Below are positions 1 to 64,000 of a stretch of DNA of 64,000 nucleotides, one piece after another; position 1 is the stretch's first letter, and the number at the start of each line of letters is the position of its first letter. Both the position numbers and the translations under genes were made by a program. The notes below the pieces were generated by a model. The model saw only the letters and a list, made by a program, of their open reading frames with translations. It was not told the origin of the DNA and searched no databases. The DNA comes from Iphinoe sp. HA4291-MV1. GTDB taxonomy: Bacteria; Cyanobacteriota; Cyanobacteriia; Cyanobacteriales; Nostocaceae. The stretch is taken from the NCBI GenBank assembly GCA_019359415.1, contig JAHHHH010000029.1, positions 1-64,000 on the forward strand, given 5' to 3'.

Positions 1-122
1 CCGAATTTACGCTTGTGGACAAGTAGGAGCCGACTCCCTTGGTAGAAGCAAGAAGCAGACCCTCTGAAGGAAACTTTCGTTGAATGGCTAGCTTTGAACA
101 AGTTTAGTCAAGTTCTGTATAG

Positions 123-362
123 CAGGTCAGTATCTGGCATACACATGGAGCGCCTGTATTCGCTTACACAATTAGCGGTGAGTATATCGTTGATTTTCAG
201 TCAGGTCAGCCTTCAATTACAATACCTGCTGGCAAAGCGATTATAGAACCCATTAATGTCGTTGTGCGTGCTAGGAATCCTAGCTCAACAGAGCCAGCAA
301 AATTGGTGTTATTTCAGCTGAGAAAGCCTGGGACTGCTTTCCTAGATCCAGTTTCTAAATAA
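123..362 (+). pseudogene. 3' fragment of a cupin-domain protein
   Basis: Translation of this frame gives about 79 residues ending in a TAA at 360-362. It contains HTHGAP, then YTISGEYIVDF and IPAGKAIIEP, the metal-binding histidines and beta-strand pattern of a small cupin. An in-frame TAG lies just upstream at 120-122 and none of the three forward frames continues the fold to the left, so the N-terminal half seems lost or frameshifted. The stop lies 1 bp from the convergent maf gene. Cupin identity is inferred from motifs only; no substrate can be proposed. Positions 1-122 hold nothing I recognise. Confidence 0.5.
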
Positions 363-363
363 T

Positions 364-957
364 TTACTGCCAAAAATCTGTAACATTATATCCTAAATCC
401 GTCAGCATTTGCCGTAGCAGAGGTAAACTCAGTCCAATCACGTTGCTATGGCAACCTTCGAGTTTTTCTACAAACAAACCACCACGACCCTCAAGGGCAA
501 AAGCACCAGCACACTTTAAAGGTTCAGCTGTGGCGACATACGTGTCAATTGTGCGATCGCTAAGTTGAGCGAAGTAAACTTTTGTGAATTGACACTTGAC
601 TAAAGTACGGTTTTGGGATAAATCAATTAGGGCATGACCTGTGTAAAGGTCACCAAAATGACCTTGCATTTTTTGCCAGCGTTGACGTGCTTGTTCAGCA
701 TCTGCTGGTTTACCATGAATTTCGCCGTTAACAGCCAAAACGGAATCGCAACCCATAATTAAAGCCGATTTAAACTGAGGTGCGACAGTTTCTGCTTTGC
801 GTTGGGCTAGAGTTTGCACCAATTGTGCAGGATCATTTATTTGGACTTGCGACTCATCAAAATCACTGGGACAAACCAAAGGTTCAATCCCAGCTGTTTG
901 CAGTAAGCGGCGTCGCGCAACAGAAGCAGAGGCGAGTACAAAGGGTGGAGTGCCCAT
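364..957 (-). CDS. maf: Maf-family nucleoside triphosphate pyrophosphatase
   Basis: A 197-aa cytosolic protein of the Maf/HAM1-like superfamily, which hydrolyses non-canonical or modified nucleoside triphosphates to monophosphates and has been linked to septum control. The N-terminal phosphate-binding segment [12 protein letters not shown], the aspartate in MGCDSVL, the GKP turn, and the late [17 protein letters not shown] stretch follow the family in order. Length is typical. The ATG at 957 is the natural start because family members begin a few residues before the LAS motif. It is convergent with the cupin remnant and lies downstream of the psbP-like gene on the same strand, so weak co-transcription is possible. 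Confidence 0.9.
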
Positions 958-1005
958 AGGAGGAGATGAGGAGGATGAGAGAGATGAGGGGGATGGTACT
1001 AATAA

Positions 1006-1548
1006 CTAGTAAACTGAGAAAGATTCTACTGATTCTTCAATTAATCGTTTCACTCTGCTCCAACGTCTTTCAGGAATTGAGGCGTTGAACGTAAAAAGTT
1101 TGCCACGGTTAACAGCAACACTAGCAAGGTCATGGCGCTGTTGGTTATTAGGCAGTGCGATCGCATACTCTAAGAGATAGTATATTGTTCCGTTGGATTC
1201 CCGCTCTTCGGCATTGACTAATTCAGCTTTGCGACCAGAACCTTCAGGAGCAAGAGCGTTTTTTCCCAACTTATATCCTACTTCTGTTGGTGTCCCTATT
1301 TCTTTCAAAGTTTTGCCTTGTGGAACTGGACTAATTACGACAGAAACATTTTCAGTGAGCTCTATAATGTCGTGGAACACCACATCCGGACCGTTAGCAA
1401 CTTTAACTTGCACCCAGCCGTTAGGATATGAAAACTCATAGCCATCAGTGGTGTCTATGTAACTTCGTCCAGCAGCAGCCGCTACATTAGAATGACTCAA
1501 GCTGAAGGCAAACACTAATAGCAAAATCAATACGATTTTTTTCCACAT
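1006..1548 (-). CDS. PsbP-like photosystem II protein (CyanoP type)
   Basis: A 180-aa protein with an N-terminal hydrophobic signal (MWKKIVLILLLVFAFSL, ending in an alanine run) followed by a PsbP domain: YIDTTDGYEFSYPNGW, VVFHDI, the VSVVISP strand and a C-terminal IEESVESFSVY. CyanoP is a lumenal photosystem II assembly or oxygen-evolution accessory protein. I chose the ATG at 1548 because it begins the signal peptide; the longer frame to 1716 adds 56 unlikely residues and would overlap the divergent gene at 1618. No cysteine lipobox is visible at the signal end, so lipid anchoring as described for some homologs is not supported here. Confidence 0.85.
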   Translation of the reverse strand: MWKKIVLILLLVFAFSLSHSNVAAAAGRSYIDTTDGYEFSYPNGWVQVKVANGPDVVFHDIIELTENVSVVISPVPQGKTLKEIGTPTEVGYKLGKNALAPEGSGRKAELVNAEERESNGTIYYLLEYAIALPNNQQRHDLASVAVNRGKLFTFNASIPERRWSRVKRLIEESVESFSVY

Positions 1549-1617
1549 TTCTACAGTTTCCTTTAGGCTGGAAGCAAGACAAAGCAAAGTCATATTTCGT
1601 ATTTCATTGTCCCATGT

Positions 1618-2241
1618 ATGCTGACAACTTACGAACTGCGTTGGTTTTCCTCTGGTACGATACCGGAAAATATTGAAACTTGGTTTAAGCAGAATTGTCT
1701 GATAGATCCAATGCAACCACCGGAAGAACGCACGGATGTGTATCTTTACTCACCAAAGTGTGATTTCTTGGGAGTCAAACTACGTCAAGGACGGATGGAA
1801 GTCAAATGGCGCAAAGCAGAATTAGGCGTAGTGCGTTTTGGTGAGTTTGTAGAGGGTAAAGCAGAAAAATGGGGCAAGTGGGTGTATTCTGACCCTACAG
1901 AAGAAAGTTTTCAGCTGTATCAGGTTTTGAAAAATCCTGCGTGGGTGAGTGTTCAAAAAGTTCGTTATTCACAACTTTACCAAGTCTTAACTGAGGTTTC
2001 ACCACAACCCGTTTCCGCAGATGAGCATATCGACAACGGTTGTACAGTAGAATTTACCTATTTGATAATTCAAGGGAATGCTTGGTGGAGTCTTGCGTTT
2101 GAAGCTGTTGGAGAAGATGCCCGTTTGATGGACAATCTTCAGGTAACAGCCAGTTGGGTATTCCAGACTTTTAGTGTTTCCAAGTTGCTAACCCAGAATT
2201 CTTACGCTTACCCTCATTGGCTATCACTGGTTTCTCGGTAA
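1618..2241 (+). CDS. Conserved hypothetical protein (207 aa)
   Basis: A 207-aa soluble protein without signal peptide or membrane segment. It is rich in Trp, Glu and aromatic residues (GRMEVKWRKAELGVVRFGE, KAEKWGKWVYSD), which suggests a compact beta-rich fold. The repeated hydrophobic/charged alternation (VYLYSPKCDFLGVKLRQGRMEVKW) loosely resembles beta-barrel binding proteins such as the CYTH family, but catalytic residues of that family are not evident to me, so no function is assigned. It starts 70 bp from the divergent psbP-like gene; the shared short region may carry both promoters. Confidence 0.7.
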   Translation: MLTTYELRWFSSGTIPENIETWFKQNCLIDPMQPPEERTDVYLYSPKCDFLGVKLRQGRMEVKWRKAELGVVRFGEFVEGKAEKWGKWVYSDPTEESFQLYQVLKNPAWVSVQKVRYSQLYQVLTEVSPQPVSADEHIDNGCTVEFTYLIIQGNAWWSLAFEAVGEDARLMDNLQVTASWVFQTFSVSKLLTQNSYAYPHWLSLVSR

Positions 2242-2470
2242 CTGTTTGCAAAACAGGCAAAAATTACCCTACAGGGGTACTGCCGTGTCTAATAGTACTA
2301 AGCTATTATTGCGGAGAATAACGTAATTTTAAATAACAAAGGTGTATTCAAGTTACAGGAATAGCCTTTGCTAAAGAAAAGCTGTATCCAGAATCAACTC
2401 GTGACTCTGTCATGGGCAAACTTGAATTGCGAGATGAATAATAGTCAATTTTGTTAAAAGGAACAAGTCT

Positions 2471-3523
2471 ATGAATTTGAGCGAAGGTTACGGTATATTA
2501 AAGTGTCATGCGATCGCTGGCAAGATGGAACTTGGCAAAGACACTCCGCACTATCAAGTTCATGTGAAGGACAGTCAGTCTTCGTATCGTCTTGCAATCA
2601 ACGTTAGGTCAAGTCAAAAACCCTTCGATTTGTTATATTTTGTCGATGACGATTTTCAACATTTCATCACTGACAAACTCGATCAATTGGGCTTTGGTTT
2701 TAAAAAACTTGAGGATTCAGATAGGCAAGCCGGAGGAATTGCACTGGACTACATCCGGGGCAATTTATTTAAAGTTAATAACATGAAACCATTGCCCTTC
2801 AATTTGCCTGGAGAAAACAACGACCTCAACGAGTTGATTGACTCGTACATTCAACGGGCAATTGAAACGCAAGCGGTTGTGTATGCTTTCGGCGAACCTT
2901 GGGGAATTGATAAACCTGAAAATAAGCCTGACAAAGTGTTCGGCTTTCAACCAGGAAGAGGCGTTCATAATCTTCATATGAACCAGGGTAACAGTGGTAA
3001 CTTTGCCCAAGAAAATGGAGTTTACCAAGATGGGGCATTATTGATTCATTATCCTTCTGCGGGTGGTTCCCGTGAACGCTGGGTAGCAGCTTTCTTCGCA
3101 TTTCAATCGCAGTCCTTCCATACTGATGATCGCACTGGTAACCCCATAGATAGAAATGTGGGAAATGAACCAGTAGAACCCGGAACTCCAGCAGTGAAGG
3201 CGCGCTTGAGAATCATTGCTGCTTTAGTCAATCCTCGTGGAGAAGATTCAGGAAAAGAGTCAGTTACTTTAATTAATTCTTCACCAGAAAAAGTAGATTT
3301 GAATGGTTGGGCAGTGACTGATAAACTTAAGCACAAGTATCGTCTTGATGGGTTTAGTATCGAACCTGGTGGAGTTATCACAGTGCCTTTAGATGCAGAA
3401 AAAATTCAGCTTTCTAATGATGGTGGAATCCTCTCCCTTCTTGATCCAGAAAGCATCAAAGTTGACGGTGTTTCCTACACTCGTGAAGATGTTCAAGAGC
3501 AGGGGTGGACTTTAGTTTTTTAA
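2471..3523 (+). CDS. DUF2278 (YukJ-like) protein with C-terminal lamin-tail domain
   Basis: A 350-aa protein. Residues about 1-225 match the DUF2278/YukJ pattern: an opening YGILKCHAIAGK, a mid-region DYIRGNLF, and GRGVHNLHMNQGNSG...QDGALLIHYPS, conserved blocks that include His and Asn residues. Residues about 240-350 look like a lamin-tail (LTD) beta-sandwich: ALVNPRGEDSGKESVTLINSS, then LNGWAVTDK and a PGGVITVPL strand. LTDs often accompany secreted nucleases, but no signal peptide is visible here. A start with GAACAAG about 8 bp upstream of ATG 2471 is acceptable. The function of DUF2278 is unknown; association with surface or nucleic acid is only inference. Confidence 0.8.
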   Translation: MNLSEGYGILKCHAIAGKMELGKDTPHYQVHVKDSQSSYRLAINVRSSQKPFDLLYFVDDDFQHFITDKLDQLGFGFKKLEDSDRQAGGIALDYIRGNLFKVNNMKPLPFNLPGENNDLNELIDSYIQRAIETQAVVYAFGEPWGIDKPENKPDKVFGFQPGRGVHNLHMNQGNSGNFAQENGVYQDGALLIHYPSAGGSRERWVAAFFAFQSQSFHTDDRTGNPIDRNVGNEPVEPGTPAVKARLRIIAALVNPRGEDSGKESVTLINSSPEKVDLNGWAVTDKLKHKYRLDGFSIEPGGVITVPLDAEKIQLSNDGGILSLLDPESIKVDGVSYTREDVQEQGWTLVF

Positions 3524-3594
3524 TGCCAGTGGTTAGTGGTTAGCTGTCTGTTCTTGCTAACTAAGTAAGTCCACCAAAATAAACTTAACACTTA

Positions 3595-3627
3595 AGAAAC
3601 CGGGTTTCTTAAAGAAACCCGGTTTCT
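3595..3627. repeat. GAAACCCGGTTTC double-palindrome repeat, copy 1
   Basis: A perfect 15-bp inverted repeat, AGAAACCGGGTTTCT at 3595-3609 and its complement at 3613-3627, separated by TAA. Each arm is itself nearly palindromic. Further copies are at 14775-14807 and 51437-51469. It lies between two convergent genes (DUF2278 protein and PP2C phosphatase), so it may also act as a bidirectional transcription stop, although no long T-tract follows. Confidence 0.85.
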
Positions 3628-3667
3628 GACGCAGCGCATTTGATGTTTAATTATGTCTTCCTACTTA

Positions 3668-5071
3668 CTAACTATTAACTTGCAACACAACTAATGTCAT
3701 GTCATCGGTGTTTTGCTTATCAGCACCGATGAATTGTTGTACTTGGTCAAACAGGTAATCTAGTATTTCCTGCGGTCCATTACAAATTCTACAAGCGTAG
3801 TTAAATACCGCAATCAGGCTTTCTTCATCATAGCGATCGCCACTTGCCGCTGCTGCATCAGTCAAGCCGTCTGTGTAGTAAAGAATTATATCTCCAAGCT
3901 CTAACTGTGCCTGGGCATCTTCGAACTGACTATTGGCATCCAAACCAATCAGCATTCCAACAGTATCTAGACGTGTAAATGTTTTCGTTGTTGCATGCCA
4001 CCATATGGGAGGATTATGCGCTGCATTGCTGTAAGATAATATCCGGGTTTGGGGGTCATATTCTGAGTAAAATAGAGTGACAAAGCGGTGAGAATTTTCC
4101 AAATCCGCGTACATCACTTGATTCAAGTTTTGCAGAATTCGTTTGGGAGAATGACCGTGCAACACTTCTCCCCGCAGCATTCCCCGCATCATGGTCATAA
4201 TCAGTCCTGCTGGGACTCCTTTGCCCATCACATCACCTATGACTAAACCCCAACGACCATCTACATCTAAACTAGCTTTGTTGTTTGGCTGAATTTGGTT
4301 GTGGTTTGTAGGGATGAAGTCGTAGTAGTCTCCACCAACACGATTGGCAGGTTTACACCGTGCTGCAATGGCGACACCTGGAATAGTAGGGCACAAGCGT
4401 GGCAGAAGTCGCCTTTGAATTTCTGCACCAATTTCGAGTTCTTGATCTAGGCGTTCTTTTTTCCTGAGTTCTACGGCAAGTTCATCATTTTCTATTGCTA
4501 CTGCGGTTTGATCTGCCACCAGGCGAACTAACTTTTGTCTCGTTTCTGTCCAAGTATATTCTGGAGCGCGGCTTAAAACATAGAGCCATCCCCGTTCTAT
4601 ATGCTTTACCAGAATAGGTGTACCAAAGATTTGTATATCTGGTCCTAAGCAGCGATGCATATAATCATCCAAAATACCCGAAGTTATTACTAGAGGCTGG
4701 GAGTTGGGTATATATAGGATTTGGCTAGTTGCTGTTTCTAGTGCCTTGCGGATATTCTTACGCTGGTGGCTATCCTGCCAATGTAACTGTTCTAATCTAA
4801 CTTGACCGTTAGGTTTGTACAGAAATAAGGCACTACCATCTGCATCTGTCACTCTTGTTGCCATCAACGGAATCAGTTCCAAAAACTGATTCAAATTATT
4901 GAAGCTTCGCAGAGCAAATCCCAAAGAACTCAGTAAATCTTGAATTTTATTTTGTTCTCGGTGCAACCGTGCCACGAGTTCCTTGAGTGCCACAACTGGT
5001 GTGACCTCTGTTGTCGGGGTACTACTATTACTATCAATAGGTTGAGATGGTGGTTGAGGCACAGTTACCAT
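3668..5071 (-). CDS. PP2C-type (RsbU/SpoIIE-like) serine phosphatase with GAF domain
   Basis: A 467-aa signalling protein. Residues about 50-210 form a GAF-like sensor (ending VADQTAVAIENDELAVELRKKE), followed by a short coiled linker (LDQELEIGAEIQRRLLP) and a SpoIIE/RsbU phosphatase domain. Metal-binding motifs are visible: GGDYYDFI, GDVMGKGVPAGLIM, SNAAHNPPIWW and YYTDGLTDA. Such phosphatases dephosphorylate anti-sigma-antagonist proteins in partner-switching cascades. An anti-sigma/RsbW-like ATPase lies at 61.4 kb, but far away, so no link is shown. The GAF ligand is unknown. The gene is monocistronic, with a long empty upstream region. Confidence 0.88.
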   Translation of the reverse strand: MVTVPQPPSQPIDSNSSTPTTEVTPVVALKELVARLHREQNKIQDLLSSLGFALRSFNNLNQFLELIPLMATRVTDADGSALFLYKPNGQVRLEQLHWQDSHQRKNIRKALETATSQILYIPNSQPLVITSGILDDYMHRCLGPDIQIFGTPILVKHIERGWLYVLSRAPEYTWTETRQKLVRLVADQTAVAIENDELAVELRKKERLDQELEIGAEIQRRLLPRLCPTIPGVAIAARCKPANRVGGDYYDFIPTNHNQIQPNNKASLDVDGRWGLVIGDVMGKGVPAGLIMTMMRGMLRGEVLHGHSPKRILQNLNQVMYADLENSHRFVTLFYSEYDPQTRILSYSNAAHNPPIWWHATTKTFTRLDTVGMLIGLDANSQFEDAQAQLELGDIILYYTDGLTDAAAASGDRYDEESLIAVFNYACRICNGPQEILDYLFDQVQQFIGADKQNTDDMTLVVLQVNS

Positions 5072-6217
5072 TGTGGTTTATATCAGCAAGTTTTAGAATC
5101 CTGAAATACTTTCGTTTTTGGATGGCTAAACCATATTGTGATAAGTTTGTCAGTTTAGCAAGAGTAAAAAAACGTAAGGTGTAAATTTGAAAAGTCTTTC
5201 GTATTTCATGTGCTGATTTGACTTAATATATAAAATTTAGAATCAAATATTTTTAGCACAAAACGCCCTGCAAAAACAGCGTTATGCGATAGGACGTTAA
5301 TAAGCTCTTCATTATTTCATAAATTAATAGCTTCGTCATACTTCTTTAGATAGATAAACAATTTATTTAGAAAAGTGAACCATTCTGTTTCAAAAAAGTC
5401 TGCTTGGGTTTTGTGAATTGGAGGGTTTTAAAGGCTGACCCTCATCCATATAGCTGAAAATATGCAAACTAAAATGTATTGTAGATAAATCATCAGATCT
5501 ATGGGTATAAGCTGCGGCAACAGTCGAGAAACAGCAAAAATCACTACTTTGAACTCAAACCTTGAACTCAAAAGTTAAATAATGATGTTTCTATTTAACT
5601 GTCACTCTTCAAATATTTAATTTACCATTAGAGAATATTTTATAACCAAAAGTCAGAGAATTTTGACAAAAAAAGAACTCAGAACTCCTTCACTACCCAC
5701 ATTTCACAGGTAGATGAAAATTTTTCGATGGTTTTCAAATCCTTGTATGGCAATACTTTCAGGATGAGGCGGCTTTTGCGATCGCCCTTTGGGCAGATCC
5801 TTTGGAGCATCGCCGATCGCGAGTGCGTGTCCTCTCGGACAAGGCGGAGCTTTGCCCATCGCGCAACGCCCGCGCATGGCGATGGTGCAGAGCGATCGCT
5901 TCGCGATCGCATCTGACAATTCCCCCCGCCTTTCACCCCCATCTTCAACCGGAAGGAAGTGGAGGTAGGGTGGGGTACTTCCGGTGGCTTGAATAGCCCA
6001 AAGCCCAGTCGTTATAACTGGGCTTTAATAATAGACAGTGGAGTTATATCTCCTGGTGGCTCAATATAAGAAGTTTAGATATAAGTGATTACGTTAATAA
6101 TATCTACCACCAGAGGAACGTTAATTCCGGAAAAGTCAACATGGAATTTTTAACTTCAAGATTGAAGCAGCTTTCGGTACAATTAGACAGCACTAAATTG
6201 CAAAAGGGAGAAAAGCT
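5072..6217. other. 1.1-kb gene-free region with HIP1-rich and structured segments
   Basis: No convincing gene here. About 5780-5915 is dense in GCGATCGC (HIP1)-type palindromes, and the short ORFs over it on both strands have composition typical of repeat DNA. An inverted CCGGAAG/CTTCCGG pair (5949-5955, 5978-5984) is followed at once by the hairpin at 6000-6026. The rest (5072-5700) is AT-rich and presumably contains the promoter of the PP2C gene. The structured part at 5945-6030 could belong to a non-coding RNA or the end of a vanished mobile element. Confidence 0.5.
6000..6026. terminator. Strong isolated hairpin, terminator-like
   Basis: AAAGCCCAG (6000-6008) pairs with CTGGGCTTT (6018-6026) around a 9-nt loop. 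The 3' side runs into TAATAATAG, so the U-tract is weak (TTT only). No gene ends here on either strand, so it is either the stop of an unannotated transcript or part of a structured RNA with the CCGGAAG/CTTCCGG pair just to the left. Confidence 0.45.
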
Positions 6218-6673
6218 ATGAGTTCTCCATACACCGGAGGTTGTCAGTGCGGACAAATTCGCTATGAAATCCGTGCTGAACCGTTAACCCTCTATCTATG
6301 CCACTGTAAGGAATGTCAGAAACAATCTTCCAGCGCTTTTGGAATGTCCCTCACTGTACCACGAGATGCTGTTGTCATTGTCCAAGGACAACTGAAAGCT
6401 TGGACACGTAAAGCCGATAGTGGACGTGAGGTGACTTGCCTATTCTGCGGTGACTGTGGAACACGATTGTTCCATGAGCGGACTTATAGTGGAGAAACCA
6501 TCAACGTTAGAGCTGGGACGCTAGATGACACCAGTTGGTTACATCCCGTGGGTAACCTTTGGACAAGTAGCGCTCAGCCATGGGTAACAATTTCAGATCA
6601 GATGCTCAATTATGAAGGACAACCAAGGGATGTGCATCCTTTGTGGGAGAAATGGGCAGAACAGCATTCATGA
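6218..6673 (+). CDS. GFA/CENP-V family zinc protein
   Basis: A 151-aa protein of the glutathione-dependent formaldehyde-activating enzyme (GFA) superfamily. Zinc ligands are visible in order: GGCQCGQIRYE (two Cys), LCHCKECQKQSSSAFG (three Cys) and CLFCGDCGTRLFHE (Cys pair plus Cys). Length is typical for single-domain members. Most members are not true formaldehyde enzymes and have unknown substrates, so only fold and zinc binding are claimed. ATG 6218 has a good GGGAG ribosome site 8 bp upstream. It is convergent with serC, with only 20 bp between the stops. Confidence 0.88.
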   Translation: MSSPYTGGCQCGQIRYEIRAEPLTLYLCHCKECQKQSSSAFGMSLTVPRDAVVIVQGQLKAWTRKADSGREVTCLFCGDCGTRLFHERTYSGETINVRAGTLDDTSWLHPVGNLWTSSAQPWVTISDQMLNYEGQPRDVHPLWEKWAEQHS

Positions 6674-6693
6674 AACAATGAAAATAGTTGTTC

Positions 6694-7857
6694 CTACTCT
6701 TGTTTAAGAGTAGCGTATGCCCAATCCAACCAGGGTAGCAACGCTTCAATATCTGCAGTTTCTACTGTGGCTCCACCCCAAATCCTGATTCCTGGCGGTG
6801 CAGCACGGTAAGATGCGATATCAAAAGCAACCTCTTGCTTTTCTAGAAGTTTTGCTAGTTTTTTCGCGGATTCTGCTTGCTTCTCTGGACTTAAGCTTGT
6901 AAACCAATCATCAACAATCTTGAGGCAAATTGAAGTACAAGAACAGGTTTCTGGCTTCTGTGCCAAGAAAGCTACCCAATGACTCTGCTCAACCCAGCGG
7001 GCAATTGTTGCCAGATTTGCTTCACTACGACGAATAAGGCTGGGAAGCCCACCAATATTCTCTGTCCAGAGTAATCCATCAAGTGCATCTTCCACACACA
7101 GCATTGATGGTGTGTTAATTGTGTCTCCTTTGAAAATTCCTTCAATCAGCTTGTCTTTTTGTACCAAGCGAAAGAGCTTCGGTATGGGCCAAGTAGGTTG
7201 ATAGCTTTCCAGGCGTTCAACAGCGCGGGGTGAAAGCACAATGACTCCATGCTGTGCTTCTCCTCCCAGTACTTTTTGCCAAGAGTAGGTTACAACGTCC
7301 AACTTCTCCCACGGTATTTCCATTGCGAAAACGGCAGAGGTCGCGTCGCAGATGGTCAAACCTTGACGGTCATCTTTTATCCAATCACCATTAGGTACCC
7401 TGACACCTGATGTCGTGCCATTCCACAAAAACACGACATCATGACTAAAGTCAACTTGGTAGAGGTTTGGCAAACTGCCATAGGGTGCTTTGAGAACATT
7501 GAGATCTGGCAACTTCAGTTCGTCTACGACATCTTTAACCCATTCCAAACCAAAGCTTTCCCATGCCAAGATATCAACGGGGAGTTTTCCTAACAGTGAC
7601 CACAATGCCATTTCCACTGCGCCTGTATCAGAAGCTGGAACAATGCCTAAGCGATAATCAGCAGGAACACCGAGAATTGTTCTGGAACGCTCAATGACTT
7701 CCTTTATACGAGCTTTACCAGCTTCAGAACGATGAGAACGACCGACACAGGCCTTTTCCAACTTAGAGACAGACCAACCAGGACGTTTCGCGCAAGGACC
7801 AGACGAGAAATGAGGAACTCGTGGTTTTGTTGTTGGAGAAATAAGATGTGGTGACAT
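6694..7857 (-). CDS. serC: Phosphoserine aminotransferase (serC_2 type)
   Basis: A 387-aa PLP enzyme converting 3-phosphohydroxypyruvate and glutamate to phosphoserine and 2-oxoglutarate in serine synthesis. The N-terminus [14 protein letters not shown], the substrate-site [19 protein letters not shown] (PLP-ring aspartate) and [11 protein letters not shown]-like segment (Schiff-base lysine in SWQKVLGG) are diagnostic of the longer alphaproteobacterial/archaeal-type phosphoserine transaminase rather than the E. coli type. Length fits that subgroup. Some cyanobacteria use a different aminotransferase, so the presence of this type may reflect old transfer, which is inference. No ser-pathway neighbours are seen. 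Confidence 0.87.
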
Positions 7858-8147
7858 ACAAGATACTTTAAAACGGATGCGACCTGGTGAAAGATCGTAG
7901 CTCGCTATTACTTTACGACTTGCTTTGTCCTAGGTCAACAGTCCAAATTTATGAACTCCTATACAAAATACAGATGCCTGCCCAGAATCAACGAGAAAGA
8001 AATCAGCCTATGCTGTTCGATGACGTTGCTTCTTAACAAATCTTTACATACAGGCAACACTCATTGCACGAATAAGTCCCCCACTAGAGTCAGTATCATA
8101 AAAACTAGAGTAAGCGACAACATCAGTCTGGAGGCTTGAACTTATTA

Positions 8148-8801
8148 ATGGACGCAATGGAGTTTTTTCAACGAAGTACTGGCTCTTGGCGATCGCAGCG
8201 CACAACCCATCACCTCGCTTTCAAACGATCTGAGGTTGGTGAGTCGCAAATCGAGGTAGATGCTCTGGGAGCGGACGATCCAGAAATCATTGCTTTGTGT
8301 GAATTCCACCAGATTGATGCGAGTCTGGCTATTGGGGGTTGCAGCGTCAGCTGGGGAGGCTCAATGGGCTGGGATCAAGAGGGTGAGAATCATGAGGGCA
8401 AAACTGTATTTGCCCTAGTACCTGATGCGGATAATCCCCAGCAAGGTCGGTTACTCCGGGACAGAGGTTATGCCGAAATCGTGCCTGTTGTCGGTTACTA
8501 CCACATGGATGATGATGATGGACTGGTTCTGACAACCGAATATGACACCATGAGTTCAATAGAGCGCTTCTGGTTTGGCAGTCCCGATTTGCGAATGCGT
8601 TGCAGTACGGTGAAACGCTTTGGCGGATTCAACACAGCATCATTCTGCACCGAAATCCGCGTTGGGGCAGATTCATTGAGTCATCCAGAAGTCAATCTAG
8701 AAGATGCTGTCACTTCGGATGTAACCCCCACTCAAGCTCAGGAAGTCCTTCAAGTCCGACAGGATCTCTCCAGACAATATTTCTCTTTGTTAGGTTGGTG
8801 A
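8148..8801 (+). CDS. CpcS/CpeS-family phycobiliprotein chromophore lyase
   Basis: A 217-aa lipocalin-like protein of the S-type lyase family, which attaches phycobilins to cysteine of phycobiliprotein beta (and allophycocyanin) subunits. The signature start MEFFQRSTGSWRSQRTTHHL is followed by strands SQIEVDAL, SVSWGGSMGWDQ, TVFALVPD and LTTEYDTMSSIERFWFGSPDLRMR, which match the family in order; the ERFWF..PNLR-like region is especially typical. I chose ATG 8148 over the TTG at 8136 because the fold starts at once; ATG 8157 is also possible. Its TGA overlaps the next gene (start GTG 8798), indicating translational coupling. Which subfamily (CpcS, CpcU, CpeS) cannot be decided. Confidence 0.82.
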   Translation: MDAMEFFQRSTGSWRSQRTTHHLAFKRSEVGESQIEVDALGADDPEIIALCEFHQIDASLAIGGCSVSWGGSMGWDQEGENHEGKTVFALVPDADNPQQGRLLRDRGYAEIVPVVGYYHMDDDDGLVLTTEYDTMSSIERFWFGSPDLRMRCSTVKRFGGFNTASFCTEIRVGADSLSHPEVNLEDAVTSDVTPTQAQEVLQVRQDLSRQYFSLLGW

Positions 8802-9352
8802 TCGGTTGTCACAGCAGTGATGCATACACCAGTGGAGTCGAGTATCTGCGGGTGATGCAAAACTTTGTGCCAGATCCAGCGATGGTGGATGTGATGGAGA
8901 ACCTACGCGATCGCATTACCATCTGCACTTGGATGGGCGAAAATATTCATATGGTGAATGAAGCTCTCCGATGCTGTCTGGAAGCCTGCCACGAGTGTTT
9001 CTACCCTGAAGTGCGCCGTGCCATCAGAATCTTTGCTGTCCCCCTAGCTCAACCATTTGGGCTAGATGGTTTATGTAATATTTCGACAACCCCAATCACA
9101 ATCCTCATCGATACAGGTCGGGTTACTCCAAAGAATTGGTTGAGCATTGTTGCCCATGAATACGCCCATGCTCATCTAGGCTGTCCTGGTCATCGTCAGG
9201 ACTTTGCAGCCGTTCTGTTCCATCTCTGTCTAGGGCTAGGGCTAGAAATACCTGAGGAGCAAATGGACGCGACGATCTTACGTCGCTGGCCCCCCTACCC
9301 TTCAATCTTAGATCCGCTGGCATTTTGGAGAGGAGAGACAGGGAATCTCTAA
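8798..9352 (+). CDS. HEYAH-motif metalloprotease-like protein
   Basis: About 184 aa if started at GTG 8798, whose bases overlap the TGA of the lyase gene. The longer frame to 8600 only shadows the lyase. The C-terminal half has SIVAHEYAHAHLGCPGHRQDF, a zincin-like HExxH pattern with additional His residues that could complete a metal site; the N-terminal half is helical (VMENLRDRITICTW, MVNEALRCCLEACHECF). No signal peptide or transmembrane segment. The family is unknown to me; metalloprotease activity is inferred only from the motif. Tight coupling to a bilin lyase suggests a job in phycobiliprotein maturation or turnover. It overlaps the convergent cupin gene by 4 bp. Confidence 0.65.
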   Translation: MIGCHSSDAYTSGVEYLRVMQNFVPDPAMVDVMENLRDRITICTWMGENIHMVNEALRCCLEACHECFYPEVRRAIRIFAVPLAQPFGLDGLCNISTTPITILIDTGRVTPKNWLSIVAHEYAHAHLGCPGHRQDFAAVLFHLCLGLGLEIPEEQMDATILRRWPPYPSILDPLAFWRGETGNL

Positions 9353-10086
9353 GCAACCGCACCAATTTTGAGATGAAATCTGACTTCGGGAAGTGGATAG
9401 GTCTTGACGTAGAGAACACAACCCTTTGGGGAAGAGGGAATGTAGGGGCAATGAGGGGGATACCTTAGCCATGTCCCAGCTTGATATTCCCCCATCTCGT
9501 CTGCCCAGACTCCTTCTAGCACAAAGATCTCTTTAACCTGCGATTCCATTAACTGTTGCAAGGCAGTTTCTGGCTGCCAACGCTCAATACGAACCTTTTC
9601 AGAGAAACCCTCTTGCTCATAAAGTGGCTTTACTTCAATCTGGGGGATTGAACTTAGTAACCAGGGTAGATCATTGATGTTCGTTCTAATTTGCTTGCGA
9701 TTGTCACCCCCATGCTGACGAAGCTTGACAAATGTCATACATCCCTCTGAACTAAAAGGGAGATGAATAAAACTCTCGGGATTGAGAAGATAGGAACCCG
9801 GTGGATACTCCCCGGTTTCATCTGCAAAAGTCCCTTGAAGCACCAAAATTTCCTCTCCGTCGGGATGACCATGTTTGGGAAAAAATCCACCTGGGTCAAA
9901 GCGCGTCAGCATGGTCAGTGGATGATCCTGTACTGAACTATCCGCCTCAAAGCATCCAAACCAGATTCCTTCGAAGGGAGTCTGTTGCCAAATTATCTCT
10001 GCAGAATCCACAGCTACCCGACGAGATAAATTACAGTTAATTTGTATTGGTTCCCATGTTGTAGCTTGAAACTGTTGATATACCAT
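9349..10086 (-). CDS. Tandem ChrR-type cupin protein
   Basis: A 245-aa protein with two cupin folds. The first (about residues 45-125) has RFDPGGFFPKHGHPDGEEILVLQG, with HGHPDGEE providing the His/His/Glu metal ligands, then PPGSYLLNP. The second (about 150-240) repeats the architecture (ALQQLMESQVKEIFVLEG, AGTWLRYPPHC) but has lost the HxH ligand pair, so it is probably structural. The motif resembles the C-terminal cupin of the ChrR anti-sigma factor, which senses singlet oxygen, but the N-terminal anti-sigma helices are absent. Role unknown. It is divergent from cpcG across a 400-bp spacer. Confidence 0.75.
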   Translation of the reverse strand: MVYQQFQATTWEPIQINCNLSRRVAVDSAEIIWQQTPFEGIWFGCFEADSSVQDHPLTMLTRFDPGGFFPKHGHPDGEEILVLQGTFADETGEYPPGSYLLNPESFIHLPFSSEGCMTFVKLRQHGGDNRKQIRTNINDLPWLLSSIPQIEVKPLYEQEGFSEKVRIERWQPETALQQLMESQVKEIFVLEGVWADEMGEYQAGTWLRYPPHCPYIPSSPKGCVLYVKTYPLPEVRFHLKIGAVA

Positions 10087-10349
10087 AGATTGAATCTCAC
10101 ATTGTTGTTAAGTCAATGCATTGCGGTTATGTCCCCACCGAGGACTCAAGCGGCATAACTATATTATTCTACGGAAAATTTTCATATATAAATATTGTAC
10201 GAATTTGTGCAATTCTGTACTTAGAAGCTAAAATACTTAATTAGTGATAGGCTTCTAAATTCTAAATTTTAAACGATTTTCCTGCATCCTTGATACTCAT
10301 CAAAATCGAGATGCTCCAGACAAAACGTGCCAAAGTGATGTAATCTATG

Positions 10350-10386
10350 TTAGATAAAAGCCTGAAGGTATAAGGCTTTTATCTAA
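10350..10386 (+). promoter_or_regulatory. 14-bp perfect hairpin in the cpcG leader
   Basis: TTAGATAAAAGCCT (10350-10363) pairs perfectly with AGGCTTTTATCTAA (10373-10386) around a 9-nt loop. It lies in the 400-bp spacer upstream of cpcG, just 5' of an AAGGAG ribosome-binding site at 10392-10397. No T-tract follows on the plus strand. It may stabilise the message or attenuate it; function is inferred from position only. Confidence 0.45.
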
Positions 10387-10401
10387 ATGTTAAGGAGTGT
10401 A

Positions 10402-10536
10402 ATGTTTTATCAGATTCCTGAAAACTTTAGGCCGTTTTACCCTTATGATGAGAAAAAACTTGTAAAGTTTAGTAAGAAGGAAGTTATTAAACGTGGCTAT
10501 TCCTCTGCTAGAGTATGCGCCTTTAAGTCAAAATAA
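10402..10536 (+). CDS. Candidate 44-aa leader ORF overlapping cpcG
   Basis: An ATG at 10402 follows a strong TAAGGAG site with proper spacing and opens a 44-codon frame rich in Lys, Tyr and Phe (starts [19 protein letters not shown]), ending at TAA 10534-10536, 44 bp inside cpcG. It precedes the cpcG GTG start (10493) and could couple its translation. No known family is recognised and codon use cannot be judged at this length. It may also be chance. Confidence 0.3.
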
Positions 10537-11245
10537 TCGTGTTGCTGGCTACGAAGTTGCGGGTGATGAACAGCCCAGAATCTTCTCGACCGACAACCTG
10601 CTTTCTACTACTGATCTGGATAACCTGATCGAGGCAGCTTACCGTCAGATATTTTTCCATGCTTTTGAGTCTGATCGGGAGCGTTTCCTGGAGTCGCAGC
10701 TCCGCAGTGGACAGATCACCGTCCGTGAGTTTATTCGTGGATTGGCTCTGTCCAATACCTTCACTAATAGCTTCTATAACCTCAACAGCAACTACCGCTT
10801 TGTGGAACATTGTGTTCAGAAGATTTTGGGACGTGATGTTTACAGCGAACGAGAAAAAATTGCGTGGTCGATCGTAGTGGCAACCAAAGGTCGGGCTGGC
10901 CTCATCAATGACCTGCTCAACAGCGACGAGTACCTAGAGAACTTTGGTGACAATATCGTTCCCTACCAGCGGCGTCGGGTTCTGCCCTCAGGAGCCAGCG
11001 AATTGCCTTTCAATATCAAGTCTCCGCGCTATAATGAATACCATCGTGCGAAACTTGGTTTCCCGCAGTCTATCTGGCAAACGGTTGTGCGTCGCTACAC
11101 TCCAACCGACAAACAGCCCAAGGCAGGGGATCCAGCCGGGTTTGCGGCAATGGCTCAAAGCATTAGTCCAGCGGGTAATCTTCCCCAACGGCTCTCGCCT
11201 TACAACATTGATTACGAGAACGCAGTGCCTTATCGCCAGCGGTAA
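10493..11245 (+). CDS. cpcG: Phycobilisome rod-core linker CpcG
   Basis: A 250-aa rod-core linker connecting phycocyanin rods to the allophycocyanin core. The N-terminus [17 protein letters not shown] is diagnostic; the phycobilisome linker domain spans about residues 30-160 ([53 protein letters not shown], then [16 protein letters not shown]). The C-terminal tail (about 180-250) is the core-contacting extension. Start is GTG 10493 with AGAAGGAAG 10 bp upstream. The gene stands apart from a cpc operon here, as in strains with several cpcG copies elsewhere; this window shows only one. Confidence 0.92.
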
Positions 11246-11399
11246 CTACGGCTGGTCATTTAGCAAGCACGATATAACGTGACTAAAATCCTCCAAAATA
11301 GAGGAGTCAGGATTCAGACGCTAGGGTTCAAAAAATGCTTTTGGTGAATCTTAAGTTCTGAAATCTGGCTCCTTATTTACTCAAGGTTTTTTCGGCTAA

Positions 11400-11513
11400 T
11401 ATAGCAATCCTAGATGATTTGTGAAAAAGGTTTTGATTGAATTAACCGCAGAGGCGCACCAGGGTGCAGAGGAGGAAAACAGAGAGTTTCACGAATGATT
11501 TAGGACTGCTATA
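11400..11513. mobile_element. 114-bp MITE, copy A (TATAGCAATCCTA ends)
   Basis: A 114-bp element with terminal inverted repeats TATAGCAATCCTA / TAGGACTGCTATA. It is almost identical to the reverse complement of 12929-13042, so the two copies bracket hetI in opposite orientation. Its centre carries the AGAGGCGCACCAG motif that also occurs alone at 16.6 and 21.5 kb. Ends in TA suggest a Tc1/mariner (IS630)-type origin. No coding capacity. Confidence 0.8.
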
Positions 11514-12206
11514 GACATTATTTAGAATTTTTTGTTGAAAAACTTAATATATTTAATATATAGTGGTATATCTATAGGCAACTACGCTCAAGGCATCTCC
11601 GCGTTTGACATTGATTATTTAAGCCTTGTGCTCAACCATGACAGCCTGTTAAAAGTGAAAAGTGAGCCAGTGCGGTGGTAAGGCAGCACTGTAGGAGAGG
11701 AGCCAGTCCGTTGCGAAGGAGCGATCGCTCCTTTCCTGCCCTTGCACACAACTTGCATTTTTTCAACGTAAAGTAAAACTCGTCAAAGCTGCAACAGAAT
11801 CAGCAGTGAGAAAACGCCATACTTCATCACAAGGTGAATGAGAATAGTTAAGAATCGGTTACAAGAAGACTATCGGGATAAGCTCATAAAGTTGTATAAT
11901 GACGGGAAAGTCAAAAAGTAAAACTGATTTTGACAACGCACTTTTTCTTCTATCTCTTGGAAAAAGCGACAAGACTGTTTGACTTTGATTTGAGTGTGAG
12001 ATTCGGGTTTTCTGATGAAAACCCAGACGAGGGGAAAACGGGATAAATCCACACATTCTCCACATCTTGTCGCGGGAGTGGTAAATCACCGGACTGCGGA
12101 GTTGGGGACGATAGTTCACAGCAGAACAACACTGCTGTTAGCACCAGTCCTCTCAAAATTTAGGTATCTAAATTCAGGCATTAGCTGACTATTACTGCGT
12201 GACTCA
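11514..12206. other. Gene-poor spacer between cpcG and hetI
   Basis: About 700 bp without a supported gene. A perfect GGAGCGATCGCTCC palindrome (HIP1 core) is at 11724-11737. At 11860-12156 three overlapping minus-strand frames of 60-86 codons exist, one with a signal-like start (MRGLVLTAVLFCCEL); none is convincing alone and they may be a decayed gene with frameshifts. The promoter of hetI should lie near the right end. Confidence 0.4.
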
Positions 12207-12926
12207 ATGACTGTTAATAATCATTTGTGGCTGCCTGCATCGGCAGATTTAACTTTGTTGCAGGATGAAGTTCATGTCTGGCGAATTAACCTTGACAGAC
12301 CAGAAACACAGTTGCAACACTTGAATGCAACGCTCTCCAGCGACGAAGTTTGTCGGGCAAAGCGGTTCTATAAAGAACAGCATCGGCAGCGTTTTATTGC
12401 TGGTAGGGGTATACTGCGAACGATATTGGGTCGCTACTTGGGTATAGAACCGCAACAGTTGCAGTTCTGTTATGAACCCTCGGGCAAACCAGTGTTAGCT
12501 GATACATTTGCTGATAGTAAACTATGGTTTAACTTAACTCATTCTCAAGGGTTAGCTCTGTGTGCAGTGAGTTGCGATCGCCTCGTGGGAGTAGACTTAG
12601 AATATATCCGCCCGATTTCTGACGTTCTAGCCCTTGCGAAACGATACTTTTCACCTGGGGAATATGCAGTGATGTGTGGGCTTCCTCCCCATCAAATGCA
12701 ACAGGTGTTTTTTCGCTACTGGACTTGCAAAGAAGCATATTTAAAAGCAACTGGAGTAGGACTTGCTCAGCTAGAGCAAATAGAGGTTTCCCTCACTTTA
12801 GGACAACCAGCAAAGCTAAAAACAGAGCAACAGTGGAGCCTGCTAGAGTTTGTACCTGATAACAATTCTGTTGCAGCTGTTGCAGTGGAAGGTTATGGCT
12901 TGAATTTGAAGTGCTGGCAGTATTGA
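12207..12926 (+). CDS. hetI: Sfp-type 4'-phosphopantetheinyl transferase HetI
   Basis: A 239-aa Sfp-class transferase that moves phosphopantetheine from CoA to the serine of acyl carrier proteins. Key motifs: GRGILRTILGRYLG, PSGKPVLAD, WFNLTHSQGLALCAVS, the Mg-binding GVDLEYI (Asp and Glu), and FFRYWTCKEAYLKATG. Length is nearly that of Anabaena HetI. It faces hetM with 290 bp between, and would activate the ACPs of HglE (two) and HetM. Its expected neighbour hetN is not in the gap. MITE copies bracket it on both sides, which may have isolated its regulation. Confidence 0.9.
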   Translation: MTVNNHLWLPASADLTLLQDEVHVWRINLDRPETQLQHLNATLSSDEVCRAKRFYKEQHRQRFIAGRGILRTILGRYLGIEPQQLQFCYEPSGKPVLADTFADSKLWFNLTHSQGLALCAVSCDRLVGVDLEYIRPISDVLALAKRYFSPGEYAVMCGLPPHQMQQVFFRYWTCKEAYLKATGVGLAQLEQIEVSLTLGQPAKLKTEQQWSLLEFVPDNNSVAAVAVEGYGLNLKCWQY

Positions 12927-12928
12927 TA

Positions 12929-13042
12929 TATAGCAGTCCTAAATCATTCGTGAAACTCTCTGTTTTCCTCCTCTGCGCTCTGGTGCGCCTCTGCAGTTAA
13001 TTCAATCAAAGCTTTTTTCACAAATCATCTAGGATTGCTATA
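12929..13042. mobile_element. 114-bp MITE, copy B, inverted relative to copy A
   Basis: TATAGCAGTCCTAAATCATT at the left and ATCTAGGATTGCTATA at the right; its reverse complement matches 11400-11513 over the full 114 bp with only a handful of differences. It begins 3 bp after the hetI stop. Its right terminal repeat is shared with copy C, forming a perfect GGATTGCTATAGCAATCC palindrome at 13033-13050. Confidence 0.8.
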
Positions 13043-13143
13043 GCAATCCTAAATCATTCGTGAACAACAAGATTCCCGACTTCTTCTACGAAGTCAGGAA
13101 TCTGAACATGCGCGATTTTCATAAATCAAATAGGATTGCTATA
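13039..13143. mobile_element. 105-bp MITE-like element, copy C
   Basis: Begins TATAGCAATCCTAAATCATT and ends AAATAGGATTGCTATA, the same termini as copies A and B, but with a different core containing an ATTCCCGACTTCTTC / GAAGTCAGGAAT hairpin. It abuts copy B, so the two may have inserted in tandem or shared one end. It sits just 5' of the hetM terminator. Confidence 0.7.
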
Positions 13144-13156
13144 TGCAAATGGTTAT

Positions 13157-13194
13157 GCAAAAAGGTTGGGTTGAGCAATGGCTCAACCCAACCT
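13157..13194 (-). terminator. Rho-independent terminator of the hgl operon
   Basis: AGGTTGGGTTGAGC (13163-13176) and GCTCAACCCAACCT (13181-13194) form a perfect 14-bp stem with an AATG loop. Read on the minus strand the stem is followed by a T-run (TTTTTGC) at 13162-13156, the classic arrangement. It lies 25 bp beyond the hetM stop and should end leftward transcripts coming from hglE through hetM. Confidence 0.85.
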
Positions 13195-13218
13195 GCAAAT
13201 TAAGTAAATTTTAACTTT

Positions 13219-14736
13219 CTACGCAACGTTCAGGAAACCAGTCGAAATTAAGTAAGCAGAGTATATCATAAACAATTTAGAGTCAATTGGTGGACAGACG
13301 ATAGAGCTTCCAGCAAGTGCCTTAAGAGTCTCTTGGCAACTAATAATCGGTCTTTTAGTTTGCAAATACAAATCTGGAATGGTCAGTTCTTCTTGAGACC
13401 ACCGTTCAAGTAAAAATGGTCGCAGTGTGTACAAAGGATTGTCCTGCGAAGTCACATTTTTTAACATTGCTTGCCACTCATCATAGCTCACCAATTGAAT
13501 TGGAAAACCAAAAGAGCGCATCCAGTCAACTAATATTTTCAAGGAGACAGGTTCAGGATGTTGCAAGTGGAAAGCTTTGCCTATTGATTCTTTCTGTCTT
13601 GATAAATAAACAATTGCTTTGCTCACATAGTCTACAGGAGACATATCCAGCATATAGTCTACGTCTGGAAAATATCCCATCTCAAGACAGCCCTTTATCA
13701 TCAGGTTGGTAAAATCATGGGTGTTAGATATACCTGTTTGACTATGACCTGCTATTAATGGTGGTCTATGGATGGTAATGGGAAGTCCGCGATCGCCAGC
13801 AATCTTCACTAACTTTTCCGCAACCCACTTAGTCTGAGAGTAACCGAGATAAATACCCTCCCAATGGTCAAAGTCATCTTGTTCTTTGACGACTTTGCCA
13901 GCATAAGCAGGTGATTCAAAAACAGCAACACTGGAAACGTAATGCAGAGGTTTGACTTTGATGGCACTTGCCAAACGTATCACTTCCTGAGTTCCCAAAA
14001 CATTAGAAGTTTTCAGTGCTGAGTATGGATATACGTAGTTCAACATAGCAGCACTGTGATACACAGCGTCAAGATTAGCTGCCAACATTTCAAACCCTTC
14101 AGTACTAATACCCAAGAGTGGCTGAGATAAATCTCCAGGAATAGCGATAATTCTAGAGCTAAATTCTTCTTCCCAAACGGAATATTGTTGCAAATTTTGC
14201 TTCAGTTTCCGCTTACCTTCCTCAGAATTTGCAGCACGTACTAAGCAGTAGATATCTGCATGAGTTGTCTGGAGTAGTTCATGGATTAAAAAAGCTCCTA
14301 AAAAGCCTGTTCCTCCAGTTAAAAAGACATTATCCAATGTACTTGTAAATTTAAAAGTCGATGCAGGACGAATGTTCGGATCTAGAACAGCTTCAGCGCT
14401 CAAATCGGGTGTTGTCGTTTTGAAAGCAGGAAGATTTGTTCGAGGAGCAACTCCTGTGTCTTCAACCTGTAACTCTAAATCTTGCGATTTTTCGGCTAAA
14501 CGTTGCGAAAGTGCTTCAATATTTGGGTAATGCCACAGTAGCATAGGAGGGACTTCAAATCCCAGCATTTTCTGTGCTTGGGTAACTAAAAGCATAGCTT
14601 GAGCTGAGTTTAAACCGTAGTTGTCTAAAGGCTCTTGAACATTGATTGCATCGGGTGCAATTTTTAGTGCCTCAGCAAGAATAGACACCAGCAATGCTTG
14701 AATTTCTTCTGCTGTATGAGACTGTTTTGCAGCCAT
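13219..14736 (-). CDS. hetM: HetM/HglB: ACP plus thioester reductase
   Basis: A 505-aa protein with an N-terminal acyl carrier domain (residues 10-80; phosphopantetheine serine S44 in [11 protein letters not shown]) and an NAD(P)H-dependent thioester reductase from about residue 130: [18 protein letters not shown], then [25 protein letters not shown], and [12 protein letters not shown] (catalytic Tyr/Lys). In heterocyst glycolipid synthesis it releases the finished chain reductively as a fatty alcohol. Size and order equal Anabaena HetM. Its ACP would be loaded by the upstream PKS proteins. It is the last gene of the leftward operon, followed by a clear terminator. Confidence 0.92.
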
Positions 14737-14774
14737 TATTTACATACCTCTAATATAATAGTCTGCGATTTCTT

Positions 14775-14807
14775 AGAAACCCGGTTTCTTTAAGAAACCA
14801 GATTTCT
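14775..14807. repeat. GAAACCCGGTTTC double-palindrome repeat, copy 2
   Basis: AGAAACCCGGTTTCT (14775-14789) and AGAAACCAGATTTCT (14793-14807) form an inverted pair with two mismatches. It lies in the 93-bp gap between the PfaD-like gene and hetM, so it may affect transcript processing inside the operon. Confidence 0.75.
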
Positions 14808-14829
14808 TAAACTCTTTAGTTTGTAGCGC

Positions 14830-16497
14830 CTAAAAGTCAGTAGAACTAACTGGATGATAGTAACAGTAGTCATCCGAAATTTGCAGTCCTTGAAGTTTGA
14901 AACTTTGAATGCGGTATAAAAATGCTGCTCCTGTCATGATGTGATGAGCAACATCAACCACTCGACGATTTTTTGACTCGGCTAAATAAGAACCACGAAC
15001 CCAATCATTAAAACTACCCATCACCGGACCACACCAAATTTGATAATCAACTTCTCGACCCTTTTCTCCAGAACTAGACCAGCGAGAGGACAATCCTAAA
15101 TACCAACGAAAAATTGCTGCCATTTTTATTTTGGGATTATTGATTGCTTTCCCTAATTTTTCCGGGTTTATTTTAGATAAATAAGTTGCAGTTTCTTCCC
15201 ATATTTGAGCGAGGCTCTTACGAAAAACTTGTTTTTCTAATTTCTCTCTTTCTTCAATAGGAATATCTTCAAGCGAGTCATAATTTCTGTATATCTCATA
15301 CAGTTTCTGCGCTCGTAGAGGAAACATAGTTCCTCTTTTTAAAACTTGAAGCTTAACTCCCATTTCAAACATATCCGCTGCTGGAGCCATCATCATGTCA
15401 GCCATTTCTGCTTGTGCTAACAATTGCTTGGTATGTTCACTAGTTCCAGCTTCAACACAAGACTGATTAATTGAACCAGTCACGACATAAGCAGCACCCA
15501 TCATAAAACCGGCTATTGCTGATTGTGGCGTACCAATTCCTCCGGCTACTCCAACTCTAATAGGTGTTGAGTAACGATATTTTTCTTGAATTTCATTTTT
15601 TAATGCCAAGATAGAAGGCAGGAGACAAACGAGAGGACGATTATCTGTATGTCCGCCAGAATCAGCTTCTACAGTAATATCATCGGCGATAGGAAGCGCA
15701 GCTGCAAGATTTGCTTGTAACTCACTAATGAGTCCTTTTTCAACAAGTTCTTTCAGAATTTTTAAGGGTGCGGGTTGGAGAAATTTACTAGCGACTTCTC
15801 GACGGGAAATTTTAGCAATGACTTTATTTTTGATTTCAATTTGATTGGCTGCATTTACACCTAGTCCAGCCGCACGGTAATAAACAATATTGGGAGTCAA
15901 GTCCAAAAATGCTGAGGCTTCTGTGGTTCTGACTCCATATTTGAGGTATAAGTCCACAGCACGGCGTTCAATCGCAAATTCATTAGGACTGTGAATAAGA
16001 TTAAAAGCGTAGGGACCTTGAGGTAAAGCTTGTTGAATACAGTTAATAGCTGTTTCAAGACGGTCTGGACTTAAACCACCAGCACCAAAGGAACTCAAAA
16101 TTTTCTCTTTCCCCAGTGCAATGACCATCTCTTCAGATGCAATACCACCAGCCATTGCACCAGTAGCATAGGCGTATTTTACACCATGAGAGGCAAGAAA
16201 ACTGGAGTCTCCTAAGTGATGTGTTGGCATGGGTGGAGATGTCATCAACAATTCTACTTGTCCTGTTTTCCCATTTTCAGTAGGACAAGAATAACCCTCG
16301 TTGGTGACACCAATTTTTCCTGCTACTCTCACGATGTAACAAGGTTTATTTAAATTCAGTAATTTATTTTTGATAGCTGATGGTTCAAAAGCTACACAAT
16401 CTAAGGAGCCTTGCCAAACTTGATGGTGATTGAAGGAGTTACCAAGAAAGTCAAGACCGTTATTGTATTTACCTAGTACTGGATCTTCGATTTTCAC
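14830..16497 (-). CDS. PfaD-family trans-acting enoyl reductase of HGL synthesis
   Basis: A 555-aa FMN-dependent TIM-barrel reductase of the PfaD/2-nitropropane dioxygenase family, acting in trans to saturate enoyl-ACP intermediates of iterative polyunsaturated-fatty-acid-type synthases. Visible: ATGAMAGGIASEEMV, GAGGLSPDRLETAI, IVYYRAAGLG, DITVEADSGGHTDNRPL and RVGVAGGIGTPQSAIAGF, the flavin/phosphate-binding loops; the C-terminal block WCGPVMGSFNDWVRGSYL is characteristic of PfaD. It sits between hglC and hetM, with spacers of about 115 and 93 bp. It would supply the full reduction needed for the long saturated alkyl chain of heterocyst glycolipids. Confidence 0.88.
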   Translation of the reverse strand: MKIEDPVLGKYNNGLDFLGNSFNHHQVWQGSLDCVAFEPSAIKNKLLNLNKPCYIVRVAGKIGVTNEGYSCPTENGKTGQVELLMTSPPMPTHHLGDSSFLASHGVKYAYATGAMAGGIASEEMVIALGKEKILSSFGAGGLSPDRLETAINCIQQALPQGPYAFNLIHSPNEFAIERRAVDLYLKYGVRTTEASAFLDLTPNIVYYRAAGLGVNAANQIEIKNKVIAKISRREVASKFLQPAPLKILKELVEKGLISELQANLAAALPIADDITVEADSGGHTDNRPLVCLLPSILALKNEIQEKYRYSTPIRVGVAGGIGTPQSAIAGFMMGAAYVVTGSINQSCVEAGTSEHTKQLLAQAEMADMMMAPAADMFEMGVKLQVLKRGTMFPLRAQKLYEIYRNYDSLEDIPIEEREKLEKQVFRKSLAQIWEETATYLSKINPEKLGKAINNPKIKMAAIFRWYLGLSSRWSSSGEKGREVDYQIWCGPVMGSFNDWVRGSYLAESKNRRVVDVAHHIMTGAAFLYRIQSFKLQGLQISDDYCYYHPVSSTDF

Positions 16498-16612
16498 AGT
16501 GGCGATTCCCTTGAATTGTTAACAGAGGAGAAAGGAGAGAGAAGAGTAGGAGAACAGGAAGTATTATTTTGTTTCGCGCAGAGGGCGCACCAGGCGCAGA
16601 GGTACAAGAAGT

Positions 16613-19600
16613 CTACTGATTGAGCAAGTTTTCAACGCAAGCTAGTTGTAGTTGAATGATTTCGCTGATTTGTTGACTAAATTCTTGTCGTGATTGTAAG
16701 AAGTTATCGTGAGCTTTATGAACTTTAGAGTGGTTAGTAATGAACTTTTCGTACTGGGATTGATTTAAGTTCAGTTGAGGTGTTGAGTCGTTAAGTTTTT
16801 GAGTTGTGGTAGTTGGATGAGGGATGGATTGAAAAATGATTTCTTGAGCGACAGTTGACTTACCAGATTGTAACTGTTCCCTAGATTCAAAACTGTTATT
16901 TATGGTATTTTTCACGTTTTCTTCCTCTTGCTTAGGTGTTGATAGGATAATGTTGCGGTGATGACTTCTATCGTTATGAGAATTTGTGAGTTCAAAATCT
17001 TTGGCAAGAGGAATGTTCTGCTGCTGGTTGCTAACACGATGAAGTGGTTTTTTGATAGCTAAGTTTTGGAAGATTTTACGGTTTTCGTCACTCAAGATTT
17101 TGGTGACAATTCTGTTTCCGCCTAAGGTGAGAGTTTTTACAGTTGGTTTATGTTGACTAGATGTTTCTGTTGTTTGACTGTAAAGTGGTGATAAGTCTAG
17201 AGAAACGCGATGACTGAGAAGTTTTGCTAATGCTCTGATAATAGAAGCATGGTCGTCTATACCTCTTCTATTGAGAGGTACGGTGATATGTTCTTTATTC
17301 TCTAGAATTTTATCAATCCATCGAGAACAAACATTACCAGACCCTGCTTCGATAAAAATTCTTGCCCCATCCTCATAAACTCGGTTTACTAAGCGAGGAA
17401 AATCAAGCTGTTGACACAAGTTTTTTGCAAGACTACGACCGATGACATCACTATCTAGTGTGATGGGTTGATACTCAGCCGCAGAGTAAAACACAATGCC
17501 GGGTATATTGTGAGAAGGTAAGGTGTTGACTCGAACGATTTCGTCATACTCCGATCGCATCGGTTCGCTATGGATTGCATGGTTGAAGGGAGCGCGGAAA
17601 GCGTTGCAACCCAATGTTTGTATCACTCTCTGACAGGCGGCTATATCACCAGCGATTAACACTTCCTCTGGTGTATTTATCTGAGTCATGTAGACGCGAT
17701 TTTCATTTTTGAGGCATTCTTTAACTTGGGATGGAGTCGCCATTAAAAGATAGGTACTCCAAAAATCATCGTCTGGCGATTGCTGTACTGATGGTAATCC
17801 CCAGTATTCGCGTACGGCGTTTTTCGGTCCAGATATCCTGTCTCCAAATAACGGGGATGCGTGAAAAGCACTAATTCCTTGGCTAAAGTTGCTCCATACC
17901 CCCATCGAAGACATCATACTCGTCTCGCCTAGGCTATACCCAAACACATATTTTGGCTTGACTCGGAAATCATCTCGGATAATTGTAGTAATAAGTCTGG
18001 CAAATGCCATGTCGGTTTCAAAAATTGCCAAGGAATTATTGAGCAATTGCTGTTCGAGATTTTCTAACTGTCTGGTTGATAATTTATTCAAGCTTCTGGG
18101 AAAGACGAGCTGAGAAACTTCGGCGAACAGGCTGAAAAGACTTTTGATGACCAAGTCATCGTGAACTCTGGGGAAGAAGCGGAAGAGTGTACGACCGATG
18201 CCAAGATAGGAATTGACCGCAGCTGGATAAACATATGCGACACCTGCTTTTTTACCGAGTGGTTTAGCTGTAAAATAACTGCCAGTAGGTGTTTGCCAGT
18301 CTTCGGAACGCTCAAAAGCATTATTCACACCTTTAAGCGCAGCTTCAATTTCTCTGGCTAATTCGTTTTTATTCCGTCCAAGAATTGCAAGGGCATAATT
18401 TGCCTCAACACGCTCTTTATAAAGAGCAAAAGTTTGGCTTGCAGCAACGTTTAAAGAAGTACAATTTTCGATGGTTGTTTTAAGAGCGTTAATCTGGTCT
18501 AGTAAATCGGAGCGATTCTGACCTGCAATGGGGAACAGATAATAAGGTGTTTGCTCTAAATACTTGCTGTGGCGCTGTGTCTGTTCTGCTTCTTCCGATA
18601 AAATAACATGAGCATAAGTCCCATCCATCCCTATGCTATTAATTGCAGCGACTCGCTTTTTAGCATCTTTGCCTAAAAACCAAGGTCTTGATTCTGGGGT
18701 GACATAGAAAGGACTACCTTGCCAAACCTCTTGATTTTTGACACCAGACCATTTCGGTGTTGCGGGAATGTATCTATGATGGAGACAAAGAGCAGTTTTA
18801 ATCAAGCTAGCAATTCCCGATGCGACATATGTGTGACCGATATTTGCTTTAACACTGCCTATCGCACAATGAAGACCATTTTTTTCTGAAGGATAAGCTT
18901 GGACTAAACCTTCGATTTCTGCTTCATCTTCTTGAGGAATACCGCTACCACAAACTTCTAAGTATTCTATGTCTGTGGGTTTGATTCCTGCAACCTGGAA
19001 AGCTTGTTGGGAAACAGAGTTGACGGCTGCTGCATCAGGCGTTGTTAGACGATTGTGCAAGTCATTAGATGTAGAATACTGTTGTGCAAAACTAATAGCA
19101 TCGACAACTGCATAAATGCGATCGCTTTCTTTTTTGGCTGTGTCATGGCGCTTCAGGACGACTGCTCCCGCACCTTCGCCAACCGTCCAACCATTCGCCT
19201 TTTGGTCGTAACTTAGGGTATTGACTCCCGTATTAATTTGTGCTACCTGATTTCGCAGTAAGATGTTTTCTACCCCACCAGCTAAATCAACAGCACCCAC
19301 AAGCACAGCATCGACTTCTCCAGCACTCAGTAGCATTTGTGCTATTTCCAACACCTTGAACGCGGAATTTTCTCCAGATGTGATGGTAAATGTTGGACCT
19401 GTCAAATCCCATAGGGAAGAAATGCGACTCGCCATGATGTTGGCGATGTAACTCAGATATTCGCTGGTTTCTACTGTATGGTGAAGACTGTCTTTAACGA
19501 TGGTTTCTAATTGAGCAATCTTGTCTTCTGGTAAAGAAATTTCTCCAGCAATCAAACCTTCTTTAATTTGCCAAGAGAGATTCCATCTTTGCTGTAGTTG

Positions 19601-21370
19601 GTGGACAGAAAATTCTGTTTCAGCCGCGATGAGAACTGCAACATTTGCACCTTCTTTGATTTTCGCATCTTTCAGAGCGCGATCGGCGACTTTCAGAAGT
19701 AAGAGTTGTTGCGGGTTCAGCTTAGATAGTTCATTCGGGGGGATTTTGTAAGATAGGGTATCGATTTCTAAATCTTGGATGTATGCTCCTACTGGTGCTT
19801 TACCATCTGGCATGCCATACTTCTTGAGTAAGTCTTGTTGCTCTTCTAAGCCATGCCATCTGTCAGGTGGAAGAGATATAAAATGCTGTGTTCCGTCATA
19901 AATACTGCGGTCAAAAGCATCTAACCCATTGCAGGAACCAAAAAAGGCATCCATACCCACAATGGCGATTTTAGCAGGTTGCACGGGTGCATTTCCTTGT
20001 CCCACCTCTTCTACGTTTCCTTCTTCCAAAATCATATGAGCGTTGGTTCCACCAAAACCAAATGCACTGAGAACTGCTCGTTTGACTGGTCCTTTCTGGG
20101 ACCATTTGGCGGTACTTGTGACAATTCTTTGAGGTGAAATGACGTTATTTTCTGTCCCTATGGGGTCAGTGACATGAATTGTCGGGGGGATGACACCCTT
20201 GGACATACTTAAAAGCATCTTAATCAAGTTAACCGAGCCAGCAGCGACTAGCAAATGACCAACATTTGCTTTGACAGAACCGACTAGAGGTGTTGCTTGA
20301 TGCTGACCAAAGAAAGTTTCTATTGAGTTGAATTCTGTGGTATCACCTAATAATGTCCCAGTCGCATGGCACTCCATGTAATCAATATCTTTTGGACTGA
20401 TTTGTGCCTCTTTATACGCGCGTTCAAACGCGAGAATTTGTCCTTTAGAATTGGGACTGAGAAAATGTTTCCCTCGACCATCATTGGAAAGTCCAGTACC
20501 GGAAATGGTAGCATAAATGCGATCGCCATCTCGTACTGCATCGCTATATCGTTTCAGTACGACTATTCCAACTCCATCAGCGGTAATGAGTCCTCTGGAG
20601 GATTTGTCTAGGGGACGACTGAGATCATTGTCTTCTGGATATCCTTGAACACCGGAAAACAACATCCGTAAAAACAGAGGATCAGAACAGCTAATTCCCC
20701 CAGCCAACATCAAATCAGCTTTGTGTGTCCATAAATAATGAGACGCAAGCTTAGCAGCATACAATGGTGATGAACAAGCAGCATCAATGCACAAATGAAT
20801 CTTGGATAGAGCAAGAGCTTGGGCAATGATAGCAGCTGGCAAACCGGAAACCATTGCGTTGTAAATTGAAGCTTGGGCAGATGCGCTCATTGAAGCCAAA
20901 TCGAATTCTTCACACTGCAAAAGCTCTCTCAGTACAGGCGTTAGCACCTGCTGATATATAGGAGCAAATAATTGATTAGATAACTTTGTGGGTAAGGAGA
21001 GAGTTCCTAATATCACTCCACATTTTGCGAGAACAGTTTCATTTCCTAAATACCCACTATGTTGCAAAGCTTGTTTCGCAACATCAAGTGACCATTGAAA
21101 GGTATTGTCTAAACTTTGCAGAAAGTCTGCTGGTAGCTTGTATCCTGTTGGATCAAACTGAAAGTCGCGGATGAATGCTCCTTTCAAAGAATAGATTTTT
21201 TCTGGTTTCCCTTTGACCGGGTCATAAAAAACTTGTGGATCTACTCCTATTTCTTCAACAGTCACTGAGGATGTTGAGTCTTTCTGCTGGATAAGATTCT
21301 GCCAGAATTCTTCAGGATTTTTGGCATCAGGAAACAGACATGAAAACCCAATGATTGCTATTTTTTCCAC
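16613..21370 (-). CDS. hglC: HglC-type polyketide synthase (KS, chain-length-factor-like KS, AT)
   Basis: A 1585-aa megasynthase. KS1 occupies about residues 1-455 with active-site Cys near 198 (IDAACSSPLY), His in ECHATGT and SVKANVGHLLVAAG. A second KS-like unit (about 465-925) has lost the nucleophile: the matching site reads TSGENSAFKV, as in chain-length-factor partners of PfaC/PfaB-type synthases, while ANIGHTYVASG is kept. An acyltransferase-like unit (about 1000-1400) has YVFGYSLGETSMMS (Ser near 1148). The last ~170 residues are Gln/Asn/Ser-rich and probably disordered. Together with HglE it would elongate the chain iteratively. The hglC name follows the order seen in Anabaena; hglC/hglD naming could be swapped. 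Confidence 0.83.
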   Translation of the reverse strand: MEKIAIIGFSCLFPDAKNPEEFWQNLIQQKDSTSSVTVEEIGVDPQVFYDPVKGKPEKIYSLKGAFIRDFQFDPTGYKLPADFLQSLDNTFQWSLDVAKQALQHSGYLGNETVLAKCGVILGTLSLPTKLSNQLFAPIYQQVLTPVLRELLQCEEFDLASMSASAQASIYNAMVSGLPAAIIAQALALSKIHLCIDAACSSPLYAAKLASHYLWTHKADLMLAGGISCSDPLFLRMLFSGVQGYPEDNDLSRPLDKSSRGLITADGVGIVVLKRYSDAVRDGDRIYATISGTGLSNDGRGKHFLSPNSKGQILAFERAYKEAQISPKDIDYMECHATGTLLGDTTEFNSIETFFGQHQATPLVGSVKANVGHLLVAAGSVNLIKMLLSMSKGVIPPTIHVTDPIGTENNVISPQRIVTSTAKWSQKGPVKRAVLSAFGFGGTNAHMILEEGNVEEVGQGNAPVQPAKIAIVGMDAFFGSCNGLDAFDRSIYDGTQHFISLPPDRWHGLEEQQDLLKKYGMPDGKAPVGAYIQDLEIDTLSYKIPPNELSKLNPQQLLLLKVADRALKDAKIKEGANVAVLIAAETEFSVHQLQQRWNLSWQIKEGLIAGEISLPEDKIAQLETIVKDSLHHTVETSEYLSYIANIMASRISSLWDLTGPTFTITSGENSAFKVLEIAQMLLSAGEVDAVLVGAVDLAGGVENILLRNQVAQINTGVNTLSYDQKANGWTVGEGAGAVVLKRHDTAKKESDRIYAVVDAISFAQQYSTSNDLHNRLTTPDAAAVNSVSQQAFQVAGIKPTDIEYLEVCGSGIPQEDEAEIEGLVQAYPSEKNGLHCAIGSVKANIGHTYVASGIASLIKTALCLHHRYIPATPKWSGVKNQEVWQGSPFYVTPESRPWFLGKDAKKRVAAINSIGMDGTYAHVILSEEAEQTQRHSKYLEQTPYYLFPIAGQNRSDLLDQINALKTTIENCTSLNVAASQTFALYKERVEANYALAILGRNKNELAREIEAALKGVNNAFERSEDWQTPTGSYFTAKPLGKKAGVAYVYPAAVNSYLGIGRTLFRFFPRVHDDLVIKSLFSLFAEVSQLVFPRSLNKLSTRQLENLEQQLLNNSLAIFETDMAFARLITTIIRDDFRVKPKYVFGYSLGETSMMSSMGVWSNFSQGISAFHASPLFGDRISGPKNAVREYWGLPSVQQSPDDDFWSTYLLMATPSQVKECLKNENRVYMTQINTPEEVLIAGDIAACQRVIQTLGCNAFRAPFNHAIHSEPMRSEYDEIVRVNTLPSHNIPGIVFYSAAEYQPITLDSDVIGRSLAKNLCQQLDFPRLVNRVYEDGARIFIEAGSGNVCSRWIDKILENKEHITVPLNRRGIDDHASIIRALAKLLSHRVSLDLSPLYSQTTETSSQHKPTVKTLTLGGNRIVTKILSDENRKIFQNLAIKKPLHRVSNQQQNIPLAKDFELTNSHNDRSHHRNIILSTPKQEEENVKNTINNSFESREQLQSGKSTVAQEIIFQSIPHPTTTTQKLNDSTPQLNLNQSQYEKFITNHSKVHKAHDNFLQSRQEFSQQISEIIQLQLACVENLLNQ

Positions 21371-21568
21371 GGATTACGTTCCTTGTTTTGAATGATTCAA
21401 CAAGATGTATTAGATATGTTGGAGAAATAATTGGCGTTGCTGAATGTGAGTATGAAATGACAAAATCAACAACTAACACTGGCTCTCTGCGTCTGGTGCG
21501 CCTCTGCGCGAAATTCAATTCATACTGTCGCTCAGCAACGTCCTATTTTATGAACTCTCTCTAGTTCT

Positions 21569-23311
21569 TTAGCCTCTCAGAGATTGAGTCGGTATAATAA
21601 TGCCCTTACCTCCCAACAGACGCGAGCAGACTTGTCCTTGGGAATCGTGTACGATAAAATCGGCAATGACGCTACTTGATGTTTTCGCCTTTACTTCGCA
21701 GGAAACGTAAAAAGGTGTATTGCAGGGAGTCTGAGTGTATTGCTCATATTTTTGAATTCCTGCGGGTAAGCATATTTCTTGATGAAAATGCTGCATCCAA
21801 ATCCATAAGGGATGGGTACTTAGGTCAATTGAATAGGGATTAACCCACGCAACTGGAAACTGTCCTTGTTGTTTATCTGTCATTTCATGCCAAACGCACT
21901 CAGTTGTGATTTTTTCCGAGCTAATATTTAAAACCCTAGTGAGTTCTTGAAAGGAGGCTCCATGAAAGAGAGGAAAGAATGATGATGTTTGGGTTTGATA
22001 AAAATATTTGCCAGTCATGGTGATGATGTTATCTTCTTCAAGATTTAATTGCTCGCAAGTGGGAAGTTCAGGCAGTTTTTGCACTAGCTGAACTTGAGCA
22101 ATACTGAAATGATAATTAGTTTTACCTTCAGGGGTTTTACTCCATATTTTTGCTTGAAAGATAATTTCCTGTGAATCAGTTTTAGAAATTTCTTGTAGGT
22201 CGAGAATATATTCATCTGCTAAGGTTTCATTAAAAGTAATCCCCTTCAACACTTTGAAATCTGTGTTGCTGAAAAATCTATAACCTGGATAAAGTTGTTC
22301 GCAGGAATCAACAATCCATGACACCGCACAAGTTGCTGGTAAAACTGGCTTATCAGCAATGATATGGTCGAGTAAAAATGGATTGGCTTCAAATGAAAGT
22401 TTGCGCCTGATGCGATAGGTTCGCAGTTGAGAGTCTAGCGGTGCTGGAGGCGGAATAAGAGGACTACCAATGACAACTTGTGCTGTTTTGTGATTAGCAG
22501 GATGCAGCTCGTTGACAAGCATTTGTGTCCCAACTTCGACAGGGAGAATATCAATACCCCGTCGGGCAAATTCTTTTTTCAATTGCGGTGTCACCATACC
22601 GCTATCCCAACCACCCCAATTTATTGCGACAACGTGACATTCGGGGTAGCGTTGCTTAACGAGATGGGCTGATTTGTTGAGAATTTCGTTAGCGATCGCG
22701 TAGTCTGTTTGACCAATATTACCGTAAAAGCCTGTGACTGAGGAAAACAAAACCAAATACTCAAGTTGACTAGGTTGGACACAACAGAGAAGATTTTCTA
22801 GACCTTTAACTTTGGCAGTATAAACCTTCTCAAAATCCTGTTCTGTTTTCTTTTCAATCAATTTATCAGCTAAATTGCCAGCACCGTGTATGATGCCAGT
22901 AATCGGTCCAGTACGCTCAATTACAGTAGCAAGTTTCTGTTTTAAGTCATGTCCATCAGTGACATCAACGCTTAAATATTCGGCATGACCTCCTACTTGT
23001 TGAATGGCTTCTAAAGTCTGTTTAATTTCTCTATTCGAGATGATTTTGTTATATAGGTTTTGTACATTCATTGGTGTGGGTTTCTCTCCCAGTGAGAGAA
23101 GGTCTTCCATAATACGTTTTTTTAACACTGGTTCGTCAAAACAATCTTTAGCCCAATCTGGTTCTTTGTCTAAGAGTTCGGAACGACCTATGAGAATAAA
23201 TTTACAAGGATAGTGTTGTGCTAATTTGATGGTACATTTAGCTGTAATGCCTTTCGCTCCACCACTAACGAGGAAAACTGATGTAGAAGGAGTCTTGGTT
23301 GTTAGTGTCAT
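21569..23311 (-). CDS. hglD: HglD-type ketoreductase plus dehydratase protein
   Basis: A 580-aa protein. Residues 1-290 are an SDR-type PKS ketoreductase: VFLVSGGAKGITAKCTIKLA (NADPH site), IIHGAGNLADKLIEKK, YLVLFSSVTGFYGNIGQTDY (Ser near 191, Tyr near 203). Residues about 310-580 form a hot-dog dehydratase-like region starting with NPFLLDHIIADKPVLPATCA, whose His is the expected catalytic residue; the second hot-dog half is weaker (FFPLFHGASFQEL). It would reduce and dehydrate beta-keto intermediates. It begins with the catalytic KR half only; the structural KR half appears to be the C-terminus of HglE. It shows operon spacing to hglC (200 bp). Confidence 0.82.
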   Translation of the reverse strand: MTLTTKTPSTSVFLVSGGAKGITAKCTIKLAQHYPCKFILIGRSELLDKEPDWAKDCFDEPVLKKRIMEDLLSLGEKPTPMNVQNLYNKIISNREIKQTLEAIQQVGGHAEYLSVDVTDGHDLKQKLATVIERTGPITGIIHGAGNLADKLIEKKTEQDFEKVYTAKVKGLENLLCCVQPSQLEYLVLFSSVTGFYGNIGQTDYAIANEILNKSAHLVKQRYPECHVVAINWGGWDSGMVTPQLKKEFARRGIDILPVEVGTQMLVNELHPANHKTAQVVIGSPLIPPPAPLDSQLRTYRIRRKLSFEANPFLLDHIIADKPVLPATCAVSWIVDSCEQLYPGYRFFSNTDFKVLKGITFNETLADEYILDLQEISKTDSQEIIFQAKIWSKTPEGKTNYHFSIAQVQLVQKLPELPTCEQLNLEEDNIITMTGKYFYQTQTSSFFPLFHGASFQELTRVLNISSEKITTECVWHEMTDKQQGQFPVAWVNPYSIDLSTHPLWIWMQHFHQEICLPAGIQKYEQYTQTPCNTPFYVSCEVKAKTSSSVIADFIVHDSQGQVCSRLLGGKGIIIPTQSLRG

Positions 23312-23479
23312 AAGTTCACCGTAGAGCTTGTCTTTTTGTTAATCAATCAAGATTGATGTTTTAGCTGTCTTTTAACTTTCAAGGAAAATACAATTCTTCC
23401 AAAAGTCTGCATTTTTTATATGAAACCGCAGATAAACGCAGATGAGAAGAGACAATTTTTGACTCTTTCTGCAAAAAGT

Positions 23480-23947
23480 TTATTTTTGAGATACGTTCAA
23501 TTGTTGTTGAAGATTTATGCGAGTATCTGGAGTTTCTAAAGGCGGCGTTTCTTGAGGCGGAGGTAAAGTTAGTGCAGCTACAATTAAGGCTAATACTATC
23601 ATGATAGCCGCTATAATTGGAAGTAAGTTATCATGATTTTCTGCATTTTGATAATAAGAAGAGACAAGTGAAGAAAGAAGTCGAATATCACCAAAATCTC
23701 TTTCGTTAGGTAATAGTCTAATGGAGGAATGATATGTTTTGTAGCCATCGGCTTCTATTTTTATTTCTCCTTCCAGAACACTACTGTTATCAAATGGAAC
23801 TTGAAATTTATAAATTCCTTCCAAGTCACTATAGACAATACGTGAATAACTCGACAAATGAATTGAGATTTTAGCTCCACTTATAGGAGCTTGTTTCTCT
23901 CTATCGAGAACGCGACCAAGATAATGAATTTCTTGATTATTAGGCAT
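23480..23947 (-). CDS. Membrane protein with carboxypeptidase-regulatory-like domain
   Basis: 155 aa from ATG 23947 (a longer frame to 24001 is repeat-derived). Residues 5-90 look like a carboxypeptidase regulatory/peptidase-associated beta-sandwich: VLDREKQAPISGAKISIHL, YSDLEGIYKFQVP, EADGYKTYHSSI. A transmembrane helix follows (LLPIIAAIMIVLALIVAALTL, about 113-133) with a Pro-rich tail. It sits inside the hgl operon between hglE and hglD. Function is unknown; it could tether the soluble synthase to a membrane or interact with the chaperone/export side, which is inference from position and the single membrane span. Confidence 0.65.
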   Translation of the reverse strand: MPNNQEIHYLGRVLDREKQAPISGAKISIHLSSYSRIVYSDLEGIYKFQVPFDNSSVLEGEIKIEADGYKTYHSSIRLLPNERDFGDIRLLSSLVSSYYQNAENHDNLLPIIAAIMIVLALIVAALTLPPPQETPPLETPDTRINLQQQLNVSQK

Positions 23948-24112
23948 AGTTTCCAGTGAGAAGGTAGAGGAGGAAAAGGGGACGGGGGGACAAGGGGACA
24001 AGGAGAGCTCTAGAGCAGAGGAGATGTTGGCGCAGCCTCCCCGACAGGGGAAGAGTCAACGTCCACTGGCTCTTTCCTCCAATCCCCCCATCCCCTCATC
24101 TTCCCTATCTTG

Positions 24113-27100
24113 TTAAATTTCGGGAGTACTAATTAGAGTGACTCGTCCCTGTGAACTGTAAGCAACTTCAGTAATATAACGATCAGGGTCGTGTAGCTCA
24201 GCAAAAATGTGCCGTGCTGACTCGTCTGCATCAATGTGAGGACTCAAATCAATTGCTCGACAAAACACCTTTTGCCATTCCCAATTGAGAGTCTTGGTTA
24301 ATCCAAATAAACCTGCACTTATGGGACCAAAGTTAACACTTTGTCCTAACCCAAAGGCTCCATCAAGATGAGTAACAGTGCAAAAACAACTACGTCCATA
24401 ATGTGTGGCTTCATTGAGGGATTTTTTTAGGTGTTTCGCCATGAGAAAGACGTGCTTGACAATTGCTTTTTCCTCTTCAAGATAGGGAATTTTGCCGTTG
24501 CAGGTGACTTCAAATAAGGGATTTAAATGGATAAAAGCATTAATCGGACCATATTGAGTGGAGATGGTGGCTAGTTGTTGTTGGAGATGTTCCTCACTTA
24601 AATCAGCGAGATTTACGCGATCAACTCCTGGGGGTAAAGGTGAGTGTTGTGGAATGAGCGATCGGGGAAAACTTAGAACAACAATTTTCCAGCCTTGTTC
24701 GGTGAGGAATTGAGCCAATTTGGAAGTGGTGAGGGAGCCATCATCAGTGAGTAAACCGATGTGTCCCTCTGGTAAGGTGAACTCTAAAAAATCCGGTTGA
24801 GGCAGGATTTTTAATCTGACTTGACGACGAAGGGTACTGTTGTTTAAGTTACCCGATGGGTTGGAGGGCTGGTTCAGAAACTTTTTTTTTTCCGTACCAA
24901 CTAACTTTTGCAGATACTCCACTATTTGACCGATGGTACGCAGTTCTCCCAGTTCTTCCACATTCGGTTGGGGTAAGTTGGGGTACATCTCCTGCATTGT
25001 CCCCAAAATTTCTACACGCTTAATGGAGTCAATCCCTAAGTCTGCCTCCATATCCATGCTCAAATCTAGCATTTCTACTGGGTAACCCGTCTTTTCACTT
25101 GTAATTGCTAACAAGGTTTGACCCAAGTCTGATAAATCTGTGTCCGCTGCTTCTGCTTCTGCACTAACTGAGATACTTTCGGTGACTGAGGTGGAGAAAG
25201 AAGGGGGGGTGGAAAGATGGGGTGTTTGCTCAGCGTCTTTGAAGAAGTCTGGAGTGAGGGAATAATTCTCGGTTTCCACTTGCTCCTGTATTCTTGCGTC
25301 CTCTTGTATAGAAATAGCAGTTTCTACAGCTATAGATTGAGCGGCAATGAATGAAGAAGTAGTGGATTGGAGACATTCGACAATTTGACCGATGGTGCGT
25401 AGTTCTCCCAGTTCTTCCACATTTGGTTTAGGCAAGTCTGGGTACATTTCTTGCATTGTTCCCAGAATTTCCACGCGTTTAATGGAGTCAATCCCTAAAT
25501 CTGCCTCCATATCCATGCTCATATCTAACATCTCGACTGGGTAACCTGTTTTGTCACTGATGATGGCTAACAAGTTTTTCCCCAAATCAGCAACATTTAC
25601 ACTGACACTAGAGGTCATTGTAGGAGAATCTGTCGGAGCAGGTTCTGTCCTGAGTGCTAAAGTTTCAGTCACTACAGGTGAGGAGATGGGACCAACGGAT
25701 GGGGTAGCAGATGTAACGGATAAGTTATCTGTGGGACTGACTGAGAACTCATTCGCACTAACAAAATCTGTTGCTTTATGTATCTGCGTTTGAGTGCCAA
25801 CTTCTACAACTGAATACAATTGTGTATCCCTTTTGACTGTGGGTTGTGCTTCAGTTGTTGATATCTGATGAGTGGGAGGAACTGGGCTGTCTTGTTTAGT
25901 CGTTGTTGTGTCTAAAGCAATGAGAGATTCACGTTTTTTATTATTTGCGGCTGTTGTTTTATCAAGAGAAACTACAGGTTGAGTTATTGCCAGCTTATCA
26001 TTGACAAGCTGTGAATACTCTTGCTGTATCAGTTGGAAAAAGTTTTTGGTGTATTCTACCTGAGTATTGAGATATTGTTCGTGAACACGTAGAGTTTCAC
26101 CTTGTTGAGAGTGAAACTGCATCATGCTATGCTCTAAGCTTTCCATAAGAACTGGCTTGAGCTTTGCAGTTTCCTCTGAGGATTTGCTGTTGGCAAACAA
26201 AGAATTCTGCTGCTGCATCAGTTGGAAAAAGGTTTTGGCATATTCCATCTGATGGTTGAGATAGTGTCCGTGAACTTGTAAACTCTCGCTTTGATTTTGC
26301 TGAAATTGTGTGAGGACGTATTCTAAGCTTGCTAAAACTTGTTGGTTATTTACGGATTGGTCTGGATTTGTTTGCATTTTTGGCTGTGGATGTGGAATGG
26401 ATTGAGATGAGGGGGATGAGGGGGATGAGGAAGAGGCTTCTAATTTTGAATTTTGAATTTTGAATTTTGAATTGTCTTGTCCTCCTTTTCCATTCGTTCC
26501 CTTGTCCTCAATCTTCTGGTTGGCAGGAAGTAGGGATTTATTTATGTGCCCGTTACTTTGTATAACCGTTGCTGGGGGAGTGGCGGTGATGGTGGTGAGT
26601 GTCGCTGAGAGTGACTTGGAGTCAGTATGAGCATTATTTTCAGATGTGCTTGCAGGCAATTTCACTTTGTGCCCATCGTGCAAAGCTTGCTCAAATGCCA
26701 TTTTTGTTTTTTCTGACACGTAGTTGATGCCGTTTAAACGCACGCTCAATCCCTTGCTTTTCTCAGTTGCAGGTATAGATTGTGGCAGTTGGTAAGGGTC
26801 GAGGTTTTTTAAGGACAAACCAGCAACACGTAACTGTACGACAGCTTCCCTTAAAGAGCGATCGCTGTCTTTTTGGCTACTGGGGTTCAAAGCGACAGTT
26901 AAGTGAGGGCGATCGCCTAGAATCTCTTTCACCAAACCTGTGAGAATTTTCTTTGGACCAAATTCAACAAAACAAGAACCACCTGCAGCATAAATATTTT
27001 CAATTTCCTGCTTAAACAGCACCGCATTAGAAAGGTGAGTTTCTAAAATTCTTTGAATATCTGCTGCTTCTTTGGGGTACTGCCTTCCTGTCACATTGCT

Positions 27101-29671
27101 GTAAATAGGTATTTTCGGATTTTGGAGACTGATACTCTTGATAGCTTGGGCAAAAGCTTTCTGAGCAAAAGCAATCAACGGTGTATGGAAGGCTGCTGAC
27201 ACAGGTAACAAAACGGCTGCATATCCTTGTTCTTGTAGAGTTTGCCGTACTCTCGCTATTTCTGCTGCAGGTCCTGCTAACACCACTTGACGGGGAGAAT
27301 TGAGATTAGCAATTGTCACGCGAGGAAAATGCTTAAGAATTGCTTCCACCTTGCCAACTTCTTCTTTCACGGCGAGCATAGCTCCTGCATCGTAATCAGG
27401 ATCTTGGGGAGCCGCCATTGCTTGACCCCTAGCTTTCACCAAGAAGCAGTAATCTTCATCACTCAAAACACCCGCAGCCCACAATGCTGTAAGTTCTCCA
27501 AAGCTATGCCCTGCAACGAAATCTGCTTTAAACTCTGCTTGTTGCAGTATTTTGTATAACCCTGCACTCAACATCCCAATTGCTGGTTGAGCATATTCTG
27601 TGCGCTGTAATGCAACAATTTGGGCATTTTTTTCCACTTCCTCAAACACAGGATGGGGAAATACAATTTCTGAAAGTGGCTGCAAATTATTTTTGAGCAA
27701 AAGACTATCCATGTAGCCGAAAAGACGCCGCAGGGTGGGGAAATTCATCACCAGTTCCCGACCCATATCCAAGTATTGAGAACCTTGTCCAGAGAACAAA
27801 GCAACAACTTTTCCAGTCAACTCAAGACCAGAAGAGCGGTAGTAAATTCCTTGGGGATGCTCCCATGAGGAGTCTGAAGCTCTGCTTTTGAGTAACTCAA
27901 TACTGATTTGCAGCAATTTGCAAGCCTCAGCACAAGAAGCTGCAACAAATCCAACTCTCGCTGCGCTCAGAGGAATGTCTTTTGATTTAGACTCCTCTAC
28001 AAGCTCCACAAAATTTCTGTTACCCTCCTGAGATTGCAGCTTACTTAAAATTTCTTCACAGGTTGCGAGTAACTGTGCAGGAGTTTGAGCAAACAGCAAC
28101 ACCTCACTGGGAGTATTGTGTATACGATAAGCGCGGTTTTGTTCGGCTTCGTATTCTTCCAAGACAACGTGATAGTTTGTACCGCCAAAACCAAAAGAAT
28201 TGATACCCGCCCGTCTTGGTGCTTCCCCTTCAGCACGAATCCAGGGTTTAGTTTCGGTATTTAGGTAAAACGCCGAGTTTTGAATATTAAGTTTGGGGTT
28301 AGGTTGAGTAATATTAATTGTGGGTGGTAATATCTTGTGGTGTAGCGCTAAAGCAGTTTTGATTAAGCTTGCAGCACCTGCAGCAGCTTTTGTATGTCCA
28401 ATTTGGGATTTCACGCTACCGAGTGCAATGTACTGCTTGTGTGAGTTTTCCCCAAAAAATTCTCTTAGAGACGCAAATTCTGTGGGATCACCAGCCATCG
28501 TACCTGTACCGTGTGCCTCCATTAGGGTGACGGTTTGGGCTGAAAAGCCTGCATCTTCGTAAGCACGCTGTAAGGCTTTGACTTGTCCTTCTTGTCGAGG
28601 TGCATAGATGCTTTTATACCGTCCATCGCTGGAGGTGCCAATTCCTTTGATGACAGCGTAAATTTTATCATTGTCTTGTATAGCATCTTCTAGACGTTTA
28701 AGGACAACCATACCGACACCTTCACCCAGCATCATCCCATCGGACTTAGCGTCGAAGGGCTTGACATTATCGCTAGGAGAAACAGCAGGTGTTTTGCTAA
28801 AACACATATAAGCCATGATGGTGTTGTCAGTATCAACTCCACCAGTCAGCATCATGTCGCAGCGATGCTCAATGAGTTCGCTAATTGCCATTTTTAAAGC
28901 AGCGAATGAACTAGCACAAGCTGCATCAACAACGCAGTTTATCCCGCCTAAATTTAAGCGGTTAGCAATTCTTCCAGCAACTACGTTACCTAACATACCG
29001 GGGAAAGCATTCTCATCCCAGTTGACGTAAGCGCTTTTGATTTTTTTGATAATTTTTTGCGTATCTTCATCGGATAAACCACTGCTTTTAAGCACCTTTT
29101 CCCAAACGGGATACTCTAACCTAGCAGCGAGTGGTAATCCTAGTTGGTTTCCTGCAACGCCTAAAATAACCCCAATAGTCTCGCGATTAAACTCGCGGGA
29201 TGTGTCATAACCTGCATCTTCCATTGCCTCTTTTGCAACTACTAAACTTAATAGTTGCGCAACATCTGTCACTTCTAAGATGCTAGGGGGAATTCCAAAT
29301 TCCATTGGGTTAAAATCAACGTATGGGATAAACCCACCTCTTTTACAGTAGGTTTTTTCCTCTGGTGTTCTAGGATTGGGGTCATAGTATTCTTCTATGT
29401 TCCAATGTGTCGATGGAACATCAGTAATTCCATCAATTTTATTAATAATATTTTGCCAGTATTCTCGCAAGTTTCTAGATTTTGCAAAAAGAGAAGCCAT
29501 ACCAATGATGGCGATAGGATTATGTTGTAATGTTCTATTAATCTTGGTAACTGACAAGGATTTACCAGACATCATTTTTTTCTCCTCAATAAACCTATAC
29601 ACAGCCTTTTCAATGTTGTTTATCTGAGCTTCCAATTCCGCCAAGGCAGTATCAATTGAATAAGCAGACAT
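24113..29671 (-). CDS. hglE: HglE heterocyst glycolipid polyketide synthase (KS-AT-ACP-ACP-partial KR)
   Basis: A 1852-aa PfaA-like synthase. KS at about 50-515 with C252 in VVDAACASSF, then EAHGTGTMAGD and SQIGHTKAAAG; AT at about 640-950 with FVAGHSFGELTALW (Ser near 725); a long linker (about 1000-1330) of Gln-rich, coiled and low-complexity sequence; two near-identical ACPs (DLGIDSIKRVEILG, Ser near 1397 and 1548); and a C-terminal KR-like structural subdomain (about 1620-1850, FIHLNPLFEV, GPISAGLFGLTKTLNWEW). It starts the chain of the heterocyst glycolipid aglycone. The linker contains intergenic-type repeats (see 26397-26480). It is the first gene of the leftward hgl operon. Confidence 0.9.
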   Translation of the reverse strand: MSAYSIDTALAELEAQINNIEKAVYRFIEEKKMMSGKSLSVTKINRTLQHNPIAIIGMASLFAKSRNLREYWQNIINKIDGITDVPSTHWNIEEYYDPNPRTPEEKTYCKRGGFIPYVDFNPMEFGIPPSILEVTDVAQLLSLVVAKEAMEDAGYDTSREFNRETIGVILGVAGNQLGLPLAARLEYPVWEKVLKSSGLSDEDTQKIIKKIKSAYVNWDENAFPGMLGNVVAGRIANRLNLGGINCVVDAACASSFAALKMAISELIEHRCDMMLTGGVDTDNTIMAYMCFSKTPAVSPSDNVKPFDAKSDGMMLGEGVGMVVLKRLEDAIQDNDKIYAVIKGIGTSSDGRYKSIYAPRQEGQVKALQRAYEDAGFSAQTVTLMEAHGTGTMAGDPTEFASLREFFGENSHKQYIALGSVKSQIGHTKAAAGAASLIKTALALHHKILPPTINITQPNPKLNIQNSAFYLNTETKPWIRAEGEAPRRAGINSFGFGGTNYHVVLEEYEAEQNRAYRIHNTPSEVLLFAQTPAQLLATCEEILSKLQSQEGNRNFVELVEESKSKDIPLSAARVGFVAASCAEACKLLQISIELLKSRASDSSWEHPQGIYYRSSGLELTGKVVALFSGQGSQYLDMGRELVMNFPTLRRLFGYMDSLLLKNNLQPLSEIVFPHPVFEEVEKNAQIVALQRTEYAQPAIGMLSAGLYKILQQAEFKADFVAGHSFGELTALWAAGVLSDEDYCFLVKARGQAMAAPQDPDYDAGAMLAVKEEVGKVEAILKHFPRVTIANLNSPRQVVLAGPAAEIARVRQTLQEQGYAAVLLPVSAAFHTPLIAFAQKAFAQAIKSISLQNPKIPIYSNVTGRQYPKEAADIQRILETHLSNAVLFKQEIENIYAAGGSCFVEFGPKKILTGLVKEILGDRPHLTVALNPSSQKDSDRSLREAVVQLRVAGLSLKNLDPYQLPQSIPATEKSKGLSVRLNGINYVSEKTKMAFEQALHDGHKVKLPASTSENNAHTDSKSLSATLTTITATPPATVIQSNGHINKSLLPANQKIEDKGTNGKGGQDNSKFKIQNSKLEASSSSPSSPSSQSIPHPQPKMQTNPDQSVNNQQVLASLEYVLTQFQQNQSESLQVHGHYLNHQMEYAKTFFQLMQQQNSLFANSKSSEETAKLKPVLMESLEHSMMQFHSQQGETLRVHEQYLNTQVEYTKNFFQLIQQEYSQLVNDKLAITQPVVSLDKTTAANNKKRESLIALDTTTTKQDSPVPPTHQISTTEAQPTVKRDTQLYSVVEVGTQTQIHKATDFVSANEFSVSPTDNLSVTSATPSVGPISSPVVTETLALRTEPAPTDSPTMTSSVSVNVADLGKNLLAIISDKTGYPVEMLDMSMDMEADLGIDSIKRVEILGTMQEMYPDLPKPNVEELGELRTIGQIVECLQSTTSSFIAAQSIAVETAISIQEDARIQEQVETENYSLTPDFFKDAEQTPHLSTPPSFSTSVTESISVSAEAEAADTDLSDLGQTLLAITSEKTGYPVEMLDLSMDMEADLGIDSIKRVEILGTMQEMYPNLPQPNVEELGELRTIGQIVEYLQKLVGTEKKKFLNQPSNPSGNLNNSTLRRQVRLKILPQPDFLEFTLPEGHIGLLTDDGSLTTSKLAQFLTEQGWKIVVLSFPRSLIPQHSPLPPGVDRVNLADLSEEHLQQQLATISTQYGPINAFIHLNPLFEVTCNGKIPYLEEEKAIVKHVFLMAKHLKKSLNEATHYGRSCFCTVTHLDGAFGLGQSVNFGPISAGLFGLTKTLNWEWQKVFCRAIDLSPHIDADESARHIFAELHDPDRYITEVAYSSQGRVTLISTPEI
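26397..26480. repeat. Intergenic-type heptad repeat inside the hglE linker
   Basis: On the plus strand GGATTGAGATGAGGGGGATG repeats (GATGAGGG units) run into four TTTTGAA heptads (about 26450-26478). On the coding strand they encode SKFKIQNSK and a serine-rich SSSSPSSPSS stretch. Such heptads and CTCATCCCC tracts are normally found between genes in Nostocales (compare 960-1000, 24060-24100 and 44370-44400). Here they were tolerated in frame within a disordered linker. Confidence 0.65.
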
Positions 29672-29896
29672 AGGACATAGACTCCGCCGTGAGTAGTGTG
29701 TTTTGTGTAGCTGCAGTGATTTCTGTGGCGAGTCAAAAAAGGACTATTTCCTATTTGAAGCAGCTATCCTATCTGCAAACAGTAAAATATTCAGTTCAAA
29801 TCAACACCACATAAGAGATACAACCTGGTGAGTTAATGGTCTTAGTGTTTTAGGAAATTTCGGCAATGTTACAGCCAGCAATTTTTGCTAAACATG

Positions 29897-30184
29897 CTAT
29901 ACAGTGCCTGACTCCTGATGTTGTGGTAGCAGGTCGATGACATTATTGAAACTTGTAAAATAGTCCTGTAGTGCGTTAGCTGCTGGACCAGTAAATTCCA
30001 TCCATTCAGAAGACAAGTAATTCTGAGGATTTTGAGAAATTGTTTCCAACTGAGACAATGAAAACTTGGGAGTTGCTATGAGAACAGAAACGCTTTTTTC
30101 TCCAGAGCTAGTTTGATGATTTAGTTTAACTGCGGCAACGTAGCTGGTGTTAATGACAACGTTCTGTATCTTGATAAATGCCAT
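29897..30184 (-). CDS. Small conserved hypothetical protein
   Basis: 95 aa, no signal or membrane helix. N-terminus MAFIKIQNVVINTSYVAAVKL, then a Ser/Asn-rich middle and an acidic-amphipathic helix (PAANALQDYFTSFNNVIDLL). The start resembles small proteins that begin with a strand-strand unit of the type FIxIxNxVINxxYVAAVxL, known to recur in cyanobacteria, but I know no function. It lies 226 bp upstream of hglE on the same strand and could share its regulation. Confidence 0.55.
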   Translation of the reverse strand: MAFIKIQNVVINTSYVAAVKLNHQTSSGEKSVSVLIATPKFSLSQLETISQNPQNYLSSEWMEFTGPAANALQDYFTSFNNVIDLLPQHQESGTV

Positions 30185-30788
30185 GGTCAGTTTTAACGTT
30201 CAAGATAATATATTCTATGGAATTTGACAAACAATATTTGACAAATTCGTTACCGAAAAAAACACCCCTCTCAATCCGAATACATGGAAAAATCAAACAA
30301 ATAATTGAGTTATCACTTGGTGATAGCAAGCAGACTATTTTTCGTTTTTCACTATCAATTCATTTAATAATGTGCCTTACTACCTGGAAGCATGATAATT
30401 AATAAAAACACTAGCATAAACGATGGGAATTGAATAGTTCGTTTTTAGCAATTTTAGAAGAAAATAGGATTTTTACAGATATAAACTTTTTCAAAAATAA
30501 AAAAGTATAGGTGTTTACTATTGTTTAGTGTCTGTCAAGCTCTTTATTAGGGTTTTTAGATAAAATTTGTTCTTATAAAGAAATAAGTGTATTTTTTGTA
30601 AGTTCACAGGCTATTTAACAAATACATATGTTAACAGGATAGGTATCAGTGTCTTTTTTCTAAGAACATAATTATTATTGTGATTTTCAGCCTTACAGCG
30701 CTTTTCAAGTAAATTGATAGTTCCTGGTACTTTGAAGACATAATTAATCTCTGTAGGTTGGTTTGAGGTTACCCAAACCAACCGAACT
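30185..30788. other. 600-bp AT-rich spacer without a gene
   Basis: No coding frame with protein-like composition is visible on either strand; the short frames here contain runs of Lys, Ile and Phe typical of AT-rich DNA. No palindrome longer than about 8 bp was noticed. The promoter for the 95-aa gene should lie near 30190-30260. Confidence 0.5.
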
Positions 30789-32150
30789 TTAGACTTCAGA
30801 TGCTCCTGTTTTCTTTGCTTGCTTACCAGTCCACTCTTGCCACCGGATGATTCCGCGACTGACCAATTCTGGATTCTCCCCTCCAATAAAACAGGTACGT
30901 CCCATCTTTTCACAAGTAATCAGAATTTCACCGTGTCCCATAAACGGGGCAATGACAAAATTATTTTGATTTGTATACATACTTAGTAAGTAAGCGATTA
31001 TCCCCTCAACTCCTTCTATGTGAATTGGTATCTGTGGCTTGGATATTGATTGGCGCGAAAAAATACCTACGTACAAATTACCAAGTACTAATTCGTATTG
31101 AAATGGCATCTGAGTGCAACTGCAAAAGTTATAAATGTTGTCCTCAGAGCGTAGCACAGCGACAACTCGAGCTTCATCTACTAAGTAATCATGATTCCAA
31201 CTTGGAGAAAGGGTAGCAATAGCTAGAGCCGCATTACCAGGAAGCAGGTTCGTGAATTGTTTGCTATCAGTATCTCCACAATAAACAAGGTGCTGTTGAT
31301 TGAGCATCCATTCATCACCAATGCTAACCAAAAGTTTGCCTTGGGCTAGTGTTGGTTTTCCTGATTGATGCTGCTCAACCTCTGATTGAGCTTTCTTAAC
31401 AGCCAACTTAGCTTCTCTTTTTGCCATAGCAATTTTCAAAGCTTGCAACTGTAACTCTTGTTGCCTAAGCCGCCATTGTGCCGCTATTTTAGCTTGCTGT
31501 TGGGCTTCTTGTTTGTCTGTTTTAGTCTGAGCTAACTCCAGAGCCTGTTCCGCCTGTTCTGCTAAACTGCGTTCTTTACTTCCTGCTCTGGCTATCTTGA
31601 GCAGTTCTGTTTTTATATCAGCGATAGGCGTATTTTTTATTTTCTGTTTGACTTCTTGGTGAATATCTTTGGCTATCTGCTTATCGTGCTGCAAGCTACG
31701 CTCGCTATATCCAATTTCTTTGGCAAACTCTAAATTCGTCTTAGAAGGTGGTGAAATGATTTCACTACCTTTTAGGGTATGCTGGTTATCCCCTGCTTTA
31801 GCCATGAGTCCGAGTCTATCCAGAATTTTCTGGCGCTCTAATAGCATTTCTGCTCGTTCTAGAGGTTTTAACTCATTGCGGATAAAATTCTCGTCAATCT
31901 CCGCCAAACGAACTTGATCAGCATCTTCGTAATCAACAACATTACACTCGATTTTTTCTAAACCAAGGAGCTGACAAGCAGTAAGACGATGTAGCCCAGC
32001 AATCAGATTCAGCTTTCGGTCTACTGTAATAGGGTTCAATAGACCATTAGCCTGAACTGATTCTTTTAACTCCTCAACCTTGTCGCCGTTAATTGGACGG
32101 CGGTTATGGCCAATTTTTATTTGGTCTATGGGTACTGACTTTATAGGCAT
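30789..32150 (-). CDS. ParB-like nuclease-domain protein with degenerate DNA-methylase tail
   Basis: 453 aa. Residues 1-110 are a ParB/Srx-type domain (IKIGHNRRPINGDKVEELKESVQ, LIAGLHRLTACQLLGLEKI), then a helical region (SERSLQHDKQIAKDI) that resembles the ParB helix-turn-helix, a long Ala/Gln/Lys coiled coil (about 190-270), and a tail that follows N6/N4 DNA methyltransferases: VYCGDTDSKQFTNLL, then APFMGHGEILITCEKMGRTCFIGG and RWQEWTGKQA. The methylase catalytic DPPY is missing (the matching place reads ATLSPSW) and the DPFxGSGTT motif is eroded to APFMGHGE, so catalysis is unlikely. ParB-methylase fusions are typical of phages and plasmids. Here it stands between the hglE and hgdB blocks. 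Confidence 0.72.
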   Translation of the reverse strand: MPIKSVPIDQIKIGHNRRPINGDKVEELKESVQANGLLNPITVDRKLNLIAGLHRLTACQLLGLEKIECNVVDYEDADQVRLAEIDENFIRNELKPLERAEMLLERQKILDRLGLMAKAGDNQHTLKGSEIISPPSKTNLEFAKEIGYSERSLQHDKQIAKDIHQEVKQKIKNTPIADIKTELLKIARAGSKERSLAEQAEQALELAQTKTDKQEAQQQAKIAAQWRLRQQELQLQALKIAMAKREAKLAVKKAQSEVEQHQSGKPTLAQGKLLVSIGDEWMLNQQHLVYCGDTDSKQFTNLLPGNAALAIATLSPSWNHDYLVDEARVVAVLRSEDNIYNFCSCTQMPFQYELVLGNLYVGIFSRQSISKPQIPIHIEGVEGIIAYLLSMYTNQNNFVIAPFMGHGEILITCEKMGRTCFIGGENPELVSRGIIRWQEWTGKQAKKTGASEV

Positions 32151-33188
32151 AATTGCTGCTCTTTAGTGTTGCCAGCGAAAACACTAACAATAAGATATCG
32201 TTAGTTTATTTTATCAGTACTATCAAAAACAGAAATTTCATGATAATTCTGATAAGAATGTTTTATATCTCGCTACTGTGCTGAAAGCCATCTAAAGAAT
32301 AAAGTATAAATTATGAGGTGAGTGTTGAATTTCACGGTTTCCTCCAAAACATGAAATAGAGATTTTGAACCAATATACTGGGTTACGTTTTCTTTTTGAG
32401 GATTACATCTGTATATTTTTTATCACTTCATAAACCTTTTTCCTTCATTATGTTTCCTTCATTATGATTGATTGCTCTCAGTACTGACTGACTTAAAATT
32501 ACGGAAGTCGATTGTTAATAGAAAGTTCCCTGTTTTGGTATTTGAGTTATCCGCCTGGGCGCGGAAGGTAGAAGTTAGAAGGCACAATAAGCCAGTGTTC
32601 AGACGAATCCAACGTAGGTTGGCAGTGCCCACTCTACAAATTAAGATTTTCGGTAATTCGCGCTCCAACATTAGTAACGTGGTAGAAGGATAAATGAAAT
32701 ATTTCTTGATTTGTAGTTTATGCAACAGCATTTTTTCTACATTTTGTTCTCTCAAAACTGAAAATCGTGAATAAAAAAATCAGATAATTTTATCCATTCC
32801 TAGTTGACAGAATCAAAGTTTTTTGGCACGATGAAATACAAGTTTTTGCAAATTATCTCTGACGTCGCTTCGTTTTACTTAAGACTGAGGTTTATCAGAT
32901 AGCGTTCCTAGACTTTTAAACTAATTTAGCCAATGTTTATATTGGACTAAAAATTAGTAGATTTTAGTGTCACAATACAATCCGTTTTACTACCGACATA
33001 GTTATCCTTGGTAGCTTTGTTCTAAGCAGTTGCGTACAAAAGTTTCTAAAACTTATAAGACTTTTCCAGTTATAAATTTCAGATCCACACAGGAAAAGTT
33101 CTCTTGACAATTTCCAGATACATCCATAGCAATCAACTGGTATAGCCATTCAGGCTACCCTTCAGCATCACACAATTGAGATGAAAAT
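32151..33188. other. 1-kb spacer upstream of hgdB
   Basis: No supported gene. The best frame (73 codons, plus strand from 32472) has no recognisable features and atypical composition. Promoters for the leftward ParB-like gene and for rightward hgdB must be here. I looked for a GTA-N8-TAC NtcA box and saw none that I would assert. Confidence 0.45.
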
Positions 33189-34415
33189 ATGGCAGCAGAA
33201 AAAGAAAGCCAGTTATACGCGAAACCCCCGTATCGATGGCAAATTCTATTAGCAGCTCTTATTGCTTCAGTTACCGGACTCCTATTTTTTCAGAATTTTT
33301 CCCGAAGATCTAACGTTCACACTCAGGCAGTAAAAGCCCCAAAGGCTTCCTCAACCAGAGTTGTGAGATTTGCTGTTACTGCTTTAGGACGTTTACAACC
33401 TCAAGGTGAAGTGACTAGGTTGTTTGCTCCTAGTTCACTCTCTGGTGTCCGAGTTGAAAAAATGCTGGTTAAAGAAGGAAATGAAATTCGCTCTGGGCAG
33501 GTTCTGGCTTTGCTGGAAAGTTATGCTCGCAGTAAGGCAGCTTTACAACAAGCTTTAGACAAAGTTCAAGTTGCTCAGGCTCAACTCGCGCAAGTCAAAG
33601 CTGGAGCTAAACCAGGAGATATAGAAGCTCAAAAAGCGGCGATCGCTCGCTTAGAATCTCAATTAAACGGAGAAGTCGCGGCTAAGCAAGCGACAATTGC
33701 CCGTTTGGAGGCTGAGGTAGAAAATGCTCAAACTGAAAACAATCGATATCAGCAACTTTATAAAGAAGGTGCTATTTCAGCTTCCACATCAGACAGCAAG
33801 CGTTTGCAACAACAGACAGTGCAACAGCAATTGACAGAAGCCAAGGCAAACCTTAACAGTAGTATCAACACAATCAACGACCAACTCAAGGAAGCAAAAG
33901 CTAAACTAGGGAGTATTAAAGAGGTTCGTGTTGTAGATGTTAAGTTAGCAGAAGCTGAGATTGCGAGTGCTATCACTGCTGTCCAACAAGCAAAAGCAGA
34001 CTATGATTTAACATATCTCAAATCTCCCACAGATGGCAGAATTTTGAAAATTCACGCCAAAACAGGAGAAGTAAACAGTAATGAAGGGATTGTTGAGATA
34101 GGCAAAACATCTCAAATGTATGTGGTGGCAGAAGTTTATCAAACTGATATTAGCAAAGTGCGTGTCGGTCAAAAAGCTACCATTACTAGCACTGCATTTC
34201 CTAAAAAAATAAAAGGAACCGTAAGTGAGATTGGTTTACAAGTTGACAGACAAAATATTCTAAGTGTCAATCCAGCAGCAGACACAGATCGCAGAATCAT
34301 AAGCGTGAAAATCCGCATTGATGATCCAGCAGATAGTCAAAGAGTCGCAGGTTTAACTAACTTACAAGTGGATGTCGCTATTCATATTCAGTCAACAGTG
34401 AACAGTAATCAGTGA
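33189..34415 (+). CDS. hgdB: HlyD/DevB-family membrane fusion protein HgdB
   Basis: A 408-aa periplasmic adaptor: one N-terminal membrane helix (WQILLAALIASVTGLLFF, about 19-36), a biotinyl-lipoyl-like half motif (SSLSGVRVEKMLVKEGNEIRSGQVLALLE), a long alpha-hairpin of Ala/Gln-rich coiled coil (about 110-260), the returning lipoyl half (YLKSPTDGRILKIHAKTGEV) and the beta-barrel (VVAEVYQTDISKVRVGQKATI). DevB homologs join an ABC exporter to TolC. In Anabaena HgdB and HgdC affect HGL deposition. Next gene is hgdC, 315 bp on; no ATPase (devA-type) gene follows. Confidence in DevB family is high, in the hgd name moderate and based on order. Confidence 0.88.
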   Translation: MAAEKESQLYAKPPYRWQILLAALIASVTGLLFFQNFSRRSNVHTQAVKAPKASSTRVVRFAVTALGRLQPQGEVTRLFAPSSLSGVRVEKMLVKEGNEIRSGQVLALLESYARSKAALQQALDKVQVAQAQLAQVKAGAKPGDIEAQKAAIARLESQLNGEVAAKQATIARLEAEVENAQTENNRYQQLYKEGAISASTSDSKRLQQQTVQQQLTEAKANLNSSINTINDQLKEAKAKLGSIKEVRVVDVKLAEAEIASAITAVQQAKADYDLTYLKSPTDGRILKIHAKTGEVNSNEGIVEIGKTSQMYVVAEVYQTDISKVRVGQKATITSTAFPKKIKGTVSEIGLQVDRQNILSVNPAADTDRRIISVKIRIDDPADSQRVAGLTNLQVDVAIHIQSTVNSNQ

Positions 34416-34479
34416 ACAGTGATACTCCCGAACCGCCCAAAGAATACCTATTTAAAAAACCGCGTTCAAAGAGTGCAAG

Positions 34480-34625
34480 GTTAGCGTGTCCTCTGGACAT
34501 AGACGCTCTCGACGCGTTCGCCCAAGGGGCGACGCCTTCTCCTAAGGGGAGACGCCAAGGGCGAACGCGCAGCGTGTCGCAGACAAGGGCGAACGCGCAG
34601 CGTCTCCGTCAGGAGAAGGAAGAAA
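34480..34625. repeat. GC-rich interspersed palindromic repeat cluster
   Basis: Several copies of GCGTTCGCCC / GGGCGAACGC-type palindromes, GGGGCGACGCC and AACGCGCAGCGT(CTCC), arranged in both orientations between hgdB and hgdC. Similar units are at 45680-45880, 49440-49500, 50880-50915, 56035-56075, 59270-59400 and 62095-62240. The open frame across it (74 codons) is a by-product of the repeats. Confidence 0.75.
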
Positions 34626-34663
34626 AAAGAAGATAAGTAATTTTATAGCGATTCGGGAGTAGC

Positions 34664-34713
34664 TGATAACTGGTAACTGGAACTGATAACTGATAACTGA
34701 TAACTGATAACTG
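34664..34713. repeat. TGATAAC heptad tandem repeat
   Basis: Five or more TGATAAC heptads (TGATAACTGATAACTGATAA) lie 20 bp before the hgdC start. The same short tandem repeat occurs at about 59457-59480. These are the short tandemly repeated repetitive sequences of heterocystous cyanobacteria. Confidence 0.85.
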
Positions 34714-34730
34714 TATTAAAGGCTGGAATT

Positions 34731-35909
34731 ATGGTTGTTAAAACTCCTTTGGCATGGCTGCAACTCGTCCGAAACAAAGTTCGTTCTCTTGTAGCTGTGG
34801 CTGGTATTGCTTTTATTGTCATTCTGATGTTTATGCAACTTGGTTTCCAAGATGCTCTTTATTCCAGCGCTACTCAAGTACATCGACATCTCCAAGGCGA
34901 TTTATTTTTAGTCAGTTCTCAATATAAAGCATTAACAGCAAATCAAAGCTTTTTCCGGACTCGTTTGTATCAAGCCTTGGGGTTTAATGGTGTTGAGTCC
35001 GTCAGTCCTATGTATATAGGATTTGCCAAATTTAAAAATCCTGTTAACGGTCAAAAATACTCAATATATGTTATTGGGTTTGAACCAGGAAAGCCTGTTA
35101 TGGATATGCCAGAAATTGAGGTAAATTTAGATAAAATTAAAATTCCTGACGTTGTGCTTTTTGACCGTAATTCTCGATCAGAGTTTGGAGACATCGCTCA
35201 GAAATTTGAACAAGAAAAGACAGAGCAGGTCATTGAAATTTTTCCCTTTAACTCATTAGCTGGTTATAGAGTGAGAATTGGTGGCTTATTCAATTTAGGT
35301 CCTTCGTTTGGAGTAGATGGAAATTTAATTGTCAGTGACTCTACTTTTCTTAGAATATTTCCCAATACTCGTCCAGCAGAAATAATAGATATAGGAGCAA
35401 TAACTCTTAAACCTGGTATCAATCCGCAAAATATTCAGCGAGATTTACAAAACAACTTACCTGATGATGTCCTAGTTTTTACTCGTCAGGGATTTATTGA
35501 TTTTGAAAAAGAGTATTGGGCTAACAGAACACCAATTGGTTTTATACTGAATCTCATGTTGTCAATGGCTTCTGTGGTTGGTATAGTCATTGTTTATCAG
35601 ATTCTCTACAGTAATATTTCCAATCAATTAGTTGCTTATGCGACTTTAAAAGCCATAGGTTATGCAAATAACTATCTATTCAATGTCGTCTTTCAACAGG
35701 CTTTTATCTTGGCAGTTTTGGGTTATATACCAGGATTTGCTATTTCTTTAGGTTTATATAATTTTGCTATGCAAGTCACTAAGTTGCCGATAATGATGTC
35801 TGTAAATAACGCAATTATGGTCTTAATCTCAACAATATTAATGTGTATGACTTCTGGAGCGCTAGCTATCAACCAACTCCGGTCTACAGATCCAGCAGAT
35901 ATTTTCTAG
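34731..35909 (+). CDS. hgdC: DevC-family ABC permease HgdC
   Basis: A 392-aa permease of the DevC/FtsX-MacB type: N-terminal membrane helix (VRSLVAVAGIAFIVILMFMQLGFQDALY, about 16-43), a large periplasmic domain, then three helices near 275-300, 325-350 and 360-380 (MLSMASVVGIVIVYQILY; ILAVLGYIPGFAISL; AIMVLISTILMCMTSGALAI). DevC partners DevB and an ATPase to export heterocyst envelope glycolipids. No devA-type ATPase gene is in the cluster, so the nucleotide-binding subunit must come from elsewhere. The next gene, hgdA, starts 70 bp on, consistent with an hgdB-hgdC-hgdA operon. Confidence 0.88.
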   Translation: MVVKTPLAWLQLVRNKVRSLVAVAGIAFIVILMFMQLGFQDALYSSATQVHRHLQGDLFLVSSQYKALTANQSFFRTRLYQALGFNGVESVSPMYIGFAKFKNPVNGQKYSIYVIGFEPGKPVMDMPEIEVNLDKIKIPDVVLFDRNSRSEFGDIAQKFEQEKTEQVIEIFPFNSLAGYRVRIGGLFNLGPSFGVDGNLIVSDSTFLRIFPNTRPAEIIDIGAITLKPGINPQNIQRDLQNNLPDDVLVFTRQGFIDFEKEYWANRTPIGFILNLMLSMASVVGIVIVYQILYSNISNQLVAYATLKAIGYANNYLFNVVFQQAFILAVLGYIPGFAISLGLYNFAMQVTKLPIMMSVNNAIMVLISTILMCMTSGALAINQLRSTDPADIF

Positions 35910-35978
35910 CATTCTGAATTGTGTCTTTTGGATTCTTCTCAATCAACCTCAATTTTTCATTACAATTCTCTATCCTCT

Positions 35979-36983
35979 ATGAACCTGAACAACAAAACCC
36001 TCCTCATCACTGGAATTGGCGGATTTATTAGCTTGCGTACTACAGAACTAGCTATGGCACAGGGGATGAAGGTTTGTGGATTACAAGATTCTTCAGATAG
36101 GAATAAAAAAGCACAAAACTTAGGTGCTAAGGTGATTTCTGGCAGTGTCACTGATCCAACTGCTGCTCAAATGGCATGTCTTGGAGTAGACGTAGTTTTA
36201 CATACAGCTGAACTTGCAAAAGAAGGTGGTTCACTCGACCAATTTCGCGAGATAAATGTTGAGGGAACAGTTAACATGGCGCAAGCTGCCAAGAATGCTG
36301 GTGTAAAAACTTTTGTTCATCTCTCAAGTGTTCTAGTTTACGGTTTTAACTATCGCGATCGCATCACAGAAGATGGACCTCTATGTGGAGAGAATAATCC
36401 TTATTGTCAAACCAAAATAGAAGCTGAAAAAGCACTTTTAAAACTGAACAATCCTCCCAACTTTGGCATCATTATTATCAGACCAGGAGATGTTTACGGA
36501 CCTGGGAGTATTCCTTGGATAGTGCGACCGCTTCTTATGATGCGGCAAAGATTATTTGCGTATGCTAATGATGGGAAGGGAGTTATCAATCATGTATACG
36601 TTGATAACCTCATTGATGCCATTTTTCTTGCCATCGAAAAAGAAGCATACGGGGAAATCTTCAATATCACTGACGGACAAGAAACAACTTGGAAAGAGTA
36701 TTTTACACGCTTAGCAGAGGTAGCAGGTTTACCTGTACCCTTTTCTTTACCAAAAGACGAACTGAAATTGTTTCTCCAGCTGCGCTATCAAGGACAAAAA
36801 CTTTTTCGCAAACAAACCGATCTTCTGCCGGAAGTTGTAGATTTTATGTCTCGTCCCTATGCTTATTCAATTGACAAAGCACAAAAGCTGTTAAGTTATC
36901 AACCAGCAGTTGACCTAGAACAAGGAATGCAGCGTACACAGGAATGGCTGAAAAAAACAGATATCCAAAAATTGGTTGGTTAA
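35979..36983 (+). CDS. hgdA: NAD-dependent epimerase/dehydratase family protein, HgdA-like
   Basis: 334 aa from ATG 35979 (20 upstream codons lack protein character). Extended SDR: LLITGIGGFIS (NAD site), HLSSVLVYG and the YCQTK (YxxxK) catalytic pair, RPGDVYGPGS, NHVYVDNLIDAIFLA and a C-terminal YQPAVDLEQGMQRTQEWL. In Anabaena the epimerase HgdA, downstream of hgdBC, behaves as UDP-galactose 4-epimerase and affects HGL composition. The position here is identical, so the name is applied by synteny. Note that the NAD motif is somewhat unusual (TGIGGFISLRT) with no GxxGxxG third Gly where expected. A 3-beta-HSD-like activity is an alternative. Confidence 0.78.
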   Translation: MNLNNKTLLITGIGGFISLRTTELAMAQGMKVCGLQDSSDRNKKAQNLGAKVISGSVTDPTAAQMACLGVDVVLHTAELAKEGGSLDQFREINVEGTVNMAQAAKNAGVKTFVHLSSVLVYGFNYRDRITEDGPLCGENNPYCQTKIEAEKALLKLNNPPNFGIIIIRPGDVYGPGSIPWIVRPLLMMRQRLFAYANDGKGVINHVYVDNLIDAIFLAIEKEAYGEIFNITDGQETTWKEYFTRLAEVAGLPVPFSLPKDELKLFLQLRYQGQKLFRKQTDLLPEVVDFMSRPYAYSIDKAQKLLSYQPAVDLEQGMQRTQEWLKKTDIQKLVG

Positions 36984-37076
36984 ACAGTCTTTGAAAGAGT
37001 CTTTGGAAGTCTAAGACTGCTGAATGAAAGAACTTGAAACGGGAGCATCCCAAATGTCCAAATTTATGCCAAATGC

Positions 37077-37128
37077 AGTGCGAGCATCTTGCTCGCGTGC
37101 CATAACAAGCGAGCAAGATGCTCGCACT
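37077..37128. repeat. Perfect 20-bp inverted repeat after hgdA
   Basis: AGTGCGAGCATCTTGCTCGC (37077-37096) and its exact complement at 37109-37128 with a 12-nt loop. It is 94 bp after the hgdA stop and could end the hgdBCA transcript, but no T-tract follows, so it more likely is a mobile palindrome of the GCGAGCAAGATGCTCGC type. Confidence 0.65.
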
Positions 37129-37264
37129 ACTTTCACAAAATTGGGTTGATTGGGTTGAATGTTAGCGAAATCCAACAAGTCAGAAAGTTGGTTTTTCTAC
37201 TGAAATTCAACCTACCAAAATCTCTGAATTGTTCTAACAAAATCACAACTAGAAACATAGGAAA

Positions 37265-37735
37265 ATGACACTGAAAGTATTAAAATTGGGTTCCTTTTTA
37301 CTGGCGACTTTAGCAAGCATAAGCTTGGTGAAAACAGTAAATGCAGAATCAACTACAACACTCACTGTTGTAGTAAATGGGCTACATCACAAAAATGGTG
37401 AAGTTTGCTTAAGAATATATTCTAATGAAAAAGGATTTCCGCTAAGTGATACCAGTGGAGTACAAAGCGGCTGTACTCAGATAAAGGGAAGCTCTGTAAA
37501 GAAACAGTTCTCCGGCTTGAAGCCAGGAACTTATGCTGTCGCTGTCGTTGATGACCAAAACGGCGATCGCAAACTCAACAGTGACTTTTTAGGTATTCCG
37601 CAAGAAGGTTTTGGCATTTCTAAAAATCCAACCGTATCAATACGAACGGGTACGCCAAAATTCCGCGATGCGAGTTTTCCACTGAAAAAAAATACAACAA
37701 TCAATATTGTTATGAAATATTCGCTCGACCCATAA
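37265..37735 (+). CDS. Exported DUF2141 family protein
   Basis: 156 aa: Sec signal (LLATLASISLVKTVNA, cleavage near residue 27), then a DUF2141 beta-sandwich: TTTLTVVVNGLHHKNGEVCLRIYSNEKGFP, QIKGSSVKKQFSGLKPGTYAVAVVDDQNGD, and the C-terminal FPLKKNTTINIVMKY. The paired Cys of the family (CLR and SGCTQ) are present. Function is unknown; proteins of this type are secreted and often sit near envelope or carotenoid genes. It lies between hgdA and a convergent epimerase and has its own terminator. A role in the heterocyst envelope is suggested only by position. Confidence 0.82.
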   Translation: MTLKVLKLGSFLLATLASISLVKTVNAESTTTLTVVVNGLHHKNGEVCLRIYSNEKGFPLSDTSGVQSGCTQIKGSSVKKQFSGLKPGTYAVAVVDDQNGDRKLNSDFLGIPQEGFGISKNPTVSIRTGTPKFRDASFPLKKNTTINIVMKYSLDP

Positions 37736-37826
37736 AAAATAGTTCTTAATGCATAATTGAATTACGAATTCATTCGTGGAGTTCTTTTCTCAACACGTAA
37801 GTCCTGAATTCAACTTCATCAACGTC

Positions 37827-37856
37827 AACAGGTGTCCTTTTGAGGACACCTGTTTT
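37827..37856 (+). terminator. Rho-independent terminator after the DUF2141 gene
   Basis: AACAGGTGTCCT (37827-37838) and AGGACACCTGTT (37843-37854) form a 12-bp perfect stem with a TTTG loop, followed by TTTCGTT. It is 92 bp beyond the stop of the DUF2141 gene and is the clearest plus-strand terminator in the island. Confidence 0.85.
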
Positions 37857-38062
37857 TCGTTAATTTATACCAATAAGATAATTTCAAAAAATTGGTAAGC
37901 TATTCCACATTTAAATTACATAATTAGGAGGGACCAGATGCCCACCCTACAAGAGTTACAAAAATTTTAAATATGCAAACTAGATGTGGTTTAGCTTATC
38001 TTATTTGAAACCTGTCGTCCAGAAGCATGAGCCTCAACAGATGGTTAAGGCACTTACAAGTA

Positions 38063-38158
38063 ATAAAATATCCAGCCGTGTCCCAGCCCTTTGGGCGCTT
38101 GACAGCCTCAACGCAAGGATTTGGCAGAATCGATAAATTAGACGGCTGGATATTTTAT
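38063..38158. repeat. 96-bp element with 17-bp perfect terminal inverted repeats
   Basis: ATAAAATATCCAGCCGT (38063-38079) and its exact complement (38142-38158) enclose 62 bp with further small palindromes (GCCCTTTGGGC). Flanks are TA-rich. It lies between convergent genes, so it could be a bidirectional terminator or a MITE; the long loop and the terminal symmetry favour a mobile element. Confidence 0.6.
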
Positions 38159-38210
38159 TTTTTGGATCTCCCTAATCAAGCAAGGAAATTTTAAACCAAT
38201 GCTCATCAGC

Positions 38211-39173
38211 TCATACCATCTCTAACAATCCCTCTTGTCGCGAAACCACTGGTGTATAACCGAGTTCGCGTCGTGCTTTAGTATCATCTACCGTGACTTC
38301 AGACCCTATCATAGACAAAGCTGTTCGGGTGATTGGAGGTGAACCTTCAAGCTTTAACAACTTCCAAGCCCTCTCTAAACTCCATGCTAATGTCCAGACT
38401 AACCAACGTGGTACGCTGCGTGTACCTGGTTCAACTCCTTGAGTACGTGCTAACTCTGTAATAAAGCTTCGGAATTCCACGGGCGAACCATCAGTAATGA
38501 AGTAAATTTCACCCCCCTTTCCTCGTTCTGCTACACAAATCAGCCCTTCACACAAGTTTTTTACATGACAGGTAGAAGTAGAATAACGACCTCCGGAAAT
38601 CCAAGCAAACTCTCCATTGCGGATAGCTTTAATAAAGCGTGGTAACAACGTGGTGTCTCCTTTTCCCCAAACAAAACGCGGACGAACCACCACTGTTGTG
38701 AGTTCAGCTGAGTCTGCTTCAATGACCTTTGTTTCTGCGATCGCTTTAGTCAGTGGGTAAGGACCTAATGGCTTTGCAAGAGGAAGTCGAGTTTCATCAG
38801 CATTAATGATTGCTTTTCCTCCTATCAATACAGCTTCCGTACTTACGTAGACAAGGCGTGATACACCTGTTTGCTTTGCAGCAGCAATGACTTGTTCTGT
38901 TCCGCCTACATTAACTTTGTGGAAATCCTCTAAAACTCCCCAGTCATCTACCTTTGCAGCTGCATGAAACACAACTGTACATCCTTCCATCCCAGACTTC
39001 AGTACCTGTAAATCATTGATATCTCCAAAGATTGGAACAGCACCGCAGGACTTGAGTATATCAATTTCAGCCTCCCATTTTACGAGCGCTCGCACTTCAA
39101 CTCCTCGTTGCACAAGAGTCGTTATCAGATTGCGACCAACAAACCCCGATCCACCAGTCACAAAGATACGCAT
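38211..39173 (-). CDS. NAD-dependent epimerase / 3-beta-HSD-like dehydrogenase
   Basis: 320 aa, extended SDR: TGGSGFVGRNLITTL (NAD site, starting within 12 residues of the ATG), VVFHAAAKVDDWG, VSTEAVLIGG, the catalytic GPYPLTKAIAE (YxxxK), VVRPRFVWGKGDTTLLP, and STCHVKNLCEGL. The pattern KVDDWG...HVKN matches sterol/hydroxysteroid dehydrogenase-like members and hopanoid/glycolipid-associated epimerases more than nucleotide-sugar epimerases. It may oxidise a hydroxyl of the glycolipid chain or act on sugars; location beside the GMC and SDR genes favours a role in tailoring heterocyst glycolipids. Stop almost coincides with tandem stops; start ATG at 39173. Confidence 0.8.
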   Translation of the reverse strand: MRIFVTGGSGFVGRNLITTLVQRGVEVRALVKWEAEIDILKSCGAVPIFGDINDLQVLKSGMEGCTVVFHAAAKVDDWGVLEDFHKVNVGGTEQVIAAAKQTGVSRLVYVSTEAVLIGGKAIINADETRLPLAKPLGPYPLTKAIAETKVIEADSAELTTVVVRPRFVWGKGDTTLLPRFIKAIRNGEFAWISGGRYSTSTCHVKNLCEGLICVAERGKGGEIYFITDGSPVEFRSFITELARTQGVEPGTRSVPRWLVWTLAWSLERAWKLLKLEGSPPITRTALSMIGSEVTVDDTKARRELGYTPVVSRQEGLLEMV

Positions 39174-39676
39174 TTGTTTGTCCCCTTACTGTTAGTACAT
39201 TTACTGTTCAAGCCTTATTCAAAAAACCCAAACAACTGGAACACAAGGAAGTAAAGCATGCTTTCTAATATGTAGAAAACACGCATAACATTTCTAGATT
39301 TTTTACTTAGCTTTAAGTGAGTTTGCAATGGTATCTAAAGTGCTAGTTCACTATTTAAAATTTAGTACTTAAGTGAGACACTATATAGCTTACTCCTTCT
39401 TCTTTTAGAAGTTTTTAGTTCTTGAGTTATCTGCCCTCCGAATACTTAGAGCACGAACTTTTGCCAAACATATATACTGGCTAAAAATAAGGAGCGAGAT
39501 ACCGTAGTATTCTAATTGATATGACTCACATCTCTTATAATAATATAGAACTTTTAATAATGATTGATATCAGACTTTAGTCATAATATCAACCATGACA
39601 AAAGTACTAAACAGGAGGACAAGTAAATTATTTTTTATTTTCTGTAAAATATGAACATTATAAATGTATAGTTTTG

Positions 39677-41230
39677 TTAACAAAAAACATGACATCCTAA
39701 TCTCTCAAGTAGATGCTCTCCTACACGCAAAGCATTTGCCATAATCGTTAGCGATGGATTCAAAGCAGTACTGGAGGGGAAAAAGCTACTATCAACAACA
39801 TAAAGGTTATTAACATCATGCGTACAACAATTAATATCAAGCACGGAAGTTTTAGGGTCTTCACCGAAACGGCAAGTACCACATTGATGTACAACCTCTT
39901 TTATAGACATCTTTGTAGAAACATACAACGAAAACCCATTTTTATAGCGTTTGTCAATGGATTTTAACACTTGATTCCATCGCTTAATAAAGCGATTCAA
40001 GACTTCTTCATTATTGTTTGTATAATCGAGAAAGATTTTATCTCCCTTCACATACACACGATTATTAGGATCTGGCAAGTCTTCAGTTATGAGCAGCCAA
40101 GCAACAGAATGATTTGCCAATATCTCAGATAGTATGCTAGGCATAAAAGGTGGTCCGTTAGCTGCAATTTTATCTTTATTAATATTGCCTAGCAATTGGA
40201 TACTTCCCATTGGGTAAGGAAAATCTTTCTCTCCCCAATAAAAATCATTGAGAGCAAGTGTCTTTTGAAAAACTGTAGGATTCTGTTTTGTCGTCAAAGC
40301 CATGACCACTGCAAACTTATGCGCCATGTAATTGCGTCCTACAAGATGAGAACTATTTGCTAATCCATTCGGGTGCTGGTCATTGGCTGATTTTAGTAAC
40401 AATACTGCTGAGTTAACTGCGCCACAAGCCACAACAACAATATCCCCAGAAAATATATAACGCTTACCTACAATTTCTGCTTTAACTCCAGTCACTTCAC
40501 GACCAGAGGCACTTGTGTATAAACACAAAACTTTTGCATTGGTCATTAAGGTTAAATTGGAATAGACAAGTGCTGGACGTATACCGTTAATATCAGCGTC
40601 AGCTTTGGCATTGAGAAAACATGGGAAGCCATCACAAGTATCACAACGAATGCAAGAACTTAAAAAACGATTGGCTTCATTGAGCTTGATGCCAAGCGGT
40701 AAATAAAATGGATGAAAGCCTTTTTCTTTTAAGGCATTATGAATTTGTTGAATAAACGGTTCGTGGCTGACTGGTGGAAAGGGATAGTCTTTAGTGCTTT
40801 GTGGTTCTGTAGGATCTAAACCTCGTTGACCATGTACTTCGTAGAGTTTTTCTGCTTGAGTATAATAAGGAGCAAAGTCTCGATACTTCAATGGCCATTC
40901 AGGAGAAATGCCATCTTTATGAATGATTTTTTCAAAGTCCTGCTCACGAAATCTGAATAAAGCACCGCCATAGAATTTGGTGTTACCACCAACATAATAG
41001 TGCGTGAGTGGACGCAATGGTTTTCCATCTTTTTTGTACCAAACCTCAGAGTTCAGATAGCGTTCTTTTTTATGGACTTGTGTAGAATCCCAATTGGCTT
41101 TTTCTTTGGGTAAAAAACTTCCTCGTTCTAGGACTAAAATTTTCTTTCCACTGGCTGCCAGTAAGTTAGCTAAAGTTCCACCACCGGCACCCGTGCCAAT
41201 AATGATAACATCATAATGACCATCAGCCAT
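39677..41230 (-). CDS. GMC-family FAD oxidoreductase
   Basis: 517 aa: DVIIIGTGAGGGTLANLLAASGKKILVLERG (FAD Rossmann), HYYVGGNTKFYGGALFR, then GDIVVVACGAVNSAVLLL, HQCGTCRFGEDP (candidate catalytic His) and the C-terminal DSSFFPSSTALNPSLTIMANALR. GMC flavoproteins oxidise alcohols to ketones or aldehydes. A cluster of Cys (SSCIRCDTCDGFPC, near residue 190) is a less common insertion that could hold metal or disulfides. HGLs occur as diols and as keto-alcohols, so this enzyme is a candidate for making the keto form; that is inference. It is 26 bp from the SDR gene upstream on the same strand, probably one operon. Confidence 0.85.
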   Translation of the reverse strand: MADGHYDVIIIGTGAGGGTLANLLAASGKKILVLERGSFLPKEKANWDSTQVHKKERYLNSEVWYKKDGKPLRPLTHYYVGGNTKFYGGALFRFREQDFEKIIHKDGISPEWPLKYRDFAPYYTQAEKLYEVHGQRGLDPTEPQSTKDYPFPPVSHEPFIQQIHNALKEKGFHPFYLPLGIKLNEANRFLSSCIRCDTCDGFPCFLNAKADADINGIRPALVYSNLTLMTNAKVLCLYTSASGREVTGVKAEIVGKRYIFSGDIVVVACGAVNSAVLLLKSANDQHPNGLANSSHLVGRNYMAHKFAVVMALTTKQNPTVFQKTLALNDFYWGEKDFPYPMGSIQLLGNINKDKIAANGPPFMPSILSEILANHSVAWLLITEDLPDPNNRVYVKGDKIFLDYTNNNEEVLNRFIKRWNQVLKSIDKRYKNGFSLYVSTKMSIKEVVHQCGTCRFGEDPKTSVLDINCCTHDVNNLYVVDSSFFPSSTALNPSLTIMANALRVGEHLLERLGCHVFC

Positions 41231-41256
41231 ATTTACTTTGTTTTTTAGAGCAGAAA

Positions 41257-42090
41257 TTAGTTTTGTACAGAATTTTCATCACGCATTTGATTTTCTGCGC
41301 AGGTTCGATTTAAGTTAGTCAAACCAATCCAGCGATAAATTGCATCTCCAAAGTTAGGAAAAAGTTGTATGTTCGAGAATAGGAGCCTTGTTAAAACTCC
41401 ATCGAGGATGACTTCCCCCTGATTTTTCTTAATGGCTTGGATAACAGCGATCGCTACATCAAGTGGTCTAGAAACACGTGCTAAATTTGGTGCTGGTAAA
41501 CCAAATTTGAGAAACATTCCTGCTGAAGTATATCCAGGACAAACTACAGAAACCCCAACATTGGTATTAGCTAATTCCTGCCGTATTGCATCTGTCCACA
41601 TAATCATACCCGCTTTACTAGCTGAGTAAATACTGTTGTAAGGCGCTCCCTTTTTACCGGAACCAGATGCAATATTCACGATGTGACCACTGTTGCGGTC
41701 CACCATGCTTGGTAGTATCACACGGGATAATTCCATCGGTGCAAGTAGATTGGTCGTCAATATCGATTGAATATCCTTTAAGGTGTAATTTTGAAAAGGT
41801 CGATATTTCTCTATTGCAGCATTGTTAATCAAGATATCAATTGGACCTGCAAGCTCATGAATTTGCTGCACAAGAACTGATAATTCTTCCAAGTTGCTGA
41901 TGTCAAATGGAACACTTATGCTTCTCCCACCTGCTATTTCGATTTCAGCACATATTTGCTCTAAACTTTCTTTGGAGCGAGAAACTCCGACAACAGTTGC
42001 CTGTTCTCTAGCTAGAGCACGAGCAATAAATACTCCAATACCGCCAGATGCACCAGTCAAGACCACTGTCTTACCTGTTATGGTTTTCAT
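41257..42090 (-). CDS. HetN-like short-chain dehydrogenase without the RGSGR pentapeptide
   Basis: 277 aa classical SDR: LTGASGGIGVFIARALA (NADP site), ILINNAAIEKYRPF, catalytic Tyr/Lys at 155/159 (NSIYSASKAG), and VVCPGYTSAG. The sequence is close in style and length to HetN (MIMWTDAIRQEL; IYRWIGL with a C-terminal AENQ), the ketoacyl reductase-like patterning factor of Anabaena, which carries RGSGR at residues 132-136. Here 132-136 read RNSGH, so the inhibitor peptide is absent. It therefore seems an enzyme only. It sits next to the GMC gene and opposite hglT, and could reduce keto groups in glycolipid synthesis. It may be a HetN paralog rather than HetN. Confidence 0.78.
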   Translation of the reverse strand: MKTITGKTVVLTGASGGIGVFIARALAREQATVVGVSRSKESLEQICAEIEIAGGRSISVPFDISNLEELSVLVQQIHELAGPIDILINNAAIEKYRPFQNYTLKDIQSILTTNLLAPMELSRVILPSMVDRNSGHIVNIASGSGKKGAPYNSIYSASKAGMIMWTDAIRQELANTNVGVSVVCPGYTSAGMFLKFGLPAPNLARVSRPLDVAIAVIQAIKKNQGEVILDGVLTRLLFSNIQLFPNFGDAIYRWIGLTNLNRTCAENQMRDENSVQN

Positions 42091-42628
42091 AATTACTCGC
42101 TTGTATCTTACATATTCCCTAAAAAATGAGTACAGTTTTAGGTCAGAACAAAATTTTGGTAAAAAGCAATTTTTTACCTAACTGTCATAAACCTGTTGCT
42201 CATGAAAAGCATAAAAATTAAAGATTCTCAGCTATGAACGACTTGTAACGTAACACAGAGTCTTTCATGCTATCAATAAGCACTGTTTGTTCAAGAAATT
42301 AATTATATATTTAACCTAATCAAGTAATATTTTTTGTACATTTCAAACTTTTTTCAAAAATAGATAATTTTATTTTATGTGAAAAAACATGAATAGCTCA
42401 TTTCATAAATAAAGGTTTGAAAGTTTTGTTGCATATGAGTCAATTGCTATCTAACAAAAAATATAAACTAACAATAAATCAGTTGTCAGTAGAATAGAAT
42501 TAAAATTAGTAACGAAGATGACAAAAATGTGATTTTTTAGTAATCAAAAGGATTGGCAAGAATATATCCAGAGTAACTGATTAGGCTTTAGAACTTAGAC
42601 AACATAAGCAAGGGTTAAATTAGCAATA

Positions 42629-43897
42629 ATGACGAACAAACAATCTCTTCGCATTGCAATTTTTACAAGCTTATATGCTCCGTTCTTGGCGGGGGTTTCC
42701 GTAGCAGTACACCAACGGGTGCGATGGTTGTTACAGCAGGGACATGAAGTCTTCCTTATTCACCCTCAAATCAACGACCAGTATCCCAAACATGTTAGCA
42801 ATAGACCCATGCCTGGGCTGGATGAGTTAAAGCCTTTTCCCAATTTTTCCGCCTATGCATTCCCAACACAGCCGCTGATATTCTACAAGTCTCTTCCGCA
42901 ACCATTACATTATCAACATTGGAGCGATACTGAGTTGTTAGAGAAGTTCCAGCCTGACATTATAGTGGTTGAAGAAGCGGCACAAATGAGAGGATTTTAC
43001 TCGCTTTATTTGCAAGGTTACGGTCGTCCCATTGGAATTGAATACGCAAAGCGAACAGGCATCCCAACAATATCTCTCTTCCATACTGATATTGTTGCCT
43101 ATATCCAATATTACTTAGGAAATCAGTTTTTCAGCCTGATTCGTCCCATCATTCCCTTTTTGGTGAAGCAGTTCAGTGAAGTTTATGATGTCAATCTCTT
43201 TCCTTCTCAAGAACAGCTTGCTAAATACAAACAGCTGAAATCCCAACGCAGTGAATATCTCCCTTTCCAAGGAGTAGATTGCCAAAAATTTAATCCAGCA
43301 AACATCTGTTACAATCCTATCCCTAACGACAACCGACCAACCCTTCTTTTTGTCGGACGTATTACCGCAGAAAAGAATGTTACCCAACTCCTAGATGCAT
43401 ATTCGATAATTGCTGCCAAAATTCCTGATGTCCATTTGGTCATAATTGGAAGTGGTCCTTATGATGTAGAAATCCGCAAGCGTGCCGAAGAGTTTAAATC
43501 TGGTGTTACTGTATGGGGTGAGTCTCATGGAACAGAACTTTTAGGCTGGTATGCTCGTGCAGATGTTTTTGTCAACCCCTCGCTGACTGAAAACTTTTGC
43601 ACAGCAAATAACGAAGCACTAGCTTCTGGAACCCCCGTTGTTGCTGCTGTTGCAACCTCAACTTCGGAGCAGATCATCCCTGGTCTCAATGGCTTTCTCG
43701 CTGAACCTAATAACCCAACCGATCTCGCTTATAAGGTGATGGCAATTCTTCAAAATCCTAACCTTAAAGAAGAATTATCTCGACAAGCTCGCCTCTCTAT
43801 ACTTGAATTTGATTGGTCGGCATGTATGGAAAAGTTTGAGAATAAACTTTATGAGCTTGTTCAAACACGTAAACAGCTAGAAGCAAAGGTTGTGTGA
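42629..43897 (+). CDS. hglT: GT4-family glycosyltransferase, probably HglT
   Basis: 422 aa GT-B fold. N-terminal acceptor domain: RIAIFTSLYAPFLAGVSVAVHQRV and LFHTDIVAYIQYYLG. C-terminal donor domain: TLLFVGRITAEKNVTQLLDAY, LVIIGSGPYDVEIRKRAEE, and the EX7E motif in TENFCTANNEALASGTPVVA. In Anabaena the glycosyltransferase HglT adds glucose to the HGL aglycone and its gene lies at the far end of the same island; order and type match here. Start ATG 42629 after TTAGCAATA. The final bases overlap the next toxin-like gene by 4 bp. A diglucosyl-diacylglycerol-type activity is an alternative. Confidence 0.8.
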   Translation: MTNKQSLRIAIFTSLYAPFLAGVSVAVHQRVRWLLQQGHEVFLIHPQINDQYPKHVSNRPMPGLDELKPFPNFSAYAFPTQPLIFYKSLPQPLHYQHWSDTELLEKFQPDIIVVEEAAQMRGFYSLYLQGYGRPIGIEYAKRTGIPTISLFHTDIVAYIQYYLGNQFFSLIRPIIPFLVKQFSEVYDVNLFPSQEQLAKYKQLKSQRSEYLPFQGVDCQKFNPANICYNPIPNDNRPTLLFVGRITAEKNVTQLLDAYSIIAAKIPDVHLVIIGSGPYDVEIRKRAEEFKSGVTVWGESHGTELLGWYARADVFVNPSLTENFCTANNEALASGTPVVAAVATSTSEQIIPGLNGFLAEPNNPTDLAYKVMAILQNPNLKEELSRQARLSILEFDWSACMEKFENKLYELVQTRKQLEAKVV

Positions 43898-44310
43898 GCA
43901 ATCGGAATCAAAAATTATTTGAGCGCGTCTCTCGTTTGCTGGAACAATTACCAAAGGCTGAATATAAAACCCATGCAACGGTAAAGTTATTTGCAGCGAT
44001 TACTGTTGCGATTGAAACGAAGATTCCCTCTGATCCGTCTGCGAGTTATTTTGCCTTGACGGGAGCGTTAAAACGCTATGGACGGGTGAAAAAGATGGGT
44101 TTACCAGAACGGTATCGGTTATTTTTTCGAGCGTTTGATACGGAACAGTTAAAAGCGATTGTAATTTTGTGGTTAGGGTTTCCGCGTAAAGAAGGAGCAA
44201 AAGATGACTGCTACCAGGTGTTTACTAAGATGGTTGAACGAGGGACATTTCCAGACAGTTTGGATGAGTTGCTAGCAGATTGTGAGGTGACGGAGGATGA
44301 ACCGGAGTAG
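43894..44310 (+). CDS. YhaV-type toxin, possibly truncated, without antitoxin
   Basis: 138 aa from GTG 43894, which overlaps the hglT stop. The body matches YhaV ribonuclease toxins: ATVKLFAAITVAIETKIPSDP, LPERYRLFFRAFDTEQLKAIVILWLGFPRKEG, DCYQVFTKMVERGTFPDS. The usual N-terminal segment (about the first 15-20 residues, with an NGW.LYAHP-like start) is absent, and the reading frame runs directly from the end of hglT, so the 5' end seems lost. No PrlF/AbrB-type antitoxin gene is adjacent on either side. It may be a dead remnant or a toxin controlled by a distant antitoxin. In live systems YhaV cleaves mRNA and is repressed by PrlF. Confidence 0.65.
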   Translation: MSNRNQKLFERVSRLLEQLPKAEYKTHATVKLFAAITVAIETKIPSDPSASYFALTGALKRYGRVKKMGLPERYRLFFRAFDTEQLKAIVILWLGFPRKEGAKDDCYQVFTKMVERGTFPDSLDELLADCEVTEDEPE

Positions 44311-44413
44311 CCAAGCTATGGCACTGTTACAACATTATTATATCGTGTAGGGAAACAAATTAATCTCTTTATCTCCCTCATCCCCCTCATTCCCCTACTT
44401 CCCCTACTTCTTT

Positions 44414-45652
44414 CTACTGGGAAGTTTGCCCAGATATCTTTTGAATTTGCTGAGTGAAGTATGCTTCGTCATAGTTCAACTGTTGTGCTATCTGTAGCCC
44501 TTTTTGAAAAGCTGTTAATGCTTGTGGGTAGTCTTTGCGCTGCAAATGAATTTGTCCAATTTGGTCGTAAGCACTCATTAAACCATAAAAATTGACGGCT
44601 CGCTCCTCTGCCTGCAAGAGAATCTGGCTTGCTTGTAAAGCTTCCTCCACTTGTCCTTGAGAACGATACAACACAATTAACTTTTGCAAAACTTCACCAG
44701 CACGAACATATTGCTGCAATTGCCAAGCTATGGTATATGCTTCTTTATAGTTCTTAAAGGCTTCTTGCAGGAAGCTGGGATTTTCGCGTGCTAAAGATTC
44801 GTAGTCTGAGCCAATAGATTGCTTCAATGCTGGTAACTGGATAAAATTGTTTTCGCGTTGGTAGACTTCTGCTAGCTGATTACGTATCTTTATTGATTGC
44901 TCTGGTTGTTTTGCTTGCTTGTAAATGTAAGCGAGTTGTTGTAAATATGCTATTTCGTTGGCAGACTCACCTCTTGAAGAAGCAAAAGTGAGCAATTTCT
45001 CATAAGTAGCTGCTGCTGATGCGTAATCAAACCAACCTAGATGTAATTCTCCAATAGTCTTCAAGGTGTCTACTTCTGCTGCGGTATCTCCTCGCTGTCG
45101 CACTGCTGCCAAAACTTGATTATAAACTTGCAGCGCCTCTTTAGGCGATCGCACTTGTTGGTAAGCTTGACCTAGAGCTCGCAACAGTTGTAAATCTACC
45201 GTGTTTTGGGATTGAGCCTGTTTTTGGATAGCTTGCAACCGCTGTGTGATGTACTGCACTTCTTGGCGATCGTTTTCTCTCCAAGCAATGTCACCCACCC
45301 GCGCCAGTGCTTGTACCTCTTCTAATGAACCCAAGAAGCGTCGCAAGCGAAGTTCTCGGTTCCAAATATCGAATGCTGTTATCTTGTCTCCTGCTTGTAG
45401 TGTAGCTGTAGCTTGTTGATTGAGCTCATCTAGCGCCGCCTCTAAATTTTGACGCTCTTGCGGAGTCAGCGGCTGTTTATCTTTTGGTGAACGTGGCAGT
45501 AGTGGATCAGGTGTAGTAATCTCTAGCGGATTAGGGGGAAATTTATCTGGCTGTTGAGGCTTTTTGCTCGCTGCTAATGTTAGCGAATTGCAAAGGAGAC
45601 AAAATGTAGCAGTGGCAGTCATGGTAACACTTAAGCACCGTAGCATAGACAT
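44414..45652 (-). CDS. Exported TPR-repeat protein
   Basis: 412 aa from ATG 45652 (AAGGT ribosome site just upstream; the frame to 45784 is repeat-derived). Signal-like start (SMLRCLSVTMTATATFCLLCNSLTLAASKK), a Pro-rich linker (KFPPNPLEITTPDPLLP), then a chain of TPR-like helix pairs: QALARVGDIAWRENDRQEVQ, LLRALGQAYQQVRSPKEALQ, TLKTIGELHLGWFDYASAAATY, YLQQLAYIYKQAKQPEQS, up to the last pair near 385. Likely a periplasmic or outer-membrane scaffold; partner unknown. No operon mate is close. Confidence 0.8.
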   Translation of the reverse strand: MSMLRCLSVTMTATATFCLLCNSLTLAASKKPQQPDKFPPNPLEITTPDPLLPRSPKDKQPLTPQERQNLEAALDELNQQATATLQAGDKITAFDIWNRELRLRRFLGSLEEVQALARVGDIAWRENDRQEVQYITQRLQAIQKQAQSQNTVDLQLLRALGQAYQQVRSPKEALQVYNQVLAAVRQRGDTAAEVDTLKTIGELHLGWFDYASAAATYEKLLTFASSRGESANEIAYLQQLAYIYKQAKQPEQSIKIRNQLAEVYQRENNFIQLPALKQSIGSDYESLARENPSFLQEAFKNYKEAYTIAWQLQQYVRAGEVLQKLIVLYRSQGQVEEALQASQILLQAEERAVNFYGLMSAYDQIGQIHLQRKDYPQALTAFQKGLQIAQQLNYDEAYFTQQIQKISGQTSQ

Positions 45653-45679
45653 TTTACCTTTCGGTTGGATCACAAAGGG

Positions 45680-45880
45680 ACAAGGGGAGGACACTTCCGT
45701 GCGGGGGTTCCCGAGCCAGCGCGTTGCGGAGGTTCCCTCCGTTGTAGCGACTGGCGTCCCGTTGAGGAAAGTGTCCGTAGACAAATCAATTCACGCATCT
45801 CCCAAGGGCGAACGCGTAGCGCCGCGTTCGCCTTTGGCGTCGCCCCTTGGGCGAGCGGAGCGTGGCGATCTCATTCCAAA
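45680..45880. repeat. GC-rich interspersed palindromic repeat cluster
   Basis: Contains GGGCGAACGCGTAGCGCCGCGTTCGCC, GGCGTCGCCCCTTGGGCG-like units and the CGGAGGTTCCCTCCG palindrome, in the upstream region of the TPR gene and ahead of cpcT. The apparent frames over it are by-products. Confidence 0.75.
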
Positions 45881-46065
45881 TTTTAAATTTGGAATCTCCT
45901 CCTATGTGACGATAGTCAGCAAAAAATTCTCCTGAGAAACAGCCAACTACAAGCTATACAATATTTCCTAATACAATTTATGTTTATCCAGCTACATTAT
46001 GGTAGCTTTGAATACCAAGTAGCTTGGTTGACCCAATCCAAAATCCCGAATCTAAGATTGGTATA

Positions 46066-46668
46066 ATGACTCATTCTACTGATATTGCCACTCTAGCCCG
46101 TTGGATGGCAGCAGATTTCAGCAATCAAGAACAAGCTATAGAAAACCCGCCTTTTTATGCCCACATCCGTGTTTGTATGCGTCCTTTGCCTTTGGAGTTG
46201 CTATCAGGGGTGAGTTTGTTTCTTGAACAAGCTTATGACTACATGCTCCATGATCCCTATCGGTTGCGGGTGTTGAGGTTGTTTAACGCAGAGAACCATA
46301 TTATTATGGAAAACTATACTCTAAAAGAAGAACAACGGTTCTACAGTGCATCCCGTAACCTTGAGCACTTGAAAACTCTGAGCGCCGACGATTTAGAAAT
46401 AATGCCAGGCTGCAACATGATTGTAGAGTGGACGGGTAACAGCTTCAAAGGCAGGGTAGAGCCGGGAAAAGGTTGTATCGTGTTTCGCAATGGTAAAAAG
46501 ACTTATCTTGACAATGAATTCGAAGTCAATGAAGAAAAATTGATTAGCCTTGACCGAGGACGCGATCTAGAAACTGATGAGCATGCTTGGGGATCTATCG
46601 CAGGACCATTTTACTTTGTTCGCCGGGCTAGTTTTGCAGATGAAGTCAAACTAAGTTCTGAGTCTTGA
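46066..46668 (+). CDS. cpcT: CpcT phycobiliprotein chromophore lyase
   Basis: 200 aa from ATG 46066, where homologs begin (HSTDIATLARWMAADFSN); upstream codons to 46024 lack protein-like composition. T-type lyases attach phycocyanobilin to Cys-153/155 of CpcB. Conserved blocks: FYAHIRVCMRPLPLELL, GVSLFLEQAYDYMLHDPYR, VEWTGNSFKGRVEPGKGC, LDRGRDLETDEHAWGSIAGPF and FVRRASF. Length is typical. Together with the CpcS-like lyase and cpcG, this part of the genome contributes several phycobilisome functions, but not as one operon. Confidence 0.93.
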   Translation: MTHSTDIATLARWMAADFSNQEQAIENPPFYAHIRVCMRPLPLELLSGVSLFLEQAYDYMLHDPYRLRVLRLFNAENHIIMENYTLKEEQRFYSASRNLEHLKTLSADDLEIMPGCNMIVEWTGNSFKGRVEPGKGCIVFRNGKKTYLDNEFEVNEEKLISLDRGRDLETDEHAWGSIAGPFYFVRRASFADEVKLSSES

Positions 46669-47062
46669 GTGAGTGCAAGAGTACCTATTAGTAAAGGCTA
46701 GTGTTGAGTTTTGGGTTTTGAACCATATACATAGAGTTTGGAACTTAGTACTCAGCACTCCTCTAATAAGCTGTTGCGTTTATAAAATGCATTTTTTTAA
46801 CTTTGAAGAAAACGTCAAATTCTTTCCCTCACTCTCTCACTCCCTCACACTCTCCCGCAGTGCAACTTGTAGGCGTAACAGCTTATCCTGTAGCTGCCAA
46901 ATCCAAGTGTGACAAAAGGAAACTCTTTCAACCTAACTTTCTCACACAAGGTTGTAAGAAGTCATAAGTTAAGCTATTATATATTAGCACATAGTCTACA
47001 TAACTACTAAAAAGTTAGTATATAGAGAAGTGCAATTTGTCAAGTACTGATAAGTGCAAAGC
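46669..47062. other. 390-bp spacer before tRNA-Cys
   Basis: No gene. It includes pyrimidine tracts of the CTCACTCCCTCAC type near 46830. The tRNA promoter should lie in the last 60 bp, where AT-rich blocks (AACTACTAAAAAGTTAGTA) precede the tRNA. Confidence 0.5.
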
Positions 47063-47134
<72 letters not shown>

Positions 47135-47241
47135 TAAGGAAAATCAAGCTAGGTCCCTACGCAGAGGAGAGATTGCTTAATCTCCCCTCTGTTGCTTTAT
47201 GTCGCACTAAGTAGCAGAATATTGCTTGAAGTAATAATATT

Positions 47242-47730
47242 TTGGTCTCAATTTTGGTCCAGTTTGATGAAGCGGTTGCCAATGCCAACCAAAGACTAAA
47301 AGCAGCAAAAGCAAGAGTGTTGATAGAAAAAAGGTGCGATCGCTTGTGCTTGAGAGCAACACTCCCACCAAAACCACATACTGGGAAAGGTCGGGCTTTC
47401 CGACAAAGGATATCACTGGGAGCGAAAGCAACAATCGCAGGCTTACAGTATGCCGAGCAAAAAGCCAAACTCATAAGTGCTCAGCTCGATTTAGATAAAT
47501 TCGATTGGGCAGAGTGGATAGAACAAGAGCCGTCCCAGGAAGATACTACCATTGGTGAATGGGTAGAACGATTTGAGGAGGACTACTGGAACCGAGTAAG
47601 CCGGACACCCAATAAAGAAGAAAACTGGAAGAAAGATTATGCGCAAGTCTTCTCTAAATTACCAGCAGAAAAACCACTAACCCTAGACTCTCTCTTAACT
47701 TGCATCAAGTCCACTCCCAACGGATGGTAT
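47242..47730 (+). pseudogene. Truncated site-specific integrase next to tRNA-Cys
   Basis: The first about 160 residues resemble the N-terminal part of cyanobacterial phage-type (tyrosine) recombinases: helical FDEAVANANQRLKAAKARVLIEKR, a KPHTGKGRAFRQRISLGAKATIAGLQ linker typical of the arm-binding domain, and EWIEQEPSQEDTTIGEWVERFEEDYW. The catalytic half (Arg-His-Tyr) is missing: the frame breaks into an IS1-like sequence near 47700-47750. It starts at a TTG (47242); no better start is seen. Position downstream of a tRNA fits an integrated element left behind. Family assignment is by pattern; the core-binding domain is not conclusive alone. Confidence 0.6.
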
Positions 47731-48024
47731 ATTATCCATCGGCGGTGCTGATGGTAATTTTTCGCCCATTTGTTTAACCCAGTTAATTATAGTTGTGTGA
47801 TGAATTCCAGTTTGGCGCTCAATTGCTCTAAAACCTGCGCCATTAAGGTACGCATTTAAACATTCTATTTTTTTCTCCTGAGAGTAACCGAGTAGTGGAC
47901 TGTAAACATCAATAAATTGGCGACTGCAATTGGTACAGATGTGATTCTGTTTACCTCGTCGCTTACCATTTTTTCTAATCTCAGTAGAGCCGCAGTATGG
48001 ACAATTCACGGTAGAACACCTCAA
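47695..48024 (-). mobile_element. 5' part of an IS1-family transposase (InsA-like)
   Basis: Encodes a zinc-ribbon and helix-turn-helix N-terminus: CPYCGSTEIRKNGKRRGKQ, HICTNCSRQFIDVYSP, then KIECLNAYLNGAGFRAIERQTGIHHTTIINWVKQMGEKLP. That is the InsA-like part of an IS1 transposase. After residue about 95 the frame leaves the family and runs into the integrase remnant, so the DDE part is gone. It is a partial copy whose insertion or deletion removed the 3' half of the integrase gene. Confidence 0.8.
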
Positions 48025-48078
48025 TTCCTCCCTCTATTATGCAACACCTAATATTTTACTATTTCAGTCGGTTGTTTC

Positions 48079-48937
48079 CTTATTAGCTACATTATAAAGA
48101 AATGAACGAATAAATAACTTATGCGTGCGATGATTTTGGAGACACCGCGAAAACCTTTGCGGTTAGACGACTTGCCAGTACCAAAACCGAATCCACAACA
48201 AGTATTGATTCACGTTCATGCTTGCGCTGTCTGTCGTACAGATTTACACATTGTTGATGGGGAATTAACACACCCAAAACTACCTCTGGTACCTGGGCAT
48301 CAAATTGTCGGTACAGTGGAGGCGATTGGGGAACGTGTGGAAAAATTTCATGTAGGCGATCGCGTTGGTGTCCCCTGGTTAGGTCATACTTGCAATCATT
48401 GTCGCTATTGTCTTTCTGGACGTGAAAATCTTTGTGATTATGCCAAGTTCACAGGTTACAACCTTGATGGCGGCTATGCAGAGTACACTGTTGCTGATGA
48501 AAGCTTTTGCTTTCTTATTCCTGGCGACTATCCTGATTTACAAGCTGCACCGCTGTTATGTGGAGGATTAATTGGCTATCGCGCTTACAGAATGACTGGT
48601 GATGCTGAAAAAATAGGTTTTTATGGCTTTGGTTCCGCTGCACACATTCTCATTCAACTCGCTCGTTATTAAGGTCGTCAAGTTTTTGCCTTTACCCGTT
48701 CTGGTGACACTCAGGGACAAGAGTTTGCGCGTCAGTTGGGAGCAATTTGGGCGGGTGACTCAGATGCATTACCTCCAGAACCATTGGATGCAGCAATTAT
48801 TTTTGCTCCGGTAGGGAAACTCGTCCCTGCTGCTTTGCGTGCAGTTGCTAAAGGCGGTATAGTTATTTGTGCTGGTATCCACATGAGTGATATTCCATCT
48901 TTTCCCTATGAAATTCTTTGGGAGGAAAGGGTTTTGC
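48079..48937 (+). repeat. Direct repeat, copy 1, carrying the broken dehydrogenase
   Basis: About 860 bp that match 56578-57434 almost base for base, from the TATTAGCTACATT just 5' of the gene to the GAGGAAAGGGTTTT near residue 272. Differences cluster in the 3' third. The two copies lie in the same orientation 8.5 kb apart and could recombine to delete what lies between. Confidence 0.85.
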
Positions 48938-49017
48938 AGGATGAGCATTTTGCTTACATTGCTCAAGAGAACCCTGATACTGCACTCCATTTTTTTGACG
49001 CTGTTAGAATGCAGTAG
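48121..49017 (+). pseudogene. Zinc alcohol dehydrogenase pseudogene fused to a RelE/ParE toxin scrap
   Basis: The frame equals the intact gene at 56617 for about 183 residues, including the zinc motif CRTDLHIVDG and GHTCNHCRYCLSGRENLC, then has a nonsense codon: TAA at 48670-48672 where the intact copy has CAA (Gln). The same frame continues to residue 272 (VLQ), where it changes to DEHFAYIAQENPDT, matching the toxin at 52312 over about 25 residues, and stops after MQ. So it is a dead gene with both a point nonsense and a recombined 3' end. The same frame is kept across the junction. Confidence 0.88.
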
Positions 49018-49158
49018 AGTGAAGCAATCTCAAAGCCTTCCAGAGATAACTTGATTTCTGCACGTTTCTGTCATTCGTAACTCTTACAGGTATAGCATGG
49101 ATCTACTGACAGAATAAGCTAGATACAGTGACAGGTTCTTGAACACACGGTGACTTTC

Positions 49159-50744
49159 ATGCTGGGTCAAACAATACGCGGACGCTACCGCATTATCCAA
49201 CAGATAGGAGAAGGGGGGTTTGGTGTTACTTTCTTAGCTCTTGACATACAACGACCAAGGAATCCTCAGTGCGTTGTTAAGCAGTTTAAACCTGTGGCTA
49301 CTGATCCATACACTTTGCAGCACGCAAAACGTTTGTTTGATCAAGAAGCAGAGATACTGGAAGTTCTAGGAAACCATGATCAAATCCCCCGACTTTTGGC
49401 TCACAGGACTTACGCACTCGTGACGAAAAATAAGGCTTTGCGTAAGCGCAAGCGCACGCTAAGAGCGAACGCGCAGCGTCTCCGTAGGAGATACGGTCGC
49501 AATGACAAAAATCCGTTATTTTTGCGTAAGTCCTGGCTCATTGTGAAGAGAATCAAGAATTTTACATAGTTCAGGAATTTATTAAAGGTCAAGACCTCAC
49601 TCAAGAAGTCTTTTCTGGAAAACAACTTAGTGAAACTGAGGTGATTAGGCTTTTAAAAGATATTTTAGAAGTTTTAGCCTTTGTTCATCAAAAAGGAGTC
49701 ATTCACCGTGATTTAAAACCATCGAATATTATGCGACGTGAGTCAGATGGCAAAATTGTGCTGATTGACTTCGGTGCAGTCAAGCAAGTCGCCACTCAAA
49801 TAGCTAATGCTCAAGGACAAACTAGATTTACTATTGTCATTGGGACTCATGGTTATATGCCAAGCGAACAAGCCAATGGTCACCCAACATTAAGCAGCGA
49901 CATTTATGCAGTTGGAGTTATCTGTATTCAAGCTTTGACAGGAATAAATCCTGCATTCCCAACTGACCCCCGTACAGGTGAAATTATTTGGCGAAATCAA
50001 ACACAAGTTAGTCCCAAGTTAGCTGATATCATAGACAAAATGATCTGTTATGACTACCGTCAGCGTTACCAGTCAGCAGATGAAGCTTTGCAAGCTTTAA
50101 AAACGCTATTACCTGATATTTCAGTTAGCAATCAAACGCAGAAGCAGCCTGACACTAAAGTCCTTACAACTAAACCACCAACCCAGCCACCAGGATCACC
50201 CAAAAAACTTTTAATTGGCTCGGTAATAGCAGCGGTACTTGCTACAAGTATTGTTGTTATCTATATTTTTAAATCTTCAAACTCAGAAAATTTACTACAA
50301 TATGAAAATGCTAATTTTGGGATAAAAATAAAATATCCTCAAAGCTGGGAAAGACAAGATGTAAACAATGCTATCACAGGAGAAGTGGTTACATTCCTAT
50401 CTCCCAAACAAAGTGATGCAGATAAATTCCAAGAGAAGGTGACTATCAGCGTTGAAGATTTTTCAGGAACCTTACAGGAATTTAATGATTCCATCATCAA
50501 GGAAAATAACAATAATATATCAAAAGCTAAGAATATCCAGTCAAATGACTCTTCTCTTGCAAATAAACAAGGAAAAGAATTAGTATTTACTGGTAAAAAT
50601 GGAGAAAATAGTTTACAAAATATGCAAATTTTTACTTTAAAGGGCGATAAAGCATATGTCATTACTTACACAGCAGAAATAGATAATTACGATGACTTTA
50701 TCCAAACGGTAGAGACAATGATTAAATCATTTGAAATTCAGTAG
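49159..50744 (+). pseudogene. Ser/Thr protein kinase with PsbP-like C-terminus, split by a MITE
   Basis: A Hanks-type kinase with start ATG 49159 (MLGQTIRGRYRIIQQIG); GTG 49150 is also open. The glycine loop GEGGFGVTF and the N-lobe lysine (CVVKQFKP) are intact, then a 132-bp element plus 5-bp duplication breaks the frame, ending at TAG 49567-49569. Beyond it the frame resumes: CEENQEFYIVQEFIKG, the catalytic HRDLKPSNI, DFGAVKQVA, then a membrane helix (LLIGSVIAAVLATSIVVIYIF) and a PsbP-like domain (YENANFGIKIKYPQSWER...). Removing the insert restores one frame of about 483 residues. The C-terminal part from 49641 could be translated alone but lacks the ATP loop, so kinase function is lost. 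Confidence 0.9.
49404..49535. mobile_element. 132-bp MITE with CAGGACTTACGCA ends inside the kinase gene
   Basis: Terminal inverted repeats CAGGACTTACGCA (49404-49416) and TGCGTAAGTCCTG (49523-49535) are perfect complements. The 5-bp target GCTCA is duplicated at 49399-49403 and 49536-49540. The core contains the genome's GAACGCGCAGCGTCTCC-type palindromes. There is no transposase. Deleting element and one target copy restores the kinase frame exactly. Confidence 0.93.
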
Positions 50745-50879
50745 ACTAAATGCCACCTATGTCTACTGAAAACGAGAGCGCTTTGTAAAAGCAATATCCC
50801 TGATTAGCGGGCTGTGGAACGGTTATTACATATTATTTGACTCCATTCTTGTCTGCCTAGGACTGAAAGTCCACTTACT

Positions 50880-50915
50880 TATAGGCGTTCGCGCAGCGTC
50901 CCGTAGGGAAGTCCA
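50880..50915. repeat. Interspersed GC-rich palindrome unit
   Basis: TAGGCGTTCGCGCAGCGTCCC plus GTAGGGAAG, the same family of GCGAACGCGCAGCGTC units found at 34.5 kb and elsewhere. It is immediately to the left of the 21-bp tandem repeat array. Confidence 0.6.
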
Positions 50916-50921
50916 TTAACA

Positions 50922-51152
50922 ATGCGAGTCGATGCATTAACAATGCGAGTCGATGCATTAACAATGCGAGTCGATGCATTAACAATGCAGGTCGATGCAT
51001 TAACAATGCAGGTCGATGCATTAACAATGCAGGTCGATGCATTAACAATGCGAGTCGATGCATTAACAATGCGAGTCAATGCATTAACAATGCGAGTCGA
51101 TGCATTAACAATGCAGGTCGATGCATTAACAATGCAGGTCGATGCATTAAGA
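50922..51152. repeat. 21-bp tandem repeat array, 11 units
   Basis: Eleven units of ATGCGAGTCGATGCATTAACA-type (21 bp, each with an ATGCAT palindrome; variants read ATGCAGG or TCAATG). The unit length is three times seven and a multiple of three, so several frames stay open on both strands (the plus frame reads MRVDALT repeats), but no start context or function supports translation. A partial unit precedes the array. It follows the split kinase. Confidence 0.9.
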
Positions 51153-51597
51153 TGGCACTGCAATACAAAGACTAAGCCGCAAAACGCCACTAAGAGTGCA
51201 AGTAGCGCTTCGGGGCAAAGTTTGTCAAGGGCGATTGCCCAAGGGGCAGTGGCAAAGCCAATCGCACCAGATTGCAGTCATAATTGGTTCATTGTTCCTC
51301 CTCATTTACTGGACATCTTTATACCAATTCTCTGTGAAGCTGCACATTATTTTGACCCCTCCCAACCTCCTCTTAGTAAGGGGAGGTGCCGCAGGCGGTG
51401 GGGTTCTTTCCAATACTGCTCGGATAAGCAAAAATTAGAAACCCGGTTTCTTAAAGAAACCGGGTTTCTGGCACCTCAACTATTCTTAACCGAGCAGTAT
51501 TGGGGTTCTTTCTATGCGTCTTCATACAGAATTGGTATTAAGCAAGAGTGATTAACTCCTGGTACGCTACGGTTGGTGTGTTTCAAGGAGTTATTAG
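51153..51597. other. Spacer with repeats and no gene
   Basis: About 440 bp. It holds the GAAACCCGGTTTC palindrome at 51437-51469 and CCCCTCCCAACCTCC/GGGGAGGTGCC-type GC-rich segments near 51355-51400, plus a split CCAATTCTCTG / CAGAATTGG inverted pair (about 51323 and 51528). The long frame from 50922 into here is not believed. Confidence 0.5.
51437..51469. repeat. GAAACCCGGTTTC double-palindrome repeat, copy 3
   Basis: AGAAACCCGGTTTCT (51437-51451), TAA, AGAAACCGGGTTTCT (51455-51469): a perfect inverted pair and the same unit as at 3595-3627 in opposite orientation. Confidence 0.85.
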
Positions 51598-51792
51598 TTG
51601 CCAACACAGAAACAATCGAATACGGCGATATTTCTTTGCCAATTATTTTCTAATTTATACCAACCTATCCAGGTTTTTCGCTATGACCAGAAGTTAAAAA
51701 CGCTTTACATTCAAGCTGGCATGAGTGATGAGATTGCAGTCATAATTGATCAAGATGGGAATTGGAACTTTGTTCTATCATGCAGAACCTAA
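51598..51792 (+). CDS. DUF6888-like small protein
   Basis: 64 aa from TTG 51598, with a good CAAGGAG site 7 bp upstream. AIFLCQLFSNLYQPIQVFRY and a C-terminal AGMSDEIAVIIDQDGNWNF match the short family I know as DUF6888 in cyanobacteria (strand-rich end DGNWNF). No known function. It overlaps the next gene by 13 bp and is the first of four overlapping genes that end in a RelE-type toxin. The family label is from memory. Confidence 0.6.
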   Translation: MPTQKQSNTAIFLCQLFSNLYQPIQVFRYDQKLKTLYIQAGMSDEIAVIIDQDGNWNFVLSCRT

Positions 51793-51992
51793 ACCAGATG
51801 ACCAATACTGAATTGAAGCAATATGTTTCACAACATAGAAATGATGAAGAAGCGTTTCGGGCTGCATTGCAAGTTTTGATGAGCCGTCGTGATCCCGCTA
51901 CACAGCAACCTTATCCTTTTGATCTTGACAATTTCCAGAGCGAGGTAGAAGCTCTTCTGAAAGAGAAACTTCATCGAACTGATTTTATATGA
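51780..51992 (+). CDS. DUF6887-like small protein
   Basis: 70 aa from ATG 51780, which lies inside the previous gene. TNTELKQYVSQHRNDEEAFRAALQVLMSRRD is the helix pair seen in the partner family (DUF6887, typical order ELKAYVLEHRDDEEAF), which commonly lies beside DUF6888 in cyanobacteria. The C-terminal part (FDLDNFQSEVEALLKEKL) is a longer helix. Its TGA overlaps the ATG of the following antitoxin-like gene (ATGA). Possibly an antitoxin-type protein; function unproven. Confidence 0.65.
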   Translation: MQNLNQMTNTELKQYVSQHRNDEEAFRAALQVLMSRRDPATQQPYPFDLDNFQSEVEALLKEKLHRTDFI

Positions 51993-52312
51993 AAGCATAC
52001 GAGTTTCCAGCCAAAATCACAACTGAAGGTAAAATTGAATTACCTGATACAGTTTTGCAGCAGTTACCCCATAATCAGCAAGTAAAAGTCATTATTCTAG
52101 TTAATGAGCCAAGCGAAGATGAAGAAGATGACGAAGCTTGGCGTCGTCTTGCTTCCGAGCAATTATTGAAACGCTACAGCGAAAAGGCTCAAGAACATAT
52201 AGAGGAACTTTTAATTGAGGGACTTGAGAGTGGAGAAGCAATTGAAGTTACTGATGAATGGTGGAAGCAAAAACGCACACACCTGATGAACAAGCTGCGT
52301 CAGGGACAATAA
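51989..52312 (+). CDS. Antitoxin-like protein of the RelE/ParE operon
   Basis: 107 aa. The N-terminal half has a short beta-hairpin like other cyanobacterial antitoxins (YEFPAKITTEGKIELPDTVLQ) and an acidic linker (EPSEDEEDDEAW); the C-terminal half (IEELLIEGLESGEAIEVTDEWWKQKR) is like the ParD-type neutralising tail. It looks like two antitoxin segments joined, with DEWWKQKR near the end. The stop TAA overlaps the toxin start (TAATG), a typical coupling. It would bind and block the toxin and repress the operon. Confidence 0.75.
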   Translation: MKAYEFPAKITTEGKIELPDTVLQQLPHNQQVKVIILVNEPSEDEEDDEAWRRLASEQLLKRYSEKAQEHIEELLIEGLESGEAIEVTDEWWKQKRTHLMNKLRQGQ

Positions 52313-52629
52313 TGACAAAGCGGATAATTATCACACCTAAAGCAAGTTTGGATATAGATGAGCATTTTGCTTACATTGCCCAACAAAATCCTGATGCTGC
52401 ACTCCTTTTTTTTGACGCTGTTAGAGAAACTTTTGCACAGTTAGCAAGAATGTCTGGGATGGGTAGTTTGTATCAAGTGCAGAATCCTCGTTTACAAGAG
52501 TTGCGTAAGTGGGCTGTCAAGGATTTCAAAAAGTATCTCATTTTTTACTTTGAACAAGACGAAAATATCCAAATTGTACGGATTCTCTATGCCGGGAGAG
52601 ATATTGAGAGGATTTTAGAACAGGAATGA
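52312..52629 (+). CDS. RelE/ParE-family toxin
   Basis: 105 aa from ATG 52312. RelE/ParE fold: RIIITPKASLDIDEHFAYIAQQNPDAALLFFDAVRETFAQLA (helical hairpin), then QELRKWAVKDFKKYLIFYFEQDENIQIVRILYAGRDIERIL, the final beta-sheet with the ILYAGRDIERIL signature. Targets are either gyrase or ribosome-bound mRNA; the family alone does not say which. A 25-residue part of a very similar gene is fused to the pseudogene at 48.9 kb, so at least one more copy existed. Confidence 0.88.
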   Translation: MTKRIIITPKASLDIDEHFAYIAQQNPDAALLFFDAVRETFAQLARMSGMGSLYQVQNPRLQELRKWAVKDFKKYLIFYFEQDENIQIVRILYAGRDIERILEQE

Positions 52630-52813
52630 TAATGGGTAGGCGACGCTTTTCAGGTAGCCGGATAGCTTCGAGTACAGAATCAGGAATCGATAGTTGCAGA
52701 CTCATGTTGTTTGCTTACCCAATAGCAAAACTGCTGATGTTTCAATTATGCTGTCAAAATCCAATAGCAAGCTACCTCCTGACTAAGAATCATCTACCTA
52801 TCTCCCCACCAGC

Positions 52814-54427
52814 CTACTGCTGAATCTGTCTAATCAACTCCAGCGCTTTTTGGTACAACTGTGTGTTTCCTTGTTGTAGAGACAAGTCAGCCGCTTTCTG
52901 CAAATCAGCGATCGCTCCTTGCTTGTCTCCCAACTCGTAGCGGGCAGCACCCCGGTTGCCGTAGGCATCGGCAAAGTTGGGATTAATCCGCAGTGCTTGG
53001 TTGAAATCACTGATCGCCCCTTGCTTGTCTCCCAACTCGTAGCGGGTAACACCCCGGTTGTAGTAGGCTTCGGCAAAGTTGGGATTAATCTTGAGTGCTT
53101 GGTTGAAATCACTGATCGCCCCTTGCTTGTCTCCCAACTCGTAGCGAGCATTACCCCGACCGATGTAGGCTTCGGCTAAGTTGGGATTAATCCGCAGTGC
53201 TTGGTTGAAATCAGCGATCGCCCCTTGATTGTCTCCCAAGTTGGAGCGGGCATTACCCCGGTTGTAGTAGGCTTTGGCATAGTTGGGATTAATCCGCAGT
53301 GCTTGGTTGAAATCAGCGATCGCTCCTTGCTTGTCTCCCAACTCGTAGCGGGCATTACCTCGGTTGTAGTAGGCTCGGGTATCGTTGGGATTGAGACGAA
53401 TCGCTTCGGTATAAGCAGTGATCGCTCCCTGATAATCTTTTAAATAATAGCGAGCAAGACCTTTGCTTCTTTGGGCATCAGCATTATTCCCTTTCTTCAA
53501 AAACAGATCTGTGGCTTTTTGCAAATCCTCGACCGCTTTCTGCTTATCTCCAGAATGACTACGCGCAATACCTCTCTTATAATAAGCATCGGCATATTTG
53601 GGATTGAGGCGAATCGCTTCGGTATAATCGGCTATAGCTCCTTTATAGTCTCCTTTGTCAACCTTATCCCCACCCTGAATATAAAAGTTGTCAGCTTTGG
53701 GTGCTGTCGCTACGGGAGTACTAGGAGGACGGACTCCCACATTTACTCCAGCTTTTGCTGACAGCTTCAAAAAGGTGTTGATGGGAACGCCCAAGTTAAA
53801 GCCTGTTTTGAATTCTTTGGTATCTTTGTCAGCTTTACCGTGAATTCCTACCAGTTCACCTTTGTCATTCAATACAGCTCCACCACTCATCCCCTCTGAG
53901 GTGACATTGTCGTAAACCAATGCATAACCTTCACGCAGCGGTTTTGAGGCATTAGCAGTAATCTTACCTTCGGTAAAATTGTAAATCGACTGATTCCTTT
54001 CCAATGTCGGTACAGGAAACCCAGCGACATAAGCCGGTGTACTTTCAGTGCTGGCGTCGGAGTTACCTATCTTTGCTACTGCATAATTTTGATTACCAGT
54101 AAACTGCACTACAGCTAAGTCTACTCCTGGTAATTGTTTCACACTGCTGTAGTTAAGCGGATAACTTTTCCCATCAGGAGTGACAATTTCATATTTATCT
54201 GCGACTTCTACCACATGAGCTGCTGTCAGGACAGTGTAAGTATTCCCCTCCTTTTTGATAATTACCCCAGAACCGTACCTGGGCTTTTTACTTTGAATTT
54301 GCACTGTAATGTCTTTGGCAATTTTATTCACCTCTGTTGAAGAGGGTGCAACTGCAACTTCTTTGCATTGCACAAGGGCAATTGATACTCCAATCAGTGC
54401 TGGTGCGAGTTTATAATAAAATTTCAT
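52814..54427 (-). CDS. Trypsin-like serine protease with TPR repeats
   Basis: 537 aa. N-terminal signal or anchor (LIGVSIALVQC, a Cys at 21 without a canonical lipobox), then a chymotrypsin-like domain with the triad H71 (LTAAHVV), D103 (GVDLAVV), S181 (SEGMSGGAVLN). From about 245 on there are eight or so TPR units of 34 residues, several almost identical (KQGAISDFNQALRINPNFAEAYYNRG). The identity between units points to recent expansion. It is likely periplasmic and its TPR part binds partners. It lies 3 bp from the COP23 gene upstream in the same direction and probably forms one unit with it. Confidence 0.88.
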   Translation of the reverse strand: MKFYYKLAPALIGVSIALVQCKEVAVAPSSTEVNKIAKDITVQIQSKKPRYGSGVIIKKEGNTYTVLTAAHVVEVADKYEIVTPDGKSYPLNYSSVKQLPGVDLAVVQFTGNQNYAVAKIGNSDASTESTPAYVAGFPVPTLERNQSIYNFTEGKITANASKPLREGYALVYDNVTSEGMSGGAVLNDKGELVGIHGKADKDTKEFKTGFNLGVPINTFLKLSAKAGVNVGVRPPSTPVATAPKADNFYIQGGDKVDKGDYKGAIADYTEAIRLNPKYADAYYKRGIARSHSGDKQKAVEDLQKATDLFLKKGNNADAQRSKGLARYYLKDYQGAITAYTEAIRLNPNDTRAYYNRGNARYELGDKQGAIADFNQALRINPNYAKAYYNRGNARSNLGDNQGAIADFNQALRINPNLAEAYIGRGNARYELGDKQGAISDFNQALKINPNFAEAYYNRGVTRYELGDKQGAISDFNQALRINPNFADAYGNRGAARYELGDKQGAIADLQKAADLSLQQGNTQLYQKALELIRQIQQ

Positions 54428-54430
54428 TAT

Positions 54431-54982
54431 TCAATTTTTAGTAAAGTACAGATACGCTTCAAAATCAATATTGACTGGATCGTTACTCGCGTCGCCGCCA
54501 CTTTGATTCGTGACGTTTCCAGCTGCTAAGGCACGGCGATCAAATAACTGACGTACAGTCGCATCAGGATTGCTACCTGGTTTGAGAGTAAATAACAAAG
54601 TCGTATCTGTGCAAGCAGCATTCTTTTCAGCAACAGCGCACACAACAGGTTGCCTGTTATATATACCTGTCTTAATATATTTCAGCGTACCGTGGTCGTA
54701 GCTCCTCTGAAATCTCCGAGAGACTTGCAGACAGCGTTGTTGAGGTGTCAATCCCTTATCGCTAAAATAGTTGGAAACCCAGCGAACCACTGGCAGTTCT
54801 CTTCCGTTTTGTGTACGGACAATTGTTGTGGGTACACCGTTGCTTTTACCGCAGTAGAAGGTTGTACTTTCTGCGTAGCTCGGTTGATTTAGAGTTGTAG
54901 TTGTGGCAAATGTCGTCAGCGTAGCTATACTGAAAACTCTCACACCCAATGTCAATACTTGAGTAGATATTCCCAATTTCAT
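54431..54982 (-). CDS. COP23-domain exported protein
   Basis: 183 aa: signal peptide (VFSIATLTTFATTTTL, cleaved near residue 37), then the COP23 pattern FYCGKSNGVPTTIVRT, PVVRWVSNYFSDKGLTPQQRC, QVSRRFQRSYDHGTLKYIKTG and VVCAVAEKNAAC, with conserved Cys pairs. COP23 was described as a circadian-oscillating membrane-associated protein in Cyanothece; function unknown. The gene sits between two trypsin-like proteases, with 3 bp to the one downstream and 142 bp to the one upstream, so a functional link with proteolysis is likely. Confidence 0.87.
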   Translation of the reverse strand: MKLGISTQVLTLGVRVFSIATLTTFATTTTLNQPSYAESTTFYCGKSNGVPTTIVRTQNGRELPVVRWVSNYFSDKGLTPQQRCLQVSRRFQRSYDHGTLKYIKTGIYNRQPVVCAVAEKNAACTDTTLLFTLKPGSNPDATVRQLFDRRALAAGNVTNQSGGDASNDPVNIDFEAYLYFTKN

Positions 54983-55124
54983 AAATGCAGTTTACTAAAA
55001 AGGGTAAGGCTTTAGTTTGGAGGAATAAATTAAACTACAAACTCGAATGTTAGAATTTCGATTTATGCCCATATATATCAGTTTTGCTGATGGCTTTACA
55101 GTCAAGAATTGTGAAGATAAGTTA

Positions 55125-55964
55125 TCAACCGTGAATAAAGGCTTGAATATTAAATTGACACCAATGCTCCGGGATGCGCGCCTGTGGACTTATCCAAACT
55201 GTCTCAATTGGCACAGCCCAACTCAGGCGCACAATCATCTTGTGTAACTTTTCATCAGCTTCCTCACCATCAACAAACACTGAGGGAGCATCCCACAATG
55301 GATAGGCGTGCATTCCGTTCACACCCACAACTTCACCTCGACGATTGAGCAATGGTCCGCCACTCATACCCTTTTGGATATCATTGGTGTAACCAATCTG
55401 GTAGCCTCCTTCTAAAGCTTTAGGTAAAACCAACGACACCTTACCAGTCGTGAAGGTAAAGTTTTTTGCTTCCTCTTTCTCTTCATCAAACGGAAACCCA
55501 CCTGCAAACACCTCATCTCCCTGCTTGGGAAAAGAACCAACAGATGCGACAGCATAGACAGTGTTAGTGGTGCGAAACTGCAATATCGCCAAATCATTGC
55601 CTTGTAGAGACGTTGCACTTAATGTCTTTGCTTGCCAAATGCGACCATCAGAAGTTTGAATGCGATAAGGGGGCTTGTCTGCTCGCAGCACATGAGCATT
55701 TGTGATAACTGTATAAACAGATTCTTGTTCTTTTAGTATAATACCGGAGCCTAAGAAATTCTTTGATATGACTTTGACTGCGATCGCCTGCGCCTGCTTT
55801 TGGATTTCTTCTACTGAAAGTTGTGTAAACAGTGGTTTGAGTGTCGTATTCTTGTTACTCAGGCGACTCTGTGGAGAATAAAAACTGATATTTGCTGCCC
55901 ATATCGAAAGCGCGATTAATAAACCGCCAACACAAACAGCCTGTGTTGATTTACGCCAATTCAT
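55125..55964 (-). CDS. Trypsin-like serine protease
   Basis: 279 aa: N-terminal hydrophobic anchor (AVCVGGLLIALSIWAANISFY, about 9-29), then a single protease domain with H91 (ITNAHVL), D124 (GNDLAIL), S201 (KGMSGGPLLN). No PDZ or TPR. It is upstream of the COP23 gene on the same strand, which together with the TPR protease suggests a set of three exported proteins. Compared with the 537-aa protease, the core is similar but not identical, so an old duplication is likely. Confidence 0.87.
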   Translation of the reverse strand: MNWRKSTQAVCVGGLLIALSIWAANISFYSPQSRLSNKNTTLKPLFTQLSVEEIQKQAQAIAVKVISKNFLGSGIILKEQESVYTVITNAHVLRADKPPYRIQTSDGRIWQAKTLSATSLQGNDLAILQFRTTNTVYAVASVGSFPKQGDEVFAGGFPFDEEKEEAKNFTFTTGKVSLVLPKALEGGYQIGYTNDIQKGMSGGPLLNRRGEVVGVNGMHAYPLWDAPSVFVDGEEADEKLHKMIVRLSWAVPIETVWISPQARIPEHWCQFNIQAFIHG

Positions 55965-56034
55965 CTAAGAAGTCTTAAAAACCTAAAAAATCATAACCTA
56001 ATTTTTACCTTCGTGACCTTCTCGTAAGTCCTGC

Positions 56035-56075
56035 GGATAAACTACGCCAACGCGCAGCGTCTTCGACAGGAGAAC
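56035..56075. repeat. Interspersed palindrome unit
   Basis: CCAACGCGCAGCGTCTTCGACAGGAGAAC-type sequence, split here as AACGCGCAGCGTC and CGACAGGAG, located in the 250-bp spacer upstream of the trypsin-like protease gene; preceded by CGTAAGTCCTG, which equals one end of the MITE in the kinase gene. Confidence 0.5.
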
Positions 56076-56213
56076 AGAAGAACGCGAAGAAGAGATTTAT
56101 TCAACTATCACCTTGACAGGGCTACTCCTTTAGCACCAACATGCTAGGCTACAAAGAAAAGTTGCAGTATTTCTGAATTATATCCAGATATCTTTTAATA
56201 CTGGATATTTCGC

Positions 56214-56565
56214 TATAGCAATCCGAATTGAATCGTGAGAAAACACGTAGATTTTACATCAAATGTAAAAGTAAAATTTTATTCAGCTTTGGCGATTAGA
56301 AATCGCACGCCAGATGCTTCTCCTTGCGGAGACGCTCTTGCAACAACGGGGGGAACCCCCCTCCGGGTTCGCCAGATGCCTACGGAGGGAGACCCTCCTG
56401 CAGCACTGGTCTCACCGCAACGCACTGGCTCGGCTATACAGACGAAACCCGCTGCGGCTTGGGTTATTCTATGAAGTCCACGTAGGTGGACTTTGTTTGT
56501 GTAGTAGCGATTTCTAATCGCCCAATTATTTCCAAATTTCTCATGAGTAATTTAGGATTGCTATA
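56214..56565. mobile_element. 352-bp element with TATAGCAATCC ends, copy D
   Basis: Begins TATAGCAATCCGAATTGAAT and ends GTAATTTAGGATTGCTATA, the same termini as the 114-bp MITEs at 11.4 and 12.9 kb. The interior contains repeat-type GC-rich sequence (CGGAGACGCTCTTGC, GGGGGGAACCCCCC) and an AGTCCACGTAGGTGGACTT palindrome. It carries no convincing gene. It lies directly upstream of the intact alcohol dehydrogenase copy. Confidence 0.65.
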
Positions 56566-56577
56566 TCTCAATCTATT

Positions 56578-57434
56578 TATTAGCTACATTAAAAGAAATG
56601 AACGAATAAATAACTTATGCGTGCGATGATTTTGGAAACACCGCAAAAACCCCTACGGTTAGACGACTTGCCAGTACCAAAACCGAATCCACAACAAGTA
56701 TTGATTCACGTTCATGCTTGCGCTGTCTGTCGTACAGATTTACACATTGTTGATGGGGAATTAACACACCCAAAACTACCTCTGGTACCTGGGCATCAAA
56801 TTGTCGGTACAGTGGAGGCGATTGGGGAACGTGTGGAAAAATTTCATGTAGGCGATCGCGTTGGTGTCCCCTGGTTAGGTCATACTTGCAATCATTGTCG
56901 CTATTGTCTTTCTGGACGTGAAAATCTTTGTGATTATGCCAAGTTCACAGGTTACAACCTTGATGGCGGCTATGCAGAGTACACTGTTGCTGATGAAAGC
57001 TTTTGCTTTCTTATTCCTGGCGACTATCCTGATTTACAAGCTGCACCGCTGTTATGTGGAGGATTAATTGGCTATCGCGCTTACAGAATGACTGGTGATG
57101 CTGAAAAAATAGGTTTTTATGGCTTTGGTTCCGCTGCACACATTCTCATTCAACTCGCTCGTTATCAAAATCGTCAAGTTTTTGCCTTTACCCGTTCTGG
57201 TGATACTCAAGGACAAGAGTTTGCGCGTCAGTTAGGGGCGATTTGGGCAGGTGACTCAGATGCATTACCTCCAGAACCATTGGATGCAGCAATTATTTTT
57301 GCTCCAGTAGGAAAACTTGTCCCAGCTGCTTTGCGTGCAGTTGCCAAAGGTGGTATAGTGGTCTGCGCTGGTATCCACATGAGTGATATTCCATCTTTTC
57401 CCTATGAAATTCTTTGGGAGGAAAGGGTTTTACG
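56578..57434 (+). repeat. Direct repeat, copy 2, carrying the intact dehydrogenase
   Basis: Counterpart of 48079-48937. It begins TATTAGCTACATTAAAAG, and identity breaks after GAGGAAAGGGTTTT. Upstream flanks differ (MITE-like element here, IS1 fragment at the other copy). Confidence 0.85.
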
Positions 57435-57606
57435 TTCTGTTGCAAATCTGACGCGCCAAGATGGAGAAGAGTTTCTCGCATTAGCTCCGAAAGTCCCTAT
57501 CCGTACAGAGGTGAATCTCTTTCCACTGAGTCAAGCTAATGAAGCTTTGGATGCCCTTCGCAGTGGTAAAATAAAGGGTTCGGCTGTGTTAGTGGTTGAT
57601 TCGTAA
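56617..57606 (+). CDS. Zinc-dependent alcohol dehydrogenase
   Basis: 329 aa medium-chain dehydrogenase. Catalytic zinc ligands in CRTDLHIVDG and PLVPGHQIVGTVEAIGE; structural zinc in GHTCNHCRYCLSGRENLCDYAKFTG (four Cys); Rossmann motif GFYGFGSAAHILIQLARY. It probably interconverts alcohols and aldehydes with NAD(P). Start ATG 56617 follows a weak site. The gene is the intact copy of a duplication whose other copy is broken at 48.1 kb. Acetyltransferase starts 16 bp downstream on the same strand and may be cotranscribed. Confidence 0.9.
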   Translation: MRAMILETPQKPLRLDDLPVPKPNPQQVLIHVHACAVCRTDLHIVDGELTHPKLPLVPGHQIVGTVEAIGERVEKFHVGDRVGVPWLGHTCNHCRYCLSGRENLCDYAKFTGYNLDGGYAEYTVADESFCFLIPGDYPDLQAAPLLCGGLIGYRAYRMTGDAEKIGFYGFGSAAHILIQLARYQNRQVFAFTRSGDTQGQEFARQLGAIWAGDSDALPPEPLDAAIIFAPVGKLVPAALRAVAKGGIVVCAGIHMSDIPSFPYEILWEERVLRSVANLTRQDGEEFLALAPKVPIRTEVNLFPLSQANEALDALRSGKIKGSAVLVVDS

Positions 57607-57622
57607 GCAGGAGAGAAAATAA

Positions 57623-58456
57623 GTGAACCAGGTTTTGCAGGATTTATCGACACCCAACTTAGTGACAGCACTCGAAACCAATATGTTCGCATTATTTAGG
57701 GACTATGGTCGTGCACCACATCGGGAACTCTACTGTGGCTCTGAGCTGATTCGGTTCACCACTGGCGTTCCCTTTCCGTTTTTCAACGGTGTCTTGGGTG
57801 CCCAAATCCAACCCGATAGAATCGATGCAACCATCGCAGAAACTCTCAACTATTATACTGCACAGCAGGTACCGATGTTTTGGTGGACAGGACCAGCAAC
57901 TCAACCACCCGACTTGGGAACCTATCTGGAAGCTCACGGATTGATCCATAAAGGTGAGTTACCTATCATGGCAATTGATTTGTCGATCTTACCAGAGGAG
58001 CAGCCTTTGCCAATAGAACTGGCGATCGCACAAGTCAACGATATCGAAACGCTTAAGCATTGGGTACAGATAACAATGGTCGGTTTTGAAGTTCCCGATG
58101 AAATATTCGATGCCGTTTTTGAGTTGGAGTTGAGCCTGGGAATTGAACCTAACCAGCCTTCTAGCCGCCGTTTTCTTGGCTTGTGGGAAGGTTCGCCTGT
58201 AGCAACATCAGAGTTGTATCTAAGCGCAGGAGTGGTGGGTATTTACTATGTCGCCACACTTCCACAAATGCGAGGAAAAGGAATCGCAACAGCAATGGTG
58301 CTAGCTGCGCTGCGAGAAGCTCGTGCCTTAGGATACCACGTGGGGACACTGCAAGCCTCGCAAATGGGAGTGAACGTGTATCGCCGGATCGGATTTCAGG
58401 AGTACTGCAAGATAGGTTTTTACCTTTGGACGGGTGAACCAAATCCCAGTCAATAG
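57623..58456 (+). CDS. GNAT-family acetyltransferase
   Basis: 277 aa from GTG 57623 (GGAGAG site 10 bp upstream). The C-terminal half is a GNAT domain: VATSELYLSAGVVGIYYVATLPQMRGKGIATAMVLAALREARALGY (acetyl-CoA motif RGKGIAT), ending with GVNVYRRIGFQEY. The N-terminal half (about 1-130) is a degenerate GNAT-like or helical domain (FWWTGPATQPPDLGTYLEAHG). Acceptor unknown. Follows the dehydrogenase closely. Confidence 0.88.
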   Translation: MNQVLQDLSTPNLVTALETNMFALFRDYGRAPHRELYCGSELIRFTTGVPFPFFNGVLGAQIQPDRIDATIAETLNYYTAQQVPMFWWTGPATQPPDLGTYLEAHGLIHKGELPIMAIDLSILPEEQPLPIELAIAQVNDIETLKHWVQITMVGFEVPDEIFDAVFELELSLGIEPNQPSSRRFLGLWEGSPVATSELYLSAGVVGIYYVATLPQMRGKGIATAMVLAALREARALGYHVGTLQASQMGVNVYRRIGFQEYCKIGFYLWTGEPNPSQ

Positions 58457-58465
58457 TTTGTGTTG

Positions 58466-58768
58466 CTACTCAAGACGCCTAACTTCAAATCCCCGTAAAC
58501 CTTCTGGTTCCTCGTATTCTACCAAAACTTCTTTAACCATGGCAGCGGGTGGTCCTTGGTAACACCAGCGAATCATATCTTCTACAACCTCCTGGCTACC
58601 TTCAAACACTGCTTCCACGCGACCATCGGGAAGATTTCGCACCCAACCTGTCAATCTTAGTTGGGTAGCTGTATCCACAGTGGAGTAGCGATAGCCCACT
58701 CCTTGAACTCTTCCAGAAATGAAGACATGAGCGCGGACTTGCTTTGAGTGCGGTGTGGTATTCTGCAT
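58466..58768 (-). CDS. acyP: Acylphosphatase
   Basis: 100 aa. ARAHVFISGRVQGVGYRYST carries the phosphate-binding GRVQGVGYR with catalytic Arg, and LTGWVRNLPDGRVEAVFEG the Asn; both match the acylphosphatase fold. It hydrolyses carboxyl-phosphate bonds of metabolites. Its 3' end is convergent with the GNAT gene, 10 bp apart, and its 5' end is divergent from the DUF1823-like gene. Confidence 0.92.
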   Translation of the reverse strand: MQNTTPHSKQVRAHVFISGRVQGVGYRYSTVDTATQLRLTGWVRNLPDGRVEAVFEGSQEVVEDMIRWCYQGPPAAMVKEVLVEYEEPEGLRGFEVRRLE

Positions 58769-58848
58769 TAACTGGTCAAGTCTTTACTATTTCCAGTCTA
58801 CCCTGTTTATTATGCACTAAAGAATTCTTAATTCCAACTAACTTGTGT

Positions 58849-59220
58849 ATGTCTAACTTGCTACCACTCACGACAGAAATTATTTGGGCAATTCTCAACG
58901 AGGAAATTGATGATGCTACAGTCAACCAATTAGTATGGCATTGCTTGGGGTATCGCTACGACTCCTCCACGGAAAAGTGGGACACTCGGGAAGTCGCACC
59001 CCAATGGCGGGATGAGTACCCAGAACCACCAGATTTTATTGATAGTCGTCCAGCAACAGTCAAGCTGACTCGTTCAATTCCTCCAGAAAACAAGCAGCTA
59101 TTGAAAGAAAAGCTGGGTTTCAAAGGTTACAAAATTGGTGAATTTGGACCTCGGCAAACACGGAGGGCAACAGCTGCAAACTGGTTGTTAAGTTATATGC
59201 AAATTAATGGCAGTCAATAG
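58849..59220 (+). CDS. DUF1823-like conserved cyanobacterial protein
   Basis: 123 aa from ATG 58849 (MSNLLPLTTEIIWAIL); the frame to 58744 overlaps acyP and lacks protein character. Blocks DATVNQLVWHCLGYRYDSSTEKW, EYPEPPDFIDSRPATVKLTRSIPPENKQLLKEKLGFKGYKIGEFGPRQTRRATAANWLL are of the strongly conserved type seen in cyanobacteria. I believe this is the DUF1823 family; no function is known. No signal or membrane segment. Confidence 0.8.
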   Translation: MSNLLPLTTEIIWAILNEEIDDATVNQLVWHCLGYRYDSSTEKWDTREVAPQWRDEYPEPPDFIDSRPATVKLTRSIPPENKQLLKEKLGFKGYKIGEFGPRQTRRATAANWLLSYMQINGSQ

Positions 59221-59269
59221 TGAACAGTTATCAGGCGGGCTGGTGGGGGATTTAAACCCGCCCTTGCGG

Positions 59270-59400
59270 GTATCTCCTCTCCAGAGGCTGCGTCAACGCC
59301 ACTTGCTCTACGCCGGGGTTCCCCATCGCCCTTGTCTGCGACACGCTGCGCGTTCGCCCTTGGCGTCGCCCCTTGGGCGAAGGGAGAAGACCACAGTGGC
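59270..59400. repeat. GC-rich interspersed palindromic repeat cluster
   Basis: Contains GACACGCTGCGCGTTCGCCC, TTGGCGTCGCCCCTTGGGCG and the GAGACGCT/AGCGTC-type pairs, after the DUF1823-like gene. Same family as at 34.5 and 45.7 kb. Confidence 0.7.
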
Positions 59401-59454
59401 TCACCACCAACGCCTTCGGTCCAATTGGTGGGAGACTTAAACTCTGCGGATGAA

Positions 59455-59480
59455 ACTAATAACTGATAACTGATAACTGT
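59455..59480. repeat. TGATAAC heptad repeat
   Basis: ACTGATAACTGATAACTGTT, two to three TGATAAC units, at the end of the repeat cluster and just before the stop of the convergent zinc-ribbon gene. Same unit as 34664-34713. Confidence 0.75.
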
Positions 59481-59851
59481 TAATCATCAAGTGATTTACT
59501 GGGCACTTCGACTGCTGTCACATCAATTGTACCTTCTGGTGTGAAGCGCCGAAAATGTCCTTGTTGCACCATCAACTGCTCCCTACAATTAGGACACTGC
59601 AACTGAGAGTGCTTTAAACCTGTAAATTCATATCCACAAACGGGACAGTGATCACTCACCAAGTTGTATTGCAGCCACAAGCGAAACCCAAAAAAAACGA
59701 GAATGGGTGTTAACAACAATAGCCCAACAATAATCAGCAAGGAGTTAACCAACCAGCCCAAGCCTAATGACGCCAGCAACCATGTTATTGCTAGCAAGGT
59801 GAGCCAAGGGCGTAAATTAGACAGATTAAACTGAAACGTTTTAAGGCTCAT
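59480..59851 (-). CDS. Two-helix membrane protein with C-terminal zinc ribbon
   Basis: 123 aa. Two hydrophobic helices (WLTLLAITWLLASLGLGWLV, about 16-35, and LLIIVGLLLLTPILVFFGFRL, about 38-58) are followed by a CPVCGYEFT...QCPNCREQL zinc ribbon. No enzymatic motif. Such membrane-anchored zinc ribbons are common in cyanobacteria with unknown function. Stop is convergent with the repeat cluster. Confidence 0.75.
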   Translation of the reverse strand: MSLKTFQFNLSNLRPWLTLLAITWLLASLGLGWLVNSLLIIVGLLLLTPILVFFGFRLWLQYNLVSDHCPVCGYEFTGLKHSQLQCPNCREQLMVQQGHFRRFTPEGTIDVTAVEVPSKSLDD

Positions 59852-59965
59852 TTTTTTATGTCTTCCTGCTCTCCCTCTAGGATAGCGATTTTACCCACAA
59901 GTCAATAGTTACTCGTTAATTGTCAAGAGAAATTAGTCACAAAACTCAATAAAGTGTACTTTTGA

Positions 59966-61144
59966 TTATGAACTCTTAACACAAGACAACAGCTGCTCTT
60001 TCAACCGCTTTTGAAAAGTATCTATACCAAATAGAGCGATCGCATTTTCTCGCAGCCATTGTCCATGACAGCGTTGGTCATCTCCTTGGAGTATTTCTAT
60101 ACAAGCCGTCGCCACTGCATCTGGATCGCGATGTGGGACTCGCCATCCCAGTTTCCCATCCTGCAATGGCTCAGCTGAGCCATCCGCATCACCAGACAAC
60201 ACAGGAATACCACAAGACATCGCCTCTAGGTAGACAATGCCAAATCCTTCATGAGAGGGCATGACGTAAGCATCAGCAAGACGGTAGTATTCTACTAATT
60301 CTTGTGTAGGTATGAACCCAGCAAAGATAACGCGATCGCCAACGCCGAAATCCTGAGCAAGCTTGACTAATCGAGGTTGATCATCGCCACGACCAATAAC
60401 CAAATATTTTACTTCCGGAAAAACCTCAGCGATTCGCGGTAATGCCTGAATTGTGATATCCACACCTTTATAAATATCACCTGACCACAGTCGCGCTACG
60501 GTCATGAGTACCTTTGCTCCTGTTAAACCATAGCGCTCTAACAACACAGTCGATTTTGTTCCTGGAGTAAAGTTATGACCATTTACAGCACAAGGTAGTA
60601 GTTTTACTTTACTAGGGTCAAGGTTATTGGCAGTACAGGCGACTTGACGAGTGTAACGACTTACTGTCCAAATTTGTGTTGCTTTTTGCAGACTAGATTT
60701 GTGAAGTGTTGGTAACGCCTCCCAAACTTCTTTGCCATGAGTCATAACTGTGTAAGGAATTCCTAGTGGTTGACACAACATACCAACTAGGGGAGCAAGG
60801 TTCACATGACCACAGAAGACATGTCCTGGTCGCTGACGCAACAGATGGGAGAGTAACGCCATAGTTATTCTAACTCTCCCCAGTTGAGGAGACTGGGATT
60901 TAAAGTAATGAAATTTTAAACGGTCTGACTCAAAAGGATTTGAGGAGCTATGACTATCCCTGAGTAAAAAGACTTCTGCATAAAAAGGTTCATCAAATGC
61001 TAAATAAGCTTGAAAAATATCCTTTGCATATGATTGAATTCCGCCTTCTCGTTCAAAAACTTCTAGAAACACGAAGACTTGATTAATTTTTGTTTTCCAA
61101 TTTTGATTGAAATCTATACGTTCTGCTCTGTGAAACTTATCCAT
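59966..61144 (-). CDS. GT4-family glycosyltransferase
   Basis: 392 aa from ATG 61144; codons above it to 61300 look non-coding. GT-B fold: VFVFLEVFEREGGIQSYAKDIF (glycine loop), GHVNLAPLVGMLCQPLGIPYTVMTHGKEVW, a donor domain with KVLMTVARLWSGDIYKGVDITIQAL, LVIGRGDDQPRLVKLAQDFGV, and EX7E in HEGFGIVYLEAMSCGIPVL. Acceptor unknown; likely cell-surface polysaccharide. It is 266 bp from the RsbW-like gene upstream. Confidence 0.87.
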   Translation of the reverse strand: MDKFHRAERIDFNQNWKTKINQVFVFLEVFEREGGIQSYAKDIFQAYLAFDEPFYAEVFLLRDSHSSSNPFESDRLKFHYFKSQSPQLGRVRITMALLSHLLRQRPGHVFCGHVNLAPLVGMLCQPLGIPYTVMTHGKEVWEALPTLHKSSLQKATQIWTVSRYTRQVACTANNLDPSKVKLLPCAVNGHNFTPGTKSTVLLERYGLTGAKVLMTVARLWSGDIYKGVDITIQALPRIAEVFPEVKYLVIGRGDDQPRLVKLAQDFGVGDRVIFAGFIPTQELVEYYRLADAYVMPSHEGFGIVYLEAMSCGIPVLSGDADGSAEPLQDGKLGWRVPHRDPDAVATACIEILQGDDQRCHGQWLRENAIALFGIDTFQKRLKEQLLSCVKSS

Positions 61145-61410
61145 AGTTGACTGACTTGAAAAAGCACCTGGTGCAGGGAGCAGAGAGCAGGGGGAGATAA
61201 GAAAATTTTTCAGAAAAATTTCAGCATAATCCAGTAATTTTTCTAAAAAGCCCAGTAGATTAGAAATAAGAGCCGTATTTTCACTTAACTTGGAATTCAA
61301 AATATGATTTTACGGGTAAAGGTAGGGAGCGTTTTCCTCCGACACTCCCCACTTTCCCACAGCTTTGAAACACCCTGCATAACCCTTCTTGTTTTTGTTC
61401 GCTTTTACGG

Positions 61411-61848
61411 CTACTCCTGTAAACCATACTTGACGATGAGCAGGCAATTTCTGCCATCTGCACCACGTTCATAGACAACGTGGTCAGCCAAACGCCTCAG
61501 AAGAAACCATCCATATCCCCCTACCTGAAGAGTACCTGGCTCTGGTTCCTCAAGCGCATCAGGATTAAAAGGTTTTCCATGATCCCAGATTCTAATCTCC
61601 AAGCGATCCATCCATAAAGAAACATCAATTTCTATGGTTGTTTCCGGAGGTAAGGCATGATGAGCATGACGCACGGCGTTGGTAAAGCCTTCTGCTAATG
61701 CCAGGTTGAGGCGATAGAGTTGACTTTCTGACCAACCAAGTTGAGGCAGGTGTTGCAGACAAAATTGTTCAAACCATTGTTGCACTTGGTTTAGAAGTTT
61801 TAATTCGCTCTTCACCGTCAGATGGTCTTGCTGCACTATGCTTAGCAT
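61411..61848 (-). CDS. Anti-sigma / RsbW-like histidine-kinase-type ATPase
   Basis: 145 aa from ATG 61848 with AAGG nearby (the ORF to 61932 is longer but lacks a good site). GHKL fold: LNLALAEGFTNAVRHAHH (N box), IRIWDHGKPFNPDAL (G1), VGGYGWFLLRRLADHVVYER (G2). Such proteins phosphorylate anti-anti-sigma factors and bind sigma factors. Whether the PP2C phosphatase at 3.7 kb is its partner cannot be judged. Confidence 0.86.
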   Translation of the reverse strand: MLSIVQQDHLTVKSELKLLNQVQQWFEQFCLQHLPQLGWSESQLYRLNLALAEGFTNAVRHAHHALPPETTIEIDVSLWMDRLEIRIWDHGKPFNPDALEEPEPGTLQVGGYGWFLLRRLADHVVYERGADGRNCLLIVKYGLQE

Positions 61849-62298
61849 TGACCTTGACTTAATGTAAGTGAGTGGAAAATATTTGTACCTTTTGTATACT
61901 AAATATTTGAGATTTTGAAATGATATCGCCATACAAAATAAAAATCCAAGATTTAACCTGGATTGTTAAAATTGACGCCTGCTTCTTTCTCAAGAAAAGC
62001 ACATCTTGTACTTTTGCCCTTGAAACTCACAGGCGTCAAAGCGCTTTGGGGTGAAACCAGTGCTGCAAAGAAAAGTTGGAGCAAAGAGTAGTACCTTGCT
62101 AGGGTTCCCCCGCCCTTGGCACTGCGGAAGGCTTCCTCCGTTAGCGTTCGCATTCGCAAGAGCGTAAGCGCAGAGCATACGCTCTTGCGACGAGCACTTG
62201 TTGTGCCTTTGGCACTCAGTTCCTCCGGAGGAGACTCCAAACTTCGGAGAGGATAACCCTGCTACAGGCAAAACTGGCTCTCCCGTTGAGTGACTGAT
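61849..62298. other. 450-bp spacer with repeats between RsbW-like and petD genes
   Basis: No gene. It contains at 62095-62240 a GC-rich cluster (GGAAGGCTTCCTCCG, GCGTTCGCATTCGC, AAGAGCGTAAGCGCAGAGC, TCCTCCGGAGGAGAC) of the interspersed repeat family. Frames over it are by-products. A terminator for petD is expected nearby but I could not identify a convincing one. Confidence 0.5.
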
Positions 62299-62781
62299 TT
62301 AGAACAGTCCAAAGGTGAAGGACTTATCTATTGGGAAAGTCGCACCAATTCCCAACCATATGGTTACTAAGGTACCAATTAAGAACACCGTGGTTGCTAC
62401 TGGACGGCGGAAGGGGTTTTGAAACTTATTCACGTTCTCAATAAAGGGAACAAGAATCAGTCCTAGGGGTACGGAACCCATCAATAAAACCCCTAAGAGT
62501 TTGTTGGGAACTGAACGCAAAATCTGAAAGACAGGATAGAGGTACCACTCTGGTAGAATTTCCAGCGGTGTAGCGAAGGGATTCGCTGGTTCGATATTTA
62601 TGGGAGGATCTAACACAGCGAGAGCCACGATACAAGCAAAAGATCCCATAATCACAACTGGGAAGACATACAGCAGATCATTGGGCCAAGCCGGTTCACC
62701 GTAGTAGTTATGACCCATGCCTTTGGCTAGTTTGGCTCTTAACTTTGGATCGCTCAGATCAGGTTTTTTCTGTGTCGCCAT
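62299..62781 (-). CDS. petD: Cytochrome b6-f complex subunit IV
   Basis: 160 aa, three membrane helices ([61 protein letters not shown]). The start [32 protein letters not shown] and the [21 protein letters not shown] quinol-site segment are exact family hallmarks, including the PEWY motif. It forms the Qo site of b6-f with PetB. Length is normal. It lies 341 bp downstream of petB on the same strand. Confidence 0.97.
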
Positions 62782-63122
62782 TTTTAAATGTGCTCTCCTG
62801 CTTAAATTGATTTAAAGCTTTTGTGAAAGCTATTATAAGCGTGGGCATTAGCTTTTAGCTTTAAGATGTGAGTGTGTTTGCCCTTTTATCCGGGATGTTT
62901 GGTATTCGACCTTTGAAAGTACTCAGTACTCAGGAGTCAGAATTCAGCAATGTTTTTTATACGACAGGCGGATGAGTTTTGGGTACTCACCGCCCCCACC
63001 AAAATCTTGCTAAATTCTGAATTCTGTATTCTGAATTTTTCTTCATTGACTTTTCATAAGTCTAAAACAAACGACTCTATCTTGAAACTAATAGCTCATG
63101 CCCAACCGCTCACGACTTGGAA
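62782..63122. other. petB-petD intergenic spacer
   Basis: 340 bp between petB (upstream on this strand) and petD. It contains TCAGTACTCAGGAGTCAGAA and TTCTGAATTCTG heptad-type repeats near 62920-63040 and no gene. The spacer is long for this operon; whether petD has its own promoter here cannot be told. Confidence 0.5.
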
Positions 63123-63770
63123 TTACAATGGACCAGAAATCCCTTGCTTACGAATCATCAAGAAGTGCAGCAGCATGAAGACAGCAATTAGCCAAGGCAG
63201 TACAAAGGTGTGAGCGCTGTAATAACGAGTCAGTGTTCCTTGACCAACGCTTGAACCGCCGCGCAGTAAGTCAGCCATCAGAGTACCGACTACGGGAATA
63301 GCTTCTGGTACACCGCTGACGATTTTCACAGCCCAGTAGCCAACTTGGTCCCAAGGCAGCGAATAACCAGTTACGCCAAAGGAAACTGTAATCACAGCGA
63401 GAATGACACCACTGACCCAAGTCAATTCGCGGGGCTTTTTAAAGCCACCCGTCAGGTAAATCCGGAAAACGTGCAAAATCATCATCAGCACCATCATGCT
63501 GGCAGACCAGCGGTGAACGGAGCGAATTAGCCAGCCGAAGTTCACTTCATTCATGATGTACTGCACGGAGGCGTACGCTTCTGTGACGGTTGGCCTGTAG
63601 TAGAATGTCATGGCAAATCCAGTCGCGAACTGGATAAGAAAGCACGTCAGAGTAATTCCACCCAAGCAGTAGAAGATATTGACGTGAGGAGGGACGTACT
63701 TGCTGGTGACGTCCTCAGCAAGCGCTTGAATCTCCAAGCGCTCCTCAAACCAGTCGTAGACGTTAGCCAT
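63123..63770 (-). CDS. petB: Cytochrome b6
   Basis: 215 aa. [20 protein letters not shown] is the expected start; helices follow with haem-ligand histidines in [21 protein letters not shown] and later in [19 protein letters not shown], the Cys for haem ci in [10 protein letters not shown] (near 35), and the [26 protein letters not shown] loop. Complete. Part of the cytochrome b6-f complex linking photosystem II and I. Transcribed leftward towards petD; the promoter should be in 63771-64000. Confidence 0.97.
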
Positions 63771-64000
63771 ACAATCTTAAATTCCTAGAAATCGATTCGC
63801 AGTTGATAAGTTTCCCAAATGATCAAGAGCTTTGGGATTTTTGTCAAGAAGCATTTACTCATTTACTTTTGAGTAGTCAGAGTGTTAATAGTTTAAAAAA
63901 AACTTCACTACTCAAAAAGAGAGTATGTATTGCGCTCTCTTCACATCCAAACACACAAGGGAGGTGGACACAAAGTAGATTTTATCTTTTCGCAAGTGGA
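63771..64000. other. petB upstream region at the window end
   Basis: 230 bp, no gene. Probably contains the petB promoter and leader on the minus strand. The last 60 bases are unremarkable. Confidence 0.5.

Follow-up and report, generated by a model that had tools for sequence, protein, structure and literature searches.

The closest described counterparts of the element reported here are the insertion sequences of the ISCysp21 type of the IS701 family (NCBIfam NF049921), which have an identical terminal 13 bp, generate 5-bp duplications and occur in the same host group; they differ from it in that the element of this study carries no transposase gene and, as judged by eye, shares only the ends with them. 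For another IS701 element, ISTth8 of Thermus, 4-bp repeats are recorded in the available part of the source (PMC6352166). With regard to non-autonomous elements (MITEs), Nezha (Zhou 2008) is named as a cyanobacterial MITE in excerpts of two articles (PMC10969869, PMC3733652), and an excerpt of one of them states that MITE insertions inactivate the mcy cluster of Baltic Sea Anabaena (PMC10969869). As far as these mentions go, Nezha resembles the element described below in kind, as a cyanobacterial MITE, and the Anabaena insertions resemble it in that a MITE inactivates a gene, although the gene is a different one. The accessible parts of further articles mention cyanobacterial REP repeats (PMC3733652), SDR as a class of short repeats (PMC3116915) and the insertion of SDR5 inside HIP1 (PMC4390886). 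In the excerpts retrieved, nothing was found on the subject of IS701, MITEs and cyanobacteria taken together, and a literature search for AGGACTTACGCA gave no match.

The locus lies in the window, the whole stretch of 64,000 nucleotides that was analyzed. We assign a probability of roughly 85% to the following reading as a whole: a MITE served by an IS701-like transposase inserted into a kinase gene, its loop was replaced in a separate event, and it is now probably stranded in its genome. The preliminary description had noticed a 132-bp unit with perfect 13-bp ends and GCTCA on both sides, and this was confirmed at positions 49399-49540. The element occupies 49404-49535; it is a MITE that belongs to a 93-bp family and whose apical loop holds foreign sequence. 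Its perfect 13-bp terminal inverted repeats are CAGGACTTACGCA at 49404-49416 and TGCGTAAGTCCTG at 49523-49535, and the target duplications GCTCA lie at 49399-49403, where relatives have a single GCACA, GCTCG or GCTCA, and at 49536-49540, all of these features being on the + strand. The exact 13-mer end is present at two places in the window, both of which are the ends of this MITE, and with up to two mismatches it is present at five places versus 1.1 expected. In its size of 132 bp, its terminal inverted repeats and its lack of a transposase gene, the element corresponds to a bacterial MITE. As single-stranded DNA it is predicted to form a long hairpin (z = -5.3, equaled by 0 of 200 shuffles), and its 93-bp relative also folds (z = -5.1). 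A Pfam search with the ORF running through the element returned no family, and an Rfam search of positions 48500-51500 gave 0 matches up to an E value of 0.1. Two promoter-like sites and one terminator-like site were noted near the MITE, all on the - strand (shuffle means of 0.4 each).

The interrupted gene encodes a Ser/Thr protein kinase. Its 5' part (49150-49403, + strand) reads ...IPRLLAH up to the target site, after which the frame continues through the element, itself open in that frame, to a stop at 49569, so that the left ORF comprises 139 aa. The 3' part (49541-50744, + strand) is open but severed from the N-lobe; its frame reads AHCEENQEFYIVQEF, and its ORF contains the remaining kinase domain (Pkinase) followed by a PsbP-like region. 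The orthologue in the relative G005 is intact, with 485 aa and Pkinase at residues 13-269, and reads RLLAHCEQNQEFYIVQEY. The two ORFs are parts of one kinase gene whose N-lobe is split by the MITE, as had been proposed, and the comparison of the window pieces with the intact G005 orthologue also supports the proposal that excision gives RLLAHCEENQEFYIVQEF in one frame. Element and duplication add 137 bp; since this is not a multiple of 3, the kinase frame is shifted, which almost certainly would have destroyed the kinase.

Further features were observed around this gene. Directly 3' of it, at positions 50914-51150, a unit of 21 bp is repeated in tandem 11.3 times with 96% matches. An alcohol-dehydrogenase-like gene at 48121-49017 has a PF08240 match in its first part, and one in-frame stop at 48670-48672 interrupts it. 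At its end it reads DEHFAYIAQENPDTALHFFDAV; this closely resembles the ParE-type ORF at 52258-52629, which gives the impression of a fusion to a relic of a ParE-type gene. On the - strand, a zinc-ribbon ORF of 109 aa at 47695-48024, with a PF23451 match below the cut-off, overlaps the end of the ORF at 47242-47751 and presumably resembles an IS1-type protein.

Empty sites, which the preliminary description had proposed to look for in relatives, were present in all nine kinase loci examined: on both strands, the element is absent from the site and the two flanks adjoin. The matches to the two flanks share 5 bp in G005, G004, G001, G003 and G008 and 4 bp in G014, and in G007, G027 and G032 a gap of 10-19 bp separates them. 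The target site is GCACA in G005, G004, G001 and G003, GCTCG in G014, and GCTCA in G008, G027 and G032, while the position printed for G007 is a few bases beyond the target. Among the matches listed, all 14 upstream pieces end at query positions 251-255, at most 4 bases from the junction. An overlap of exactly 5 bp, which a single-copy target predicts, is seen between the pieces in G005, in G003 and in one G004 copy. The window diverges from G005 by about 16% in the left flank and 10% in the right flank, and this divergence places the insertion after that split. The insertion of the MITE in the kinase gene is real and lineage-specific within the genomes compared, and the empty sites show that the MITE landed in the part encoding the N-lobe after the lineage had split from the compared relatives.

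Other copies with the same ends, for which a genome search had been suggested, are present. The exact 13-mer end was found 56 times in the whole genome (31 forward, 25 reverse; 0 for a reversed-pattern control), and with either pyrimidine as the first base it was found in all 14 well-assembled relatives, in two of which the control gave 1. Loci collected around such ends yielded 108 distinct elements, the window copy among them, that have facing ends and a length of 50-300 bp; an exact 5-bp duplication flanks 75 of them and is absent from the other 33. When the flanks were shuffled 200 times, such duplications numbered 1.2 on average and never more than 4. Among the 22 own-genome elements listed, which do not include the window copy, 19 have a 5-bp duplication. 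A separate own-genome MITE family of 103-104 bp (e.g., L019, L029 and L045) has the same ends and internal GAAACCCGGTTTCT repeats; it accounts for 15 of these 22 elements, 13 of the 15 with the duplication. Two further hallmarks of bacterial MITEs were thus found, namely, a target duplication of fixed length, as seen in GCTCA, in the 75 duplications and in the empty sites, and multiple copies, in that a pattern search of 246 genomes detected the 93-bp type uninterrupted 113 times, spread over 26 of them.

A search for a transposase with these ends had also been suggested: elements of the IS701-like type NF049921 were found in plasmids, G007 and G001, but the own assembly shows only fragments. 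Of the six IS701-like plasmid loci fetched, four have both ends; these elements measure 1139-1162 bp, start with TAGGACTTACGCATTGACA and have a 5-bp duplication in three cases and none in the fourth, and all three plasmid transposases tested scored above the NF049921 cut-off. The IS701-like element of G007 (1199 bp) has a 5-bp duplication and an unbroken transposase frame. Those of G001 (1291 bp) were seen at five loci, four of which have both flanks readable and three of these a duplication, and the G001 transposase was matched as two overlapping pieces in different frames and may not be intact. In the genus of the window genome, three of eight genomes have an NF049921 match over the cut-off. 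These elements of 1139-1291 bp have their first 13 bp in common with the MITE, but by eye no internal MITE sequence was recognized as derived from them; since the ends alone are shared, the MITE was probably mobilized by, and not derived from, an IS701-like element. An end pair 2086 bp apart in G010 was considered as an insertion sequence and rejected, as the enclosed ORF reads like a beta-glucosidase. An all-against-all comparison of ORFs from 30 own-genome and 40 G004 loci around ends yielded no shared transposase, but it overlooked decayed fragments.

Such fragments are present beside the ends, for example at G000:C41:60406-60612 and G004:C1:4461572-4462111. The own genome has six partial NF049921 matches, the best of which reaches 90.6 bits against a cut-off of 250, and in all four of its transposase-fragment loci that were retrieved, an exact 12-bp end lies no more than about 310 bp from the fragment. 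Because the own assembly contains only fragments, the MITE is probably stranded, and judging from this draft of 140 contigs and 95% completeness, from which an intact transposase copy could be missing, it can probably move only if the genome gains a matching transposase.

The terminal 13 bp are by eye all that the 93-bp family shares with these elements, so that its assignment to a transposase rests on the ends and the duplication length. One might suppose that the ends stem from a different, so far unnamed insertion sequence with 5-bp duplications, with which the IS701-like elements merely share a 13-bp end. The subterminal sequences of both the 93-bp and the 103-bp MITEs differ by eye from those of the IS701-like elements, and the 4 bp recorded for the Thermus element in the available part of its source (PMC6352166) would also fit this supposition; the duplications of the plasmid (3/4), G007 and G001 (3/4) copies comprise 5 bp and not 4. 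It is nevertheless improbable, given that the 13-bp end and the 5-bp duplication are common to both, that the own-genome MITE L044 and the G001 insertion sequence start with the same 22 bases, that the match of a 479-bp G004 element to annotated IS701-like elements of plasmids covers 220 bp and reaches the end of the latter, and that in the own genome such ends have transposase fragments beside them. From these sequence comparisons, the 93-bp MITE family was probably mobilized by an IS701-like transposase of the ISCysp21 type. The DDE transposase of such an insertion sequence most likely moved the MITE, and it would cut at the MITE ends and join them to a target staggered by 5 bp.

The window element is nearest to a copy of 93 bp carried by plasmid CP030122.1 of Brasilonema octagenarum UFV-E1. 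G004, which belongs to the same genus as the window genome, has an uninterrupted-type match at G004:C2:81832-81922, in agreement with the location of the plasmid copy, so that G004 is probably this strain. The window element matches the plasmid copy at 100% over parent positions 2-39 and at 93% over positions 52-93, and the 12 bp in between are replaced by 51 bp. The replacement corresponds to a G+C-rich dispersed repeat of 54 bp at 49441-49494 (+ strand), whose edges can be placed only to within a few bases; this repeat stands where the parent has about 12 bp of loop, and it includes the palindrome GAACGCGCAGCGTC at 49467-49480. On its own, this insert folds little better than shuffles (z = -1.5, 15 of 200 as good). 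The 54-bp repeat was recognized in 18 of 20 loci fetched, with 89-100% identity and 100% in one G004 copy, and its 27-bp core is exact in seven stretches from Brasilonema sp. CT11 (3), B. bromeliae SPC951 (3) and Scytonema tolypothrichoides VB-61278 (1). As judged by these comparisons, the palindrome is part of an independent dispersed repeat of about 54 bp that replaced the apical loop of the 93-bp parent, either before or after the jump into the kinase gene.

The preliminary description had taken the MITE as a carrier linking the GAACGCGCAGCGTC palindromes, a claim that proved mostly wrong. There are 18 exact GAACGCGCAGCGTC copies in the own genome, of which only 2 lie between facing MITE ends, and so the window MITE does not spread the palindromes. 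The view that the MITE family includes the 54-bp repeat as one of its own parts and is the vehicle of the palindromes is largely contradicted and very improbable. It would draw on the presence of GAACGCGCAGCGTC inside the window MITE, on the second exact copy, which is inside another MITE of 162 bp, and on the identical G004 copy of the 54-bp repeat, near which MITE-type ends with at most two mismatches lie, one 117 bp before its start and the other 143 bp after it. Against these stand the remaining 16 exact copies in the genome, around which no facing ends were found within 300 bp, the 113 uninterrupted copies, which by the length of the pattern are too short for the 54-bp repeat, and the seven stretches with the 27-bp core, in which no MITE ends were found within 300 bp of it, three of the stretches being incomplete at a contig or locus boundary. 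In the window, the exact or one-mismatch copies at 34563, 34591, 56048 and 59342 have no facing end pair, and a lone two-mismatch end at 56021-56033 lies near one of the other GAACGCGCAGCGTC copies. The full 132-bp chimera has no second copy in the own genome and none among the matches listed from 99 other genomes, for each of which 8 candidates were scored; the 20-mer at the junction of MITE arm and inner repeat gave 0 matches in the genome collection, which perhaps lacks its own record. Evidence that the 132-bp chimera moved as one unit is thus limited to, at most, its own target duplication.

As to how the loop insert arose, a question that leaves the main reading unaffected, template switching or gene conversion between repeats with common edges is given even odds against mobility of the repeat itself. 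A switch of this kind would account for the loss of about 12 bp of parental loop and for the bases that both edges share with the repeat, and elsewhere the 54-bp repeat is often located within compound repeat clusters. However, some relatives' inserts leave the entire parental loop in place; in L197, an insert of 21 bp is found at parent position 50, and 93 of 94 parental bases are matched.

Independent loop replacement in the MITE of the window has parallels in other copies. In the own genome, four related copies were seen (window, L014, L201 and L032), none of them uninterrupted and all with loop inserts; L201 (G000:C138:62579-62708) has two separate ones, at about parent positions 39 and 50, and L032, a composite of 279 bp, carries four, of which two fall outside parent positions 38-56. 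When only copies 80% or more identical to their parent are considered, 19 carry inserts, L141 appearing twice among them with different left ends; inserts are confined to positions 38-56 in 17, which are not independent events since several copies share one insert; the two exceptions are L032 and L235. These 17 loop inserts measure 11 to 128 bp and comprise several sequences, some of them common to several copies. At a loose threshold of 68%, 28 insert-bearing copies were obtained, 26 with an insert start at parent positions 36-58, although several of these represent other MITE families. A pattern search over 246 genomes, which sees only inserts before GCAATGAC, detected extra length upstream of GCAATGAC in 10 copies from 5 genomes, and the mirror pattern for the 3' arm detected extra length downstream of it in 2 copies. 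Small dispersed repeats inside cyanobacterial minitransposons were reportedly described by Elhai in 2008, with a size said to be 21-27 nt; by this description they are likewise short repeats inside other repeats, compared to 54 bp here.

One tentative interpretation, which we consider possible but rather unlikely, is that the apical loop is a preferred landing site and that MITEs serve as landing pads carrying other repeats. Unrelated modules, mostly of 21-54 bp, would enter at about parent positions 38-41 and 50-54, and the tip, perhaps single-stranded upon hairpin extrusion, may favor their entry. The same pattern could result from selection for intact arms or from the procedure by which the copies were found. 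The nested insertions provide a set for testing the movement of very small cyanobacterial repeats.

At this locus a gene is cleanly disrupted, relatives have the empty site, and the abundant MITE ends of a cyanobacterial family are probably connected through it to IS701-like elements with duplications of 5 bp. As a transposition event the jump is ordinary and the interest of the case modest, but the repeated invasion of the loop merits a closer look.
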